A DNA stretch of 64,000 bases from Takashimella koratensis (lineage: Eukaryota > Basidiomycota > Tremellomycetes > Trichosporonales > Tetragoniomycetaceae). The notes below the pieces were generated by a model, which was not told where the DNA came from, ran no database searches, and worked only from the letters and a program-made list of their open reading frames with translations. This document shows positions 1 to 64,000 of this stretch, piece after piece. The position numbers and the translations under genes were made by a program. The DNA lies in contig BCKT01000013.1 of the NCBI GenBank assembly GCA_003116875.1, forward strand, positions 939,622 to 1,003,621, given 5' to 3'. The stretch's first letter is position 1. Each line of letters starts with the position of its first letter.

Positions 1-1604
1 CTGTCGGATCCACTAGGCTAGGACCCGTTGCGGTTTCCACTTTAGGTTGACGAGCAGCGGTATAGACGCCAAGGGGGCGGGGTGTGAACGCTTGTCAAGC
101 CGGTAAGCGATAGCACCTAGCGAGCGTGACTCGAGAGGTTTTCGACAAGGCTATCGTTATTAAACATAACCCCAGTCGCCGTTTTACCGTATCCGTTCAT
201 TAAAACTGCGCTGCTACAGCGTTCCCTTCGACGCCTCGACTGGAGACATCGTAGCGACTGCAATGGAAAGACGATATCACAGAGCAAACCATTGTGTGTT
301 CAGCCCCTCTCTGCTGTCCGTTGTCTTCCCCCGCGCTGCGCCACCCCCTCAACCCCCAATTCCCAGCCTCCGCCCGCACTCGCACACAGAGGTAGTCGGT
401 CCTTTGATCCGACTTTTCATTCCAAAGAAAGGAGACGGAAGGTAGTTCTTGATCAAGCCAAAGGCTCCGAGTTTCAGGTAGGAGTTAAGACCTAGATCCA
501 TTCATGGGACGAGTACTGCTCAGTACCCGCCCACGGAAGGTGAGTTTCCTTTTTGGATTGAGTGTCTCAGATGGCTCGAGGAGAAAGGCGACTTGGCGGT
601 GCGGTGCGGCAATGGCTGAGAGTGGGTGAGGGGGATCTTTGTCTGGGTGAGTTGGCCGCAATTGGTAAGAGAGACATGGGGAAGAGTGAGAGAGAGAGGG
701 GAGAGATGGCTTACTTTCTTGAGACACCGATCGGGAAATAATGGGACAGGTCACGTGATAAACCCAAAGGAGGTGAAGGCTAGCCATCTCGGGGACTTGT
801 TACAGCAGGATGACAAAAGTCTACGCTTCACACTTGTAGAAATGGCTAAGTACCACACCCCAAACTCCTGGTATCACGTGACTATCTCTCGTCTCTGAAC
901 AATGAGAATATCTCCCACTCTCCTTTTGACACTGCACAGCCTACCTCCCAGGCATTTCAAGCCCACTTCTCACCCTACCCCGTAGCCCGAACACATGCCT
1001 CCCACGATCTCTCAACGATAGCTTGACTCCCGTGGTCTCCTTTCATCCTTAGCGGTCTCTGGGGTGCGCAGAAAAAGGATGCGCCAGGTGCTGGGACCCG
1101 GACAAAGGGGGTTGAGGAGGGAGGACAGGGAGGGTGGGAGCCGAGAGGAGGGGTACGAAAGGGGTTGAACTCACAATGGTCGGTCAGCTGACTCTCCGTA
1201 TACCTTTGAATGAGACCGACAAGAGGAAAAATCTAGCTCGAGGTAAAGGATATGCGACTAGTTATAAATGGTTGTGGACGCGTCTGCGGCACATTTCCCG
1301 ACCATAATGTTGTTTCAAACACGCGATCGCACAACCTAAAGTAAAAGTAGTAACCTGGCCCGACTAGTGTAAACGATCCACTACGGTCAGACGCTGTCGA
1401 TGTGTGATAGAAGATTCTAGCTGAACCCAACGACTCTCAATCCCACCTCACTCACTCCCCTTCTTACTCCTCACCTCGGCTCCATTCCTTTTGATTCTCT
1501 CACAGCAAAAAGCGCGCTGGTCGCACCATTATCGGCCTCAGACTCAAGTTCGAACCAAGATCGCTACTGGATCTCCGTTCCACCTTGGTAAATTGTTTGT
1601 CACC
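1..1604. other. Gene-free upstream region with two TCACGTG sites
   Basis: I see no supportable gene in this 1.6-kb stretch: the open frames are short, mostly start at non-ATG codons and overlap on both strands. It contains two CACGTG palindromes in a TCACGTG context, at 752-757 and 875-880, plus G/A-rich and C/T-rich patches. It is probably the promoter and leader region of the gene starting at 1605, and perhaps part of an intergenic region extending left of the window. Confidence 0.5.
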
Positions 1605-3663
1605 ATGGGCCATTCTGTCACCACAGCGAGCGGTATCCGCGTCCCTGGAGCCAACAACATGACCCGCGGTGCCACTTTCCTCATCGCCGTCATCATCGTT
1701 TACATTGTCATTTTTTTCTCTATCCCTCACGACACTCGATCCGTCCTAACTACTCACCTCTTCTCCCCCACCTTCTTCTCCCCTATCTCATCCACACCCG
1801 TGGCCTCACACATAACCACCAGCGTCCCCATGGGCGTGACCGACGAGGAATTTCAATACGATCCAACCAAAAAGTTTGACCCTTTCAATATCCCACTCGG
1901 CTCCAAGTTTCTCAAATCCATGCGTGGCGGAATCGCGATGCACAACTGGCCTCAAAAAGAAAAACTACAAAGGGCATTGCAGAATGGTTGGAAGTGTGGG
2001 GAGAGGAGGAAACGCAGATGGTATTGGTCGGTACACAATTTGTTGAGGAACAGTTTGAGTGCGAGAGGGCAGCGCCCAGCGGTGAGATGTATTGGTGAGT
2101 CGGGACGGATGCATTTGGTTTTCTGATCAATCAACATGACGTTTATGCTAAACAATATTGGCTGTTAGGTTTCGCTCGTTTGTGAGGTCTGTTGAACGCC
2201 TCGGTCACCCCGTCTTGCTCGTTCCTCCTTCCTTTGATGGGGAAATGCACTTGGCCCGCGAGTATCACCACAAATACCCAGGTTGTCTCAAGATTGTCGT
2301 TGCCAATGACGGTTTGGCTAGGGACGAATATTCTGATCCTCGTAACCCGGATCGCAAGAAACTTCCAGCCAGTCAAGTGTTGCCTGATGATTATTTTGGA
2401 GAGTGAGTTTGCAGCTTTTGACTACGTCTCGTTTGACAAAAACTATGCTTTTAGTCATGGATCTCATAGACTGACTACCACAGTCCCTGGTTCCTCGATA
2501 CCGTGTTCGGTCCAGGAGGAGGTAACGTGTGGCCACCTCTTGGCCGCAAGACTGTCCTCACATCCAACCCTTTCCCGGCGTTTCCAGAATACAACAGTAT
2601 CTATTACTCCATGGAACCTTCATCTTTCAGCGTTCAGCCCATCCCTCGCTCCCTCCGCCCCGGGGGTGTCAATTACCCGCACTTGGGCTCAAAACGACAA
2701 GTTTACATCTACGGCAAACAAACGGGCTATTTCCTCAAAAACATTCGAGTAGAGGATTTGAAAGATGTAGCTGACGAACTGGATATCGAGCTCGTCATGG
2801 CCATGGATGATAATATCGGAGTCAACGATATTCTCAAGCAGAATGGATTGATTAATCATGGAGTTTTTACACCAGTCCAGTTCTATGAAGCGTTGGCTAA
2901 TTGCGTGGCGTTGGTAGGCCTTGGCGAACCGTTTGTCTCGCCGACAGCTTACGAGGCGCTGTACCTCGGTGTACCTGTGAGTGTGCCGTAGGTATAGAGG
3001 ATTTCATAGCGGTTGAGTGCAGAGGAAACCCATCGCTGGGATTGATGGTTAACGCTGAAATGCGCAGTTCCTTAACCCGATTACTAAATGGGATCACAAC
3101 AACCCAGCAAATGATTCCGTGTGGGAAATGCAACATATCTTGCTTCACCAGGCAAAGGTGTGAGTGTTGTGCCCTGCGGACTCAGTAGGGGGATCTATTC
3201 CTCTCTCGCCTGCTCTTTACCTCTGGTCTGCTCGTCTTGAGGTCGGTCAGGGGAACGTACGCTGACTTGCGTCTCCGCTTCCTCCTTCTCGCCTTGTATT
3301 TACTTCAACAGATCTCACGTATACAATGTTTTCTCTGGCGATATCAACTCACTCCGCGAAGCTCTCCGAATGGCGCTCGCCGACGAATTCGAATCTTATG
3401 TAGTCCCAGGGATGTCACCCTCCGAGGTGGACGCACGTGTCGTCGAAATCCTGGATACTGACTGGGACGCGGTAGCGCTCGAGTACCTCGTCGCTGAGGA
3501 GGAGAAGAATACGAAAGAGAAAGAGGAGGAGGAAGAGAAATGGAGAGCGTGGGAGGAGGAACAGAGGAAGGCTGCGATGGGAGACTGGGGAAGGCTAGGG
3601 GACGAGATGAAAGCGGAGAAATGGGCAAATGTCGGCGGTGAGGTAGATGGGTTTAGGGCGTAA
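1605..3663 (+). CDS. MGAT5-like family GT18 glycosyltransferase, type II membrane protein (frame switch in exon 1)
   Basis: Exons read as 1605-2094, 2169-2402, 2484-2976, 3068-3159 and 3312-3663. Residues 22-40 form one hydrophobic signal anchor (GATFLIAVIIVYIVIFFSI) after a short N-terminus, which is typical of a Golgi type II glycosyltransferase. The C-terminal half matches what I know of the MGAT5/GT18 fold: LGLGEPFVSPTAYEAL, then VPFLNPITKW with DHNNPAN, then SHVYNV and a charged tail rich in Glu/Lys. In animals this family adds beta-1,6-linked GlcNAc to N-glycans; the fungal donor and acceptor are not known to me. Exon 1 does not close: frame 0 is coding up to about 1980, whereas the sequence leading into the 2094 donor codes in another frame (GEEETQMVLVG). 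Either a one-base assembly error exists or a 59-nt intron (1924-1982, weak GTGGCG donor) is removed, giving about 533 residues. The ATG at 1605 has a good context (CACCATGG). Confidence 0.72.
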
Positions 3664-3958
3664 GGTGATGGAATTTAAGTGAAAACGGCCCCCATGGAGG
3701 GAGTAGGGGGCGGGGGTGGGTGGGTGGGTTGCTGACAAGTGAGGAGGGCAGTAATCAAGACGAGATGAGGAAGATCTTTGGAAATATCGAGCTCAATTGT
3801 ACATGTGTCCCAGGGATCAACTGACGTATCTGAGGGTGAATAAGTCAATGCGGACAATGCATAGATGATGCAACGATAATCACATGATACACAGCAGAAC
3901 GAAGCAAGACTAGACCAGAGCAGAGTGTGCCCTGCGCTGTCCAATTCGCCTACCCACT

Positions 3959-6179
3959 TCATTCTTGCCGGACGACATACCAAACCACTCCGACCTTGGC
4001 CGAAGTGCTGTATGCCAACCAATTCCGTGTATTGTCCCAAGCCAGCGCGTTTACTGACCCACCCGAGACTGGGATTTTGGCGACTGTCGCGCCTGTGAAG
4101 ACGGATACCTGTATCAGGGGGGAGGATGAGGAGAGGATTGATTAGCACGGTTCATTGTAAGAGTCATGGAGTTTCAACGTACAATGGCGATAAACGCGTC
4201 GTCACCCGCGATCGCAATGAGTTCACCATCGGGTGAAAACGCAGATTGCCGAATCGCAGCGCTGTCGAGGAGTGTCAGCTTGCATGATACGATAGGCTGG
4301 AAGCTAACGGCACTCACGTGCACACGTCAAAGGTCCGAACACAGATCCAGTTGGTTGTATCAAGCAAACTCAACATGGCATCTTGTCCCCCGACAGCCAG
4401 GAACCTGGGGAATACCACAAGCGATATAGATCAGCAACGGATGAACTCTTCCTCTTTAGACTCTTGTAGTTCTCCTGGGGTTACCACGCAGACTTTCAGA
4501 CTCCAGACTCACCGGCCATACGGGTCAAACGAGAGCGACAGCAGACTGGCACTGTGACAGACCTGTCGCCTGAACCTCCTCAACTGCTTGTACTTTCTCT
4601 TCTCTACCTCTGCCTCTGCTAGCGCCTTTGCCGCGCGTGCTTTCTCCTCTGGCGAAGGCGTAGGGGCGGGGACTGTCGCCGTCGCTATTGTTGGAGGCGC
4701 AACGGTGCCTGTGCTGCTCGCTAGGGGTTCGGGTTCGGCCATATCGATGTCTTCAGCTTTGCCTTCCCCCGAATTCATCTCGACGTCACCCGCTTGCTCT
4801 TTCACCCCTTCACCGTCTGCGACCACTTCGTCTTGTTCCGACCCCTCACGACTACTAGGTGACGCCGCCCGACTCTTCCCATTGACCTCCTCGCCTCGCG
4901 CTCCTTCTCCATCACCATCTCCATCATCGAGCTTGGGCGATGCTATCGGCGTAGGAGCTAACGAAGCTCCGACCTCGTTCACGATCAAGCTGAGCGGTTG
5001 AGGGGTCACTCCACCGGGCACGAGGGAGAGAGAAGGGTTGGAGGATGTGGGAACGGGTAGAGGGGTAGGAGGAGGAGGGCGTAGTTGTTCGGGATACACC
5101 CAGGCGTTGAGTGATCCGTCGTTGGATACGGCACAGACGACCTTGCCAGAGTTTGAGAAGCGCAAGCTGTTGATCTGGGACGTGAAGTCAGTACTAGGCG
5201 ATCAGAGACTATCACATATGGTACACCTCTGCGCAAGAATATGCACAGGTCCATCACTCACCTCTTCTACGCCGCTATCGATCAATGGGCCCCCGATCGC
5301 CACGTCCTCTCTCAAAGCCCACTTAGCCTTACCCACCCCATCGTCAACACGCCAGTAGAAGAACACCTCGTCCCTCGTTAGCCGAGGACACACGACCGCA
5401 AAGTGTCGGCCAGAAGGGTGAAACGCGATGTGTAGGACGTCGCCGGAGATCTTGAATGTCGCAAGGGGTTCAGATGCGTCTACGCGTGGTCAGTGACAAG
5501 TAACATTAGGATGAGCCAAGGTAAGCAAAGCGTGGTTAGAAGGCGATCCGGTGTGACAGCTGGCTGCTCCGACCGACTCACTCGTCACGTCCCATACGAC
5601 GACAGCGGCACTTCCAGCACTACCCTTGCACCCAGATACGAGGACATTTGGGTCCACTGGGGAAAAAGCGAGGGCGGAGACGTGGCCTGGATGTGGGCTA
5701 GATTTGGACGAGTGCGGGAGAGCAAAGGAGGAAGATGATTCAATCTAGCTCATTGTCAGTGATGTGAGCTCAGAAGGTACAGTATACTTCGGCAGCTAGG
5801 AGCTGCACAATGGGGCTTGTGGGAACCAATAGTCTCTACACTCACAGTTGACCGAGCGTCCCAGATTCGCAAGCCTCGTTGTTCAGTGCCCGTGGCTATC
5901 CGTCGACCGTCACAGCTCCACGCAATAGACCGGAGAGGCTTCGAGTTTCCTCCTCGCACATCCACGGGTCGAGAGAATCGCGGTGTCTACAGGAGTCAGT
6001 AATAAGACAGCGACTCGTCGCCAAGCGTTGCCAAGCGGGGTTGGAACGAGGAAGTGAAAGAGGAGAAGAAAAAAAGTTGGATGAGTGATGGAGAAAGGAT
6101 CAGGACGTACGGGCAAGTCGCGCGCCGCAAACTGCAACGAGGGGAACGCATCGGGTCGGGCAAACTCTTGCTCGGCCAT
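3959..6179 (-). CDS. TEX1: THO complex subunit TEX1/THOC3, WD40 protein with a large insertion
   Basis: Eight exons on the minus strand (6179-6111, 5986-5846, 5744-5582, 5479-5262, 5174-4513, 4404-4318, 4261-4183, 4108-3959), phases all closing, give 522 residues. Blade motifs line up with THOC3: LRSIAWSCDGRR, GLRIWDAR, VVVWDV, ISGDVLHIAFHPSGR, LRFSNSGKVV, LSLSFDPYGR, SAFSPDGELIAIAGDD and a final LAWDNTRNWLAY. THO/TREX couples transcription to mRNA processing and nuclear export, with Tex1/THOC3 as a beta-propeller subunit, so a nuclear location is expected. Unusually, exon 5 carries about 165 extra residues (roughly 229-400), rich in Pro, Glu, Asp and Ser and ending in a Lys/Arg/Glu-rich, probably helical stretch. 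This sits between a blade ending in YPEQL and the next FDP blade, where human THOC3 has only a short loop. The gene is convergent with the glycosyltransferase, with about 295 bp between stops. Confidence 0.88.
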
Positions 6180-6413
6180 ACCTGCGGCTGAACCAACGTT
6201 GCGTCGGTGTGTCGGTGTCGGGAGGGTGGGTGGATGAAAGGAGAAGAGAGGAGTAGCAAAGGAGAAATAAGACGAAGGAAAAGGAAACCCCCGAAGAGTG
6301 AGACGAAGTCACGAGTAGGACGCCGATTTAAAGTTGTCACTGGGCCAAGGTATCTCTCTCTCTCTCTTTCTGTCCATTGCTCATACCTCATACCCTATAC
6401 CTGACTCCTCACC

Positions 6414-9019
6414 ATGTCCCTCCCACTGACCCGTCTCGCTCGCCGGCCCCTCCCTATCCCTCTTCCCGCCGCGTCCCTTCTTCCTCCTCTCCCTCTCCCC
6501 TTCTCCCGCTCGACGCGCCTTACTCACCGCGGACTGAGCTCCACTTCTTCTCGTCGCGATACACTCTCCACCCTCTCTTCCTCCGTCTCCCGTGCCCGCT
6601 CTTCCCTTGAATCAGCAACCACCGCCGCGGCCTCTGCGTACGCCTCGACATCGGCGTCGGCGTCGGCGTCGGCATCAGCTTCCGCGTCAGCGTCGGTTGG
6701 GTCTGTAGGGCCGAAAGCGGCAGCAGCGAGGGCGGCCCAGTTTGAGGGCTTGGGGCAGAATGAATTGAGGATGTTGGTCTTTGGGAAACCAGGAAGCGGC
6801 AAGGTGAGTACGAGGTGAAGAGGGTTGGGAAAGGGTGGTCACCATATTGATTCTGGCAAACATGACCATCACGATCGTCGTCGCGTATGCTAACGTTTGA
6901 ACGTGAACCTTACTCGTCATCACCGTGTACAGGGCACGCTGAGCGCAAGGTCAGTCATATCTGTATCTTCTATCCTTCCCTCCTAGTTGATTGCTGACTC
7001 TACTTCTCTACTTTCTCTCTATCCTATCACCATCTTCACTGTTCGTCCATCCATTCTCACCCTTCCGGCACTCTCGGTCTCTTCCAACTTTGCTTCGCTT
7101 GGTCGATACAGGCTCGTGCAGGACTACGACATTGCTTTTGTCTCTACTGGCGATGTCCTTCGTAAAGAGATTGCTAGCGGGTCCGACGTTGGCCGTAAAG
7201 CCGAGGCGGTAGTCGCTTCTGGTGGTTTGGTCTCGGACGAGCTCATGTTGGAGATTGTAAAGACCGAGTTGGACCGGTTGCACGGGAAAGTGGGTCTCTT
7301 CTAGCTGAGCGTCAACGTGTTGGTCCTGGCCCGATACGACAAAACTGCCTCTTACAAAGGGCCAGCCATGTCGAGTTGATGGCATAGCCAGGTCCTAGCG
7401 TGGAAGCGATTGAGAAGTGAACGTGAGCTGACTTGACCAGAGCTGGATCATGGACGGATTCCCGAGGACACTACACCAGGGCGAACTCCTCGACGCCGTG
7501 CTCAACGCCGACGGCCGACCACTCAACATGATCGTGCACCTCAACGTCCCTGACGCGATCATCATGAAGCGTATTGCGGGTGAGTCGGAGGTGGAGTTGG
7601 CGGGGCGTTCTGGTTGGCGTTTCCCTCCCCGCATCGATGATTTACCTCTCCAAGCGATCCCCCCCACCTCTGCTGGTTCCCTATTTTCATTGTCCCCTTC
7701 CTCGTCGTCTCATTCCCAGATCTATACCGTGTCGTCCTACGAACCCGTGCTGACCTCTCAGCACGCTGGGTCCACCTCCCTTCGGGCCGAGTGTACAACG
7801 ACACATACAGTAAACCCCGCGTCTCTGGTCGAGACGACGTGACTGGTGAACCTCTATCCAAGCGACCCGACGACACGCCTGTGAGTCATTTACTCTGATC
7901 TCGGAGACGTGTCCAAAGCAGGTCGGTGGTCGGTAGGAGGTGTACATTCTGGCTATGACCAGATTTGTCTCTGTGGGACGCGTAGATCCTAGTATCCTAG
8001 TGGTTACCTCGCTAGTGGTGGCCTTCCAGTCTCGTGACGCTGTCGCGTTCCTCGCTGACCTTTGGGCACCAAAACGTGACTCTTCATACGTGGCCGCCTA
8101 CTCCCTTCATGTTCTACTCACCTCAATCTCTCCGAACCACTGTGTGACCGCACATCATTTTCCCATTCTACCTTGACTATCACGCAGGAGACATTCTCGA
8201 AACGGCTTCAGGCATACTACGAGTCTACCGCTCCTTTACTCGAAGTAAGTCAACTTCTATTCCCTTTCTCTATCTCCCCTTTCCCCACTCCTCCACGACT
8301 CTCCCACACGCTACTCATAGCCCCGTTCTCCTGTAGACATTATCCCACTAACACTTTGGCAGTACTTTGCTCAAGCGTATCCAGACGCACTGCATTCGCT
8401 GAGTGGATCCTCTTCTGACGAGGTACTGCTCGCGCTCAATCTAGCTTCCACCAAACCGCTGATTTATCCTCTTCCGCCTCCTCCACCGCCTCCTTTACCT
8501 GATCCGCCGGATATGTCTGGAACCTCATTCGATTCCTCCTCTTCCCCTTCTTCCCCTTCTTCTTCACCTTCACTTCCCCCCTCGCCCGTCCCTCATCATC
8601 CACGCCCACCTCGACCCGTTCACATTCCTCCTCTTTCTCACAACTACCTCCCACCGCGTCCACGTCCCTCTCATTCTCCTCATCTTCTTCACCTCCCTCA
8701 CTTCCCTCCTTCCCCCAATCCCAACCACACTTCCACCTCTTCCTCCTCCTCCTCTCCCACCTCTTCTCCCTCCGACCTCCGTCACGCCCGGACCTACGAC
8801 CGGACCTACTCCCCCCGCTGCCTTGGCCTCGACCAGCTCTGGCCACAACTCCAATCCCTCGTCGAACCGTACGGTCTACACCGACGCGAGGCCCAGTTGC
8901 CAGAGACGGACGCGTCAAAGATCCGGTCGAGGGCGGATGATTTGCGAGATCCGGATGCTCCGACCGAGGATGGGGAGAGTGAACGAGGGAGAGGGCAAGG
9001 AAAGGGAGGGAGAAAGTGA
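6414..9019 (+). CDS. ADK2: Mitochondrial adenylate kinase, AK3 type (GTP:AMP phosphotransferase)
   Basis: Exons: 6414-6803, 6933-6949 (17 nt), 7112-7289, 7441-7579, 7762-7880, 8188-8244, 8363-8422, 8837-9019; 380 residues when all introns are removed. The N-terminus is Arg/Ser/Leu-rich without acidic residues, as in a mitochondrial presequence, followed by an Ala-Ser dipeptide repeat at about residues 77-96. The P-loop GKPGSGKGT (124-132), WIMDGFPR, and the LID with [12 protein letters not shown] and [11 protein letters not shown] identify the long adenylate kinase family and resemble AK3, which phosphorylates AMP using GTP in the matrix. The P-loop is split: exon 1 ends at GK and the 17-nt exon supplies GT. 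The last proposed intron (8423-8836, 414 nt) has no stop in frame, so retention would add 138 Pro/Ser-rich residues. Splicing it restores the family-like SDELWPQL. The stop at 9017-9019 is convergent with SAH1. Confidence 0.88.
8423..8836 (+). other. Stop-free 414-nt putative intron (exitron candidate) in the adenylate kinase gene
   Basis: This segment starts GTACTG after SSSDE and ends CGACCAG before LWPQL. It is exactly 138 codons, has no in-frame stop, and its translation is almost pure Pro/Ser/His low complexity. Removing it joins DE directly to [13 protein letters not shown], the sequence expected near the C-terminus of AK3-type kinases. No strong CTNAC branch point lies close to the acceptor, so retention or inefficient splicing is possible. 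Confidence 0.55.
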
Positions 9020-10039
9020 GCTCGGTCAGAACAATGAGGGAGGTGAAGCTATGAGGCTGTGATCCCGGAGGAACAAAGGACTAATGCGAAGAGGGAGGTG
9101 TTAAGTGTTTGAAGAAGTAAAAAAAAAAAAAAGAGGTTCGTGTCGAGCTCGTTGATCGTCAACCTACAACATCGATCGAGACTGAAAATCGACGTTAAAG
9201 TCGATCTGACTGGAACAAAAAAAGAAAAAAAAAAAAGGATAGGAGACCTTGGCTTCTGTCGTCTCTTGTCCCTTCCCTGGGCATTCACATTAGTCTCGCA
9301 GTCATACATTCGTATCTCCTCATCTCAAGGACAATCAACCCATGGTCTATGCACCTATTCGTGGTCTGTGCTGTTGGATATCGAATGGCTGTAGTGTAGA
9401 GCAATTATGAAACGAGGTTTGATCAGATAGCGAATAGGCCCTCTAGGGCAACGCTCGGTTCCTTCGACCCTTCTGTGACCCCCTCTTGACTGTTCCCTGT
9501 CTTATCTCCGCGCCAGTTCACATGCATGGTAGTATGTACAGCACCAAAAGCACCAAAAGCTATGTAATCTTGATTTGTTTTCTTTCTTCTTCTTGACCAT
9601 TGAAAACCTACCCGGCGCGCCAATGCCCTTCTTGTTCGTCCTTTGCAACGTCTTCCGTTCGACGTGGGTTTGGACGATTTTTCTTTTTTGCTGCCTTCTA
9701 AGAAAATGACCGAGAGACATGTATATGAGAGAGAGAGAGAAAAGAAAGTATGCGAGAAATGTAGTGGCAGTTGATGCCGATGATGGAGACAGTGGAGAGT
9801 CGATTGAGAGAGAGAGAGAGAGAGAAGAAAAGGAAGTCATCATGGGTAGAGGTATGCTCGTGAGAGGGTATGACACAGTGGGTAGCCGGTCTAGATCGCT
9901 TTTGCGCAAACCAGTGTGGAGGGGGTATATGTTTTTGAGAGAGGGGAGGAGGGGTTCAAGACGGGGCCAGGCCTGTAGTGATCACTTCAGGGTACGGCGC
10001 TGATCATGGATGGCTCGTTGAGGCCGGGATGATGCGCGC
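9020..10039. other. Convergent intergenic region, no gene seen
   Basis: This kilobase separates the 3' ends of the adenylate kinase (+) and SAH hydrolase (-) genes. It holds A-rich runs near 9120-9132 and 9215-9237 and two GA dinucleotide tracts near 9727-9750 and 9805-9825. It probably contains both 3' UTRs and polyadenylation regions. I see no coding potential. Confidence 0.5.
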
Positions 10040-12628
<2,589 letters not shown>

Positions 12629-12867
12629 TGTGATGGTTGGGTATGTGGTGAGGGATGAGGTAGAGGGAGGAGAGAGGAGATGGGAGATGAAAGAGAGATG
12701 CGACGTGGAATAGGGAATGGCAGGCGCGCACGTTGGTTAGGGGGAAGGAGAAGGAGTGTGGCAGAAAAAAAAAAATGCAGAGAATATAGGGTCAAAGGGA
12801 GGGATGAGACGATAGTCTGCGGGCAAAAGGGGGGGGGGAGGAAATAAGAAAGAAGCAAGGGGTTGGT

Positions 12868-12910
12868 CACGTGATAGATGAGACACGTGGAAAGCAGCTG
12901 CAGTCACGTG
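12868..12910 (-). promoter_or_regulatory. Triple CACGTG cluster upstream of SAH1
   Basis: Three CACGTG palindromes occur in 43 bp, at 12868-12873, 12884-12889 and 12905-12910; the outer two sit in TCACGTGAT. In Saccharomyces, TCACGTG is the Cbf1 site used with Met4/Met28 on sulfur-amino-acid genes, and SAH1 belongs to the methyl cycle. I infer control by a Cbf1-like bHLH factor; the factor itself is not in this window. Confidence 0.6.
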
Positions 12911-14404
12911 ATTAAGCCATCACTGGACAGCGGAAATGGCGGAGGAGAATTCCAGAGAAAGACTGGCCGGGAGAGCCGCGGGATTAATCGGATTGGATCT
13001 GTATGATTTCGAACCTGTCGACATGGGATGGGTCATAAGAGGGTAAGAATGGGTCATGCATGATGGGTTTATTTCGAATATAGTGAAAGGGGGAATGGGA
13101 AATGGGAAATGGCAAATGATGGAATGGTCATGGGGGGCAGTGTAAGACTGCGTCGATCGAAGCGAGCTTTGGGGAGGTGACGGACTTGGGGTGACATGAA
13201 TGGGTCGTCGGTTAACGAGGTAAGCGTCGCTTGGGTCAACCCGATGGTCAACTCAACGGGTAGTTGGTCGTTGGTCGTTGGTTCAACAGGTTGAAATCTT
13301 TGAATCGAGCCAATTCTTTGACACCGTGGTTATTCAGATGGACAGTAGGGACCGAGGGTCGGAAGGCAAACGGGGGAGATGCACCGATCACCGCTCGCCA
13401 GAGGGGAGGGAAGGGGTAGGGGTGTCGGAAAGGACTCTGGTCAGCTGATCGCTAAGCGAGGACTTTGGGGCAAAGGAAGATCATTCACGTAGTGGACCGG
13501 TAGATGGCAGGTCGGCAGGTTAGGTTGACGATTGTAGTGCGAGGTTGAGAAGAGGAAGATGTCAGCGTCGAATCAGTGGGGCGACATGGGCGTGGAGTTG
13601 GGAGAGGGTAGGTGTGTTTCCAGGCTGAAGGGTTGCCTTTGGGATACCGAGCGGACCGGGTGAGAGGATCGAGGGAACCGGGAACGGGTGAACCGGGGCA
13701 GATTCGGAAACGGGAATGTCAAGGGCAAGGATCTCGATTTTGAGCAGAGGGCAATGGGCAATGGACAATAGCAGGGAGCAGGGGAAGGGGAGGTAACAAT
13801 GGAAAGGCTGAGAGACGTGAGCGAGCCGGTCGTGGCGCGTCCTTTCTGGGGCAGACGCAGTGGCAGATGCAAACGCAGACAAGGGCGCAAACACAGGCGC
13901 AAAGCCTTCCGAGAGACTCGACGGTCCTTGGGCACTCATCACCGGCTGAACCGGTCGGACCGGGTGGGTGGGTCGTCTCATGTCATCTCGTCCACGCAGC
14001 GAGAAGCTTCACTATTAGCGTAGAGTAAAGTGTTGAGATAGCCTTGGACTTGGCTCTGGTGATGCGCTTAGTGGTGGCGCTATGATCCACGCTATTCACT
14101 CTACCCACCCTCCTACCCCTACCCCTACCCCAGATCGGCGAGGTATGCAACGGGCCAGAAAGGACGAGCGGAAAGGATGAGCTAGGTGGTCGTTGGTCGT
14201 CGCTACATCCGACACGGCTGTCCCGTCCCCCCTGCCCCCGTCTCAGACCCTGTGTAAGCCTCGTACCCTCTCCGTTCGGATAGGACGGGATAGGCAAGCG
14301 ACGAGATGAGACGTTGAGTGTCGTGAAACAAAGCAGCAACCGGGTGTGGGGTAAACGAACCTTGTGGACTGGTATAAAGCCAACGACAAAACACCTCGTC
14401 AATC

Positions 14405-14449
14405 CTCAACCCTCTACCCTCTACCCTCAACCCTCAACCCTCAACCCTC
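14405..14449 (+). repeat. Heptamer tandem repeat TC(A/T)ACCC
   Basis: About six copies of a 7-bp unit, TCAACCC or TCTACCC, run head to tail. The complement reads GGGTTGA/GGGTAGA, loosely telomere-like but not a canonical TTAGGG array. A second short CCCCTA-type run lies at about 14109-14131. Confidence 0.75.
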
Positions 14450-14904
14450 TCGACTCGCAACTCCTCCCATCTCAGCCTTTCCCACGCCAACCCCAACCCA
14501 GCCCAACAGCCCGGTCACAACCGGTGTCCCCGCGCTCACTCACGTCAGTCTACCACACAAGTCCCCAGTCCCAAGTCTCATCAACCCACGCGCATCATCG
14601 CCCGCCCCTAGGCCCTTGGTAGGTCTCCACGTATCCACCTTGGCTCGTCCCGAACCGGTCCGGCCGAAACCCATTCAGGCCAAGCTGATCGGCCAAGCCC
14701 AAGTCCTAGCACACCACGACCAAGCACAACCCATCAAAAGCTTAGCACGACACGACACGACACGACACGACAACGGATCAGCGCACCCCCCCCCACTCGT
14801 CAAACCGTCCCTCCGTCGTAGTCATCGTCTCGTCAAGCAGCCCCCCCCCTAGTGAGTGAGCTTCTAGTGTCAACACAAGACTACCCCGTATCCATCCCCC
14901 CCCC

Positions 14905-14979
14905 NNNNNNNNNNNNNNNNNNNNNNNNNNNNNNNNNNNNNNNNNNNNNNNNNNNNNNNNNNNNNNNNNNNNNNNNNNN
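14905..14979. other. Assembly gap (75 N)
   Basis: 75 unresolved bases are flanked on the left by a run of nine C. The gap falls in a C-rich region and probably reflects a homopolymer or structured sequence that did not assemble. The frames across it are meaningless. Confidence 0.99.
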
Positions 14980-15598
14980 CCGGTCCCCCATCCGCCCATC
15001 CCCCCCTTTTCTTCCCCTCCTTCTCGGCGAAGCGTCGGGTGCACCGAGAAAAGTCGATTATCGAATCGCAAGTCGTCATAGCAAATATTTTTACCTTGAA
15101 AATATCGAATAATTCCCCTCCACCCTCTGACCTCCGCTGCATTCCCGCTCGACCCGTCGCTTTGCTTCTCAGACCGACTCGTGATTCCTTTCCCGAGCTT
15201 GTGTACTTGTTTGACTCTACTTGAGCTTCTGGTTCTGCCCGCTTGTACCGTGCTTCGCCAAGCTACGTCGTCTGCGTCGGTGCTTGTCCGCTTGCCCTCT
15301 GGTTCTTTTGCCCGCTTGCCCGCTTCCAAGCCCCCTTGCCCCTCTCGTCACCCTTCTCTCTCTCTCCCTCCCTCCCTACCCCCCTTCGGCCGGACTCTAT
15401 CCCCGCCCGGCCTACCCGACTCGCACAACTCAGAGTAAATCCCTCATTACCCCCCTTATCCTCGGCGCCTACCCGCCTACCCTTTGCCCCATTTCCCCCA
15501 ACTCCCAACTCTGGCTGAATTTAATTTCGAATTTATTTTCGAATTTTTCGGTGCATGCTGTGATCCGGATCTGATTTCCTCGATTAGCCGCGTCGCTT

Positions 15599-15600
<2 letters not shown>

Positions 15601-15642
<42 letters not shown>
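15601..15642 (+). repeat. CA dinucleotide microsatellite
   Basis: About twenty uninterrupted CA units end in CATA. It lies upstream of GDH2 in intergenic DNA. A shorter CA tract, about eleven units, lies at about 52219-52240 between the transcription factor and F-box genes. Confidence 0.95.
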
Positions 15643-15645
<3 letters not shown>

Positions 15646-16497
15646 TCTGTCATATTTTAGTATCCACCGCGAGCCACCGTCGTCAACATCTCCCTCCCCC
15701 CACACTCACCATTCACCACTCACCACTCACCACCTCAGACCTCCTCGTCACTGTCCATTGCACACTCCCTCATCCCCACTTCACCACAACCACCACTCGC
15801 CTCTACAGTGTACGTCTTATCTCCCTCCCCCTCTCGTCTTGGTAACACGCGACCATCCTTTCTCTCGCGTTTCGTCTTCCGCTCCACCCCTCTGTCTCTC
15901 GTCTCTCGGTTTGTCGCTCTGTTTCTGCCCCTATCTCCCTATCTCTCTCTCTCTCCGCCTCTATCTCGTTCGTTATCTCTCTCCCTTGTGTGCTCCAGAC
16001 CCGCTCCAGACCCACCCTCTCTCCCTACTCATCTCCGCTTTTCTCGCGCTTTCTCTCGCTCAAACACGAGCCCGCGCTTGCCGTGACCACTCTGTGCGGA
16101 CAGCTTTAAACCCCACTCTTGCCCACTTGCTACCTCCAAACTCCGCTCTATATATCGGCCAAACTCTGCCTATCTCCCTTCCTCTACCCGAGTCGTCGCT
16201 ATTTCCTATCGTCGCTCGCTATCTCCTATCTCCCTGTCTCTGGCTATGTCTCTAGCTAGAGCCGATACGAGACGCGCGGGTCTTCATCCCGGCCCCAGTT
16301 TCGGAGCTGGCTCTAGCTCTGGCTCTGGGCCGACTTGACTAGCTTGTGTGATCGCTCGTCATTTGTCGATTTCGCTCGCTCGCTCGTTTGGCTCGTTTAG
16401 CTGACATATAACAGCCTTTGCTTTGCTCAACTCGACTCGACACCTTTCCTCTCCTCGACTTTCACGTCTCTCTCTGCCTGTCAACCAGGTAGTTCAT

Positions 16498-17229
16498 GTA
16501 AGTTGATCCGTTCCTCTCTACCTTCTCTCCCTCCTCTGCCTCCTCTCTATCCCTCCTCCCACTGCACTCGCCACGCGTCCGTCGCCCAGACAGACCCCAC
16601 GTTTGCAACACCACACGCTCGCCAGTCTCCAACAAGTTCTCGACACCTCTACACGTTCTCGTTCTCGTCGGTCTTGGCGTCGTCGAAGGCGCTTTCGGTC
16701 GCTTCGATCAGTCAAATCCACTCTCGTCGCTCGGTGAAACAACCTTTGATGGGCCCAAGCGCTACTCGCAGCTCCAACTACCATAACCGTTCCGAACCTC
16801 GTCGCGATTTTCTCAACTTGTCACATCGTCAACCCGTCCTTCCGTCCGTTCCCCATCCCTTACGCCGCGCTATCCGTGACGCTCGGACTCTTTGCGTTCA
16901 ATTACGGACCCCCCCCCCCCCCCCCCCCCCCCCCTGCCTATGGTGTGATCAATGATGATCATCCATCCCACGAGCCGTCGTCACCGCCCTCGACCCTCTC
17001 CACCTCCTTGGGATTGACGTTTCGCCCTTCGAGACCTTGGGATCCCTTTCGTCACCCCCTTTCCCCTTGCGAGCAATTTCGACTCGATATCCTTGGATTT
17101 CTCAGCTTGCTCGCCAACTTAAGAAAGACACCGCCCTCGCTCTTCTTTCTCTCCCTCCTCCTCTCTCATTCACTCACTTGTCTCTTCTGTCTCGGATCTA
17201 CCCTCCTGGCTGGGTACTGACGCCCGCAG
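16498..17229 (+). promoter_or_regulatory. Probable 5' UTR intron of GDH2
   Basis: A consensus GTAAGT donor at 16498 and a CTGAC branch point followed by CCGCAG at 17224-17229 frame a 732-nt stretch that ends one base before the GDH2 ATG. The donor overlaps the sequence ATGTAA, a start codon followed at once by a stop; splicing would break up this start-stop element. The interior contains a 26-base C run (16909-16934). Without transcript data this remains inferred from splice signals. Confidence 0.6.
16909..16934 (+). repeat. Poly(C) tract, 26 nt
   Basis: An uninterrupted run of 26 C lies inside the proposed GDH2 leader intron. Similar runs occur at 22599-22616 (18 C) and at 39718-39744 plus 39749-39764 (27 and 16 C split by ACAA). 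Confidence 0.95.
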
Positions 17230-17230
17230 T

Positions 17231-20200
17231 ATGTCGACACCCGTCGAACACCCCGTCAACGGCGGCGTAAGTCCATGCTTCTCTTTCCCTTTCTATTCCT
17301 CATTCCCTCGACTATTGGTTTCGACCGGCTCCTGCTATCACTAGTCGCGTCTCCACTAAATCCGCTCGCCTTGTCGCATCGCTTCGTCTCGCGGCTCGCG
17401 CTAACTCCCTGCAGAGCTCCCCGCTGCTTCCGATTGCCATCTCCAACCTTGCTCCTCAGCTTGCGCGGACCGACAGCAACAATGCTCGTCTGCCCAAGAA
17501 CTCGATGTACGTTTAATTTTCTATTCTGTTCTCTCCCCACTTCCCCTTGCTCCTTCCCGCTGCCCTTCATCACTTGCCTCGGCGATCTCCTTCCTTCCCC
17601 TACCTTCAAACTCTCTGCCTTACTTTTGAACTAACACTGTCAGTGGGTACAAGTCATCCCCCTTCCCACTCAAGGCCAGCCAACAAGCCGAAGTGACCAA
17701 GATCCTCGCCGAATCCGGGTTCATGCCCCCCGAGCTTGTCCATGGTGAAGTCGATTGGTTCTACAACGGCTTGTCGTTGGATAACACCTACTTGTAAGTT
17801 GGCTGCGAAGCAATCACACAGTCCCTCAGGCCAATGGCTCGTTGAGAGATTTGCCAAGATCGATCCCCAGCTTTGTCCAAGAATTCACTAACACCCCCTC
17901 CCATCTTCGTCGCGTCGCTCCACTTGCCCCGCTCCCAGCCTCACCGAGTCCCCCCAGACAATTGCGGACCACGTCCTTGCGCTCTACTCTGCCAAGCTGC
18001 TCGCATACACCAAGCACGACCCGGAGAAACTCGTCATCGATCTCGAGAAGATCACACCCGAGGGAGAAGGCAAGGATGGCAAGTCCGGCGCGGTCTTTAT
18101 TCATACTTCCAAGGCCGGTGTCACTGCGACTTCGGGACCAGGAGCGACGGTTGAGAAGCGGTAAGTCTCACCCGAGACTGAGCGCGAAGCGATCAGATGA
18201 GGAAATCTCGTCTCCTTATCTCTCAGCTTGTCCCAAGCAAAAGCGTCACTCTTGTCACCATCTTGAGCCCGGCTAACCCCACACAGCATCGACGAGCTCT
18301 ACCTTGACCAGTCGACCCCTGACAAGGCCTACCGCCTCGAGACCTACCGATCCGCCGGTGCCATTTCCTCCACTGTCCAACAACAACTCCGTTGCTACTT
18401 TGTCTCCCCCTGCGCGTTCCCTACCACACCCGCAACCAAGCACGCCGATGGCCGCACAGATATCAAATCGGTCTCGGATGCTTCGTTTCTCGAGAAAGCG
18501 AGCGGGAACACCCTGGAACTCTACGAGCAGATCATGGCCGAGGTTGAGAACAGGACGGGCCCGGTGATTGAGATGTACGAGGTGGAAGATAGTCGTGAGA
18601 GGAGGATTGTGATCGGATACAAGTGAGTAGTGGTAGGCGAAAGGGCGGGCAGGGAGGAGGACAGCAGAGTGTAGAGGGCCGGATACGCGTTTGCCACCTG
18701 TCACCTACGTACCACGCTGACAAGCACAGGATGGGCGGCACTTCCAAGTTCTTCTCCGCTCTCTCTGACCTGTACCACTTCTACGGTCTCTAGTGAGTTC
18801 ACTCGCACAGTATCGGTCTAAGATCCAAACTACGACATACAAACTGACATTTAAACCCAGCTCGGCGCGCAAATACGTCGAACAGTTCTCCAACGGGATC
18901 ACCATCATCTCAATGTACCTCAACCCGGTACCCAACTCGCGTGCGCCACCGATCGAGCACTCGATTCACCAGGTCGTCCGAGAGGCTTCGTTGTTGTATT
19001 GCCTCCCCGATAACCCTTTCGTGAGTGAAGGCTGGGATGCGAAGCTAGCTGGCATGAGGTCGATGTGGATGGGACTCGGACCAAGAGATAGCACAATGTC
19101 GTGTGGTATGGACAGTGGCTGATACAAATCCTCACCAATTAGTTCTCGGTTACCGACGACGAGGCGAGCCAGCACGCCGTACAAGAAGCCACCTACGCCT
19201 ACGTTGTGAGTACCTCTACACTATCACTTTGTCCCACACTTTGGTGCCCTGTCTGTGTCAATTAGATCAACTGATCACGCACAGGGCTGGGTGTTTGCTC
19301 AACATTTCTGCAACCGACTCGGTCAAGCCTACCTTGCGCTCAAGAACGTCCTCGACGAGACCAACCCTGATCACGCGGATGTTCTCGCCAAGATCAAGAC
19401 GAGGTTTAGGGAGGAGACGTTTACTCGGGATTACATCCGTGAAGTGATCGAGTCGCACCCGGACCTGGTAAGTAATCATTCCCAACGTCTCGTGCTAGAC
19501 CCACCGCTAACCCCCACATCCTCGCAGATCCGCATGCTCTACATCAACTTTGCAATGATCCACTACCCGGCGGCCGACGAAGCGTCTCAGCTCACTCCCA
19601 CGCTCTCGTTCCAGCGCCTTAAGACGGAGCAACCCCTTTCCGACGAAGACCTCTATCTCAAGATCAAGAAGACCGTGCCAAACCCTTATGCAGCGCAGAT
19701 CTTGCATTCGTTGTTGATCTTCAACAAGCATGTGCTCAAGTGCAACTTTTACCAGCCTACAAGTAAGTCCCAGTCTATCCTGCCTTGTCCCTGGTCCAGA
19801 CCTCAGGACGACTCCTAACACCCCACAGAGGTCGCCCTGTCGTTCCGACTCGACCCGTCGTTCTTGCCCGACGTCGAGTACCCGAAGAAACCCTTTGGTC
19901 TCTTCCTCGTTGTCGGTTCTGATTTCCGCGGTTTCCATGTGCGTTTCCGGGACGTCGCTCGTGGCGGTATCCGACTCGTCCGATCGCGCAACAAGGAGAA
20001 CTGGGCGTCCAACGTCCGTGGTCTCTTTGACGAGAACTACGCGCTCGCCTCGACCCAGACCCTCAAGAACAAGGACATCCCGGAAGGTGGAGCCAAGGGA
20101 ACCATCCTCCCTTCCCTCGACGCAAACCCACGTTCTTGCTTTGAAAAGTACGTCGATGCGATCATCGATCTCCTCATCCCCGGTCACTCTCCGGGAATCA

Positions 20201-22160
20201 AAGGTCCAATCGTGGATATCTCTAACCGACCTAACAACGATCCCGAGATCCTCTTCTTCGGTCCCGACGAAGGAACGGCCGATATGATGGACTGGGCAGC
20301 GGAACATGCCCGTGCAAGAGGCGCCAAATGGTGGAAATCGTTCACGACGGGGAAGAGTGCAGAGAAGTTGGGTGGTATTCCTCATGATGCCTACGGAATG
20401 ACAAGTCTGTCGGTCAGGCAGTATATCCTAGGTGTACTGAAGGCTCACGGACTCAAGGAGAAGGAGGTTACCAAGGTGAGTGAGGTTTAAGGAGGGGTGT
20501 AGCGCGAGTGCAAGGGTGAGGACACTTGCTGACATACGTTCGTTATACAGTTTCAGACCGGTGGTCCCGACGGCGACCTTGGATCGAGTGAGTATTGAAC
20601 AGCCCTTCTCTTTGCTTGAATTGTTGCCTTCAGAATTCCTCGCTGATAATCGGTTCAGACGAGATCCTCTTGTCGACCGACAAGACAGTAGCGATCATCG
20701 ACGGGAGTGGTGTTCTGTACGACCCGCAAGGTCTCGACAGGCCTGAACTTGTCCGACTCGCTCGAGCGCGTAAGACGATCGCAGAGTTTAGCCCAAACAA
20801 GTTGGGACCTGAAGGGTACCAGGTCTTGTGCGAGCAGCAGGATGTCCGATTGCCTTGTGAGTGGTTGGGTTCAGAATGTCGTTGGGCTTTACAGCGACGT
20901 AGATGACGTTGGTAGAATTGGAACGCAGCTGACAACTACTCTGCCCACCTTCGTCTTGTTCACTCTCATCTCATCATCTCTCTCATCCCTCCTACCCTCC
21001 TACTCAGCCGGCGAGATCGTTCCCGACGGCACCGAATTCCGCAACTCGTTCCATTTCCGAGTCAAAGCCGACCTCTTCGTCCCCTGCGGTGGTCGCCCAG
21101 AAGCCGTCAACATCTCCAACGTCTCTCGTCTCGTTGACGCCGACGGGAAACCCAACTTCAAATTTGTGGTCGAGGGCGCCAACTTGTTCTTCACTCAGCA
21201 GGCGAGGTTTTACCTTGAGAAGAAAGGCGTTGTACTTTTCAAGGACTCGAGCACGAACAAGGTAAGTTGACGAGGCAAAGCCGAGGTCGCCATTGTCAAG
21301 CCGATTATACTGACACGGATACAGGGCGGTGTCACCTCGTCTTCGCTCGAGGTCCTCGCGGGTCTCAGTCTCACCGATGAAGAGTACCTCGCCAACATGG
21401 TCTATCAGTCTGGCAAGCCCACGCCGTTCTGTAAGTCGGGTTTTGAGCGTGTTGGTTTAGAAGTTGTTCCGAGTCGAGTGATTTGTGGGAAAATGATGAA
21501 GAAGAGAGCTAATGAGCCGAACAACAACAGACAACAGCTACGTCAAGGACATTCAGCAGAAGGTTTGCGAGAACGCCGCGGCAGAATACAATTGGTGCGT
21601 TTGGTCCTTGCACTTGGATGGGTTGCTGACGTTGTGATCCCATCCCAATCTTCATCGGTTCTCGCTGCTCTCCCTTGACTATTTTCACGATCTCGCTATC
21701 TCTGGAATCGCGCGACTCGCTACGTTCGCTGCGCTTGCATTACACAGCATCTCAAAAGAGTACCACCGCAGCAAGGGCTCCAAACCCCGTACGACCATCT
21801 CCGACCAACTCTCGTCGACACTCATCGACCTCCAGAACGATCTCGAAAAGTCGGATCTCTACGATAACCTTCAGTCGAGGAAGAATGTACTGATTCGAGC
21901 CATTCCGAGGACGTTGGTGGACAAGGTTGGACTGGAGGTGTTGATGCAGCGGTTGCCTGAGCAGGTGAGTCGAGTCCCGAGCTGTGCGACGAGGGAGAGT
22001 ATGGGTCTGGTTGGGGATAGTGAGAAAATTCACTGACGCAAAACAGTACCAGCGCGCTGTATGGTCCGCCTGGGTCAGCTCCAACTACATCTACGAGTGT
22101 TCATTGACCGCTACCAATGTCGACTTTTTCCACTTCTTCTCCAAGCTCGCGACCAACTAG
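17231..22160 (+). CDS. GDH2: NAD-specific glutamate dehydrogenase, large fungal type
   Basis: Eighteen exons, all with closing phases: 17231-17266, 17415-17506, 17644-17793, 17939-18160, 18287-18622, 18730-18792, 18861-19020, 19143-19205, 19285-19467, 19528-19762, 19829-20475, 20551-20587, 20659-20856, 21008-21261, 21325-21430, 21531-21594, 21748-21964, 22047-22160. The product is 1058 residues, matching the roughly 115-kDa fungal NAD-GDH class rather than the short NADP enzyme. Diagnostic blocks are VRFRDVARGGIRLVRS, EGGAKGTILPSLD, IVDISNRPNNDPEILFFGPDEGT, GMTSLSVRQYILGVLK, FQTGGPDGDLGSNEI, VEGANLFFTQQARFYLE and GGVTSSSLEVLAGL. The enzyme deaminates glutamate to 2-oxoglutarate and ammonium with NAD, letting cells use glutamate or proline as a nitrogen source. 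Transcription probably starts upstream of a spliced leader intron. Confidence 0.97.
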
Positions 22161-23796
22161 GTCAGCTGGTCGAATGACACCTGCGCCAAGCCTATCGAGT
22201 TGTGTAGTCGCCGAGTCAATGAACGATGGAGAGGTTGACCAAGTCGGAAACAATCATGGAGCGGGCAGGAACGCGGATGTTAAATCGTGTTTACCGATGA
22301 CGATGTTTATTGACGCTGAATTCCAAAAGGGACAGAGGAGCCGACTATGTACATATATATATCTACTTTTTGCAAAGTCTTGTAGAGTCTTAACACCCTC
22401 CTTGGGGTTAGGTTTACAGGCTACATATCATTTGGATGAAGAGAGCATTGCGATTTGAAAAGGCGATCGAGACGTGGGGGATGGAGTTGGAGCAAGGTCC
22501 AGGTTTTACAAGGTAGCAACGCAGATCGAAACCAGTGACAATCTGTGTGAGAAGCGTGCTCTTCAGTGGATCAGTCCAAAGGTGGGGTTATCATACTGCC
22601 CCCCCCCCCCCCCCCCTGTTCCTAAAGCTCAAACTTTACATTGCTGGGTTACATTGTCACTCACTTTTCTTTCCTTACATATCAAACATGTCCCACGATT
22701 CGTCGATAGGTGGGCATACCTCCCGTTTAGCCTCGTTGACCAACGACCTAATCAGACCAAAGAGAAAGTACCTATCATATGTCACATGTGTCTAACACCG
22801 CTTGACTCTTTGATAACACCTGTATGTTCAAACCCATGAGTGATGGTAACGATAGGTTGGGTGGGTCTTACAAGGCGGGACGTAATGTGACCTCGATAGA
22901 CAGTGGGATGAACTGAGATCAGAGCAAAATAGGATCGACTAGGCAAAGCGAGCGAGGCAAAATGGTCGTGAGTCTTGGTTGATGTACATGTTTGTATATG
23001 CATGTAGAAGATTATACCTCTAACAATTATATGTGGGGACGAGGGTAGTGAGCGCGAGCACGAGGCATGAGGCATGACGGTGAGGATCCTTTGTGGAACG
23101 GAGGTTGAATCGGATGCGGCAGGAGTGGGCGGGTGGAGCTGGTCGGTGATGATCATTTGACCAAGACCACGGACACCGCCGACACCGCCGACACCGCCTC
23201 GACTGGATGTATCATTCTTGACCTATTTCGAGTCCTGTGCAGCCGACACTCACCACGAGAACAGGCAAGAGCACCAGGAGGCAAGTCGAGCCAGAGCCTA
23301 ACTCAGCCACAGCCACAGCCACAGCCAACGCCGATCGGTGCACTCGGTGACTTGGGACCCACCCAGTGGCAAATCCCCGACCACCCGCGGCAACGGCGAC
23401 AACCGAGAGTCTTCCCAGTGACATTACAGCAACATCATCAACGACAAGGACACCGACACCGACACCAACGTCAGTACCCACGACGTCTACCACGCCCACG
23501 AAATTGACAACACCAACCACCACTCACCAGGACCACATCGACGCCCACTCACACCTGTGCCAGAGCTTGAAGCGACACCTCAACCTCATTCCCGACCCCA
23601 CCGACCCCAAGGCTTCACCACAACTCAACCCAACCCAACCCATCACCATGACCTCTTTTACTCCCTCGTCACCTACCTCATCTTCATCCTCATAGCTCTA
23701 CCCATCCCCTTCTCACTTGCTTCCTTCTCTTCCGCAGCTTCACCCTCGTCTCACCGCACAACCCTTATCGCCCACTCATCACCTCCCTCTGCCGTG
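22161..23796. other. Intergenic region after GDH2, no gene seen
   Basis: The first part is the GDH2 3' UTR/terminator zone, with AT-rich TACATATATATAT near 22350. There is an 18-base C run at 22599-22616. Near 23165-23190 a GACACCGCC unit repeats three times and near 23305-23325 CAGCCA repeats four times; these make the local frames look Thr/Asp- or Gln/Pro-rich but carry no domain. The distal part is probably the promoter and leader of the RING gene. Confidence 0.5.
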
Positions 23797-26700
23797 ATGA
23801 ACCCCAGACGCACAGACCGCCCGCCCGACCACCCTCTGGACCGCCCTCTCCCTCCTCCGCCATGGCCAGAGGGCGCCCTCCCCCCTCCTCTCCCTCCCAA
23901 TTTCCCTCCCTCATCCTCTCAATCCGTGTCCACACCGCTAGTCGTTCCCTCTGCGTCAGGAAGGGAAGGGTACACTACCTCGGGTGCTCCAGGCCCGGGC
24001 CCCAGTACTGAGAAAAGTCAGGTGAGTCTGGTCCTCCTCCTCATCATCAGAAGCGCTGTCCTTGTTCTTCTTTGCCTCGCTCTGCCTCGCCCTCATCCAT
24101 CCTCGGTCAGATAGTACCCACGTTCTCAGCGTTAACCCTCTTCCCCCCTCTCTTTCTCTCCTGCGCGCCCTTTCCCATCTCCCCATCTTCTCATCTCCTC
24201 CTTCCCTTCTCTGTCTTAGTCGTCCCTACTTATACCACTCCCTTTTCCCGTTCACTTCTCCCCTTCGTTACCTTCCCAATTTTGAACTGACCAACCCAGA
24301 ACCCACGTCCAAAAACCCGTTTCTCCCTTCCTCTTCCCCACTTCCGCGCCCCTATTACCTCCGACCCTCCCAACCCATCTCACCCTCATCACCGGGACCC
24401 ATTCTCGCCTTCCCCGCCACCTCTGATGGCCCCTCATGGCGATTCTGCTGCCCCAACGAGCCGCCGACCTCGTCGCCGTCATCGCCAGTCCACGCTTTCC
24501 CCCGTATCCCCTGTCCCCGTCGAAGCCGAGTACCCAACCGATCAAGCTCCTCGCGGGCTTTACAGCTCCTTCCCAGGCCCCCAAGCGCAAGACCGCACCC
24601 GCCCTCCGGCTGTCGATTATGCTCACCGCCCGCGGTACAACGAAGGCTACACTCTTGAGCCGTACTACGCTCCCCGACCTTCCCCACCCCCTCGACAGCC
24701 AAACATCGTGCCCATTTCCACCGACATGTCGTCTGCGAGACAAGCCCAGTCTCCATTCTCACCTATGCGTGACTCCCGGCCTCGCGAAGAGCACCGCATG
24801 GATACCGACACCTACCCTACCTCCCCTTTCCACCCTCTTCAGGTGACCGAGACCCTCGGTACTAGAAACCCCGGCAGCCACAACATCCCCCGCAGCCGGC
24901 GACCCGAACCACCTGCCCCGCCGATTCACCCTCCCGAGCGGCCCAAGCCCCAACCCACACCCACACCTCAACCAGACGAACGTCCTCTCCGGGTCTCGAC
25001 CGAAGTTAAACCTCCAGCTCAGGCTACGGCACACCCCGCCAGGCAGAGGCAGCAGCGGGGCGAAACCACCCATCACGTTGCGGACCATCTGAATCGACAA
25101 GTGGCGTATCCTCCTCCCCCGCCGGTCCCCCCAAAGCCCGAGGGATCGTACTCCCCATTTGGAATGTACTCACCGACGTATGGCTTACCGAGGACAGTGT
25201 ACCCGCAGACGGGGCCAAGGCGAGCTGGCGATCCAAGTGGTGGTAGCAGGGAGATAAATGCCGAGGAGAATGGGTTACCCCCGCGCACTCAGCAGCCACG
25301 AGAGACCAGAGAGGCTAAAATTACAAGGCCGAGGCGACGTGCCCCACCTGCTCGAACTGATGGCGCCGAGCTCCCCCAATCCGCCGCGCATGATACTGAG
25401 ACCGACCGGGAGCGTACTGCCTTTGACGCGCCCCATGGCCCACCTCACCAACCTACCCGTGCATCCCGCCAGACAAGGCGCGAGCCAAGCACCGACCCCC
25501 AACCTCATCTTGTCCCCGCCACAGCCTCCACTCCCGCTGCCGAGCCGGGTACGAAGAAAAACGGACGGAAAGATTTCCTCGCGTCGCTCGAAGAGACTAT
25601 CACTTGCTCCATCTGTATGAGCGTGATGTGAGTACCCCTCCATTTCCGGTGCCCTCCTTGCGAGTTTTGGGAACTCTTTGGGGGAATGAGGTGTTGAGCG
25701 AGACAAGAGTACGATGATGGAGTTGAGGCTGACGATCGACAGGGTCGCACCGCACGCGCTCGTCCCCTGTGGACATACGTTGTGCGGGCCTTGTGTCGCC
25801 GAATGGCTCCGTACGAGGGTAAGTAGACCTTGTTCTTTCTCCGCTCTCCCCCTGTCTTTCTGCCTCTATGGTCTATCTACTTCCACTCTTGATCGTATCG
25901 CATCTCCACACCCATTTGCTGACACTCTCAGGCCGAGTCGGCCGAGCCTACCAACTGCCCAACTTGCCGAGCCCCTCTCAATCGCCAAGCTCCAGCTCAT
26001 CCAGATAGATCCGCCGAGGGTGCGATCGAACTCTGGATGGAGAGCTGGGACGATGGGGAAGAAGAGTGGGAAGGGAAGGCTGAGTGGGCTGAGCGACTCG
26101 AGTACGTACCGTGTTTATGCTCTCGTTCTCCCTCAGCGGCTTCTACCTCACACCTTGCCCCTCTCATCTTTCTACCGGCGTTGGTCGAGGTCAGCAGCTA
26201 AAGTTTCCAGATCATGGCGCGTGCAGACTCAATTCAACCCTGACCTCCTCGCGGATTCGATTCAAACCGCACCTAGCGCCGCCCTGCGCGACATGGGATT
26301 CACCAACGACTTTATCGGAGGCGGCGGGGTTGCCCCAGACCTCATCAGGGACTTGCTTAGGGCCCGTGAGCAAGTCTGGGGAGGAGGAGACGGGGTTGAT
26401 GAGGTGGATAGTTTTGTCATGCTCACGGCTCCCGGACAAAGGTGAGTCTTCGATATACTTGGATTGAGCTCTTCAGGTTTCATTAGTCTCAGGCTGACCC
26501 ACGTCAGGATGGTGTTTGACCCGCCTCCGAGACGAGAACGGGGACACCGGTTTAGGACCCCCTTGCATATGTTTCTTAATCCCGGTGTGCACCCGTCGCA
26601 TCTTGGTGGAGACCCGTTCGATGTCCTGGGTCCTGATCTCGAACCGACCCGTCAACGCAGACACCGTAGCGGCCACCACCACCTCGGCGGGCACAGAGGA

Positions 26701-27006
26701 CACGGCGGACACGTAGGACACGGGCTCCAAACACTCCAAGGATCTGGTGGTGATTTCGATTTCGATTTCGGACTTGGCCTCGACAGAGGTCACCTCTCTC
26801 ACGACCACGATCATGGTGAGATCTATGACCACTATCACCAGCCCCCGCCCTCTCCGTCAATGAGGAACCACGTGTGCCCCGTCTCGGCCAGTGGGAGGGT
26901 CTGTGCACACCAGTTGGCGGCAGATATCAGTCGGGTCGATTTGTTGCAGGCAATGGACGAGGAGGTTAGGAGAATTATGCGGCTTCCGGATGGGAGGAGG
27001 TCGTGA
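23797..27006 (+). CDS. C3HC4 RING-finger protein, probable E3 ubiquitin ligase, with long disordered N-terminus
   Basis: Six exons (23797-24021, 24300-25627, 25743-25818, 25932-26101, 26211-26441, 26508-27006) give 842 residues from the ATG at 23797; an upstream start is possible. The first 500 residues are Pro/Arg/Ser-rich and look disordered. A RING follows with Cys/His ligands at about C511, C514, C527, H529, C532, C535, C552 and C555 (CSIC, CGHTLCGPC, CPTC), its zinc ligands spread over three exons. RING domains usually recruit an E2 and transfer ubiquitin; no substrate can be inferred. After the RING come an acidic segment and a remarkable Gly/His-rich stretch (about 26653-26730) followed by Asp/Phe and His/Asp repeats, which could bind metal. 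The C-terminus (LQAMDEEVRRIMRLPDG) is a short amphipathic segment. I do not recognise a specific orthologue. Confidence 0.85.
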
Positions 27007-29080
27007 GTGATACAAGCAGTTGAAGTGGTCAGAGTGAGGTGAGGTGTGAGGGGAAAGGAAGAAGGTGGGGAAGTAGGGAATGAAAGGTGGTGATGAGGTC
27101 GTCTGATCGTGAGAGCGCCAGCGAGGGCGGGTCCTGCCTTTTCGTCAACCACGAAGAATACGAGAACAAGAACAAACACGAATCAAAGTGGTCCATCTAT
27201 AACGCCAGAGAAAGTACACGATCAATTTGTTGTTCACCAGTGAATGTTGTCTACCGATCAATACTGTAGTATCTGATAGCCAGCGTGTTGTATAGTATTA
27301 CTGTGTTCTATAGCGAAGAATACGTACAATGTGATGACAGGGCAATGATGACGAGATTCACACTGGTCGTCGACCTGAGCGGCGCGCTGAGACACAGGGG
27401 ATGTCAGTGATACCTGACATGGAATTGAATACCGGACTGCGATGCAACGACCGAAGACCCCGGCGTATCCCTGCCAAGCTCTTCGATTTCCAAAATTCTC
27501 TCTGTCTATTGGTCAAGAGCTCGAAGGAACCCGGTATATCGGGGTAGAATCGAGATCAAAGTTGAAGAGAGGAGCTGATTGGGTCGTTGAAGACTTGAGG
27601 CACGTTGTTCAGAATCAGCGGAGGATTGTCGTAGCCGCGCAGCGGAGCCTGTGGACCTACGTTGACGCTGGTTTTTTACTGTCCGGTCGGTGGGAACAGA
27701 TCTGATCCGATATTGTAGCTGCGGATGGACCGACCGTGGACATGTACGATCTGTATCCCTTTCTTTGCCCTGGGGCGAGTCGTGCTCTCCTGCCCAGGTA
27801 TCTTCGGATATCCGGACCTAGGCCCTACCTCAATTCACTTGCGCCAGGGCGGAGCAGACAGACTAGATTCAGAAACGTGTCTAAAAGGTCCAAGATTATC
27901 CATCCGTTTGATTCTTGAATCCTGAACGACGAGGACGGTGATTTTGACGTCGTCTACGTTTTCTCATCTTACGTCTTACCTCTTACCTCTTACGTCGTGG
28001 GGACGGAGGTAGGAGGTACGGTTTTACGACCTACAGATTGGAACTTGGGGACAGGAGAACTGATGACCGTGGTGGCGTTGAGGGAATCGAATACGCGAAA
28101 GAATCCGAGAAAAGGGTTCGAAACACAGCGCGCGACATTGCTTGAACAGCGAACATAGAGTTTCTCAGGTTGTACAAACCAGGACCAGAGTATTCGAGAG
28201 AAAGCTTCCTCAAGTTCTATGCAAGGTCAAGGTATGTAAAGACGAGTCTTACAAGCCCCTTACGTCCCATATCTACCTCTTGTCTTGAGTTCTTGGTGGT
28301 TTAGGGTTACATACGCTTGCCCCATGCCTCACCCTCTCTACCCTACCTTGGCGAGAAAGACAGCAGCTGAACACGTTCCGACTGATGGTGTTACCGCTGG
28401 AGCTACTGCGGAGTCGGCCATTCTCATCCTGCCCGACGTCTTTGTGCTCTCGATCTGGGTAAAAACCTCGACTTGGAAGCCGGTGCCTGTTCTGCAGGTC
28501 CGAGGCGTTCACAGCGTCGTCCATAGGGCCGGCCCGAGCTGGACTAAATCTTTGACTGGGGACCGGTCAATCTTCTTCGTCCTGGTGCTTTATCCGCCCC
28601 TGATCCAGCCTCTAGACAGGCGCCGTAATTCCAACGGTATTGCTCAGGACCACCTCACTCGAGTCTCAACCTATCAGTCCAATCATCATCCGCCCCCCAT
28701 GGCTCGTGGTCGCGCTCGAATTGGTCACCACTTTGGACACGTTCTTGACCCCGGCTCCCTGTGCTGTCCCTTTGGCTCCGGTCCGACTTGGTTTTTTTTC
28801 CGACAGCCGACTTTTTTTCGTTTTTCTCTTGCGCCTGTCTGCTCATGTCTCTTCCATCTCTACCTCACCACTGGACGGCTGGACTACTGATTCCTCCTGC
28901 TCATCTTGATGGACCGAGATCGAGGTTCTCACGGACTGCTCTCGGGCGGATGCCCAATACCGCAATGCCGGCAATTGCGGCCATGGGCGTGCACTCGTCA
29001 CATATAAATACCAACTAACCCATCGCACGTTCTCCCCAACCCACCCCTCTCTCTCCCTCACCCCTCGCCTCACCTTACCC
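27007..29080. other. 2-kb intergenic region, no gene supported
   Basis: No frame here shows a domain or consistent splice structure. A CTTACSTC-like unit repeats about four times near 27970-28000. The right end is the phosphatase promoter. Confidence 0.45.
29003..29010 (+). promoter_or_regulatory. TATA box of the acid phosphatase gene
   Basis: TATAAATA lies 71-78 bp upstream of the ATG at 29081, followed by a CT-rich leader, consistent with a TATA-driven, regulated fungal promoter. Confidence 0.55.
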
Positions 29081-31077
29081 ATGCTCGCTGCCACCCTTCT
29101 CACTCTCCTGCCTCTACTGGCTGCCGCCTCCCCCCTTCCAGGAAGCACCTCGTACGATGTCTTCCCGCCTACCAAGACTCTCGCCACCAACACTGCCGAG
29201 TTCCCTGGCGAGTCCGCTGTCGGGTACTTTGGAACCACCATCACCGGTGCTGAACCTATGGCTTTCCAGACCGCTCCCGCTACTCAGTTCCCCGACGTCC
29301 AAGACGCTTTCGGACCCCTCGTCCTCCCTGAAGCGGCAGATAACGATGATTTCTCCCCGATCACTTCCTGGGGTAACCTCGGACCTCGTTACTCCCTCCC
29401 TCGAGACACTTTTGGCCTCCCTTACGCGTCCCCGATCGCACCGGAGACATGTGAGCTCACCCAGGTGCACCTGCTCTTCCGCCACGGTTCGAGGTACCCT
29501 TCCGCTGGCGAGTCGCCGGGCCTCTTCGCTACCCGACTTGGCAGCGCAGCAGCAAACGGTACCTTCACGGGTACAGGGCCCCTCGCCTTCGTGAACAACT
29601 GGAAGTACACACTCGGTCAGGATATTCTCAACGCTTTCGGTCGCCAACAGTGCTACGAGCTCGGTGTCCGCTCTCGCATGGCCTACGGTCACCTCCTCAA
29701 CAACTTTACCGAGGCAAACACCCTCCCCGTGGTGAGTGGACCTGATCGAGCGGCGCTCAGGACAATTTCCTTGCTTGATTCGCTATGAAGAGATATGCTG
29801 ACATGACCAGTTCCGCACCGGTAGCCAAGACCGCATGGTCGAGACCCTACAGGCCTTTGGCCAGGGCTTTTTCGGCCGCGACAGCGAGAAGCAGTTCAAC
29901 ATGCTGATTGAAATCGAGGGCTCGGGCTTCAACGACACAGAGTGTGAGTTGGTCGAGGTACCCTTCTTCCCAATCTCTTCCGTATTTTTCGTAGCCTCCA
30001 ACTCTCCCTCTGAGGAGGCAGACACCAAACCCGTGACCTGACTTGCTGACTGCCCCAGCCCCGTCCAACACCTGCGCTGCCGGGTTTGCCAAGGACTACG
30101 CCTACGCCGCGACCCTTTCCGCCCAATTCGTTGCGACCGCCTTCAACTCTACCGCTCAGCGCCTCGCTCCCCACGTTTCCGGGGGTTACAAGCTCACCTC
30201 TACCGACGCTTACGCGATGATCAATACCTGCGCTTACGAGACTATTTCCCTGGGTTACTCCAAGTTTTGCAACCTCTTCACCGAGGAGGACTTTAAGAAC
30301 TTTGCCTACTCATTCGACCTTCTCTTCTACTATGGTTTCGGACCGGGCGCGCACACCGGTGCCGCCCTCGGTAAAGGATGGGTCGAGGAGCTCGTCTCTC
30401 GCCTTACCAACACCCGAATCACTACTTTCGACTCGTCGACCAACAAGACGCTCGAGAATGACCCGTACTTCCCCCTCGGCGACTCTATCTACGGTACGTC
30501 CTTGCTCCGACCCTCCAAACCAACTTGACCATGGAAATAAGCCTCTTGCTAACCTCTGTTAGCCGACGCTACGCACGACGCGTACATGAGCGTCATTTAC
30601 ACCGCGCTCAACCTCACCGCTGTCGACGCGTACGGTGCCCTCCCCCTCCTCTCCCGCCCGACCGCCCAGTCGTTCGCATCGTCCCGTATCGTCCCCTTCA
30701 ACTCCAACATGGTCGTCCAGGTCATGAGCTGCGCCAACACCACCCAGCCCCAGATGCGTTTCATCATGTAAGTAGCCCTCTGTCCCACCGTGTCCTGCTC
30801 ACACCCACCTCTTGTTCTTGACTTTGGCTAACTCTTGCAGCAACGACGCCGTCGTCCCTCTTGACAAGACCTACTCCGGCTGCGCGTCCAACCCAGACGG
30901 TCTCTGTGCGGTCCCTACCGTCGTTGCGGGTATCAACAAGCGTCTTGCCCAGATCGACTTCAACTACGCCTGCAGTGAGTCTTCCCATCCTGGCTTTCAA
31001 TCCAAGACCCTCGGCTGACCTATTCAGACGGTAACTGGACCATCAACGGTGCTTCCGACCGTAACGGTCTCCCGTAA
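29081..31077 (+). CDS. Secreted histidine acid phosphatase / phytase-like
   Basis: Six exons (29081-29731, 29811-29943, 30059-30493, 30563-30767, 30841-30974, 31028-31077) encode 535 residues. The first 16-18 residues (MLAATLLTLLPLLAAAS) are a signal peptide. The histidine acid phosphatase signature RHGSRYP is at 134-140, with His135 the expected phospho-accepting nucleophile, and ATHDAYM near 410 supplies the HD proton-donor motif (H411-D412). Several Asn-X-Ser/Thr sites and paired cysteines fit a secreted glycoprotein. Such enzymes release phosphate from phosphomonoesters, and some act on phytate; the sequence does not decide the substrate. A TATA box precedes it. Phosphate-starvation control is plausible, but I saw no clear Pho4-type site cluster. 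Confidence 0.92.
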
Positions 31078-31658
31078 ACCCCAAGGGTGAACGAAGAGAC
31101 TGGTCAAGCTAAAACCCACACGAAGAACGTTGGTGTTCATGGGACAATTCTGCTTCGGTGTTTGCGGACAGGCTGTGTTATACTCACGAGATGTCAGGGG
31201 ACATAGAGAAGAAGCACATATAGATATATACATATAATACAAACAGTGAGGGTCGTAGATGACCCTCCACGCTCGTCCGAGGATGCAAGACTGCAGGCCC
31301 ACTAGGAAAGCGGCATCCGTGTCCGCACCACAGCGAGTCTACCTTTCCGCCCATCCGCCCTTCCACCTTTCTCTCAGTCACCTTTACCTCCGCTCCAGTC
31401 CTTGCAACGACGTGCTATCCTAAACGAACGAATCACTCTTATACAAGACGGACTGGCGAATCCGTAGTGTCCTCATCGAACTCTGAACCTGAGAATCACC
31501 GTATCCAGTCCGGGTCGGTGAAATCCGTCCCGAATGCCGACGGACATTTTAAATCGTGCTTGTTGTTTTTTCTTCACTCGCTCCATTGCATCTCATCTCA
31601 TCCCATCTCTTCGTCGTTCGATCCATGCCCAGCTCACCTGTGCTATAGCCCACCTACC
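31078..31658. other. Intergenic region between phosphatase and RCH1
   Basis: This stretch contains the phosphatase 3' end, with AT-rich ATAGATATATACATATAATAC near 31222, and the promoter/leader of the downstream transporter. No gene is seen. Confidence 0.45.
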
Positions 31659-33140
31659 ATGTCCGCCCCGCCCGGTGCCTCTCCGCGCTCGGTGTCATCC
31701 ACCCCGTCTTCCCCTTCTTCCCCTCTACCAGCGTCGCCCGGGTCCAAACCCCCCTCATACACCACACCCCCACCTCAGCGGCGAAACCCGATCGTCCGCT
31801 TCATCCTCTCAACCCTCTCTTTCCTCCTCTCGCAATGGATGCTCATCGGGATGGGTATCTTTGTCATCCTCGCTTGGCTCTTCCCCTCTGTCGGGAAACG
31901 TGGTGGCGCCGTCGCTTCTCAATGGACCATCACCTACGCAGCCGTCATCGTCATCTTCCTCATCTCTGGCCTCTCCTTACCGTTTGATAAACTCGTGAAA
32001 CACGCGCGAAACATCCGTTTACACGCGGTGGTTCAAATCATGTCGTTCCTCTTCACCCCGGCGATCTTCTTCGCTATCGCCTGCGCAGCGAAGACTAACT
32101 CGAACATCGAAGTGGCCACGCTCGTTGGACTCGTCGCGACTGGGTGTTTACCAACAACAATCAACTCCAACGTCGTCATGACTCGCCAAGCTGGCGGGGA
32201 CGAAGCAGCTACAACGGTCTCTGTCACGCTCGGCAACTTCTTAGGACCCTTTATCACCCCGCTCCTCATCACGAGGCTTTACCTCCCCGCTGTGGCCGAG
32301 TTTCACCCCTGGATCCCCTCGGACGCGCTCGACGACCTCCCCGCGCTGTATCGAAGCGTTATGATGCAAATGGGCCTCACCGTCTTCGTCCCTCTCGCAG
32401 TCGGTCAGGTGATTCGCGCCATCTGGACTAAACAGGTCGCCTGGGTTTTGACTACCTTCCGGCTAGCCAAATTTGGCTCGGTTTGTCTACTCCTTCTTGT
32501 CTGGTAAGTCTTGGCCTCTCTCTTGGCACCATGCTGTGTTTGCTAACTGTTTCCTTTCAGGGCAACATTCTGCAACGCTTTCGCTTCTCAATCTTTACAA
32601 ACCCTCAACACCCCTTCGATCATCTTCAACATCTTCGTCAACCTCGCATTGTGTATCTTCTTCACCGTTCTCTCCTTCTTCATCGCTCGCCCACCTCTTT
32701 TCCTAAACCGCCTCTCCCCTCGGATCTTCAAACGAGTCGACAAGCGCGAAGCTATTGCCATTTGCTTTTGCGCACCAGCAAAGACACAGGCACTAGGGAT
32801 CCCGCTGATTACGGCAATGTACCACGCCGAGAGCGATCAGGTGCGGTCAGCGATTCAGGTGCCGATGGTGTTGTATACGGCGGAACAGATCTTGGTTGGC
32901 CAAGTGATGGTGTGGCTGTTCAAGCGGTGGTTAAAGCAGGGAGAGGAGGGAGAAGGACTTGAGGTGGATGCAGGGGAAGGCAATGTAGCAGAGGTCGATG
33001 AGGGAGACCAAGGGGTTGCAGAGAGAGGGCTCGGGAAGATGGTGAGTAGAGGTGGTGAGCTAGGCGAGGAGAGAGAAGAGGTTCGAGCCGAGGGCAGAGG
33101 TCATGAGCTTCAAGTTGTACACAGTCTCGACAAGGATTAG
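31659..33140 (+). CDS. RCH1: RCH1/SLC10A7-like membrane transporter (SBF-like CPA family)
   Basis: Two exons (31659-32503 and 32561-33140; TGG codon split by the intron) give 474 residues. A Pro/Ser-rich cytosolic N-terminus of about 45 residues is followed by roughly ten hydrophobic helices starting FILSTLSFLLSQWMLIGM. Family hallmarks are GLSLPFDKL, ATGCLPTTINSNVVMT, AGGDEAATTVSVTLGN, CFCAPAKTQALGIPLI and VPMVLYTAEQILVGQ. In Candida and Saccharomyces Rch1 is a plasma-membrane negative regulator of cytosolic calcium uptake; vertebrate SLC10A7 has a related role. The C-terminal tail (from about 405) is long and very rich in Glu, Gly and Val, unlike the short human tail, and may be regulatory. 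The start has a good context (CTACCATGTCC). Confidence 0.88.
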
Positions 33141-33304
33141 GCGTTTCCTTTATCTTTCAATGAGTGTAGCACTATCTTCGATCTATCTTATCTTGACACA
33201 TGGTTCCTAGACCGCTAGAGATATGCATTGACATGCATCATTCACCGGCACTCCTGTCTCGCTGAACCGTTTGGTCCTCATTCGGAACGAATCTACCGTC
33301 GATA

Positions 33305-34233
33305 TCAAAGAAAGGCCGTTATCCAGTTTGCAGCCTGTTGCTTTGCCAGTTCCATTTGCCTCTTCTGTATCAGCACCGAAGGGTCGGCACGCAGTGCGAA
33401 CCCATGTAAAGTTCCGCCATAGAGAGTGATCTGGTACTCTCCTCCTCGATCACGCAGTATCAGTTCCGCTTCGTGTCGAGCTGTCGCTGAGAAATGGTCA
33501 TCCATCTCTGCAAAAGCCTCAGCGTTCAGTCACTCTGTCACCGACCTCAGAGCATTAACAAGTCGTCACTCACCCGCAGCAGCGATCGATAGCGGACTAG
33601 TGCTCGCTTGGAGCTCTTTGCTGGTCACCAACGTTGGATGAGCGATGAAACCTGCGTCGAAGAGACCTCTTTGGAGGAACCGTACGACATACTTGGCCTA
33701 GAAAATTACGATTTACAAATGGAAAGGGACTCAGCTTATGAATTTTGTGAGGTGAACGCAAGAGACAGACTCACACCGATGCAGAATCCCATACCGCCGA
33801 CTTTGTCAATCCCAAACTCCTCTCTGACGGCTGTGATAACTGCCCGCACGATCGGGTCGATCGCCTCTTCGTTATGCCTCACGAGCCAGGCGGGTATATT
33901 GAAACCCTCTGGCAAGTTGAGCGGCATATCATCATGTCCGAACAAGTCTGGGACGATTGCGAGAAAACCCTCGGAAGCGAAGTGGTCTGCGAGGCTTTGG
34001 ATGTTCGGGAACCGAGAGCCGAGGGCGTCTGGGAGGAGGATCACAGCTGACTTTGTATCGGTTTTGGGAGAAGAGACGTAGGCGTCAACTGCAAAGAGAC
34101 AAGGGTTAGCGTCTTGTAGAGTGGTATCCTGGCTTGAATTACCTGAGCCAATGGTTCGTTCTTCGCCACGAGGGGAAGCGGCGTGCTTTGTCCCAGCCAT
34201 ACACGTAGCGTCACATGGTTTTCCAGTGTCCAT
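33305..34233 (-). CDS. Dienelactone hydrolase family protein
   Basis: Four minus-strand exons (34233-34143, 34088-33775, 33697-33574, 33507-33305) give 243 residues, normal for this alpha/beta hydrolase family. The nucleophile elbow is GGMGFCIG with Cys133 in place of serine, as in dienelactone hydrolases; EMDDHF (about 177-182) supplies the acidic residue and YGGTLHGFALR the catalytic His211. AVILLPDALGSRFPNIQSLA is the first strand and oxyanion region. Classical members hydrolyse dienelactone in chloroaromatic breakdown, but fungal paralogues usually have unknown ester substrates, so the function here is open. It is convergent with RCH1 and divergent from the MFS gene. Confidence 0.9.
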
Positions 34234-34558
34234 CGTTTGATCGATACCAGTGATGAGTGAGCTTCAAGGATAAGTCTGTAGTCTTAGTCGTCAGAGTGGG
34301 TGTCACTCGACCCACGTTCCTCCCGTATTTGAACTCCACTGATCAATCGTGCTTCAATCAGCTCGCCGGCAGACCTCGTTTGCATCGTCAGACCGCCATA
34401 GCCACCTCGGAACTCCGGACAAAAGATGCCCAAAGGAGTAATGAATTTCTGAAACTCCGGCTGCCAGAGACGGACCCGGATGACGCGATGGCCGGTTATA
34501 AGCCGCTCAGGATTTTGGACAGCTTCAGCCCCAACTTCAGCCGCGATCCGCTCTTTCT
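34234..34558. other. Divergent promoter between dienelactone hydrolase and MFS genes
   Basis: These 325 bp separate two divergent starts and must hold both promoters. I see no TATA box or obvious shared operator. Confidence 0.4.
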
Positions 34559-36190
34559 ATGTCTCCTCCTTCCTCACTCACAGCTCCATCCTCGACTGGT
34601 CCTTCTGAAGTCACGAACGATGCATACCCACCAGACGGCCGCGAAGGCACGTGTCCCACTCCGTCGCCTACGTCGCGGGACCCAACCCCACCAAACACGG
34701 CCTTCACGCACCGCCAAAAACTCGCCATCGTCGTCTTGGCAAGTGTATCCGCAACGTTCTCCGGATTCGCGTCTAACATCTACTTTCCCGCCATCCCGAC
34801 CATGGCCAGCGATCTCCACACCTCGGTTGAGAACATAAATCTCACCGTTACGTCGTACATGATCTTCCAGGCGATCTCACCGACACTATGGGGGTGAGTT
34901 TAATAGCTCGAGAGATCAAAGATATCAAGCTGATTTGGTTTGGTGCTGATTGTGCTACCAGGGCGTTGTCCGATGTAGCCGGGAGGCGCGTGGTGCTCAT
35001 CTCTACCTTGGTCGTCTTCTTCTCGGCGTGCATAGGCCTTGCTTTGACAGATCACTACTACCAGCTCGTCATCCTTCGCTGCCTCCAAAGCACCGGAAGC
35101 GCTAGCACTATCGCCATCGGCGCCGGCACGATTGGCGATATCACCACCCGAGAGGAGCGAGGCGGATACATGGGCTGGTTCCAAACAGGGCTCTTGCTCC
35201 CTCTTGGTGAGTAGTGAGCAAACACCTAGCTCATACCCAGCAATCGGTCCCATTCTTGGCGGAGTATTCGCCCAGACTCTAGGCTGGCGAGCGATCTTCT
35301 GGTTCCTCACCATCTACGCCGGAATCTACCTCGTCATTCTTATTCTCTTCTTCCCCGAAACACTCCGAGTTATCGTTGGCAACGGCTCAATCCCTCCTCC
35401 TCGTTACTCTCGTGCGCCATTCGAACGATTCGTCGCCTCTCGGCAACATAACAAATCACCAACCAAATTCCCTTCCCGCCTCCGGATCGACTTTGTCGCG
35501 CCCATTCGAATTCTCTTCGTACCTGAGGTCTTTGTCGTCCTCTTCTTCCTCTCAATCCACTACGCGACGTGGCAAATGACTATTACCGCCCAATCTTCCC
35601 TCTTCTCTTCCACCTACGGTCTGACCGAGATCCAGATCGGCCTCACCTTCCTCAGTAACGGGTTCGGGTGCCTCCTCGGGACATTCGCGACAGGAAGGAT
35701 TCTCGACTACGAGTATCAGCGCATCAAGCGATCGTTCACTGGTCTGCCAGAGGACTTTCCCATCGAGAACGCGAGGTTGAGAACTGTCTGGCTGTGGGCA
35801 CCAATGCAGTGGGCATCTGTCCTTCTCTTTGGCTGGACCCTAGACAAACACGTTCACGAAGCTGCTCCTATCGTCGCTGGTTTTCTTCTCGCTTGGTCCG
35901 CCATGTCCACCCAGTCTGTGATAACCACGTTCCTCGTCGACATTTTTCCGAAAAAGAGCGCTTCAGCAACAGCAGCCCTCAACCTCGCCCGATGCCTAAT
36001 GGGTGCCGGAGCGACCGCTTCAGTCACACCGACGATCGATAAGATAGGGGTCGGGTGGACGTTCACATTGTGGACGGGGCTGATGGCGGCTTCGATGTCG
36101 TCGGTGGCGGTACAGATGCGGTATGGAGCCATCTGGCGGAAGCGGAGAGAGGAACGTGAGAGTAGGGAGGAAGATGCCGATAGAGCTTGA
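34559..36190 (+). CDS. MFS transporter, DHA1 drug:H+ antiporter type
   Basis: Three exons (34559-34893, 34962-35206, 35241-36190) give 509 residues; the second intron is only 34 nt. A hydrophilic Pro/Thr-rich N-terminus leads into about twelve transmembrane helices beginning LAIVVLASVSATFSGFASNI. Motif A, GALSDVAGRR (112-121), follows helix 2. Helix 4 has LRCLQSTGSASTIAIGAG, the loop before helix 5 GDITTREERGGYMG, and helix 5 AIGPILGGVFAQTLGWR, the motif C region typical of exporters of the QDR/TPO/AQR group. The membrane-inserted C-terminal half ends in an Arg/Glu-rich tail. It probably exports small organic compounds or polyamines at the plasma membrane; the substrate cannot be deduced. Confidence 0.9.
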
Positions 36191-36456
36191 TCCAGAGACT
36201 GCTGTAGAATACCTGTCTAGAATCTGTTGGCTATGCATGGACCTTCTCTCACCTCCTACTTTGCTATGTGTGTCTCGAGAGCCCCCATCCTGACTTAACT
36301 CACGACAATTAGAGCCACCAAGATGAGACTATGGAGGTCACGTGACCCAGATCGTCGTCAACATCTCCACCTCGAACTTTGCCGCCATCTCATCGTCCTG
36401 CCATCGATCCATCATCCACCTTGAACATCCCCTATACTTGATAACGACTCGCAACC

Positions 36457-39085
36457 ATGCTCGACGACGACGCGGATCTCGCGCTACTGGTGGGTACCTG
36501 GCCGTGCCTTTGTCCTGCTGGCCCGCTGGTTCTATGGAACCGCGTCGTCTTGTTCTCCAATTTGGCTCTGGCCAACGCTCCACCCGAGTTTACGCTGACA
36601 TCCCACAGGACCAGCACCTGATCAAGACCAACCTCCTCAGTCAGCGGATGACCAGTGAGTTGAGCTGTGTTCTTGACAACTGGTACTAGCTCATCATCCC
36701 CGCAGGCATCCTCGCGCAGCTGGATTCCCGGTTGTCTCGGCTGGACAAAACGATCGCGCCCCTCGGTCTGCAAAAGTTGACCGCTAAAGTGTCCAGTGCG
36801 TTTCCTGTTACCCAAATCATCTCAAGCACGTACAGATACTGACAACTCGCAGAGATCGAATCCGCCATCGATGTCGTCTCCCCAGGCTCATCTGCTCCGC
36901 AACAGAGCTTCGCACCCGCGCCCAAAGCCCCGACCCAAGCCCCTCGCGGCGGGCATTCCCTCGAACCCATCTCCACCGCACCAGCAAAGCTCGCCCATGT
37001 ATCCCAGGGCTCGACGCTTAGCCCCGTCACCTCGGCTGCTCCGACACGCACCGCTTCGCCAGCAGACGAGTCGGCGCTGTTGACTCGTGGACCTGACATC
37101 ATGGCTATTGGGGAGTACTTTGCTGCGATGGACAGCGTGGTTGGGGACTTGGAGAGGATGTGGAAGGGATATACGGAAGGACGAGGGGGCGCTCGTGAAG
37201 CAGGCGTCAAGGATCTGGTGAGTGGTTGTGTCTTGTGTGTTTGCTAAATCGTGTTTAGTCGAGGCTAGTTGAGATTGGCTTCAACGGACTAGCGCAGTTG
37301 TTCTTGCAACTGGCGCGAGATGGCTCTGGGCGCGTCTTTGATCCAGAGGCACTCATCTCCACTGGTAAGCACATCCTAATACATGCACGCAGAGCTGCAC
37401 TGACATCATCCAGGCCCACCAACACCAAACAACTACTTCCCTACTCTCCCAACGCTCGTCCCCATCTCATCCAAACTCATCAACCTACTCCACCCACCGC
37501 CAAACGCACCGACTCCGAAGACGGAAGAAGTACTCGACCCGCTCTTCGCCGACTGCATCGCGCAGCTGGCCGCCTCGCGTGGGGACTGGATGTGTCGCGG
37601 GTTCCGCAGTATGGTCGCGCGTGCTGAGGAGGTGGATGAGGGAGGCATCTGGGACTCGAGTGCTGGTGGGGATAAGGTTAAGATCCTGTGCGGCATGTGG
37701 GACGCGCTCGTTGTTGTCATTGAGGTGAGCAGAGCTATAATCTGTGAGAAAAGCTCAAGCTGACCCGCTCTAGGCCGAGACACTTTGGATTATTGCGCTT
37801 TTCCCATCCAACCCTCCATCCTCGCTGCTCAGCCAAACCTTGTCCCGACCGGTTTCCTTGCTATCCAACACCTTGCAACCGGTCCTCGCCACTCTCAAGC
37901 GATCCCTCACCTCGCACACCTTCCTCGCTCTCGACATGTACGCATCTCTGCTTCGCGTGCAGCAGTCACTCGAAACCTCACTCACCAAGTGTCTGTCAAT
38001 GCTGCGCGCGCCGGCATCCGAGTTCCGAGAAATCTTGTCGTCACTGAACGCGACGCTCGCTACCCTCCGCAGCCTTGTCCTCAGGTCGTTTCCCGAGATG
38101 CTGGTCGATATCAGGTCACCGCCACGGGACCAGAGCCCGACTTCGTCCATTGCGGAGATGACGCATACCGTTTTGGGATACCTTGAGGCTCTGCCGAGGT
38201 TTGAGCAAGTTGTCGACGGGCTTTTACGCAGCTCGCATGCGGAGAGGAGTTGGTTGATGGGTGCAAACGAGCCGCCAAGCTCTGTGCGAAGTGCCGCCGA
38301 AGAAGGTGGCGTCGTTAACCTTTACGTTGGTGAGTGAGGACTCGGATTGGTTCGGGACTCTGCTAATCATATGCAGCCGATGTACTGGGGACGTTGATCA
38401 TCCACCTCGAACAGCGAGCCAGAACCATGCGGAAACCAATTGGTCCGGCGTTCCTGCTCAACAACTGTGCGTCACGCTTGAATGATCCTAAAATCACAAG
38501 CTGACACTAAATTAGTGTCTCACATCCGCAACACCACATCCTCGTTCAACTCTGACATCATCGGTCCTGGTGCCGAGGATATGCTGAACAAGTCTTTCCG
38601 AGATGCCAAAGGGTGGGTTATATTTCTTCCGACGATATGAATCAGATCCACACATTGCTAACTCTCTTCCAGACAATACATCTCCGAGTGGACAGCTCTC
38701 ACATCACTCCTACTCCCTGCTCAACCGCGGTTCAACGCTATGCACCCCACCGGCGCCGAACGACAAGGTCTTAAAGACGCCTCGGTAGCCTTCTTCGACC
38801 GGCTTGCAGAGATCGAGGGCACGGTCAGGCAGTACCCTCTTAGCCGACAAGACCCAGACCTGCGCGACCGTGTCGGTGGGGAAGTCGCGGAAGTCGTTGG
38901 CGGAGGTTACAAGCTCTTCCATGGACGGTGTCAGGGTAAAGGTCTTGAGAAGTGTAAGTCGAGTCTTTGGTATGCGGTCTATTATTTTCAGCGCTCGGCG
39001 AAGAGCTTGCTAACAGTCCTTGGTCACAGACCTCCGCATGTCACCCGAGGAATTGACAAGGCGGGTACAGTCAGTCTTCCGGTGA
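36457..39085 (+). CDS. EXO70: Exocyst complex subunit EXO70
   Basis: Eleven exons (36457-36489, 36609-36654, 36706-36795, 36853-37217, 37259-37364, 37414-37724, 37774-38329, 38377-38466, 38516-38612, 38673-38953, 39030-39085) give 676 residues. The N-terminus is helical with the Exo70-like ILAQLDSRLSRLDKTIAPL. Later blocks fit the helical-bundle rod: IAEMTHTVLGYLEALPRFEQ, ADVLGTLIIHLEQRARTM, IGPAFLLNNLSHI and MSPEELTRRVQSVFR at the C-terminus. Exo70 is one of eight exocyst subunits tethering secretory vesicles to the plasma membrane at sites of polarised growth, binding PI(4,5)P2 and Rho GTPases. The C-terminus is shorter in basic residues than I would expect of a lipid-binding end. A CACGTG box lies at 36339-36344, about 115 bp upstream of the start. 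Confidence 0.9.
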
Positions 39086-39869
39086 AATCAATGTCTGTGG
39101 CTGTCAATAACGAATCGCGAATAATTCTGTCTTGCCTGTTGTCATTTTTTTGGTATTTTATCTTGATGCAAATAACGTCAACGTCTGTGGTGTCGGATGT
39201 CACTACGTATTGGCAAACGCCTGTGTATCGTATGGGGAGCCTTGCCTAATGAGCGGTTCACGCGATTGGCGACGTTCACTTCCTCGTTTGGATTTGGCAA
39301 GGCTGACATGAACTCCGATGTTGACAATAATTGTCGATTTCACATTCGTGCGGGCTTTGAACAGCTGAAAGGTGGATTTGAAGACTGACCGACTTGGCTG
39401 TCGCCTTGAGGACTGGGCAGCCCTGGCAACCATTGACTTTTGATCGTTCTCCTACGACCACTGCAAACTCCGTTCGGCAATCCGCGAAGCTCACACAGAC
39501 TTTCGTTGTTTTCGTTTTACCCACAGTCGTTGTCAATGGCCTTTTGCAAACACTGTCAGCATTCGTGATAGTGTCAGATATCAAATGCGGAGCTAGAACC
39601 AGTTGGCAAGAGACTGGCTGTTTGACAGATATGAATAGAGGGTAAGTCGGGCTATGAAATGAGGAGAGTGAGGTCGGAGTCTTGCGAAGTCGTCTCTGCC
39701 CGGGGTTGTCTTGGCTGCCCCCCCCCCCCCCCCCCCCCCCCCCCACAACCCCCCCCCCCCCCCCTTCTCCAATAAAATGCCCCCTTACTCCCTCTTCAGC
39801 TAGTCTCATAGCTTCACCCACTCACAACTCTCCTCGGAAAGAACTTCACAATCCTCAACCGTCACCTCA
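39086..39869. other. Upstream region of the first orphan paralogue, with split poly(C) tract
   Basis: The left part is the EXO70 3' region. From about 39530 to 39690 it resembles the upstream region of the second paralogue (41453-41620). A C27-ACAA-C16 tract occupies 39718-39764 and is absent from the second copy. An 8-codon upstream ORF (ATG at 39777, stop ending at 39803) precedes the main start. Confidence 0.6.
39718..39764 (+). repeat. Split poly(C) tract, 27 + 16 nt
   Basis: Twenty-seven C, then ACAA, then sixteen C, about 105 bp upstream of the start of the first orphan paralogue. It is the longest homopolymer structure in the window and could form an i-motif/G-quadruplex, or mark replication slippage. 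Confidence 0.95.
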
Positions 39870-41171
39870 ATGCCGCCGCCACCGCCTGACCATCGGAGGG
39901 ACATCCACCGAGTCTCCCTCAGAGCCCTCCTCAACCCCGTCGTTGCCCCGGAAACTTGTCTTTCTTCTGATCCTACGATGGCGCCGACAGGGTCGTCCAC
40001 TTCTTGTACCACAGATGTGACCTCTTTGTTAGCGGATCTCGCTGCGATCGGATACGCCGGGGTTCCGAACAGCCGCCTTCGCTCTCAAGTTTCCGTCGAC
40101 ATCAGCGGACCCGACTGGTCGTCAATCGAAGAGCCCGCAAGCCTTGCGGAGAGCTTTGAACGAGGAGAACCCGAGTCACAGGAGTTGACTGCAGAGAGAT
40201 CAACCAAGGTGCAGCTGGCGATCGATGACATCTCTCAGTGCGTAAAGGCATTCATTTGGTGCGAAGTCGTCGGCAACAAGAATTTGAACCTCAGGATCAA
40301 CGATGCACCCTATTCAGAGACCTTCGTTGACAAATTCAACATTTCCGCTCCGGCAGCTCCAAGGTTCTTCGACATTCCTACGGACAGGTGGAAACCCTGG
40401 GTGGTGCAATCCACCGAGCTTACTCGGTCATACCTGCAAACCGTCGCCAAGCAACCATCGGGCGCCGACACGCTACTCAAAATCCACCGAAACATTCTGT
40501 TCTCCGAAGAAGATTACCAACCGCCATCGGATTGCTGGATTGACGCTTCTACTACCGTCGACAAAGAGCAGCAAACAGCGTTGAAATTGGCTTTCAATTT
40601 ACCGTCCGACGACGACCCTTCAGAGACCACCAGGCAAGTTTTTGCCGCCACGTTGACACACCAAAACAAAGTGCCGATCCACGACTTTACCAAGGCGTTT
40701 CAATACAAGATTCCTGGCTCAGATTCCCTTCATGACTTGCAACAAATGCGAGATTTTCTCTCCCGGACCCAGTCACATCTTCCCTCAAACTGGTTGCTGG
40801 CTGGTACGCAATTCTACACACCTTCACACGGACAAAAAGGCGCCGAGGACTCGGAGCGTCAAGCCGGGCTTGATGCCATCAGTTGGGCGCCTCCATACAT
40901 TGTTCATGCGGTCATCAAGAAGCTTTCTGAAAGTCAAGCCCTGGCAATACAAGGCCCGTTCGACGTTGCGACTCTCACCGGCTGTTTCCTACCTTTGAAA
41001 AGAGGTCTTCAGGAACGGGAATTCTCACTACCAACTTCCCCCAACAACAACAACTCAGATTGGGACAAGATGCAGGAAGTGCACGAAAAATGGGAGGTGG
41101 AAGAGAGGGCCAGTCATTGGGCTCAGCAGTTGGAGACGTTGAGGGAAACAATGCAGCTAGATAGCAGCTGA
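39870..41171 (+). CDS. Orphan protein, first member of a tandem paralogous pair
   Basis: A single uninterrupted frame of 433 residues, unusual among the intron-dense genes here. I recognise no known domain. It aligns along most of its length with the next gene: VQLAIDDISQCV, CEVVG, AAPRFFDIPTDRWKPWV, QPSGADTLLKIH, AATLTHQ, DFTKAF, MRDFLSRTQSHLPSNWLLAG, AISWAPPY and GCFLPLKRG all have counterparts. There is no signal peptide or membrane segment. The C-terminus is charged and probably helical (QEVHEKWEVEERASHWAQQ). Expression may be affected by an upstream 8-codon ORF and the poly(C) tract. A start a little upstream or a cryptic first exon cannot be excluded. The function is unknown. The pair may be specific to this lineage. 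Confidence 0.75.
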   Translation: MPPPPPDHRRDIHRVSLRALLNPVVAPETCLSSDPTMAPTGSSTSCTTDVTSLLADLAAIGYAGVPNSRLRSQVSVDISGPDWSSIEEPASLAESFERGEPESQELTAERSTKVQLAIDDISQCVKAFIWCEVVGNKNLNLRINDAPYSETFVDKFNISAPAAPRFFDIPTDRWKPWVVQSTELTRSYLQTVAKQPSGADTLLKIHRNILFSEEDYQPPSDCWIDASTTVDKEQQTALKLAFNLPSDDDPSETTRQVFAATLTHQNKVPIHDFTKAFQYKIPGSDSLHDLQQMRDFLSRTQSHLPSNWLLAGTQFYTPSHGQKGAEDSERQAGLDAISWAPPYIVHAVIKKLSESQALAIQGPFDVATLTGCFLPLKRGLQEREFSLPTSPNNNNSDWDKMQEVHEKWEVEERASHWAQQLETLRETMQLDSS

Positions 41172-41729
41172 AGCAGGTCATAGGTGAAAAGTGACTCTGA
41201 AAGAGATGGGCAAGGTTGTTCATAACATTGTTTTCGACATCCAGTTCTGGAGACTATGCAAAGAAGGATGTGGAGTGATAGCTCGAAAAACCACTAATCA
41301 ACCTTGACAAGTTTGCAAAAAGTGGGTGATACAAGCATGAGCAATACCAACAAATCGCCGAGCGCTAATTCGACCATTGACATTCCCCACAGTTCTCTGT
41401 CAAGTGCACTTGACAGTCATCTGTGTAGCACATCACATTTACCAATCAGTGATTGTCAATGACGCTTTTGCAAACGTAAAGCATTTGTAAACGCTGTATT
41501 TGTAATGACTGTAGATATCCAATGCGGAGTTGTGCATTAGCTGTAAAGCATTGGCCGTTTGCCGACATAAAAGGATGGTGTTCGGGTTGTGAAATGAGGA
41601 CTGTCAGGTAAGATTTTTGCGACTTGGTGCTCTGTCACATTTACCGTCAGACCGTTTGCTCTTCCCCTTTTTTACCCAAGTCTTTATCTCCTACTGCTTA
41701 CTGTACTCACAGGTCCAAAATCCAGAGCC
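41172..41729. other. Upstream region of the second orphan paralogue
   Basis: From about 41453 this region matches the upstream DNA of the first paralogue in order and spacing: TTGTCAATG, CTTTTGCAAAC, ATATCCAATGCGGAG, TGTGAAATGAGGA and TTTTTGCGACT each have a near copy about 1.92 kb to the left. The first 280 bp hold the 3' end of the first gene. No separate gene is seen. Confidence 0.65.
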
Positions 41730-43334
41730 ATGAGCAGCGACAACCAACAATCGCACGGCTGCAAGTTCACCATTACCTCAGTGCTGAATCCGGACTCGGT
41801 TCCGGAGGATGAGAAAAGCGCCTCCCCCGCAGCCAAGCACCGCCGTCACATCTCCTCTGGCTCTTTGGTCAATCCCCCACACTAACGAACCCGAACTGAA
41901 ACAGCCAACGTCCCGACTCACGACTTCACCAAGGATTTCGCGGCTCCTCCCGAACAGACTGACACTGTTCCCACTGACAAGGATAAGGACACGGGCTCAA
42001 CACTCGTTGACGACACTGCTTTGAGAGACATGGAATTCGAATTTGGTTGGCCAATGGCTCGCACCTTTCGATTCCTCGGCGCTTTCCCGGTGCAAATGAG
42101 CGAACCGGTGGTATCGAGTTTCCAGAGAGCAGACAGCGCCGAGTTCACAGACATCAGCGACTTCCTCCGCAAATTCTCCATCAAGCAGGGGAAGCTTGTG
42201 GATGTGCCCGCAACGAGACGAACTTTGTCCCAGCCCACGCCCAACAGGGCGGTGGCGAATCCGACTCTGGCTGAAGGCCCGAGCAATCTGCGTCAAGCTA
42301 TCCAAGTACCAAAGGCGTCCGCATCAGCAGAGAGAACGGGCAATCTACCTTTCGCTCTTTCAGAGGAGACCAGGAAGGATCTAGAGCTTGCAATCGATGA
42401 CATTGCATTTTGCGTGACAGTCATGATGAGTTGCGAAGTGAGCGGTCGAAGTTTTCTGGAGGGACCGGTCGGGCCAGAGACAACGTTACGCAAGTATCCC
42501 AAGCGGTACAGAATTACCGTCCCGTACGCTCCACGATTTTTCGATACCAACGACAATTGGGATGATTGGGTGACGCATGCGACGCATCTCGTTGTTTCAC
42601 ACCTGTTAATTGAGGCTCTGACACCATCGGGGCGAGAGATTCTGTCGAGGGCGCACCAACAGCTTCTGTCTCATGGGCACGAAGAAATTGCAGGGCCTAT
42701 TGAGATCTTCACGACCTGCGAACTCGCAGAATCCATGCCCGAGGGAGAATCCGAACCCAAGAAACTGATTGCCGTGACATTGATGGTCTTTCCGTTCTCC
42801 ACTCCAGACCGCATTAGCAGGGAGGGTTTCGTCGTAACACTGGTAAACCAAAAAGATTACGATGTCGGCGAATTCACCCAGGCATTTCTTCATCAGACTG
42901 TCCCCTCGGATCCTCCCTGGGACATGCAGGAGTTTCGTAGATTCCTCACCTGGGCGCAATCATTTCTCTCGTCCGACTGGTTAGCGCTCGGCTCGCTGTA
43001 CGAAGACTATGACGATCAGAAAGACAAAGAAAGCTTCGTCCGTTGTGCAATAAACGAGGTAATCAACTGGGGAAGCCAATACGACAACCTCAACGTCACC
43101 GAGAACATCCTCAAAGCCTTTTCCGACACTCGCAGCAGTTCCTCTAAGTCTCTAACCCTCGCAACTTGCTTCGTGCCCCTGAGAAACGCAATGACGCAAG
43201 TGAAAAGGGCCGGGAGGGAACCGAAATCATATCACTGGAGGAGGAAATCGAAATTAAAATACTGGAAGACTAGTGGAAGCAGGCACTGTGGATGTAAGAG
43301 AGCAGATTGGGACTGGGAGAGCAAAAGAGGGTAG
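41730..43334 (+). CDS. Orphan protein, second member of the tandem paralogous pair
   Basis: Best model: exon 41730-41844 plus 41905-43334, 514 residues. The intron has a weak GTCACA donor but a CTAAC branch point and an AACAG acceptor. Without it the upstream frame ends at TAA, and the protein could begin only at the ATG at 42030, losing about 100 residues. Shared motifs with the first copy are LELAIDDIAFCV, CEVSG, YAPRFFDTNDNWDDWV, TPSGREIL, VVTLVNQ, EFTQAF, FRRFLTWAQSFLSSDWL, VINWGSQY and TCFVPLRNA. N-terminal HRRHISSGSLVNP, across the proposed donor, also resembles the first copy. Near the C-terminus another frame reads EGTEIISLEEEIEIKILED then stop, resembling the charged end of the first copy better than the annotated frame does, so a frameshift is possible. 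No known domain. Both ends look as if they are diverging or decaying. Confidence 0.65.
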
Positions 43335-43881
43335 GTGAGCAAAATCTCATGTCACAACAACTCAAACGTGATCACTGAGCGCTAACAGCGATTCATCAGT
43401 CTCAAGCTTGTAGGCAGCTTTGATGGTGCATTGAATAGTTTGAATAGTGGTCGGTACAGCATCCTCGCCGATGCCGATCCAATTGTCCTCTCGGAATCTT
43501 CGGCCGTCTACCTCGGACCCCCGAGTTCCAGTTCAATCGCCACGTGTCCGCCACGTTCCTCGCTTCCGAGGTCGGCAAGCTTTCGGCATCGGGAACGATA
43601 ATCGCCTCGGCTTCTAAACCCACCCCGAGCCTCTCGCGATCGACGGACCATATCGGTGCCGATACGATACGATTCGATGCGCTGAGTCCGTCATCTGCTC
43701 CGTGGTTTATGACGTTGCTATTTACAGCACACACGACATAGCTCGGCCTGACACGTTCACACGGAGAGGGTGTACCACTTGCTGCGCCTGACGATGATAT
43801 AAGAACTCGCTGCATCGCATCGGTCGTTACCCAATTCACCCTTTTCCCACGCACTTCCTACTACGTTCCCTCCCAGTCACC
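43335..43881. other. Promoter region of the FAD monooxygenase gene
   Basis: This 547-bp region holds the 3' end of the second orphan gene and the promoter of the monooxygenase. A CACGTG lies at 43541-43546. Open frames in both directions overlap and show no domain. Confidence 0.45.
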
Positions 43882-45168
43882 ATGAGTACCATTCAGCACG
43901 TCCTCATCGTCGGCGCGGGTCTCGGTGGCCCCGCGCTCGCTCTCTGCCTCGCACGCAACAACATCCGCTCCACCATCTTCGAGATTCGCCCCACCCCTAG
44001 CTCGGGCGGAGGCTCACTCACCCTCCAGCCTGAAGCGCTAGAACTCCTCGATCGCTACGTCGGGGTCTACGATCGCCTCAAATCGGGCGGATACCAGTAT
44101 CGCCGACTCACAGCGTACACCGATGTCGGCGAGAAGCTCGGCGAGATCATCGTTGGTCAAAGCAAGGATGTGGACAAAGGGTATCCCGCTTTACGTATCA
44201 TGCGTGGGAAGCTGCACGAGGCTCTCATCGCTGCTGCGGAAGAGATGCCGGAGCTCATCACGTTCAAGTACGGCGTTACCCTGTCTTCTGTCGACGAGAC
44301 GGAGAAAGGTGTGACGGTTCACTTTGAGGATGGGTCTCAAGCTCAAGGTGAGTGATATCCTCAGCGCTTTGCTGACGAGGTAGGCGATCTTCTCATCGGT
44401 GCCGATGGTATCCACTCCAAGGTTCGCGAGCACGTTCTCGGGTCCGCCGCTCCCACCCCCGAGTTCACCAACGTCTACATAGTCACTGGTTTCGTCCCAA
44501 CCGATCGCGTGGTCCTCCCTCACCCCGAGTTCACTTTCCCCGCAATGCTGGTCAGCCCTAACGGGATGTTCATGACCTTCCCTATCGACCCGGAAGGCAA
44601 GACGCTCGCGTGGGGGATCAACAAGGGCGGAGTGGAAGCGAAGACTCGACAAGGATGGAAGGACTTTGAACAGTCGGGGGAAGGTGCGAGGTTGGCCAAG
44701 TTGGATTACGCGGACGTCACGACTCAGCCGATGAGGTCGATTCTGGATAACGCGGACGACAAAGAGGCAAAGTTGTGGTCGCCGCATAGTATCCCCGATA
44801 TCCCCAGATGGCAAACCAGCAAGGTCGTTTTGATCGGTGACGCCGCGCACAGTCTTCCACCCAACGGTCAGGGATCGGCGCTCGCGTTCGAGGATGCCGC
44901 GGTGCTTACGAAACTCATCACATCCGCGCAGGGCAAGGAGATTAGTACCGATACTATCCTCGCTCGTTTCGAAGCGCTTCGCCGACCGCGAATCGAAAAA
45001 GTCCGCAAGTTCACCAAGGGCTACGGGTCAGCGGTCAAGTCCAAGTCGTCCCCGCCCGTGTGGTTCTTGAAGAAGTGGATGTTCCGGGGATGGTTTGCTT
45101 GGAACGGAGGAGAGGTGGTCATGGGCAAGGATCTTGAGGATGAGGTGGCCAAGGCGGCGCTCGAGTGA
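43882..45168 (+). CDS. FAD-dependent monooxygenase (PHBH/salicylate hydroxylase fold)
   Basis: Two exons (43882-44347, 44384-45168) separated by a 36-nt intron give 416 residues. The FAD-binding GAGLGG is at 11-16, the second nucleotide motif GADGIHSKVR at 161-170, and the GD motif IGDAAHSLPPNGQG at 306-319, the standard trio for class A flavoprotein monooxygenases. These use NAD(P)H and oxygen to hydroxylate or epoxidise organic substrates; the closest functional groups are salicylate-, kynurenine- and zeaxanthin-type enzymes. A hydrophobic, basic segment near the C-terminus (VWFLKKWMFRGWFAW) might associate with a membrane. The substrate is not predictable and the neighbours do not suggest a pathway. 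Confidence 0.92.
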
Positions 45169-46853
45169 TGAGTGAGACCTTCACCAGGATTCGACTGGCG
45201 CGATGGCCGCGTTTGAAACACTAGCAGTGAGAGAAGTGTTGTGACTTTGTTGTACCCTTCCTAGACACGTCCCGATGACCGCAACGTTCCGTGTTCCGTG
45301 TGTGATGTATGTTTACCACTCACTTTCGGCCCTGAGGACGGACACCACGACGGCTGGTAGCTCTTTGATGACACCGCTTTCAGAACTCTTTGCATTCTCA
45401 TCAATCTCCATCAGCAAACACCCACTCAGCACTGATTTCATGTATCACTTCGGGTCATCTAGTCCGCTCGCGCGCTCGCGCCCTCAAAGAGACGCCGGCC
45501 GCGGATATACTTAGAACCAAGGTCTTTCTCTAGACGAAAAGCAGCTTTCCCACGTTTCAGTCGCGTGGCCCTGTCTCTGAACCGTTTGATAACCTGTCTG
45601 TGAGTATGAAAGGTCAAATGACACGCCATGCATATCCATGCTCGGTCTACCACGCTCGGACGGTTTAGGATGCTTCAGTAGTCTATTGGAGATTCCGTGC
45701 GGTGCGTGGAGGTGAAGTGCCGGGGGGAAAGCGTGGAGGACTCGGGGCGTGAGGTCTATATAAATCCCTTTCGGCCGTGGCTCCGTCATTCTCCGTCTAC
45801 GTCTCCCGTCCGTGGAGTTTCCATTTTTTTTATCGGCGGCTTCTGTGGTGCCTCTGTACCCTTTTTTCTTTACGGGTTGTGTGTCAGTCACCGTCAACCC
45901 GCGGGTCACGGACTACGCGGACCTCACGTTCCTGAATCCATATCCGCCAAGCGACAACCCTTCCCTCATGCCTAATGCTCTTACGCAAGCCGAGTCAGCC
46001 TGGAAGTCCATGGACAGACCGGGCTCACGCTGTCCTAGTCAGCCTTGAGTGTCGCCGGACGGATTCACCGTCATCCGTACGAGCCCTCGCCCGTGGCTTA
46101 CCCCTTACCCGCCCACTGTAGCCTGGGTCCGTATCCCCCCATATGCATCCGTGCTTGTGATCCCACCATACGGACTGTACTATTCTCAGCACGCCTCGTC
46201 CGTAACCCGTGGCCCCGTCCCCGTCACCCCGCGCTAAGCAATCTCCGTATACCATGGTGTCAGCCTCAGATCTCTCTGCCTCCGCGGTACAGGCGTGCAG
46301 GATTCCCACGCCCTCCACTGCTGACTACTGGCCCACGACCTTGGCTGAACTGGGTTTCCGTGACGTGACCCCCATATCCACGCGCGCGCTGGACCCCGCC
46401 GTGTCCGTGTCCGAAATAGTCAGCCAGGCGTGTCCGTCTCCGTAGCGCGGTCTCATCGGTCAGCGATAGGATCCTCCGTCCGTCCACTACCTCCACGCTG
46501 ACCGATCCAACTCGACACCTCCCTCCTCTGACCAAAGTCTCAAGATATATAAGAACCAAGGGGGAGGTGCACCCGTCATCGACACAAACACCGAAGTCGA
46601 CCAACCACCAACAACAGGCATACCAAAGCCCCTCCACACCACCCCCACAAAAGACATAACGTAACCACACCCACACTAAACCCTTACTTTGACTCACCGG
46701 ACGACGAAGTCACCGACCGGTTACACTCCAACCACCAAGACAACATCACCCCTCGCTCTCTACTACGAGTGCATAAAAGTCCACCACCACCACCTCCCAA
46801 CCACACCCAACCACCCCAACCACACCCACCCAACACCACCAAACCACAACACA
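45169..46853. other. 1.7-kb intergenic region with two TATA boxes
   Basis: TATATAAA at 45757-45764 and TATATAA at 46546-46552 are the clearest core-promoter elements. The second serves the small gene at 46854. Downstream of the first, one frame stays open from 45812 to 46237 except for a single TGA at 46046-46048, but it lacks an ATG near its start and has no recognisable domain. A separate 63-codon ATG frame (46254-46445) is likewise unsupported. I list no gene here. Confidence 0.4.
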
Positions 46854-47327
46854 ATGTCGTTCATCCGCCCTACCTCACCCGTCGCGCGCCACTCTCCCTC
46901 TCGGGCCTCTCTCTCCCCTCTCCTCTCTCCCGTCGCCGAAGAGCCTTCCACCTCTTCCTCTTCGTCGCGCAAGTTCCGCCAACCGCTTCACTTCCACTCT
47001 CCTCCTCTTCCTATCCACACCCCTCCTTCTTTGCTCAAGCGAAGCAACTCGTCTTCCTCCGAGTCGTCGTCCACGTCTTCGACTCCCGCTTCGCCAGCAT
47101 ACTACTCCCACTCTGCGCCAAACTCGAGGCCATCGTCCCCTACCCTTGGTCGCGGTCACGACTGGCTCGCCACTCCTCGATCTAGCCAACCAACCAAGCT
47201 CTCCCTTCCTGCTCCCATCGCCATCTCGGCACCTACCACTTCGTCTCCGCTCAAACCCGTCCGACCCCGCCTCCAGCGCCGCGACACCCCCAGGCCAGCC
47301 ACAGCCTACGCCGTCGACGCCGAGTAA
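46854..47327 (+). CDS. Small Ser/Pro-rich hypothetical protein
   Basis: An intronless frame of 157 residues starting MSFIRPTSPVARHSPSR. Ser and Pro make up a very large share, with many SP and SS steps, so the protein is probably disordered and phosphorylated; there is no membrane segment or signal peptide. A TATA box 302 bp upstream, a C/A-rich leader with repeated CCACC motifs and a good start context suggest a well-transcribed gene, possibly stress-responsive. I recognise no family. The AT-rich 3' flank from 47400 fits a terminator. Confidence 0.65.
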   Translation: MSFIRPTSPVARHSPSRASLSPLLSPVAEEPSTSSSSSRKFRQPLHFHSPPLPIHTPPSLLKRSNSSSSESSSTSSTPASPAYYSHSAPNSRPSSPTLGRGHDWLATPRSSQPTKLSLPAPIAISAPTTSSPLKPVRPRLQRRDTPRPATAYAVDAE

Positions 47328-47801
47328 GCTACCCGCGACAACGAGGACAACGACGACGTTCACGAGCACATACATACGATTACGAGACGAGTAACGAGTA
47401 GCTGGGATATACTGTACATGGATTATATTTGGACATTTTCTCTCGATGATCAGTAGAATAGTTGTTGTGATAGATTAGTCAGTAGATATAAGATGAACCG
47501 GACTGAATGATTTATAACCTTTACCATGCTGCATAGAGGCAACACGGGCTGCGTAGAGGAAACACGGACACATTACTAACGAATCTACTGAGCCCACTAA
47601 CCAACCCACGCAATCACGAGCAGCCACTTTCCCTGACGAGCCTCGAAAAGCAGAGATCTTCCCGGAGTTGTATGTGAACACACATATGGCCGGTAGGTGA
47701 CTGTCGATTATAGGCTAGTTGTAGATGAACATGGCATGACGATTCACGAACTTGACAATGCTGCGTACCAAAAGACCCAAGACTAACCCATCTACATATC
47801 C
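47328..47801. other. Convergent intergenic region
   Basis: AT-rich 3' flanks of the small Ser-rich gene (+) and the transcription factor (-). No gene is seen. Confidence 0.45.
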
Positions 47802-50800
47802 TCAACCGATCCACGCATTTCCATGCGTATTCCATCCGTCCATATTCATCCCCATCCCTACTCCCAGGTCATACGTTGGCATCCCCCACTCTCCTCCACC
47901 TTGCTGTTGACCTTGATTCTGGCCTTGTTGCTGAGGCATATGTTGTGTCGGCGGGGGCATCGTTCCTTGTGTCGTCTGTGTCCCTGGGTACATTCCCGAC
48001 ACTGGTGTGATAGCCGCCGATCCTGGACCTGTCCCCGTTGACCCCGAATCATGCGTATGTCCCCCAGCCATACTGACCGACCCCGATCCCGACCCAACCT
48101 GTGGTTGCGTATCCCATGAGAAACTAAACACTTTGAGCAAGAAGTCGTCCGCTTGTTGTTGAGCCAGCTGGGCGTTGGACGTTGGGATCGGACCAGTCGC
48201 CATACCCGTACTCGGTCCGACATTGGCGGGTCCACTGGCCCCCGCGTTATTACTGAAGAAATTCGCGAGGATCCCTTCGACGGCCGGGTCGAGTGCAGGT
48301 GTTTGAGGAGGCGGGAAGACGGGTCCGCCGTTGAGGAACGAAGCCTGCATAGTGGACGGAACCGACTGATAACCCCAGGCCGCGTTGTTTACGAAAGTAT
48401 TGGTCGGGTTCATGCCACCCATCTGCATCATTTGGCCTGTGTAAGGGTTGTTCATAGCAGGATTAAAGGGCGCTGTGGGTCCTTGCGCCGTCGTGCGACC
48501 CATGGGACTTAGGCTTGAGGTAGTCACTCCACCAGCAACGGAAGCATGTGCACCAGCCGTTTCCGACGCTCGTCGCTCGTGAGTGATCGCGTAGGGCGAC
48601 TTGGCATCCGTACCTGGTGTCGAGCTGGGAGCGGAATCACTCTCGACAGCTTCGAGGGCGGCTTGCTTGATAAGTTCCTGAACAGCCTTTTTAAGCGTCT
48701 CGTCCCCTGCTGCGCCGTCCTCGTCACGCTCTGCACTGTCCCGCTCTTCGCCTCGCCCAGCGTGGACGTCATGTGCTTCACCGTCCGCAACGGCAGATGA
48801 CGACTTGCGTTTCGTCCCTCGCGGCTGGGAAAGGATTTTGCTCCGTCGCTCTTCGAACCCAGCGAGGAGGAAATCCATGATTCGTAGTGTCGCACGGGCG
48901 TTGCCCACTGTTACCCGTCTGAAACGACATCAGCATCATCACCTACATCTTGGTCACCTCAACTCACCTCATCTGGTCTAGTGCCCCTTTAACCTCGGCG
49001 ACCTTTTCGTTCGTCTCCGTTGATCCAAAGTTGTTCTTCGGCGTTCGAATAAGGTCGACAATAACCACCATCCCAGAGATAGACACTAACACCAAAATCA
49101 GCCCCTGCTTTTCGCACACACAGACAACTCGCAAGCTTACCGTAGAACAGAGCGATCCACCATTTCTCCAGATACGACGCCGATCCATCGTCCGCGGACA
49201 TGAGTCGCAACGCTGCTCGGGCGGCCCGGATACATTGTTCCTTGGAGTATGCATATCTGTTCTAATCAGCACAGACCTCACACTCAACTCGTTTCTTGAC
49301 TCACTTCTCATCCGTGTACCCGCGGGAGGAGAACGGCCGGTGCAGACGCAGCATACGTCCATGGAACGCGAGGTGCAATCCCATCTACCTGATCAGTTTC
49401 GCTCACTCAATCCCTATCACTCACCTTCTCATAAAGTTTTCGAATCTCCACCGCCTTGTCCCCTCCGCCCTCCTCATCCCCAGTTACATGGGCATCACGC
49501 TTCGCCACGTCTAACCTCAGGTAGGCCGGTACGTCCCTCAAAGCGCGGTGCATATCCGCGTCGAGACTAAGGATGAAAGCGTAGGGCGGGTGTGCATTGT
49601 TGTTCGCTTGCCAAATCTGGCGATGACTGACTTCGGCAAGAGCGATACGCGCAAGAGAATAAGACATGATCGTAGGTACGTCAGAAGGTTTAGGGTGGAA
49701 TGGGATCGAGTCGGAGAGATCTTCGTCATCGATGTTTGCAGGTTTGGCCGTTTTGACTGACAAGGAGTCGTTAGCTTCATTCGAGGTTTATTGTATGGAA
49801 GCATTTTTGACTCACTTTGGTCAGGCTGGATACTCGTAGCGTAGTTGTAACTAGGAGCCAAAGTCCAGTCAAGGAAGACGAGGTTCCACCATACTCGTCT
49901 ACCGACTTCACGCTCAACCAGGCTCTCCCATCTCCCCGTCCACATGGGCAATTTCTTCCCATCCGAAGCAGTTGGTTCTGCGCCAAGCCGAGAGAGTCCA
50001 AGCCCCTGCGCCATCTGTAGTGGTCGAGTCAACTCAACACAGGGAGCTTCGCAGGGCTGCAGCTGGGACGTACCTTGATAGCGCCACCGAGGAAGGCCCA
50101 AGCTGCGTCGGCACGGTCTTGGTTGTTCATGAACACCGTCATGATGATGAGGCACTGGATACTTTCGACCGTGTGTCGTCCGAAGAAGTCGGACGCCCAG
50201 CATGCCTGTCGTCTATCAGAGAATATTCGCCAACGACGAGACGCGAAGGAGGTGGACCTACCGTTCGAGAAGCATTATACCATGCGTCAGGGAGGGTACG
50301 AATATCTTCAGCGCTGAACACCTCGGCCGCTTCTTTCGGGTCCATGAATTGCAGCCCGAGCTGTGGTAGCGGTCAGCAATATTGCTGACAGGTTGTAGAG
50401 AGCTTGACGTACACAGCAGGCCACAAAGTAGATACCCAAGAAGCCTAAAGTAAACTCTTCGGTCGCTCGCTCAGGCGGCATCGCCCATAGGTCGTTGCAT
50501 TGACGCAAAAAGGTCGGAACGTGGAGGCATCGGTGAAGCCAGAGTACTTTGTCAAGATACTACGCTCTTGGTCAGCAATGTGATTAAATGTATGACAGAA
50601 GGCATGTGAAAATGGGAAAACTCGGATGGGATATAGATTCTCAACAACACTCACGTTCTTTATAACGATTCGACCTATCTCTGGGGTCGGGAGTAGCTTG
50701 GCCAGCGTCTTATTGATAAGATCTGTCCTTTTGTAAAAGACATCCAAGATATCACCCGGATTCAAGAGGGTCAACAACAGATCACTCGTGCTTGAGCCGG

Positions 50801-51788
50801 CTCCCGCTGCGTCTCCTTTATAGCTCTGGTCGACGATCCCTCCCATTCCTCCGGCCGCCGAAGTGCTGTGGGCGCCTACGAGCGGGTCGGCGGGGAGCCG
50901 CATCTCATGTCCTGGGCCAATGGTCGATCGTCGGAGGTGGTAGTTGCTCTCAGGGTCGGGTCGGGCAATGTTCCCCGGTGCCGCGCTGAACGTGGGGATC
51001 GCATGTGACCCTTGCACCTGAGACCGACCGAACGCGAGGTGTTCAAGTGTCAACGCCGCCGTTTCGGCTTCGTCAGGAGGGGTAGAGTCGCCCGGCGTCC
51101 CGCTGCCGAGATGCGCCTCGTCGTAGTCGGCGGAATGGGCGTGAGAACGGTGTGATACCGCAGAGGCCCGCACGGATTTGAGGTAGTCGTCGATATCGCG
51201 TGAAACGACGACACCTGCTTTGATGAGAGCGTGTTGGAGTGCATCAACTCGATGGACGAGGGAATTGTGGTCGGCGTTGGTCACGTATCCGCGCCCACTA
51301 CTTGAGGAAGCGTGAACGAGCATTTTCTCGGCTGCTCCGCCGGCTGTCGTAAAGCTGGTTGACCCGTGTGCTCCTCCCGAAGTAGATGGACCCGAGGTGG
51401 AAGTCGGCCGGCGCTCGTTCATATCGACCTCGTGACACCGGGGCTGGTCGCCGCGGAGGATACACGGTCCACATGGGAATTTGCGATCGCATTTGATTTT
51501 GCGGCGGCGACACTCTGAGCAACTCTGGACGACTCGGCGGCGGGTCGTTGGGATTTTGGCGCCGGAAGCAGGGGTTGACGTGTTGGTGCCCATCCCCGAG
51601 GTGGGGCCGATATGGATAAGAGAAGGAGGTGATGCATCCAAGCTGTCAGCCGAGAGGCCGCTGGCGGTAGCCAACAAGCTAGGCCTATGGTGCTCGGCTT
51701 TGACAAGGTGAGCGTCGACGTCGGGTCCGTCGTGAGAGTCGCTATAGGACTCTGGCTCGGAGAACGCGGCTTCTTGAGTGAAAGCCAT
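47802..51788 (-). CDS. Zn(II)2Cys6 transcription factor
   Basis: Ten minus-strand exons (51788-50655, 50559-50413, 50360-50262, 50205-50074, 50014-49816, 49756-49425, 49384-49305, 49256-49141, 49085-48968, 48918-47802), phases closing, give 1157 residues. The binuclear zinc cluster lies at 90-118 with spacing CX2CX6CX5CX2CX8C (SCSECRRRKIKCDRKFPCGPC). The middle resembles the fungal-specific transcription factor domain: YLDKVLWLHRCLHVPTFL, WALVFLDW-like VWWNLVFLDWTLAPSY, and LHLAFHGRMLRLHRPF. After a basic patch (GTKRKSS) the last 350 residues are Gln/Gly/Pro/Met-rich, as in activation regions. It should bind DNA as a dimer at CGG-type half sites; targets are unknown. It shares a 600-bp divergent promoter region with the F-box/WD40 gene. 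Confidence 0.92.
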
Positions 51789-52387
51789 CGCGTCGGCGGA
51801 GAACCGGGGCTAAGAGGTGAGTAGCAGATGAAGTAGAGAGAGGGAGAAGAGGAGATGAAGGAAATGAAAAGTGGTGAACAAGGTCGAGATGATCAAGGGA
51901 GACGGATGGATCGGGGGATGAGTCGAGCGAGATGAGACCGAGACGGAAATGTGCGGAACGGGGACGGACACTGGGATTACCCCGAGCGAGGCACGAGATT
52001 AGGATCCTGAGAACAGTGGGATTAGGAAAGGGTTGGGGTGCGCATTAATAACCAAATAGTCATTAGGCATAGATTGATTGGCAATCCACGGGTCCTTTAA
52101 CCGCCGCCGACAAGCCGCGGACCCGGAGCGGAGACGGGTTAAAGGATGCCCAACAAGGCCGATTGCAACCAAGCAAAAGGGACTAGTCTCAGGGTTGCAC
52201 GCGGACATCAGGCACGGCACACACACACACACACACACATACGCCCCCGCCCACTCCCAAAGGACCCACACACTTACAAGACATGATTACGTAAACTGGG
52301 TCTCGTATCACGTGACCCTCGGTTGCCTTTGACTCAACCGACCTGAGATCTCTTTTGTTGACTCTCCTCCTCTTTCCTCCATCCACC
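51789..52387. other. Divergent promoter region of the transcription factor and F-box genes
   Basis: About 600 bp containing a CA microsatellite (about 52219-52240) and a TCACGTGA box with its core at 52309-52314, 74 bp upstream of the F-box start. No gene is seen. Confidence 0.5.
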
Positions 52388-54436
52388 ATGGCATCAATGT
52401 CAACGTCGACACCACAGACTACGCAATCTCAACTTCATCCACATGCTTCCACACCCCTTCGGCAGCTGCCTACAAAGACGGGTCGGCCGCCATCAGCATC
52501 TCCACGTACCCTCGACACCAATCGAAGGAGGCTTGGCGATTTGCTTTCGTCATTCGCAGCTCTCGCTCTTGGTCGATCAGCTACGACAGAGGAAGGATTG
52601 GAAGGTGAAAGTGATGACGTCTCGACAGTGGATGGACTACCATCTCTTCATGGGCTGAAGAGCATACGAGTCGACGCGGATCTCGATCAAGATGAAGGAT
52701 GTTTTGTGGATCCTGAATCAGCATGCGTACCAGGCTCGCCGTTTTTGTCTCTTCCAGATGAACTGTAAGCCTGCAGCTGCCACGAAAAGTAAGATCTTAG
52801 CTGACGCTTTCATCAGTGTCCTACATGTCTTCACGTTCCTCCCGACTACAGCGGCTCAGCTGCTCACGCTCACTCTCGTCTCTCAACGCATCCATGATCT
52901 CGCTTTCTCTCCAATTCTTTGGGCACGCGCATTCGACGCTCAGCCAGGCTTCCGACTCCGCCCCGAGGCTCGGGATCTGATCGTAGCCACCAACATCCCT
53001 CCCAAGGATCCTTCCGCAGCACCCAAGCCCACCGGGTGGTTCGGACGCCGCCCTCGTGCGCCGCCGTCAAATCCCGATCTGTCCAGAGAGTCCAACTCGA
53101 CATCCATCCCTGTTCATTTTCCAACCTTGTTCCGCTCTCGCGCTGCGCTGTCCCGTTGCATGCGCAGACCAGGATTGATGGATGCTCCGCAGACCACGAC
53201 GGTATCTGCGCACCAGGATAGCGTGTACTGCGTCGACATCCAAGATCAGTGGGTCGTCACTGGGTCTCGAGATAGATCGATCCGGCTTTGGAAACTCCCG
53301 GGGCTCTTGACGACGGCGACGTCCGATACGTCAGACGAGGAGGATGACGGAGATGGAAAGGGTAGAGAACAGGGAGCGAGATCAGCGAGGGAGGTTGCGA
53401 AAGTATCCAAAGCGCACACGGGAAGTGTCCTGAGCGTCTGCTTCGAGTTGAAGCGGAATGAAAAAGACCAGCTAGTTGGGGAGATCGTCACGGGATCGAG
53501 CGACAAGACAGCCGCGGTATGGTTGGTGCACTGGGAAGGAGACGAGGTGACAATGGAGAAAGAGGTCTCTCTGACAGGCCATACCGAGGCGGTCCTCGAT
53601 GTCGCCTTTAACGAAGATCGGATCGTTTCTTGGTAAGTATGAAGTAAGTTGTCCAAGCATTGGAGCTAACGTTGGACCGCAGCTCAAAAGACTTTTCAGT
53701 TCGAGGTATGTTCTCTCATCTCCCGTGACCTAGCAGAGCTGACCTTGTCCCAGTCTACGACAGGACGACTCATGAAAACCTGCACGTTCTCAACCACCAC
53801 ACTGGCCCTGTCAACGCCCTGGCACTCCATCCTACTTGGCGCGGCCATGCCGTCAGCGCGTCTGGAGACGGTAGCTGGGTCGTGTTCGACATCTACAGCG
53901 GTGAAGTCCTACTCCGTGGCGAGAACAACCCTGGTCTCGCTTGTGTCGCTTGGGAGGTGAGTGTATACCAACTGTTGTCTCTCGTTGCCACTTGCTGATC
54001 ACCTCGCAGATGGACGCGATCCTCGCTGGGTGCAACCACCGCAGTATCAAGATGTTCTCGTCCACCTCGGGCGAGCTCATTCGTGAATTCATCGGCCACA
54101 CCGACTTGGTCCGTGCTCTAGCTGTGGACCTCGAATCGGGGCTCGTGGTTAGCGGGAGCTACGATCGGTCGATTCGGATCTGGGATACGAGGACGGGAGA
54201 GTGTCTAAGGCGTCTGCCGGGTCATAGTAGCCTTGTGTTTGATTTGGCTCTGCAAGGGCCAAGGCTGATCTCGTGAGTGCATGGCTGGATCGGGCTACGT
54301 CATACCCACAACCTCGCGCGGCTTGTCTTCCGCCGCCAAGATGTCGTGGCTGACCTTGAACAGAGCCAGCCACGACACATCGTTCCAGGTGACAACGTTT
54401 GGTTTGGGTTTACCCTACATCGACCTTTTTGCTTGA
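52388..54436 (+). CDS. F-box/WD40 protein, probable SCF ubiquitin-ligase substrate receptor
   Basis: Six exons (52388-52764, 52817-53632, 53683-53705 of 23 nt, 53754-53956, 54010-54272, 54364-54436) give 584 residues. The F-box is at about 119-165 (FLSLPDELVLHVFTFLP... LVSQRIHDLAFSPILW), followed by WD repeats: AHQDSVYCVDI with GSRDRSIRLWK, AHTGSVLSVCFE, GSSDKTAAVW, GHTEAVLDVAF, CSKDFSVRVYD, HHTGPVNALALHP, GHTDLVRALAV and GSYDRSIRIWDTRTGECLR. The F-box would bind Skp1 and the propeller a phosphorylated substrate, as in Met30, Pof1 or Cdc4. Which of these it corresponds to cannot be decided by eye. One blade is interrupted by an acidic loop (TSDEEDDGDG). The proximal CACGTG would suit a sulfur-regulated Met30-like gene, but that is speculative. 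Confidence 0.9.
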
Positions 54437-54547
54437 CCTGCTGTACATCTTAGTCTGTATCCATACCTTCTTGATCATCTGTTGTCTGTATGTCCATGCA
54501 TCGAGTCCATGCTAGTATGATCCGTCCTTGCCTCCAGCGTTCAGTCC

Positions 54548-55494
54548 TTATTGCTCGGGCAGTTGTGCTTTGCCTTCTAAGACATCGAGAAACCCCTCGG
54601 CGTACCGGAGACACTGGTTGTAACACTCCTGAAAGCCGCTCGACCCGCCATAGTACGGGTCCGAGATGGACGCGGGTGTTGAGCGGGTAGTACTCGCTAG
54701 TCGGTTAGTGTCGAACGCGCCGAAGAGGGAGATGTATGCGCGACACCCCTTGGGCGCGCGATGTTGTAGATTCTGCAGGCTGGGGAAAGTGAGCCGAGGC
54801 TGGGAGACAGGGAGATAGCCGGTAGCTGTGCTGAACAAGCGGTTCAAGGGGATGGTGAGACTCACTTGGATTGGTCCATGGCGAGAATGTAGTCAAAGCG
54901 AGTATAGTCATCGTTGACTACTTTGCGCGCGGTGCATGATATCGGGACTCCGTGCTGAATGGTTAACGCGACCCAGTGGGTTGGCTTACTTTCCGACAGA
55001 TGGCTACTGTCCTGCACTCCAAACCAGGTCAAGCCGAGATCTTGTCAGCCACGGCGTACTCCCTCTCTCCTTGGTCTGTACTGGAGGCAACAGCAACAGC
55101 GACCCACCGGTCATCTGCTTCCTCGCCGGCATGGTATGCGCCCGTTCCGGCCGAATCAACGTTAATCTTGACCGTCTTTGCGAGATCCGGGCGGAGCGTG
55201 ATCTGGTGTTTGAGTACAGCCTCGGCCATAGGTGATCGGCTGTGTCGGGATCAGATAAGGGGTCCGTATCCATAATCTCGGCGATAGACGTAGGAGTGAT
55301 GGAGCTTACCAGATGCTAAGTGTCAGCTTGAGTAGAAACGGCGACTCACTTGCTATGATCGCAAGAATGAGGACGAGATGGGGCGAGCGTGGTTAAATGG
55401 GTCAGCTTGATCTCGTTGCAGACGATTCAAGCCAGGCCGGGACTCACCCGAGGCAGACCATGAGGACGTTGACTTGACGAGGGTCGGACGGCAT
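54548..55494 (-). CDS. LTP1: Low-molecular-weight protein tyrosine phosphatase, catalytic loop built from micro-exons
   Basis: Seven minus-strand exons: 55494-55448, 55352-55350 (3 nt), 55315-55310 (6 nt), 55239-55108, 55011-54990 (22 nt), 54954-54866, 54779-54548; 176 residues. The phosphatase loop VCLGNICRSPMAEAV (C14 nucleophile, R20, CX5R) appears only when exon 1 (ending GG), CAA, CATCTG and exon 4 (starting CCGATCACC) are joined; each micro-exon has a proper AG before it and GTGAGT or GTAAGC after it. Other family blocks are VDSAGTGAYH, RFDYILAMDQSNLQNL and the general-acid loop DPYYGG (D140). The loop before DPYYGG is somewhat longer than usual. The enzyme dephosphorylates phosphotyrosine on cytosolic proteins. 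The length is slightly above the usual 155-165. Confidence 0.93.
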
Positions 55495-55676
55495 ACTCCA
55501 GAGGCCAGCACGGGCTGTCGGGCAGGGGGTCAATCGAGGGGTGATAAAAGGAGAATGAGGAGATGAGAACAAAGGCAATCTCAAATTCGACTTTTGACCC
55601 ATCCCTTTTTTAAACCATATCCATTATCTTGAAACGTGTCCATATCTCACTCGACCCCCACCCCCAATCGTTCGCC

Positions 55677-57762
55677 ATGGCGGGCCTCGAGCATATACCC
55701 TTGACGGAGCAGGACGAAATCGACTCCCGCGTGAGCGAGCAGCATGTACTCGGCTCTGACGACGGTGAAGAGGACGACGACCTTGACCTCGAGCTGGAGG
55801 AGGATCCTCGGCTAGGTTCTGAATCCAGTGCTACTCGGAACGACGGAGATCGCGATCCAGCACCGAGCAACGACGAGCACGAAGCGCTCCTAGGAGCTGG
55901 TCGGACACCGCGTGCTCCGCTCAAGCCACCAAGTGCGGGGTGGTGGGACGGATGGGTGACCATCGCTGGCGTGAGAGTAAGTTCAGCGGGAAGCCAACGA
56001 CCGCCTTAATTCCACCCCGCTCACACCGTCAGATACCTCGTCTCCTACTCGTCCTCATCTCCTTACCCGTCCTGATCCTCCTCATCGCATCTCTACTCCC
56101 CCGCCGCCTGTCTCCACTTATCAACCCCATCCCTCCCATTCTCCTCTCGAACGGCACTCACCCCTGGCACCCTTTAACCTTGATCATCTCCCTCGACGGT
56201 TTCCGGCCATCTTACCTCTCCACGCACCCTACTCTCCTCCCTTCCCTCCTCTCCCTCGCGACCTCCGACCTCGGTCTCCGCGCGACCGCTATGCAACCCG
56301 TCTTCCCGACCCTCACCTTCCCAAATCACTGGGCACTCATGTCGGGCCTCTACCCCGAATCAAGCGGGATCGTTGCAAACGATTTTTGGACAGAGGATAG
56401 AGGAGAGTTCAAGTATACGGATCCAGAGAAGAGTTGGGATCCTGGTTGGTGGTTTGGAGAGCCGATGTGGAGTGTGGTGCATAGAGCAGGGAGGAAGGCG
56501 GCGAATATCATGTGGTGAGTGGGCTCAGGAGGTAGCAAGGTGAGCTGCTAACGCCGTCTAGGCCAGGCCCACCAGTTACTTCAATGGGAATCGCCCCAGA
56601 CTACTTTGTCCCCTACCGCGTGAGTCCAAGCTTGGCTACCTACTCTAACTTACAGTCTGCAACCCCGTCCGAGAAGTTGGGCATCCTCGAGAGCTACCTC
56701 GACTACGATCTCGACTCCCGGCCCTCATTTATTAGCCTTTACGTCCCCGACGTCGACCAGTCCGGCCACGCTGGCGGTCCCGTCTCACCCGAAGTCGACG
56801 ACGCCCTCTCCCGCGTCGACAGTTTCATCGGAGGCGTGCTAGATGCCGTCAAAGCCAGGAATGCCACGGGCTTGGTCGATATCATCGTCGTCTCTGATCA
56901 CGGTGGGTGCAGGCGGTCGAGATTGTCACGGATTTTTGCTGATTGAACAGGAATGGCGAGTACGAGTAATATCCGACTCATCTATCTGGATGATATTCTT
57001 GGAAAAGACGGGTACGAGTCGATCGAGCACAAGGATGGTATGTTTTTGGCAACTTTTTCATGATTCTGGAGCACTGCAGTCGTTGCCGGTCCCCCTTGGC
57101 TGATTCCCGCAGGATGGCCATCTGTCGGCCTTCGTTTCAAGCCCGGAACCGACGTCAACCTGCAGCTCAACCGACTCCTCGACGCTGCCGACAAGTCCAA
57201 CGGTACTTTTGCAGTCTATACACACGATACCATGCCTGAGCGATGGCATTTCTCGCACAGTGATCGAATCGCAGGGATCTACGTCGTCCCTGACCTCGGA
57301 TGGGCAATCACCGACCATGCAAGTATCCATCTCTCCTGTTCCTGTCAAGATCCTGAACAAGAAGAACGTGAAGATCAAGGTCCTAACCACCTCAACTATT
57401 TACAGCACGAACACGAGGTAATCCATGAAGGTGATTACAGACCAAAAGGGAATCACGGATACGATAACGAGTACGACGAGATGCAAGCTATCTTTTTCGC
57501 GCATGGACCGTTCGCCTCGGCATTAAAAGCGTCTGCACCGACAAAGCGCGGATGGGAATCAAACAACCCTCATGTCCTCGAACGTGAGTTGAGATGGTCG
57601 GCGTGGTGTCTCTGTGATCGTGTCTCCAGTTCGGAGACTGACACGCTTATAGGGTTCCGAAATCTCGAGATATATGGTCTCGTGATGAAGCTTCAAGGGC
57701 TGGAATCGATCTCGCCACCACATAACGGCACCCAAGGGTTCTGGGAACAGTATTTGGATTAA
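55677..57762 (+). CDS. NPP1: Nucleotide pyrophosphatase/phosphodiesterase (NPP family), type II membrane protein
   Basis: Seven exons (55677-55976, 56033-56514, 56562-56619, 56656-56902, 56951-57037, 57113-57583, 57653-57762) give 584 residues. A 100-residue acidic cytosolic N-terminus precedes a single membrane anchor at about 104-122. The alkaline-phosphatase-superfamily active site is complete: LDGFRPSY (metal ligand D155), PTLTFPNHW (nucleophile T195), YPESSGIVANDFW, VPDVDQSGHAGGP, VVSDHGM and PKGNHGYDN. Yeast Npp1/Npp2 hydrolyse extracellular nucleotides and are induced by phosphate starvation. The last intron (57584-57652, 69 nt) is stop-free and in frame. A segment at about 57320-57405 (Gln/Glu-rich, CQDPEQEERED) is not conserved and might be an unrecognised intron or a species-specific loop. 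Confidence 0.92.
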
Positions 57763-58141
57763 GCGCATGGATCTTAGATGCATAGAAACAATGTATGTTT
57801 AGACTAGATTGACACAGAGAGGCTCGGGGCTGGTGTACATATTTGCCAAGAGTTGGCTAGCTAGTTGGGTATGATGAAGTCATAAACAGGCTATATGAGC
57901 GAACACCGACCGACTTTCTTTCTTTCTTTTTTTTCCAAATGGGAACACATGTATTCTGAGAAGAACAAAATAAGTGATGACTGAAGTCTTTAAGACGGTT
58001 CTTTCTTCCCCGTTCAGTGACATGTAGCGTGAATGCATCAATGTGTTGGCTACAAAACGATAGCAACATTATATAACCAAGAAAGATGGTGAATGGGGTA
58101 TACTGTAATGTCTAGATATCTAAACTGTATTCGTCTAGGTT
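57763..58141. other. Convergent intergenic region
   Basis: AT-rich DNA between the stops of the NPP gene (+) and the sugar transporter gene (-), presumably both 3' UTRs. No gene is seen. Confidence 0.45.
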
Positions 58142-60034
58142 CTAAGCAGAAGCGGGGGTAGGAGTAGATGAAGGGGTAACGATTCCGTTCTCCTGTTTAA
58201 TGTCTTCAACGTGGGATCGCTTCGGTTTAGGGGCAGCACCAAAGTTGGCAATCTCGTCGTCGTGCATCTCGTGAGCGAGAATATCCTTTCGGAACGCCAC
58301 AGAGTTGAGGATGGTAGAGTTGCGCCAGAGCAGGTCAACTTGTTCAAGGGTGAGCTCTTTGGTCTCGGGAATGCACTGTGTTCGTCAGTAAATGCTGATG
58401 ACGATTTCTGACGGGGAAATGCACTCACAAAGTAGGAAAAGACGATAGCGACGACACAGCATCCGCCCCAGATGAAGAAGACTTTAGAGCCCAAGTTGGC
58501 GTTCCCAGCACCGCTGTCGACCATGTAAGGCGTAGCGTAGCCGATACCAAAGTTGAAGAGCCACTGAGTAGCAGTAGAGAGAGACATGCCCTTTGCTCGG
58601 ACTTCGTAAGGATAAATCTCGGATGTGATGACCTATGATATCTCATCAGCTCATGTATCCACTCCAACATGTGAATTAGATAGCTTACCCATGCCAAAGT
58701 AGCCCAGGTAGTAGCGAAGAAGAAAATATAAATGCACACGAAAGCAACAAGACTGTTTTGTGTCAGCCAAGTCCTTTGAGCGAAGAACTTGTAATCCCAC
58801 TCACACTTTCTGACCGGCCTCGTTGCTGGACGAGATAACAGTACCGGTGATAGCAACGATAAGCTGGGCAACGGCCATACCGATAGCACCTCCAAGCATG
58901 AGCGGGCGACGACCGAGCTTGTCAGCAGCCCACATGCCGAAGGGGGTGCTGCCGGCGTTGACGACGTTGATGGCGATGGTGATGAGGAAAGCGTTGGAAA
59001 TACCCGAGTTCTGGAAGAACGAGGTCCCGTAGTACTCGATAAAGTTGATGCTGCGCCGACTTAGCAAAGATGAAAGAGGAAATCTGTGTCGAAGGACTCA
59101 CCCAGAGAGCTGTTGGAGAGCCTGGAGAGCCATGCCGGTGAGGATACGCTGGCGGGTCTTGCCCTCGCCCTGGGAGAAGCACGCGAGCCAGCCACCGTTA
59201 CTCGACTTGCGCTCGTGTTCGAGGTTGGCCATAATCTCGGCGTACTGAGCATAAACGACAGCCGAATCCTCAGCCTCCCCAAGAAGCCTCGCGAGTGCGT
59301 GGCGTCCTTTCTCTTCCTTGCCCTTCATCAAGAGCCATCGCGGGGACTCGGGGAGCAACAAGGTTCCACCGACGATGATCGCGGCCCATGCGAATTGGAT
59401 ACCGATAGGGATCTCGTAAGCCGAGTTGTTGGGGATATTCTGGGTCGCATAGACGACGCAAGCGGAGATGAGGAGACCAATGGTCACGAAGAACTGGTAG
59501 GCCGAGACGACGAAGCCTCGGATAGAAGCGGGAGAGCACTCGGCTTGGTAGATGGGGACCAAGCAGGAGGTGCCGCCGACACCGAGACCAGCGAATACTC
59601 GGCCGACAGCGAACCCGGCGAGGTTCTTGCACCCAGTCTGCAATGCGACGCCAATAGAGAAGAGGACTAGGGTGAGCCACTGACAAAGTGAAATATACTC
59701 ACAGATGTAGAAGATAATACCCATTCGACGACCCATGGTGTCACCGACCCAGGAGCCACAGAGGGCGCCAATACAGGTCCCAACGGACAGAATCGAGGTG
59801 ACAATAGAGTTGGTGCCTGAGGACAAGACATAGGTTCCGTCGGCTTGGAGACTGCCAAAAGTCTGGATGAAAGCCGGCATCTCTTTGCAACCAGAGATGT
59901 AACCGCTGTGATCCGAGGTCAGCTCGATCCTCATTTATTGGCACTGATAGGACCTACGTGTCGTAGCCGAACAAGAAGCCGGCAAAGGAGGCAAACGCCC
60001 CGAGGATCACGGCGAGCGCAGGAAGGCCAGCCAT
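58142..60034 (-). CDS. MFS sugar transporter
   Basis: Seven minus-strand exons (60034-59958, 59905-59703, 59666-59102, 59050-58805, 58752-58689, 58632-58429, 58375-58142) give 530 residues with about twelve helices. Sugar-porter hallmarks are FLFGYDTGYISG in helix 1, GDTMGRRMGI, GRVFAGLGVGGTSCLVPIYQAE, PESPRWLLMKGK, ALQQLSGINFIEYYG in helix 7, DKLGRRPLML, SEIYPYEVRAKGM and PETKELTLEQVD at the C-terminal end. It probably imports hexoses or pentoses across the plasma membrane. It is transcribed divergently from the Gfo/Idh/MocA oxidoreductase, suggesting uptake and oxidation of the same sugar. A TATATATAT lies near 60191-60199, upstream of its start. Confidence 0.95.
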
Positions 60035-60605
60035 GGTTGATCAAGTGATTGAATGAGAGGCTGAAGTTGAAGTTGAGAGAACGACGAGAGTGGGTGAGAG
60101 ATTGGAGACCCGCGGGGGATAGTGTACCGAGGATTAACAGAGTGTCGGAAGACTGCTCATTCTGCCTCCTTCTCGCCACAGATCTCTGATATATATATGT
60201 GATCTGTTTGCGGTTGACTGTTTGGCGGAGGTGAAGTGTGAGCAATCGAAAAAACGGAACTTCGTCATGCTCGTGCGCCCGTGAGCGTTCCGTTCTCCGG
60301 AGGGTAAGGGGCAGTAAGGGGAATTCCCCGGGCTCCGGCTGGGGCAACAGGGGTTGGTGGCTGCGCATGTGATCGGAACACTGTGCTCCTTTTGGTTATG
60401 ATGACGTCGGTGTCGTCCGTCGGGATACTCCCTTCCGGCATCGAAGCCATGACAGAACAGTGTTCCGAGGCGACCAAGTTTTCACAAGACCTGCGCGTAG
60501 GTCAGCATTGTTGACAATACAGGCTCGTTTATTGTCGGTCCGGGAGTCGAAGAAGAAAAAAAGTTGACCACTTGTTCGACAGCTGGCCTCTGCGTACCTC
60601 TGATC
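60035..60605. other. Divergent promoter of sugar transporter and oxidoreductase
   Basis: These 571 bp hold both promoters. A TATATATAT stretch lies near 60191-60199, roughly 160 bp from the transporter start. I recognise no catabolite-repression sites with confidence. Confidence 0.5.
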
Positions 60606-62064
60606 ATGTTCAAAAACATTCTCCCTCCTCTTCGCTCCGTTTCTGCAGCTCGATCCACCCCTCGATTTTCACCTACCTTCCCCAGAGCAATGGTCAACGT
60701 CCAGCAGTCCAACGGCGTCCACTCGGTCGCTTTCGTCCCCTCGGCCACCCCCACTGAGCCCGTCCGCGTCCTCTACATTGGTGCAGGCAACAGTGAGTAG
60801 CACGTCCTCACCTCAGACCTCATGCTGACTTGGCTGCAGTCAACTTCGGCTCAGACGAAGGAGTAAGCCCGTTCATGTTGCGATTCCAGCTGACGCCTAG
60901 CCATGGAACCACTCGAAGCGTCTTGAGCAAAAGCTCGACACCCGACTCCAAGTGGTCGGCATCGTCGACCCGGCGACCGCACGTGCGCAGGGTGTCCTTG
61001 ATGCTAAGCGAAGCTCTCTTGCTGCTGCTGCATACAAGAACGCAGCTTTGTATTCCTCGATCAAAGAAGCTGGGGAAGCACTCAAGTCCAACCCTCCTCA
61101 CCTGATCCTCCTCGGTTCTCCCCCCGCCTTCCGTGGCCGGATCGACTCCAGCAAGGGCTTTGACGCGGAAGTTCAGCTCTCTGACGCGTTCCCCAAATCC
61201 GCTCTCTTCGTTGAGAAGCCGATCAGCTCGGGACCCGTCGACGAGGCGATTGAGGTTGCCGACCTCCTCGAGTCCCGTAAATCCAACTTGGTCAGCGTAG
61301 GCTACATGCTTCGTTACTCCGCCGCTTCTCGCAAGATCAAGGAGATCATCGAGGAGAACAACCTCACAGTTATGATGACCTCGGCACGCTATGTCATGGG
61401 TAAGTCTACAGCTCCAGCACATACTGACCTCCAGCATACGAGTTTAGCCGGAAGCTCGCATGGTGGAACAAGGCGATCGATTGTGGACCGATCGTCGAGC
61501 AAGCGACCCACTTTGTCGACTTGTCTCGCATGTTTGGCGGCGATATCCTCCTCGACACTATCATGGCCCACTCGCTCGAATGGTACGAGGCTCCAGGAAA
61601 GCTCACCAAGCTCAACGTCGACGAGAGCTTGATCCCCGAGGAGGACCGGATCCCTCGATTCACCTCGGCGACGTGGAAGTATGTGTCTGGAGCGATTGGT
61701 CATCTCGAGCACGGCGTTGCCCTCCAGGGCACCGAATTCTCCACTGAGCTCACCGTCTTCGCCGATGGGTACCAAATGAAGCTTGTGGACCCTTACAACC
61801 GGCCCACACTCTATGTTCGCCGACCGGGGTCTGATAGCGAGGAGGTCTACAACTTCCACGACGACGACCCATTCCTTAGCGAAATGTCGACCGTCATCGA
61901 CATGGTCGAGGGTCGCGAGCCCGCTGTCCCGGTTTTGTCCACCTATGCCGATGGTGAGTTCCTCCCTGCGCACGCTCGTGCTGACCTCTTCAGCTGTCAA
62001 GACTTATGAGGCGACCTGGGCAATCCGATTCGCTAGTGAGAAGACCATGCAGCCTCGTAAATGA
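60606..62064 (+). CDS. Gfo/Idh/MocA-family NAD(P)-dependent oxidoreductase
   Basis: Five exons (60606-60792, 60840-60862 of 23 nt, 60901-61399, 61435-61953, 61994-62064) give 432 residues from the ATG at 60606. An in-frame ATG at 60690 would remove a 28-residue Arg/Ser-rich segment that resembles a mitochondrial presequence. The Rossmann strand is VRVLYIGAGNINFG, with the glycine turn split by the first intron. VEKPISS carries the conserved EKP lysine, and IDCGPIVEQATHFVDLSRMFGGD is the catalytic-domain helix with its His. Family members oxidise sugars or polyols, such as xylose or inositol. The divergent sugar transporter supports a sugar substrate, which cannot be named from sequence. Confidence 0.88.
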
Positions 62065-62327
62065 GATGGACATTGTTTGTTGGGAGTTAGCGTTAGTGAC
62101 CACACCTGTAATAGACCATTGGCTTCATAAATGCATCGGGTTACGTTCATGGCAGAAATGATCTCTACTCCGTTTTTCTTCAAGTTAGTCCTCAATCAGT
62201 TCAGCGCTGGACCCAGGTCAAGGTCGACACCGGATTGCCAAATACATACACATGACTCTATATCGCACGGAACGCGATGTCTATCTCCGAAGCAGACCTG
62301 AAAGAAGGCAACTACAGTAAATGCTAG

Positions 62328-63160
62328 CTAGACAGAGTGAATCATGTCTGTCGGCTCCAATCGCCACCGTCTGACGTCCACTCCGTTCGCCATGTCCACG
62401 GCATCCACTAACCACGTCAGAATCCATTCCAAGACCTCTAACTCACCTCTCGCCAATGTCTCTTCCCACGAATTAAAGATCCCAGCTGCAAAGTTCCTCT
62501 TTGCCACGCGCATTCTCGACACCTCCGGCTCTACCTCAATCCAGACTCTCAAATCCATCATCTCCGCGCATGTCTTCCATCCTGGCTGGGTGTAATGCGT
62601 GTAAAGCCCCTCGATGATGACGATCCGGTCCTGAGGCAACACAGCACCACCGGCAGCAACAGGGTCTTTGATGTGGTGGAGAAAAGTTGGGAAAGGAATC
62701 GACTCGCCCAGTCCGAGCTTTGAGAGCGGTTTCCGTAACTGCTCAACAAAGCTTTGGTACAGAGGCTGGTTGAAAGTGAATGCGGCGCCCTTAAAGATCA
62801 GCTTTCTGGACGTGGGAACGACCTACTCTTCTCCAGTGAGCTTCTACTGGGTCGGGCATCTCGTCAAGCTCTGCTCGCGAATAATGCCACCCGTCTAAAG
62901 GAACGGTGACAGCCTGGGGAGCAGGTACCTCATAGTGGTCCCTCGACAAGTCGCTCAAAAGCTTGTTGAGGACAACGATTAAAGGATCCACAACAGTGCT
63001 CTTACCGCACCCCGGTGGGCCAGCAAGTCCAACTAGTAATCTCTGGTCTTTAGGTTTTCTAGATTCATCGTTAGAGACGTTCTGATGTGATCTTGTTCTG
63101 GACTGACTTGGAAAACGAGATCAAGATTTTGCGGGCGAGCGCGTCGATTTGAGAGTCCAT
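62328..63160 (-). CDS. P-loop kinase-like protein of the phosphoribulokinase/uridine kinase family
   Basis: Four minus-strand exons (63160-63108, 63058-62827, 62789-62447, 62407-62328) give 235 residues. Walker A is GPPGCGKST (31-39). LDGWHYSRAELDEMPDP matches the lid/substrate region of fungal Udk-like hydrolases related to yeast Yfh7, RRGAAFTF the conserved motif formed across the second splice, IVIIEGLYTHY the Walker B strand, and RVAKRNFAAGIFNSWEE the arginine finger helix. Two introns are very short (37 and 39 nt). The 39-nt one is stop-free and in frame. The family phosphorylates nucleosides, pantothenate or related small molecules; the fungal substrate is unknown. Confidence 0.88.
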
Positions 63161-63776
63161 GGCAGTGGTGAATGCAAGGTAGTAGCGGCTCACGTCTACA
63201 TGAAAACATAGTCTACACGTCTTGTTTCGCCGAACCACATGGACCGGTGCCGATAGACCTCACTCACATTTTCCCCATTGAGACTTTCGGGTCGCCTCGA
63301 CCCGCTCACCTTGAGTTCCTGCTTGCGGCGACCACTTGACGGGTAAATGCTTGCCGTCGAGCATGTGTTCCCCACATCCCGCCGGTGCGCATCGCGGAAT
63401 CACTCGGATGTTGTGGACAAACACGATAACCTGCCTGCTTCGGCCGTCGTCGTTTGCCCGGAACACAGGGTTCCGGCTCACAGTCTTCCGAGCGGAAAAG
63501 CCACTGACGTTAGTACGACGCCTTGCAACTGGAATAAGAAACATCGAGACGCCGTTGTCAGATCTTCTGCATGTGGAACAGTGTGGACCGAACGTCGATA
63601 CATCCCTGAGTCGTCAGAGCCTACCGGCCGACCTCCGACCGGCGGCTTCTCTGACCCGCTTCACGATGGTCAGATGCAAGACGCAAACGCGATCGCCCCC
63701 TCGCCCCTCGCTTCAAAAACTTTGCACACACACACGTCTGTTCACTCTCCAACACCACTCACAACAATCCACCAAC
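63161..63776. other. Divergent promoter of the kinase-like and SDR genes
   Basis: This stretch separates two divergent starts. Long open frames on both strands overlap each other and show no domain. The right end has a CA-rich leader (CACACACACACG near 63725-63737) typical of a fungal 5' UTR. Confidence 0.45.
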
Positions 63777-64000
63777 ATGCCCACCGCTACCGCTCCCTCT
63801 GCCTCCGCCAGCGCCCTCTTCCAGTCCGTCAGCGGCTCGGGCGCTCTCCTCACTGCCAACCTCTTCAACGTCGAGGGCTGGGTCGCCGTCGGTGAGTTTC
63901 ATTTGCGCTAGCTCTGGAAGTATCACTCACACTAGTCTAGTCACTGGCGGCGGAACCGGCCTTGGCTTGGTGACTGCGACCGCGCTCGCTGAGAACGGCT
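63777..64000 (+). CDS. Short-chain dehydrogenase/reductase, 5' part only (runs off the window)
   Basis: Exon 1 is 63777-63891 and exon 2 starts at 63941 and continues past the window end. The joined sequence reads FNVEGWVAVVTGGGTGLGLVTATALAENG, whose TGGGTGLG is the cofactor-binding glycine motif of classical SDRs (TGX3GXG). An extra Ala/Ser/Thr-rich segment of about 30 residues precedes the first strand. The catalytic YXXXK lies outside the window, so activity and substrate cannot be judged. Confidence 0.8.

Follow-up and report, generated by a model that had tools for sequence, protein, structure and literature searches.

A low molecular weight tyrosine phosphatase gene of Takashimella koratensis with a catalytic loop predicted to be assembled from 3-nt and 6-nt micro-exons

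A catalytic loop split over four exons

Can the active-site loop of an enzyme be pieced together from exons of three and six nucleotides, and is a gene that is built in this way likely to give rise to a working protein? This question is raised by a gene on the minus strand of the window, a stretch of 64,000 nucleotides from the genome of Takashimella koratensis. The first-pass annotation had assigned the gene to the low molecular weight protein tyrosine phosphatases (LMW-PTPs), and this assignment is supported by the match of its 176-residue product to the family profile (Pfam LMWPc, PF01451; 129.5 bits, with 23.2 as the cut-off, over the whole profile of 144 positions). The product aligns almost from end to end with the structurally solved yeast LTP1 and human LMW-PTP (PDB 1d1p, 5jnr), with which it also shares the CLGN[IF]CRSP loop and the DP[YW]YG motif. 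The C-x5-R-S P-loop near the N-terminus (C14-LGNIC-R20-S21) is present only when both micro-exons are included, and D140-PYYGG of the DPYYG motif is invariant across a 32-row alignment, Asp140 being, by analogy, the presumed general acid. The enzyme itself is ordinary; as far as a likeness that rests on the proteins can tell, the exon structure is what sets the T. koratensis gene apart from its yeast and human counterparts.

The complete gene (55494-54548, minus strand) has seven exons of, from 5' to 3', 47, 3, 6, 132, 22, 89 and 232 nt and introns of 95, 34, 70, 96, 35 and 86 nt, all six of which are of the GT-AG type with GTGAGT, GTAAGC or GTGGGT as donor; the joined coding sequence of 531 nt including the stop codon has no internal stop. 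Exon 1 (55448-55494) runs from the inferred start codon to VCLG and ends in phase 2 with TGC CTC GG, followed by intron 1 (55353-55447, GTGAGT...ATAG). Exon 2 (55350-55352) is the predicted micro-exon CAA, which would end the Gly codon and begin that of Asn17 and for which enumeration, a spliced aligner and the protein models of relatives that lack this Asn all speak. Beyond intron 2 (55316-55349, GTGAGT...CTGAC...TTAG) lies the second predicted micro-exon, CATCTG (exon 3, 55310-55315), which would end the Asn17 codon, encode Ile18 and begin Cys19; here the indications are enumeration, the aligner, models that lack Asn-Ile-Cys (NIC) and a Ser-Ile-Cys reading in one further model (P0019). After intron 3 (55240-55309, GTAAGC...ACAG), exon 4 (55108-55239) opens with CCGATCACC directly behind ACAG, ends the Cys19 codon and encodes the catalytic Arg20 and the sequence SPMAEAV. 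The P-loop would accordingly be split as GG/CAA/CATCTG/CCG, which reads C14-L-G-N-I-C-R20-S, so that three introns interrupt nine coding bases; the predicted cDNA join across the micro-exons is GGCAACATCTGCCGA. With CAA placed between ATAG and GTGAGT and CATCTG between TTAG and GTAAGC, both micro-exons are internal, at most 15 nt long, flanked by AG and GT and closing in phase, and would count as ultra-short micro-exons. Re-reading of the minus strand found the bases, coordinates and phases given for them in the first-pass annotation to be right, and its claim of a P-loop built from a 3-nt and a 6-nt exon with closing phases is borne out. A 22-nt exon had been described as following them. It does exist (exon 5, 54990-55011), and its skipping would shift the frame, but the 132-nt exon 4 and the 96-nt intron 4 (55012-55107, GTGGGT...GCAG) come before it. 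The gene then continues with intron 5 (54955-54989, GTAAGC...TCAG), exon 6 (54866-54954), intron 6 (54780-54865, GTGAGT...CCAG) and exon 7 (54548-54779), which carries the DPYYGG motif and the stop codon.

From the consensus we take the CTGAC of intron 2 to be its putative branch point. Introns 2 and 1 have a 10-nt stretch in common, TCAAGCTGAC on the minus strand (55322-55331 and 55401-55410), around this branch-point-like CTGAC. A common consensus and the trace of an intron duplication were both considered as its source, and the duplication was set aside because the repeat covers the branch-point-like motif.

To assess chance assembly of the loop, we shuffled the 208-nt stretch that separates exon 1 from exon 4, with dinucleotides kept and the ends of both exons fixed. 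The nine missing bases could come from one, two or three AG..GT exons, and every intron had to measure 25 nt or more. Not one of 20,000 shuffles permits assembly of the required nine bases, the native stretch permits exactly one, 3+6, and when more residues are admitted at the Ile position the result is 0 of 5,000. In addition, we used a spliced aligner which charges a penalty per intron, has no built-in bias to small exons and is free in its choice of GT and AG. Run with three templates that have an intact loop (P0001, P0013 and the Auriculariales protein P0020) at five intron penalties, it returned identical internal exon boundaries, the 3-nt and 6-nt exons among them, in 15 of 15 runs; in the control, a bile-acid-transporter-like gene of the window, three templates produced no micro-exon and just one intron, of 57 nt. 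Neither the enumeration with fixed outer ends nor the aligner with free sites yielded an alternative join. At the level of the DNA, the micro-exon structure can be regarded as confirmed.

The loop in protein models of related fungi

The strongest, albeit indirect, support for the micro-exons comes from the protein models of other species. A comparison with gene structures in related basidiomycetes had been proposed as a check in the first-pass annotation and, made by way of deposited protein models, it favours the micro-exon pair. One search used the intact protein as query (best 120 of 7,998 matches), the other a profile of ten NIC-less models (best 120 of 7,951 matches), and the second leans towards NIC-less models because of its profile. 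Pooled and assigned manually to groups according to source name, the matches listed comprise 187 different proteins, namely 26 from named Tremellomycetes, 130 from other named sources (at least one of them bacterial) and 31 unnamed ones. Membership in the Tremellomycetes was looked up for five taxa and is presumed for the remaining named ones, and the 26 models are not independent of each other, as they include ten from Kwoniella, two from T. mesenterica and two from Naganishia, for which reason the value of a Fisher test on these counts is not to be read as a probability. A loop was counted as kept when it fitted G-N-x-[CA]-[RK]-[SA].

Ten of the 26 listed Tremellomycete models read VCLG-RSP, that is CLGRSP, and lack exactly the NIC of both micro-exons (P0003, P0004, P0005, P0006, P0007, P0010, P0014, P0015, P0018 and P0040). 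Two of the 26 lack exactly the N of the 3-nt exon, those of Cutaneotrichosporon sp. HIS471 (P0122, VCLGICRSP) and Tremella mesenterica (P0124, VCTGICRSP), and one, from Kwoniella bestiolae (P0019), reads DDSICRSP. Gaps or read-through at exactly the micro-exon positions are hence found in 13 of the 26. Twelve start downstream of the loop (P0009, P0012, P0016, P0017, P0023, P0029, P0052, P0070, P0121, P0123, P0125 and P0126), and the single intact loop is that of Mrakia frigida (P0043). The first search alone, with its best 120 matches, holds 20 named Tremellomycetes and likewise one intact loop, again that of Mrakia. Among the matches listed the motif is kept by all 130 other named proteins, including one that is cut at its start (P0060), one that reads GNIARSP (P0151) and one with an altered upstream stretch (P0183), and by 30 of the 31 listed unnamed proteins, the remaining one (P0008) starting after the loop.

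Models that lack NIC, that lack N or that read S-I-C are what would be expected if gene prediction missed both micro-exons, missed the 3-nt exon, or read through upstream of the 6-nt exon, respectively. The NIC gap alone is equally well explained by a single exon of 9 nt. Such an exon would read Asn-Ile-Cys, whereas AG followed by CATCTG reads Ser-Ile-Cys; the S-I-C of P0019 is consistent with an AG acceptor directly before CATCTG, though its Ser may also be encoded by a TCN codon. As to the DNA of relatives, a scan of viral contigs gave no match and one of genome contigs hit 30 loci, whose titles are all bacterial.

Two further deviations were noticed among these models. P0070 and P0125 carry an in-frame insertion just before HKIP/HGVP, where the T. 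koratensis gene has intron 5 of 35 nt, as would result from reading through a short intron. In P0183, from the agaric Tetrapyrgos nigripes, an unrelated GFQFT directly precedes GNICRSP, as if an intron lay near the same Gly codon, and this stretch may possibly mark an older intron at that spot.

Four of the unnamed open reading frames (P0001, P0002, P0011 and P0013) contain GNICRSP in one open frame that runs across the sites of all six introns. The contigs behind them are at most 966, 987, 1,419 and 3,781 nt long, respectively, and our guess is that they are assembled transcripts of apparent relatives. In the tree P0011 groups with T. mesenterica (99/97) and P0013 with Cryptococcus depauperatus (100/93), P0001 and P0002 are weakly placed among Tremellales-like rows, and the T. 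koratensis protein stands beside that of a Tremellales MAG with modest support (82/80). Mrakia belongs to the Cystofilobasidiales, Naganishia to the Filobasidiales, Cutaneotrichosporon to the Trichosporonales, and Tremella and Kwoniella to the Tremellales. Since the Cystofilobasidiales are the first-branching of these orders, we infer that the line of Mrakia had already parted when the split loop arose or was retained. The losses of N only support the presence of the 3-nt exon in both Trichosporonales and Tremellales, and in Naganishia the models point at least to a total gap of 9 nt at the same place.

Splicing of the micro-exons and competing explanations

What would become of the protein if any of these small introns or exons were mishandled? 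By computation, retention of intron 1 leads immediately to a stop, that of intron 2 to a stop one codon on and that of intron 3 to a stop inside two codons, the products ending in VCLG, VCLGK and VCLGNIW. Loss of the 3-nt exon, of the 6-nt exon or of both would keep the frame and turn C-x5-R into C-x4-R, C-x3-R and C-x2-R, respectively. These computed products agree with the first-pass annotation, which had stated that skipping of either exon preserves the frame yet takes one or two residues out of the loop, and by the chemistry of the LMW-PTP family such shortened P-loops should be inactive. As retention means an instant stop and skipping a broken loop in an intact frame, the micro-exons are presumably included as a rule. 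Because the introns are short, their splice sites are likely to be paired across the introns, that is by intron definition. Introns 1 to 3 would be taken out one after another, since both ends of a 3-nt exon could hardly be bound simultaneously; each removal would make the adjoining exon longer, a feature of recursive splicing, and the exonic part of the donor behind CAA would be provided by CAA itself (CAA/GTGAGT). Gene predictors, in turn, would tend to drop the pair. We put at about 85% the probability that the gene encodes an active phosphatase, that its micro-exon pair is normally included through stepwise removal of three introns, and that this arrangement is old in the Tremellomycetes and has been lost by annotation.

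Could the nine bases be joined differently, by other sites, by introns that are not of the GT-AG type or as one larger exon, with the two micro-exons being coincidental? The enumeration leaves some room for this, as it kept exons 1 and 4 fixed at their inner ends and admitted GT-AG introns only. However, the aligner arrived at the 3-nt and 6-nt exons in every run, chance assembly failed in all 20,000 shuffles, and the loss of N alone in the models of two relatives requires a separate Asn unit there too, which makes another join very improbable. Hardly any probability attaches to the view of the locus as a pseudogene or assembly artefact with a normal copy elsewhere. The copy of the genome that was searched may be incomplete, and searches score only the best candidates, but the 531-nt frame is intact and its splice sites are good. 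Moreover, in the 25.1-Mb genome no contiguous stretch coding for CLGNICR was found, in agreement with the earlier claim that the signature CLGNICRSP is absent in contiguous form, and a 128-residue probe for a second LMW-PTP locus gave three matches at the known locus and one other at an E value of 0.43. A second intact copy, which according to the first-pass annotation would have marked this one as a pseudogene, did not turn up in that search, and both a second copy and a pseudogene were rejected on these grounds. Just as implausible is the idea that the other species truly lack NIC and possess natural pseudophosphatases, the T. koratensis gene being exceptional or decaying. Ten deposited models do read CLGRSP; however, outside the gap these models are conserved, DPYYGG included, the absent residues match the two micro-exons to the base, two further models miss the 3-nt exon only, the unnamed open reading frames of apparent relatives carry NIC, and the joined frame of T. 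koratensis is free of internal stops.

A different matter is whether the pair might be skipped on purpose, as a splicing-based switch of the kind that the first-pass annotation had proposed. In its full form this idea, which we consider improbable, sees in the pair an ancient and conserved splicing switch of the Tremellomycetes, in which conditional skipping of one or both micro-exons would yield mRNAs that stay in frame but encode a dead phosphatase, perhaps still able to bind partners, and would set the dose of activity. If it were true, cells would tune phosphatase activity by splicing three active-site residues in or out. All three skips keep the frame and break C-x5-R, whereas loss of the 22-nt exon shifts it; ten deposited models correspond to the double skip and two to the skip of the 3-nt exon; and a switch-like microexon has been reported in Trichoderma (PMC11121469, in the available text). 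Against this stands that 3 and 6 nt keep the frame by their length alone, that the four unnamed open reading frames carry both micro-exons, and that ab initio gene prediction accounts for the NIC-less and N-less models. For the Cryptococcus and Kwoniella genomes, the accessible part of the genome paper (PMC11185503) describes annotation by BRAKER2 with RNA-seq where available and libraries from four Cryptococcus species. The listed Kwoniella models were therefore probably not built on reads from their own species, and this weakens skipping as the source of the missing residues. Inclusion of the pair in an active phosphatase remains the reading that we prefer.

Precedents for very small exons and the surroundings of the gene

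How far does this gene depart from what is known of small exons? Though extreme, its structure is of a kind already documented. Cryptococcus neoformans, in which comparable exons occur, presumably belongs to the same fungal class as T. koratensis. The earlier statement that a 3-nt exon is near the lower limit of what can be spliced was overstated, because exons of 1 nt are documented in plants (PMC8831610) and in C. neoformans (PMC3990503), as far as the available text of both goes; the part of PMC8042270 at hand cites 3-nt exons in mouse Ncam and in Drosophila TnT. C. neoformans var. grubii resembles T. koratensis in its short introns, with a median of 56 nt, and in tiny exons, down to 1 bp, that are hard for automatic annotation, but the relevant section, in the excerpt available, names no gene (PMC3990503), whereas here there is a gene, an adjacent 3+6 pair, a place in the catalytic loop and signs of conservation. 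According to the accessible portion of PMC8831610, plants have 1-nt exons in APC11 and VPS55 and an adjacent pair of 5 and 12 nt in rice; their microexons are conserved, missing from annotations and usually included, and the flanking introns are excised in succession and not at the same time, with a tendency for the upstream one to be detained. In being ultra-short, conserved, unannotated, usually included and dependent on consecutive intron removal they would be matched by the T. koratensis pair; by that same portion, however, they are proven by RNA-seq and RT-PCR, while the pair described here is known from sequence and protein models. The Xlr2 microexon of Trichoderma virens is likewise fungal and its skipping removes a key part of the protein, but its inclusion varies with glucose by experiment (PMC11121469, available text), in contrast to a pair known from the DNA. 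The P450 genes of Phanerochaete chrysosporium, also a basidiomycete, have short introns and exons down to 6 bp; the 6-bp exon comes from a survey of a gene family, as the part of PMC1184071 at hand describes it, whereas T. koratensis has 3 nt, and these in a catalytic loop.

Literature searches, with most subscription journals outside their coverage, listed no paper with a title or opening abstract lines on micro-exons of LMW-PTP or LTP1, and a survey of C. neoformans phosphatases (PMC7445287) contains none of the terms LTP1, LMW and low molecular weight in its available main text. Not found in print in these searches are the gene, the 3+6 pair in the catalytic loop and the clade-wide loss of this loop from protein models. 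Three introns within nine coding bases would be an extreme test of spliceosomal exon definition, in a lineage with culturable relatives. The loss from protein models looks like a systematic database error, as the intact loop is absent from all 25 listed named Tremellomycete models other than that of Mrakia, and model-based surveys may therefore overlook a working enzyme or score it as dead. By the same token, a gap of a few residues in an otherwise invariant motif, shared by one clade, could reveal more conserved micro-exons from protein databases alone.

The surroundings of the gene offer some minor observations. An upstream region of about 180 bp (55495-55676) is common to the LMW-PTP gene and a divergent gene on the plus strand, whose frame at 55823-56515 yields a Pfam match to Phosphodiest (PF01663) at 113.9 bits and whose start near 55677 was inferred from the list of open reading frames. 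A promoter scan upstream of the LMW-PTP gene gave two weak matches to a bacterial-type consensus, which are not meaningful for a fungus. Just past its 3' end, on the opposite strand, lies a frame with WD40 repeats (53905-54273, plus strand), and an open frame at 50445-51809 (minus strand) contains a fungal Zn(2)-Cys(6) cluster domain (PF00172). The transporter gene of the aligner control resembles sodium/bile acid cotransporter 7 (31674-32999, plus strand) and has its one 57-nt intron at 32504-32560. Among the best 120 of 222 matches to a fragment of this transporter none is near-identical, with values of 73% for a JGI protein, 72% for Naematelia encephala and 70% for Vanrija albida. P0192 from Vanrija albida, deposited as the LRR receptor-like kinase RGI2, is a sodium/bile acid cotransporter by Pfam and by similarity, and its name looks wrong.
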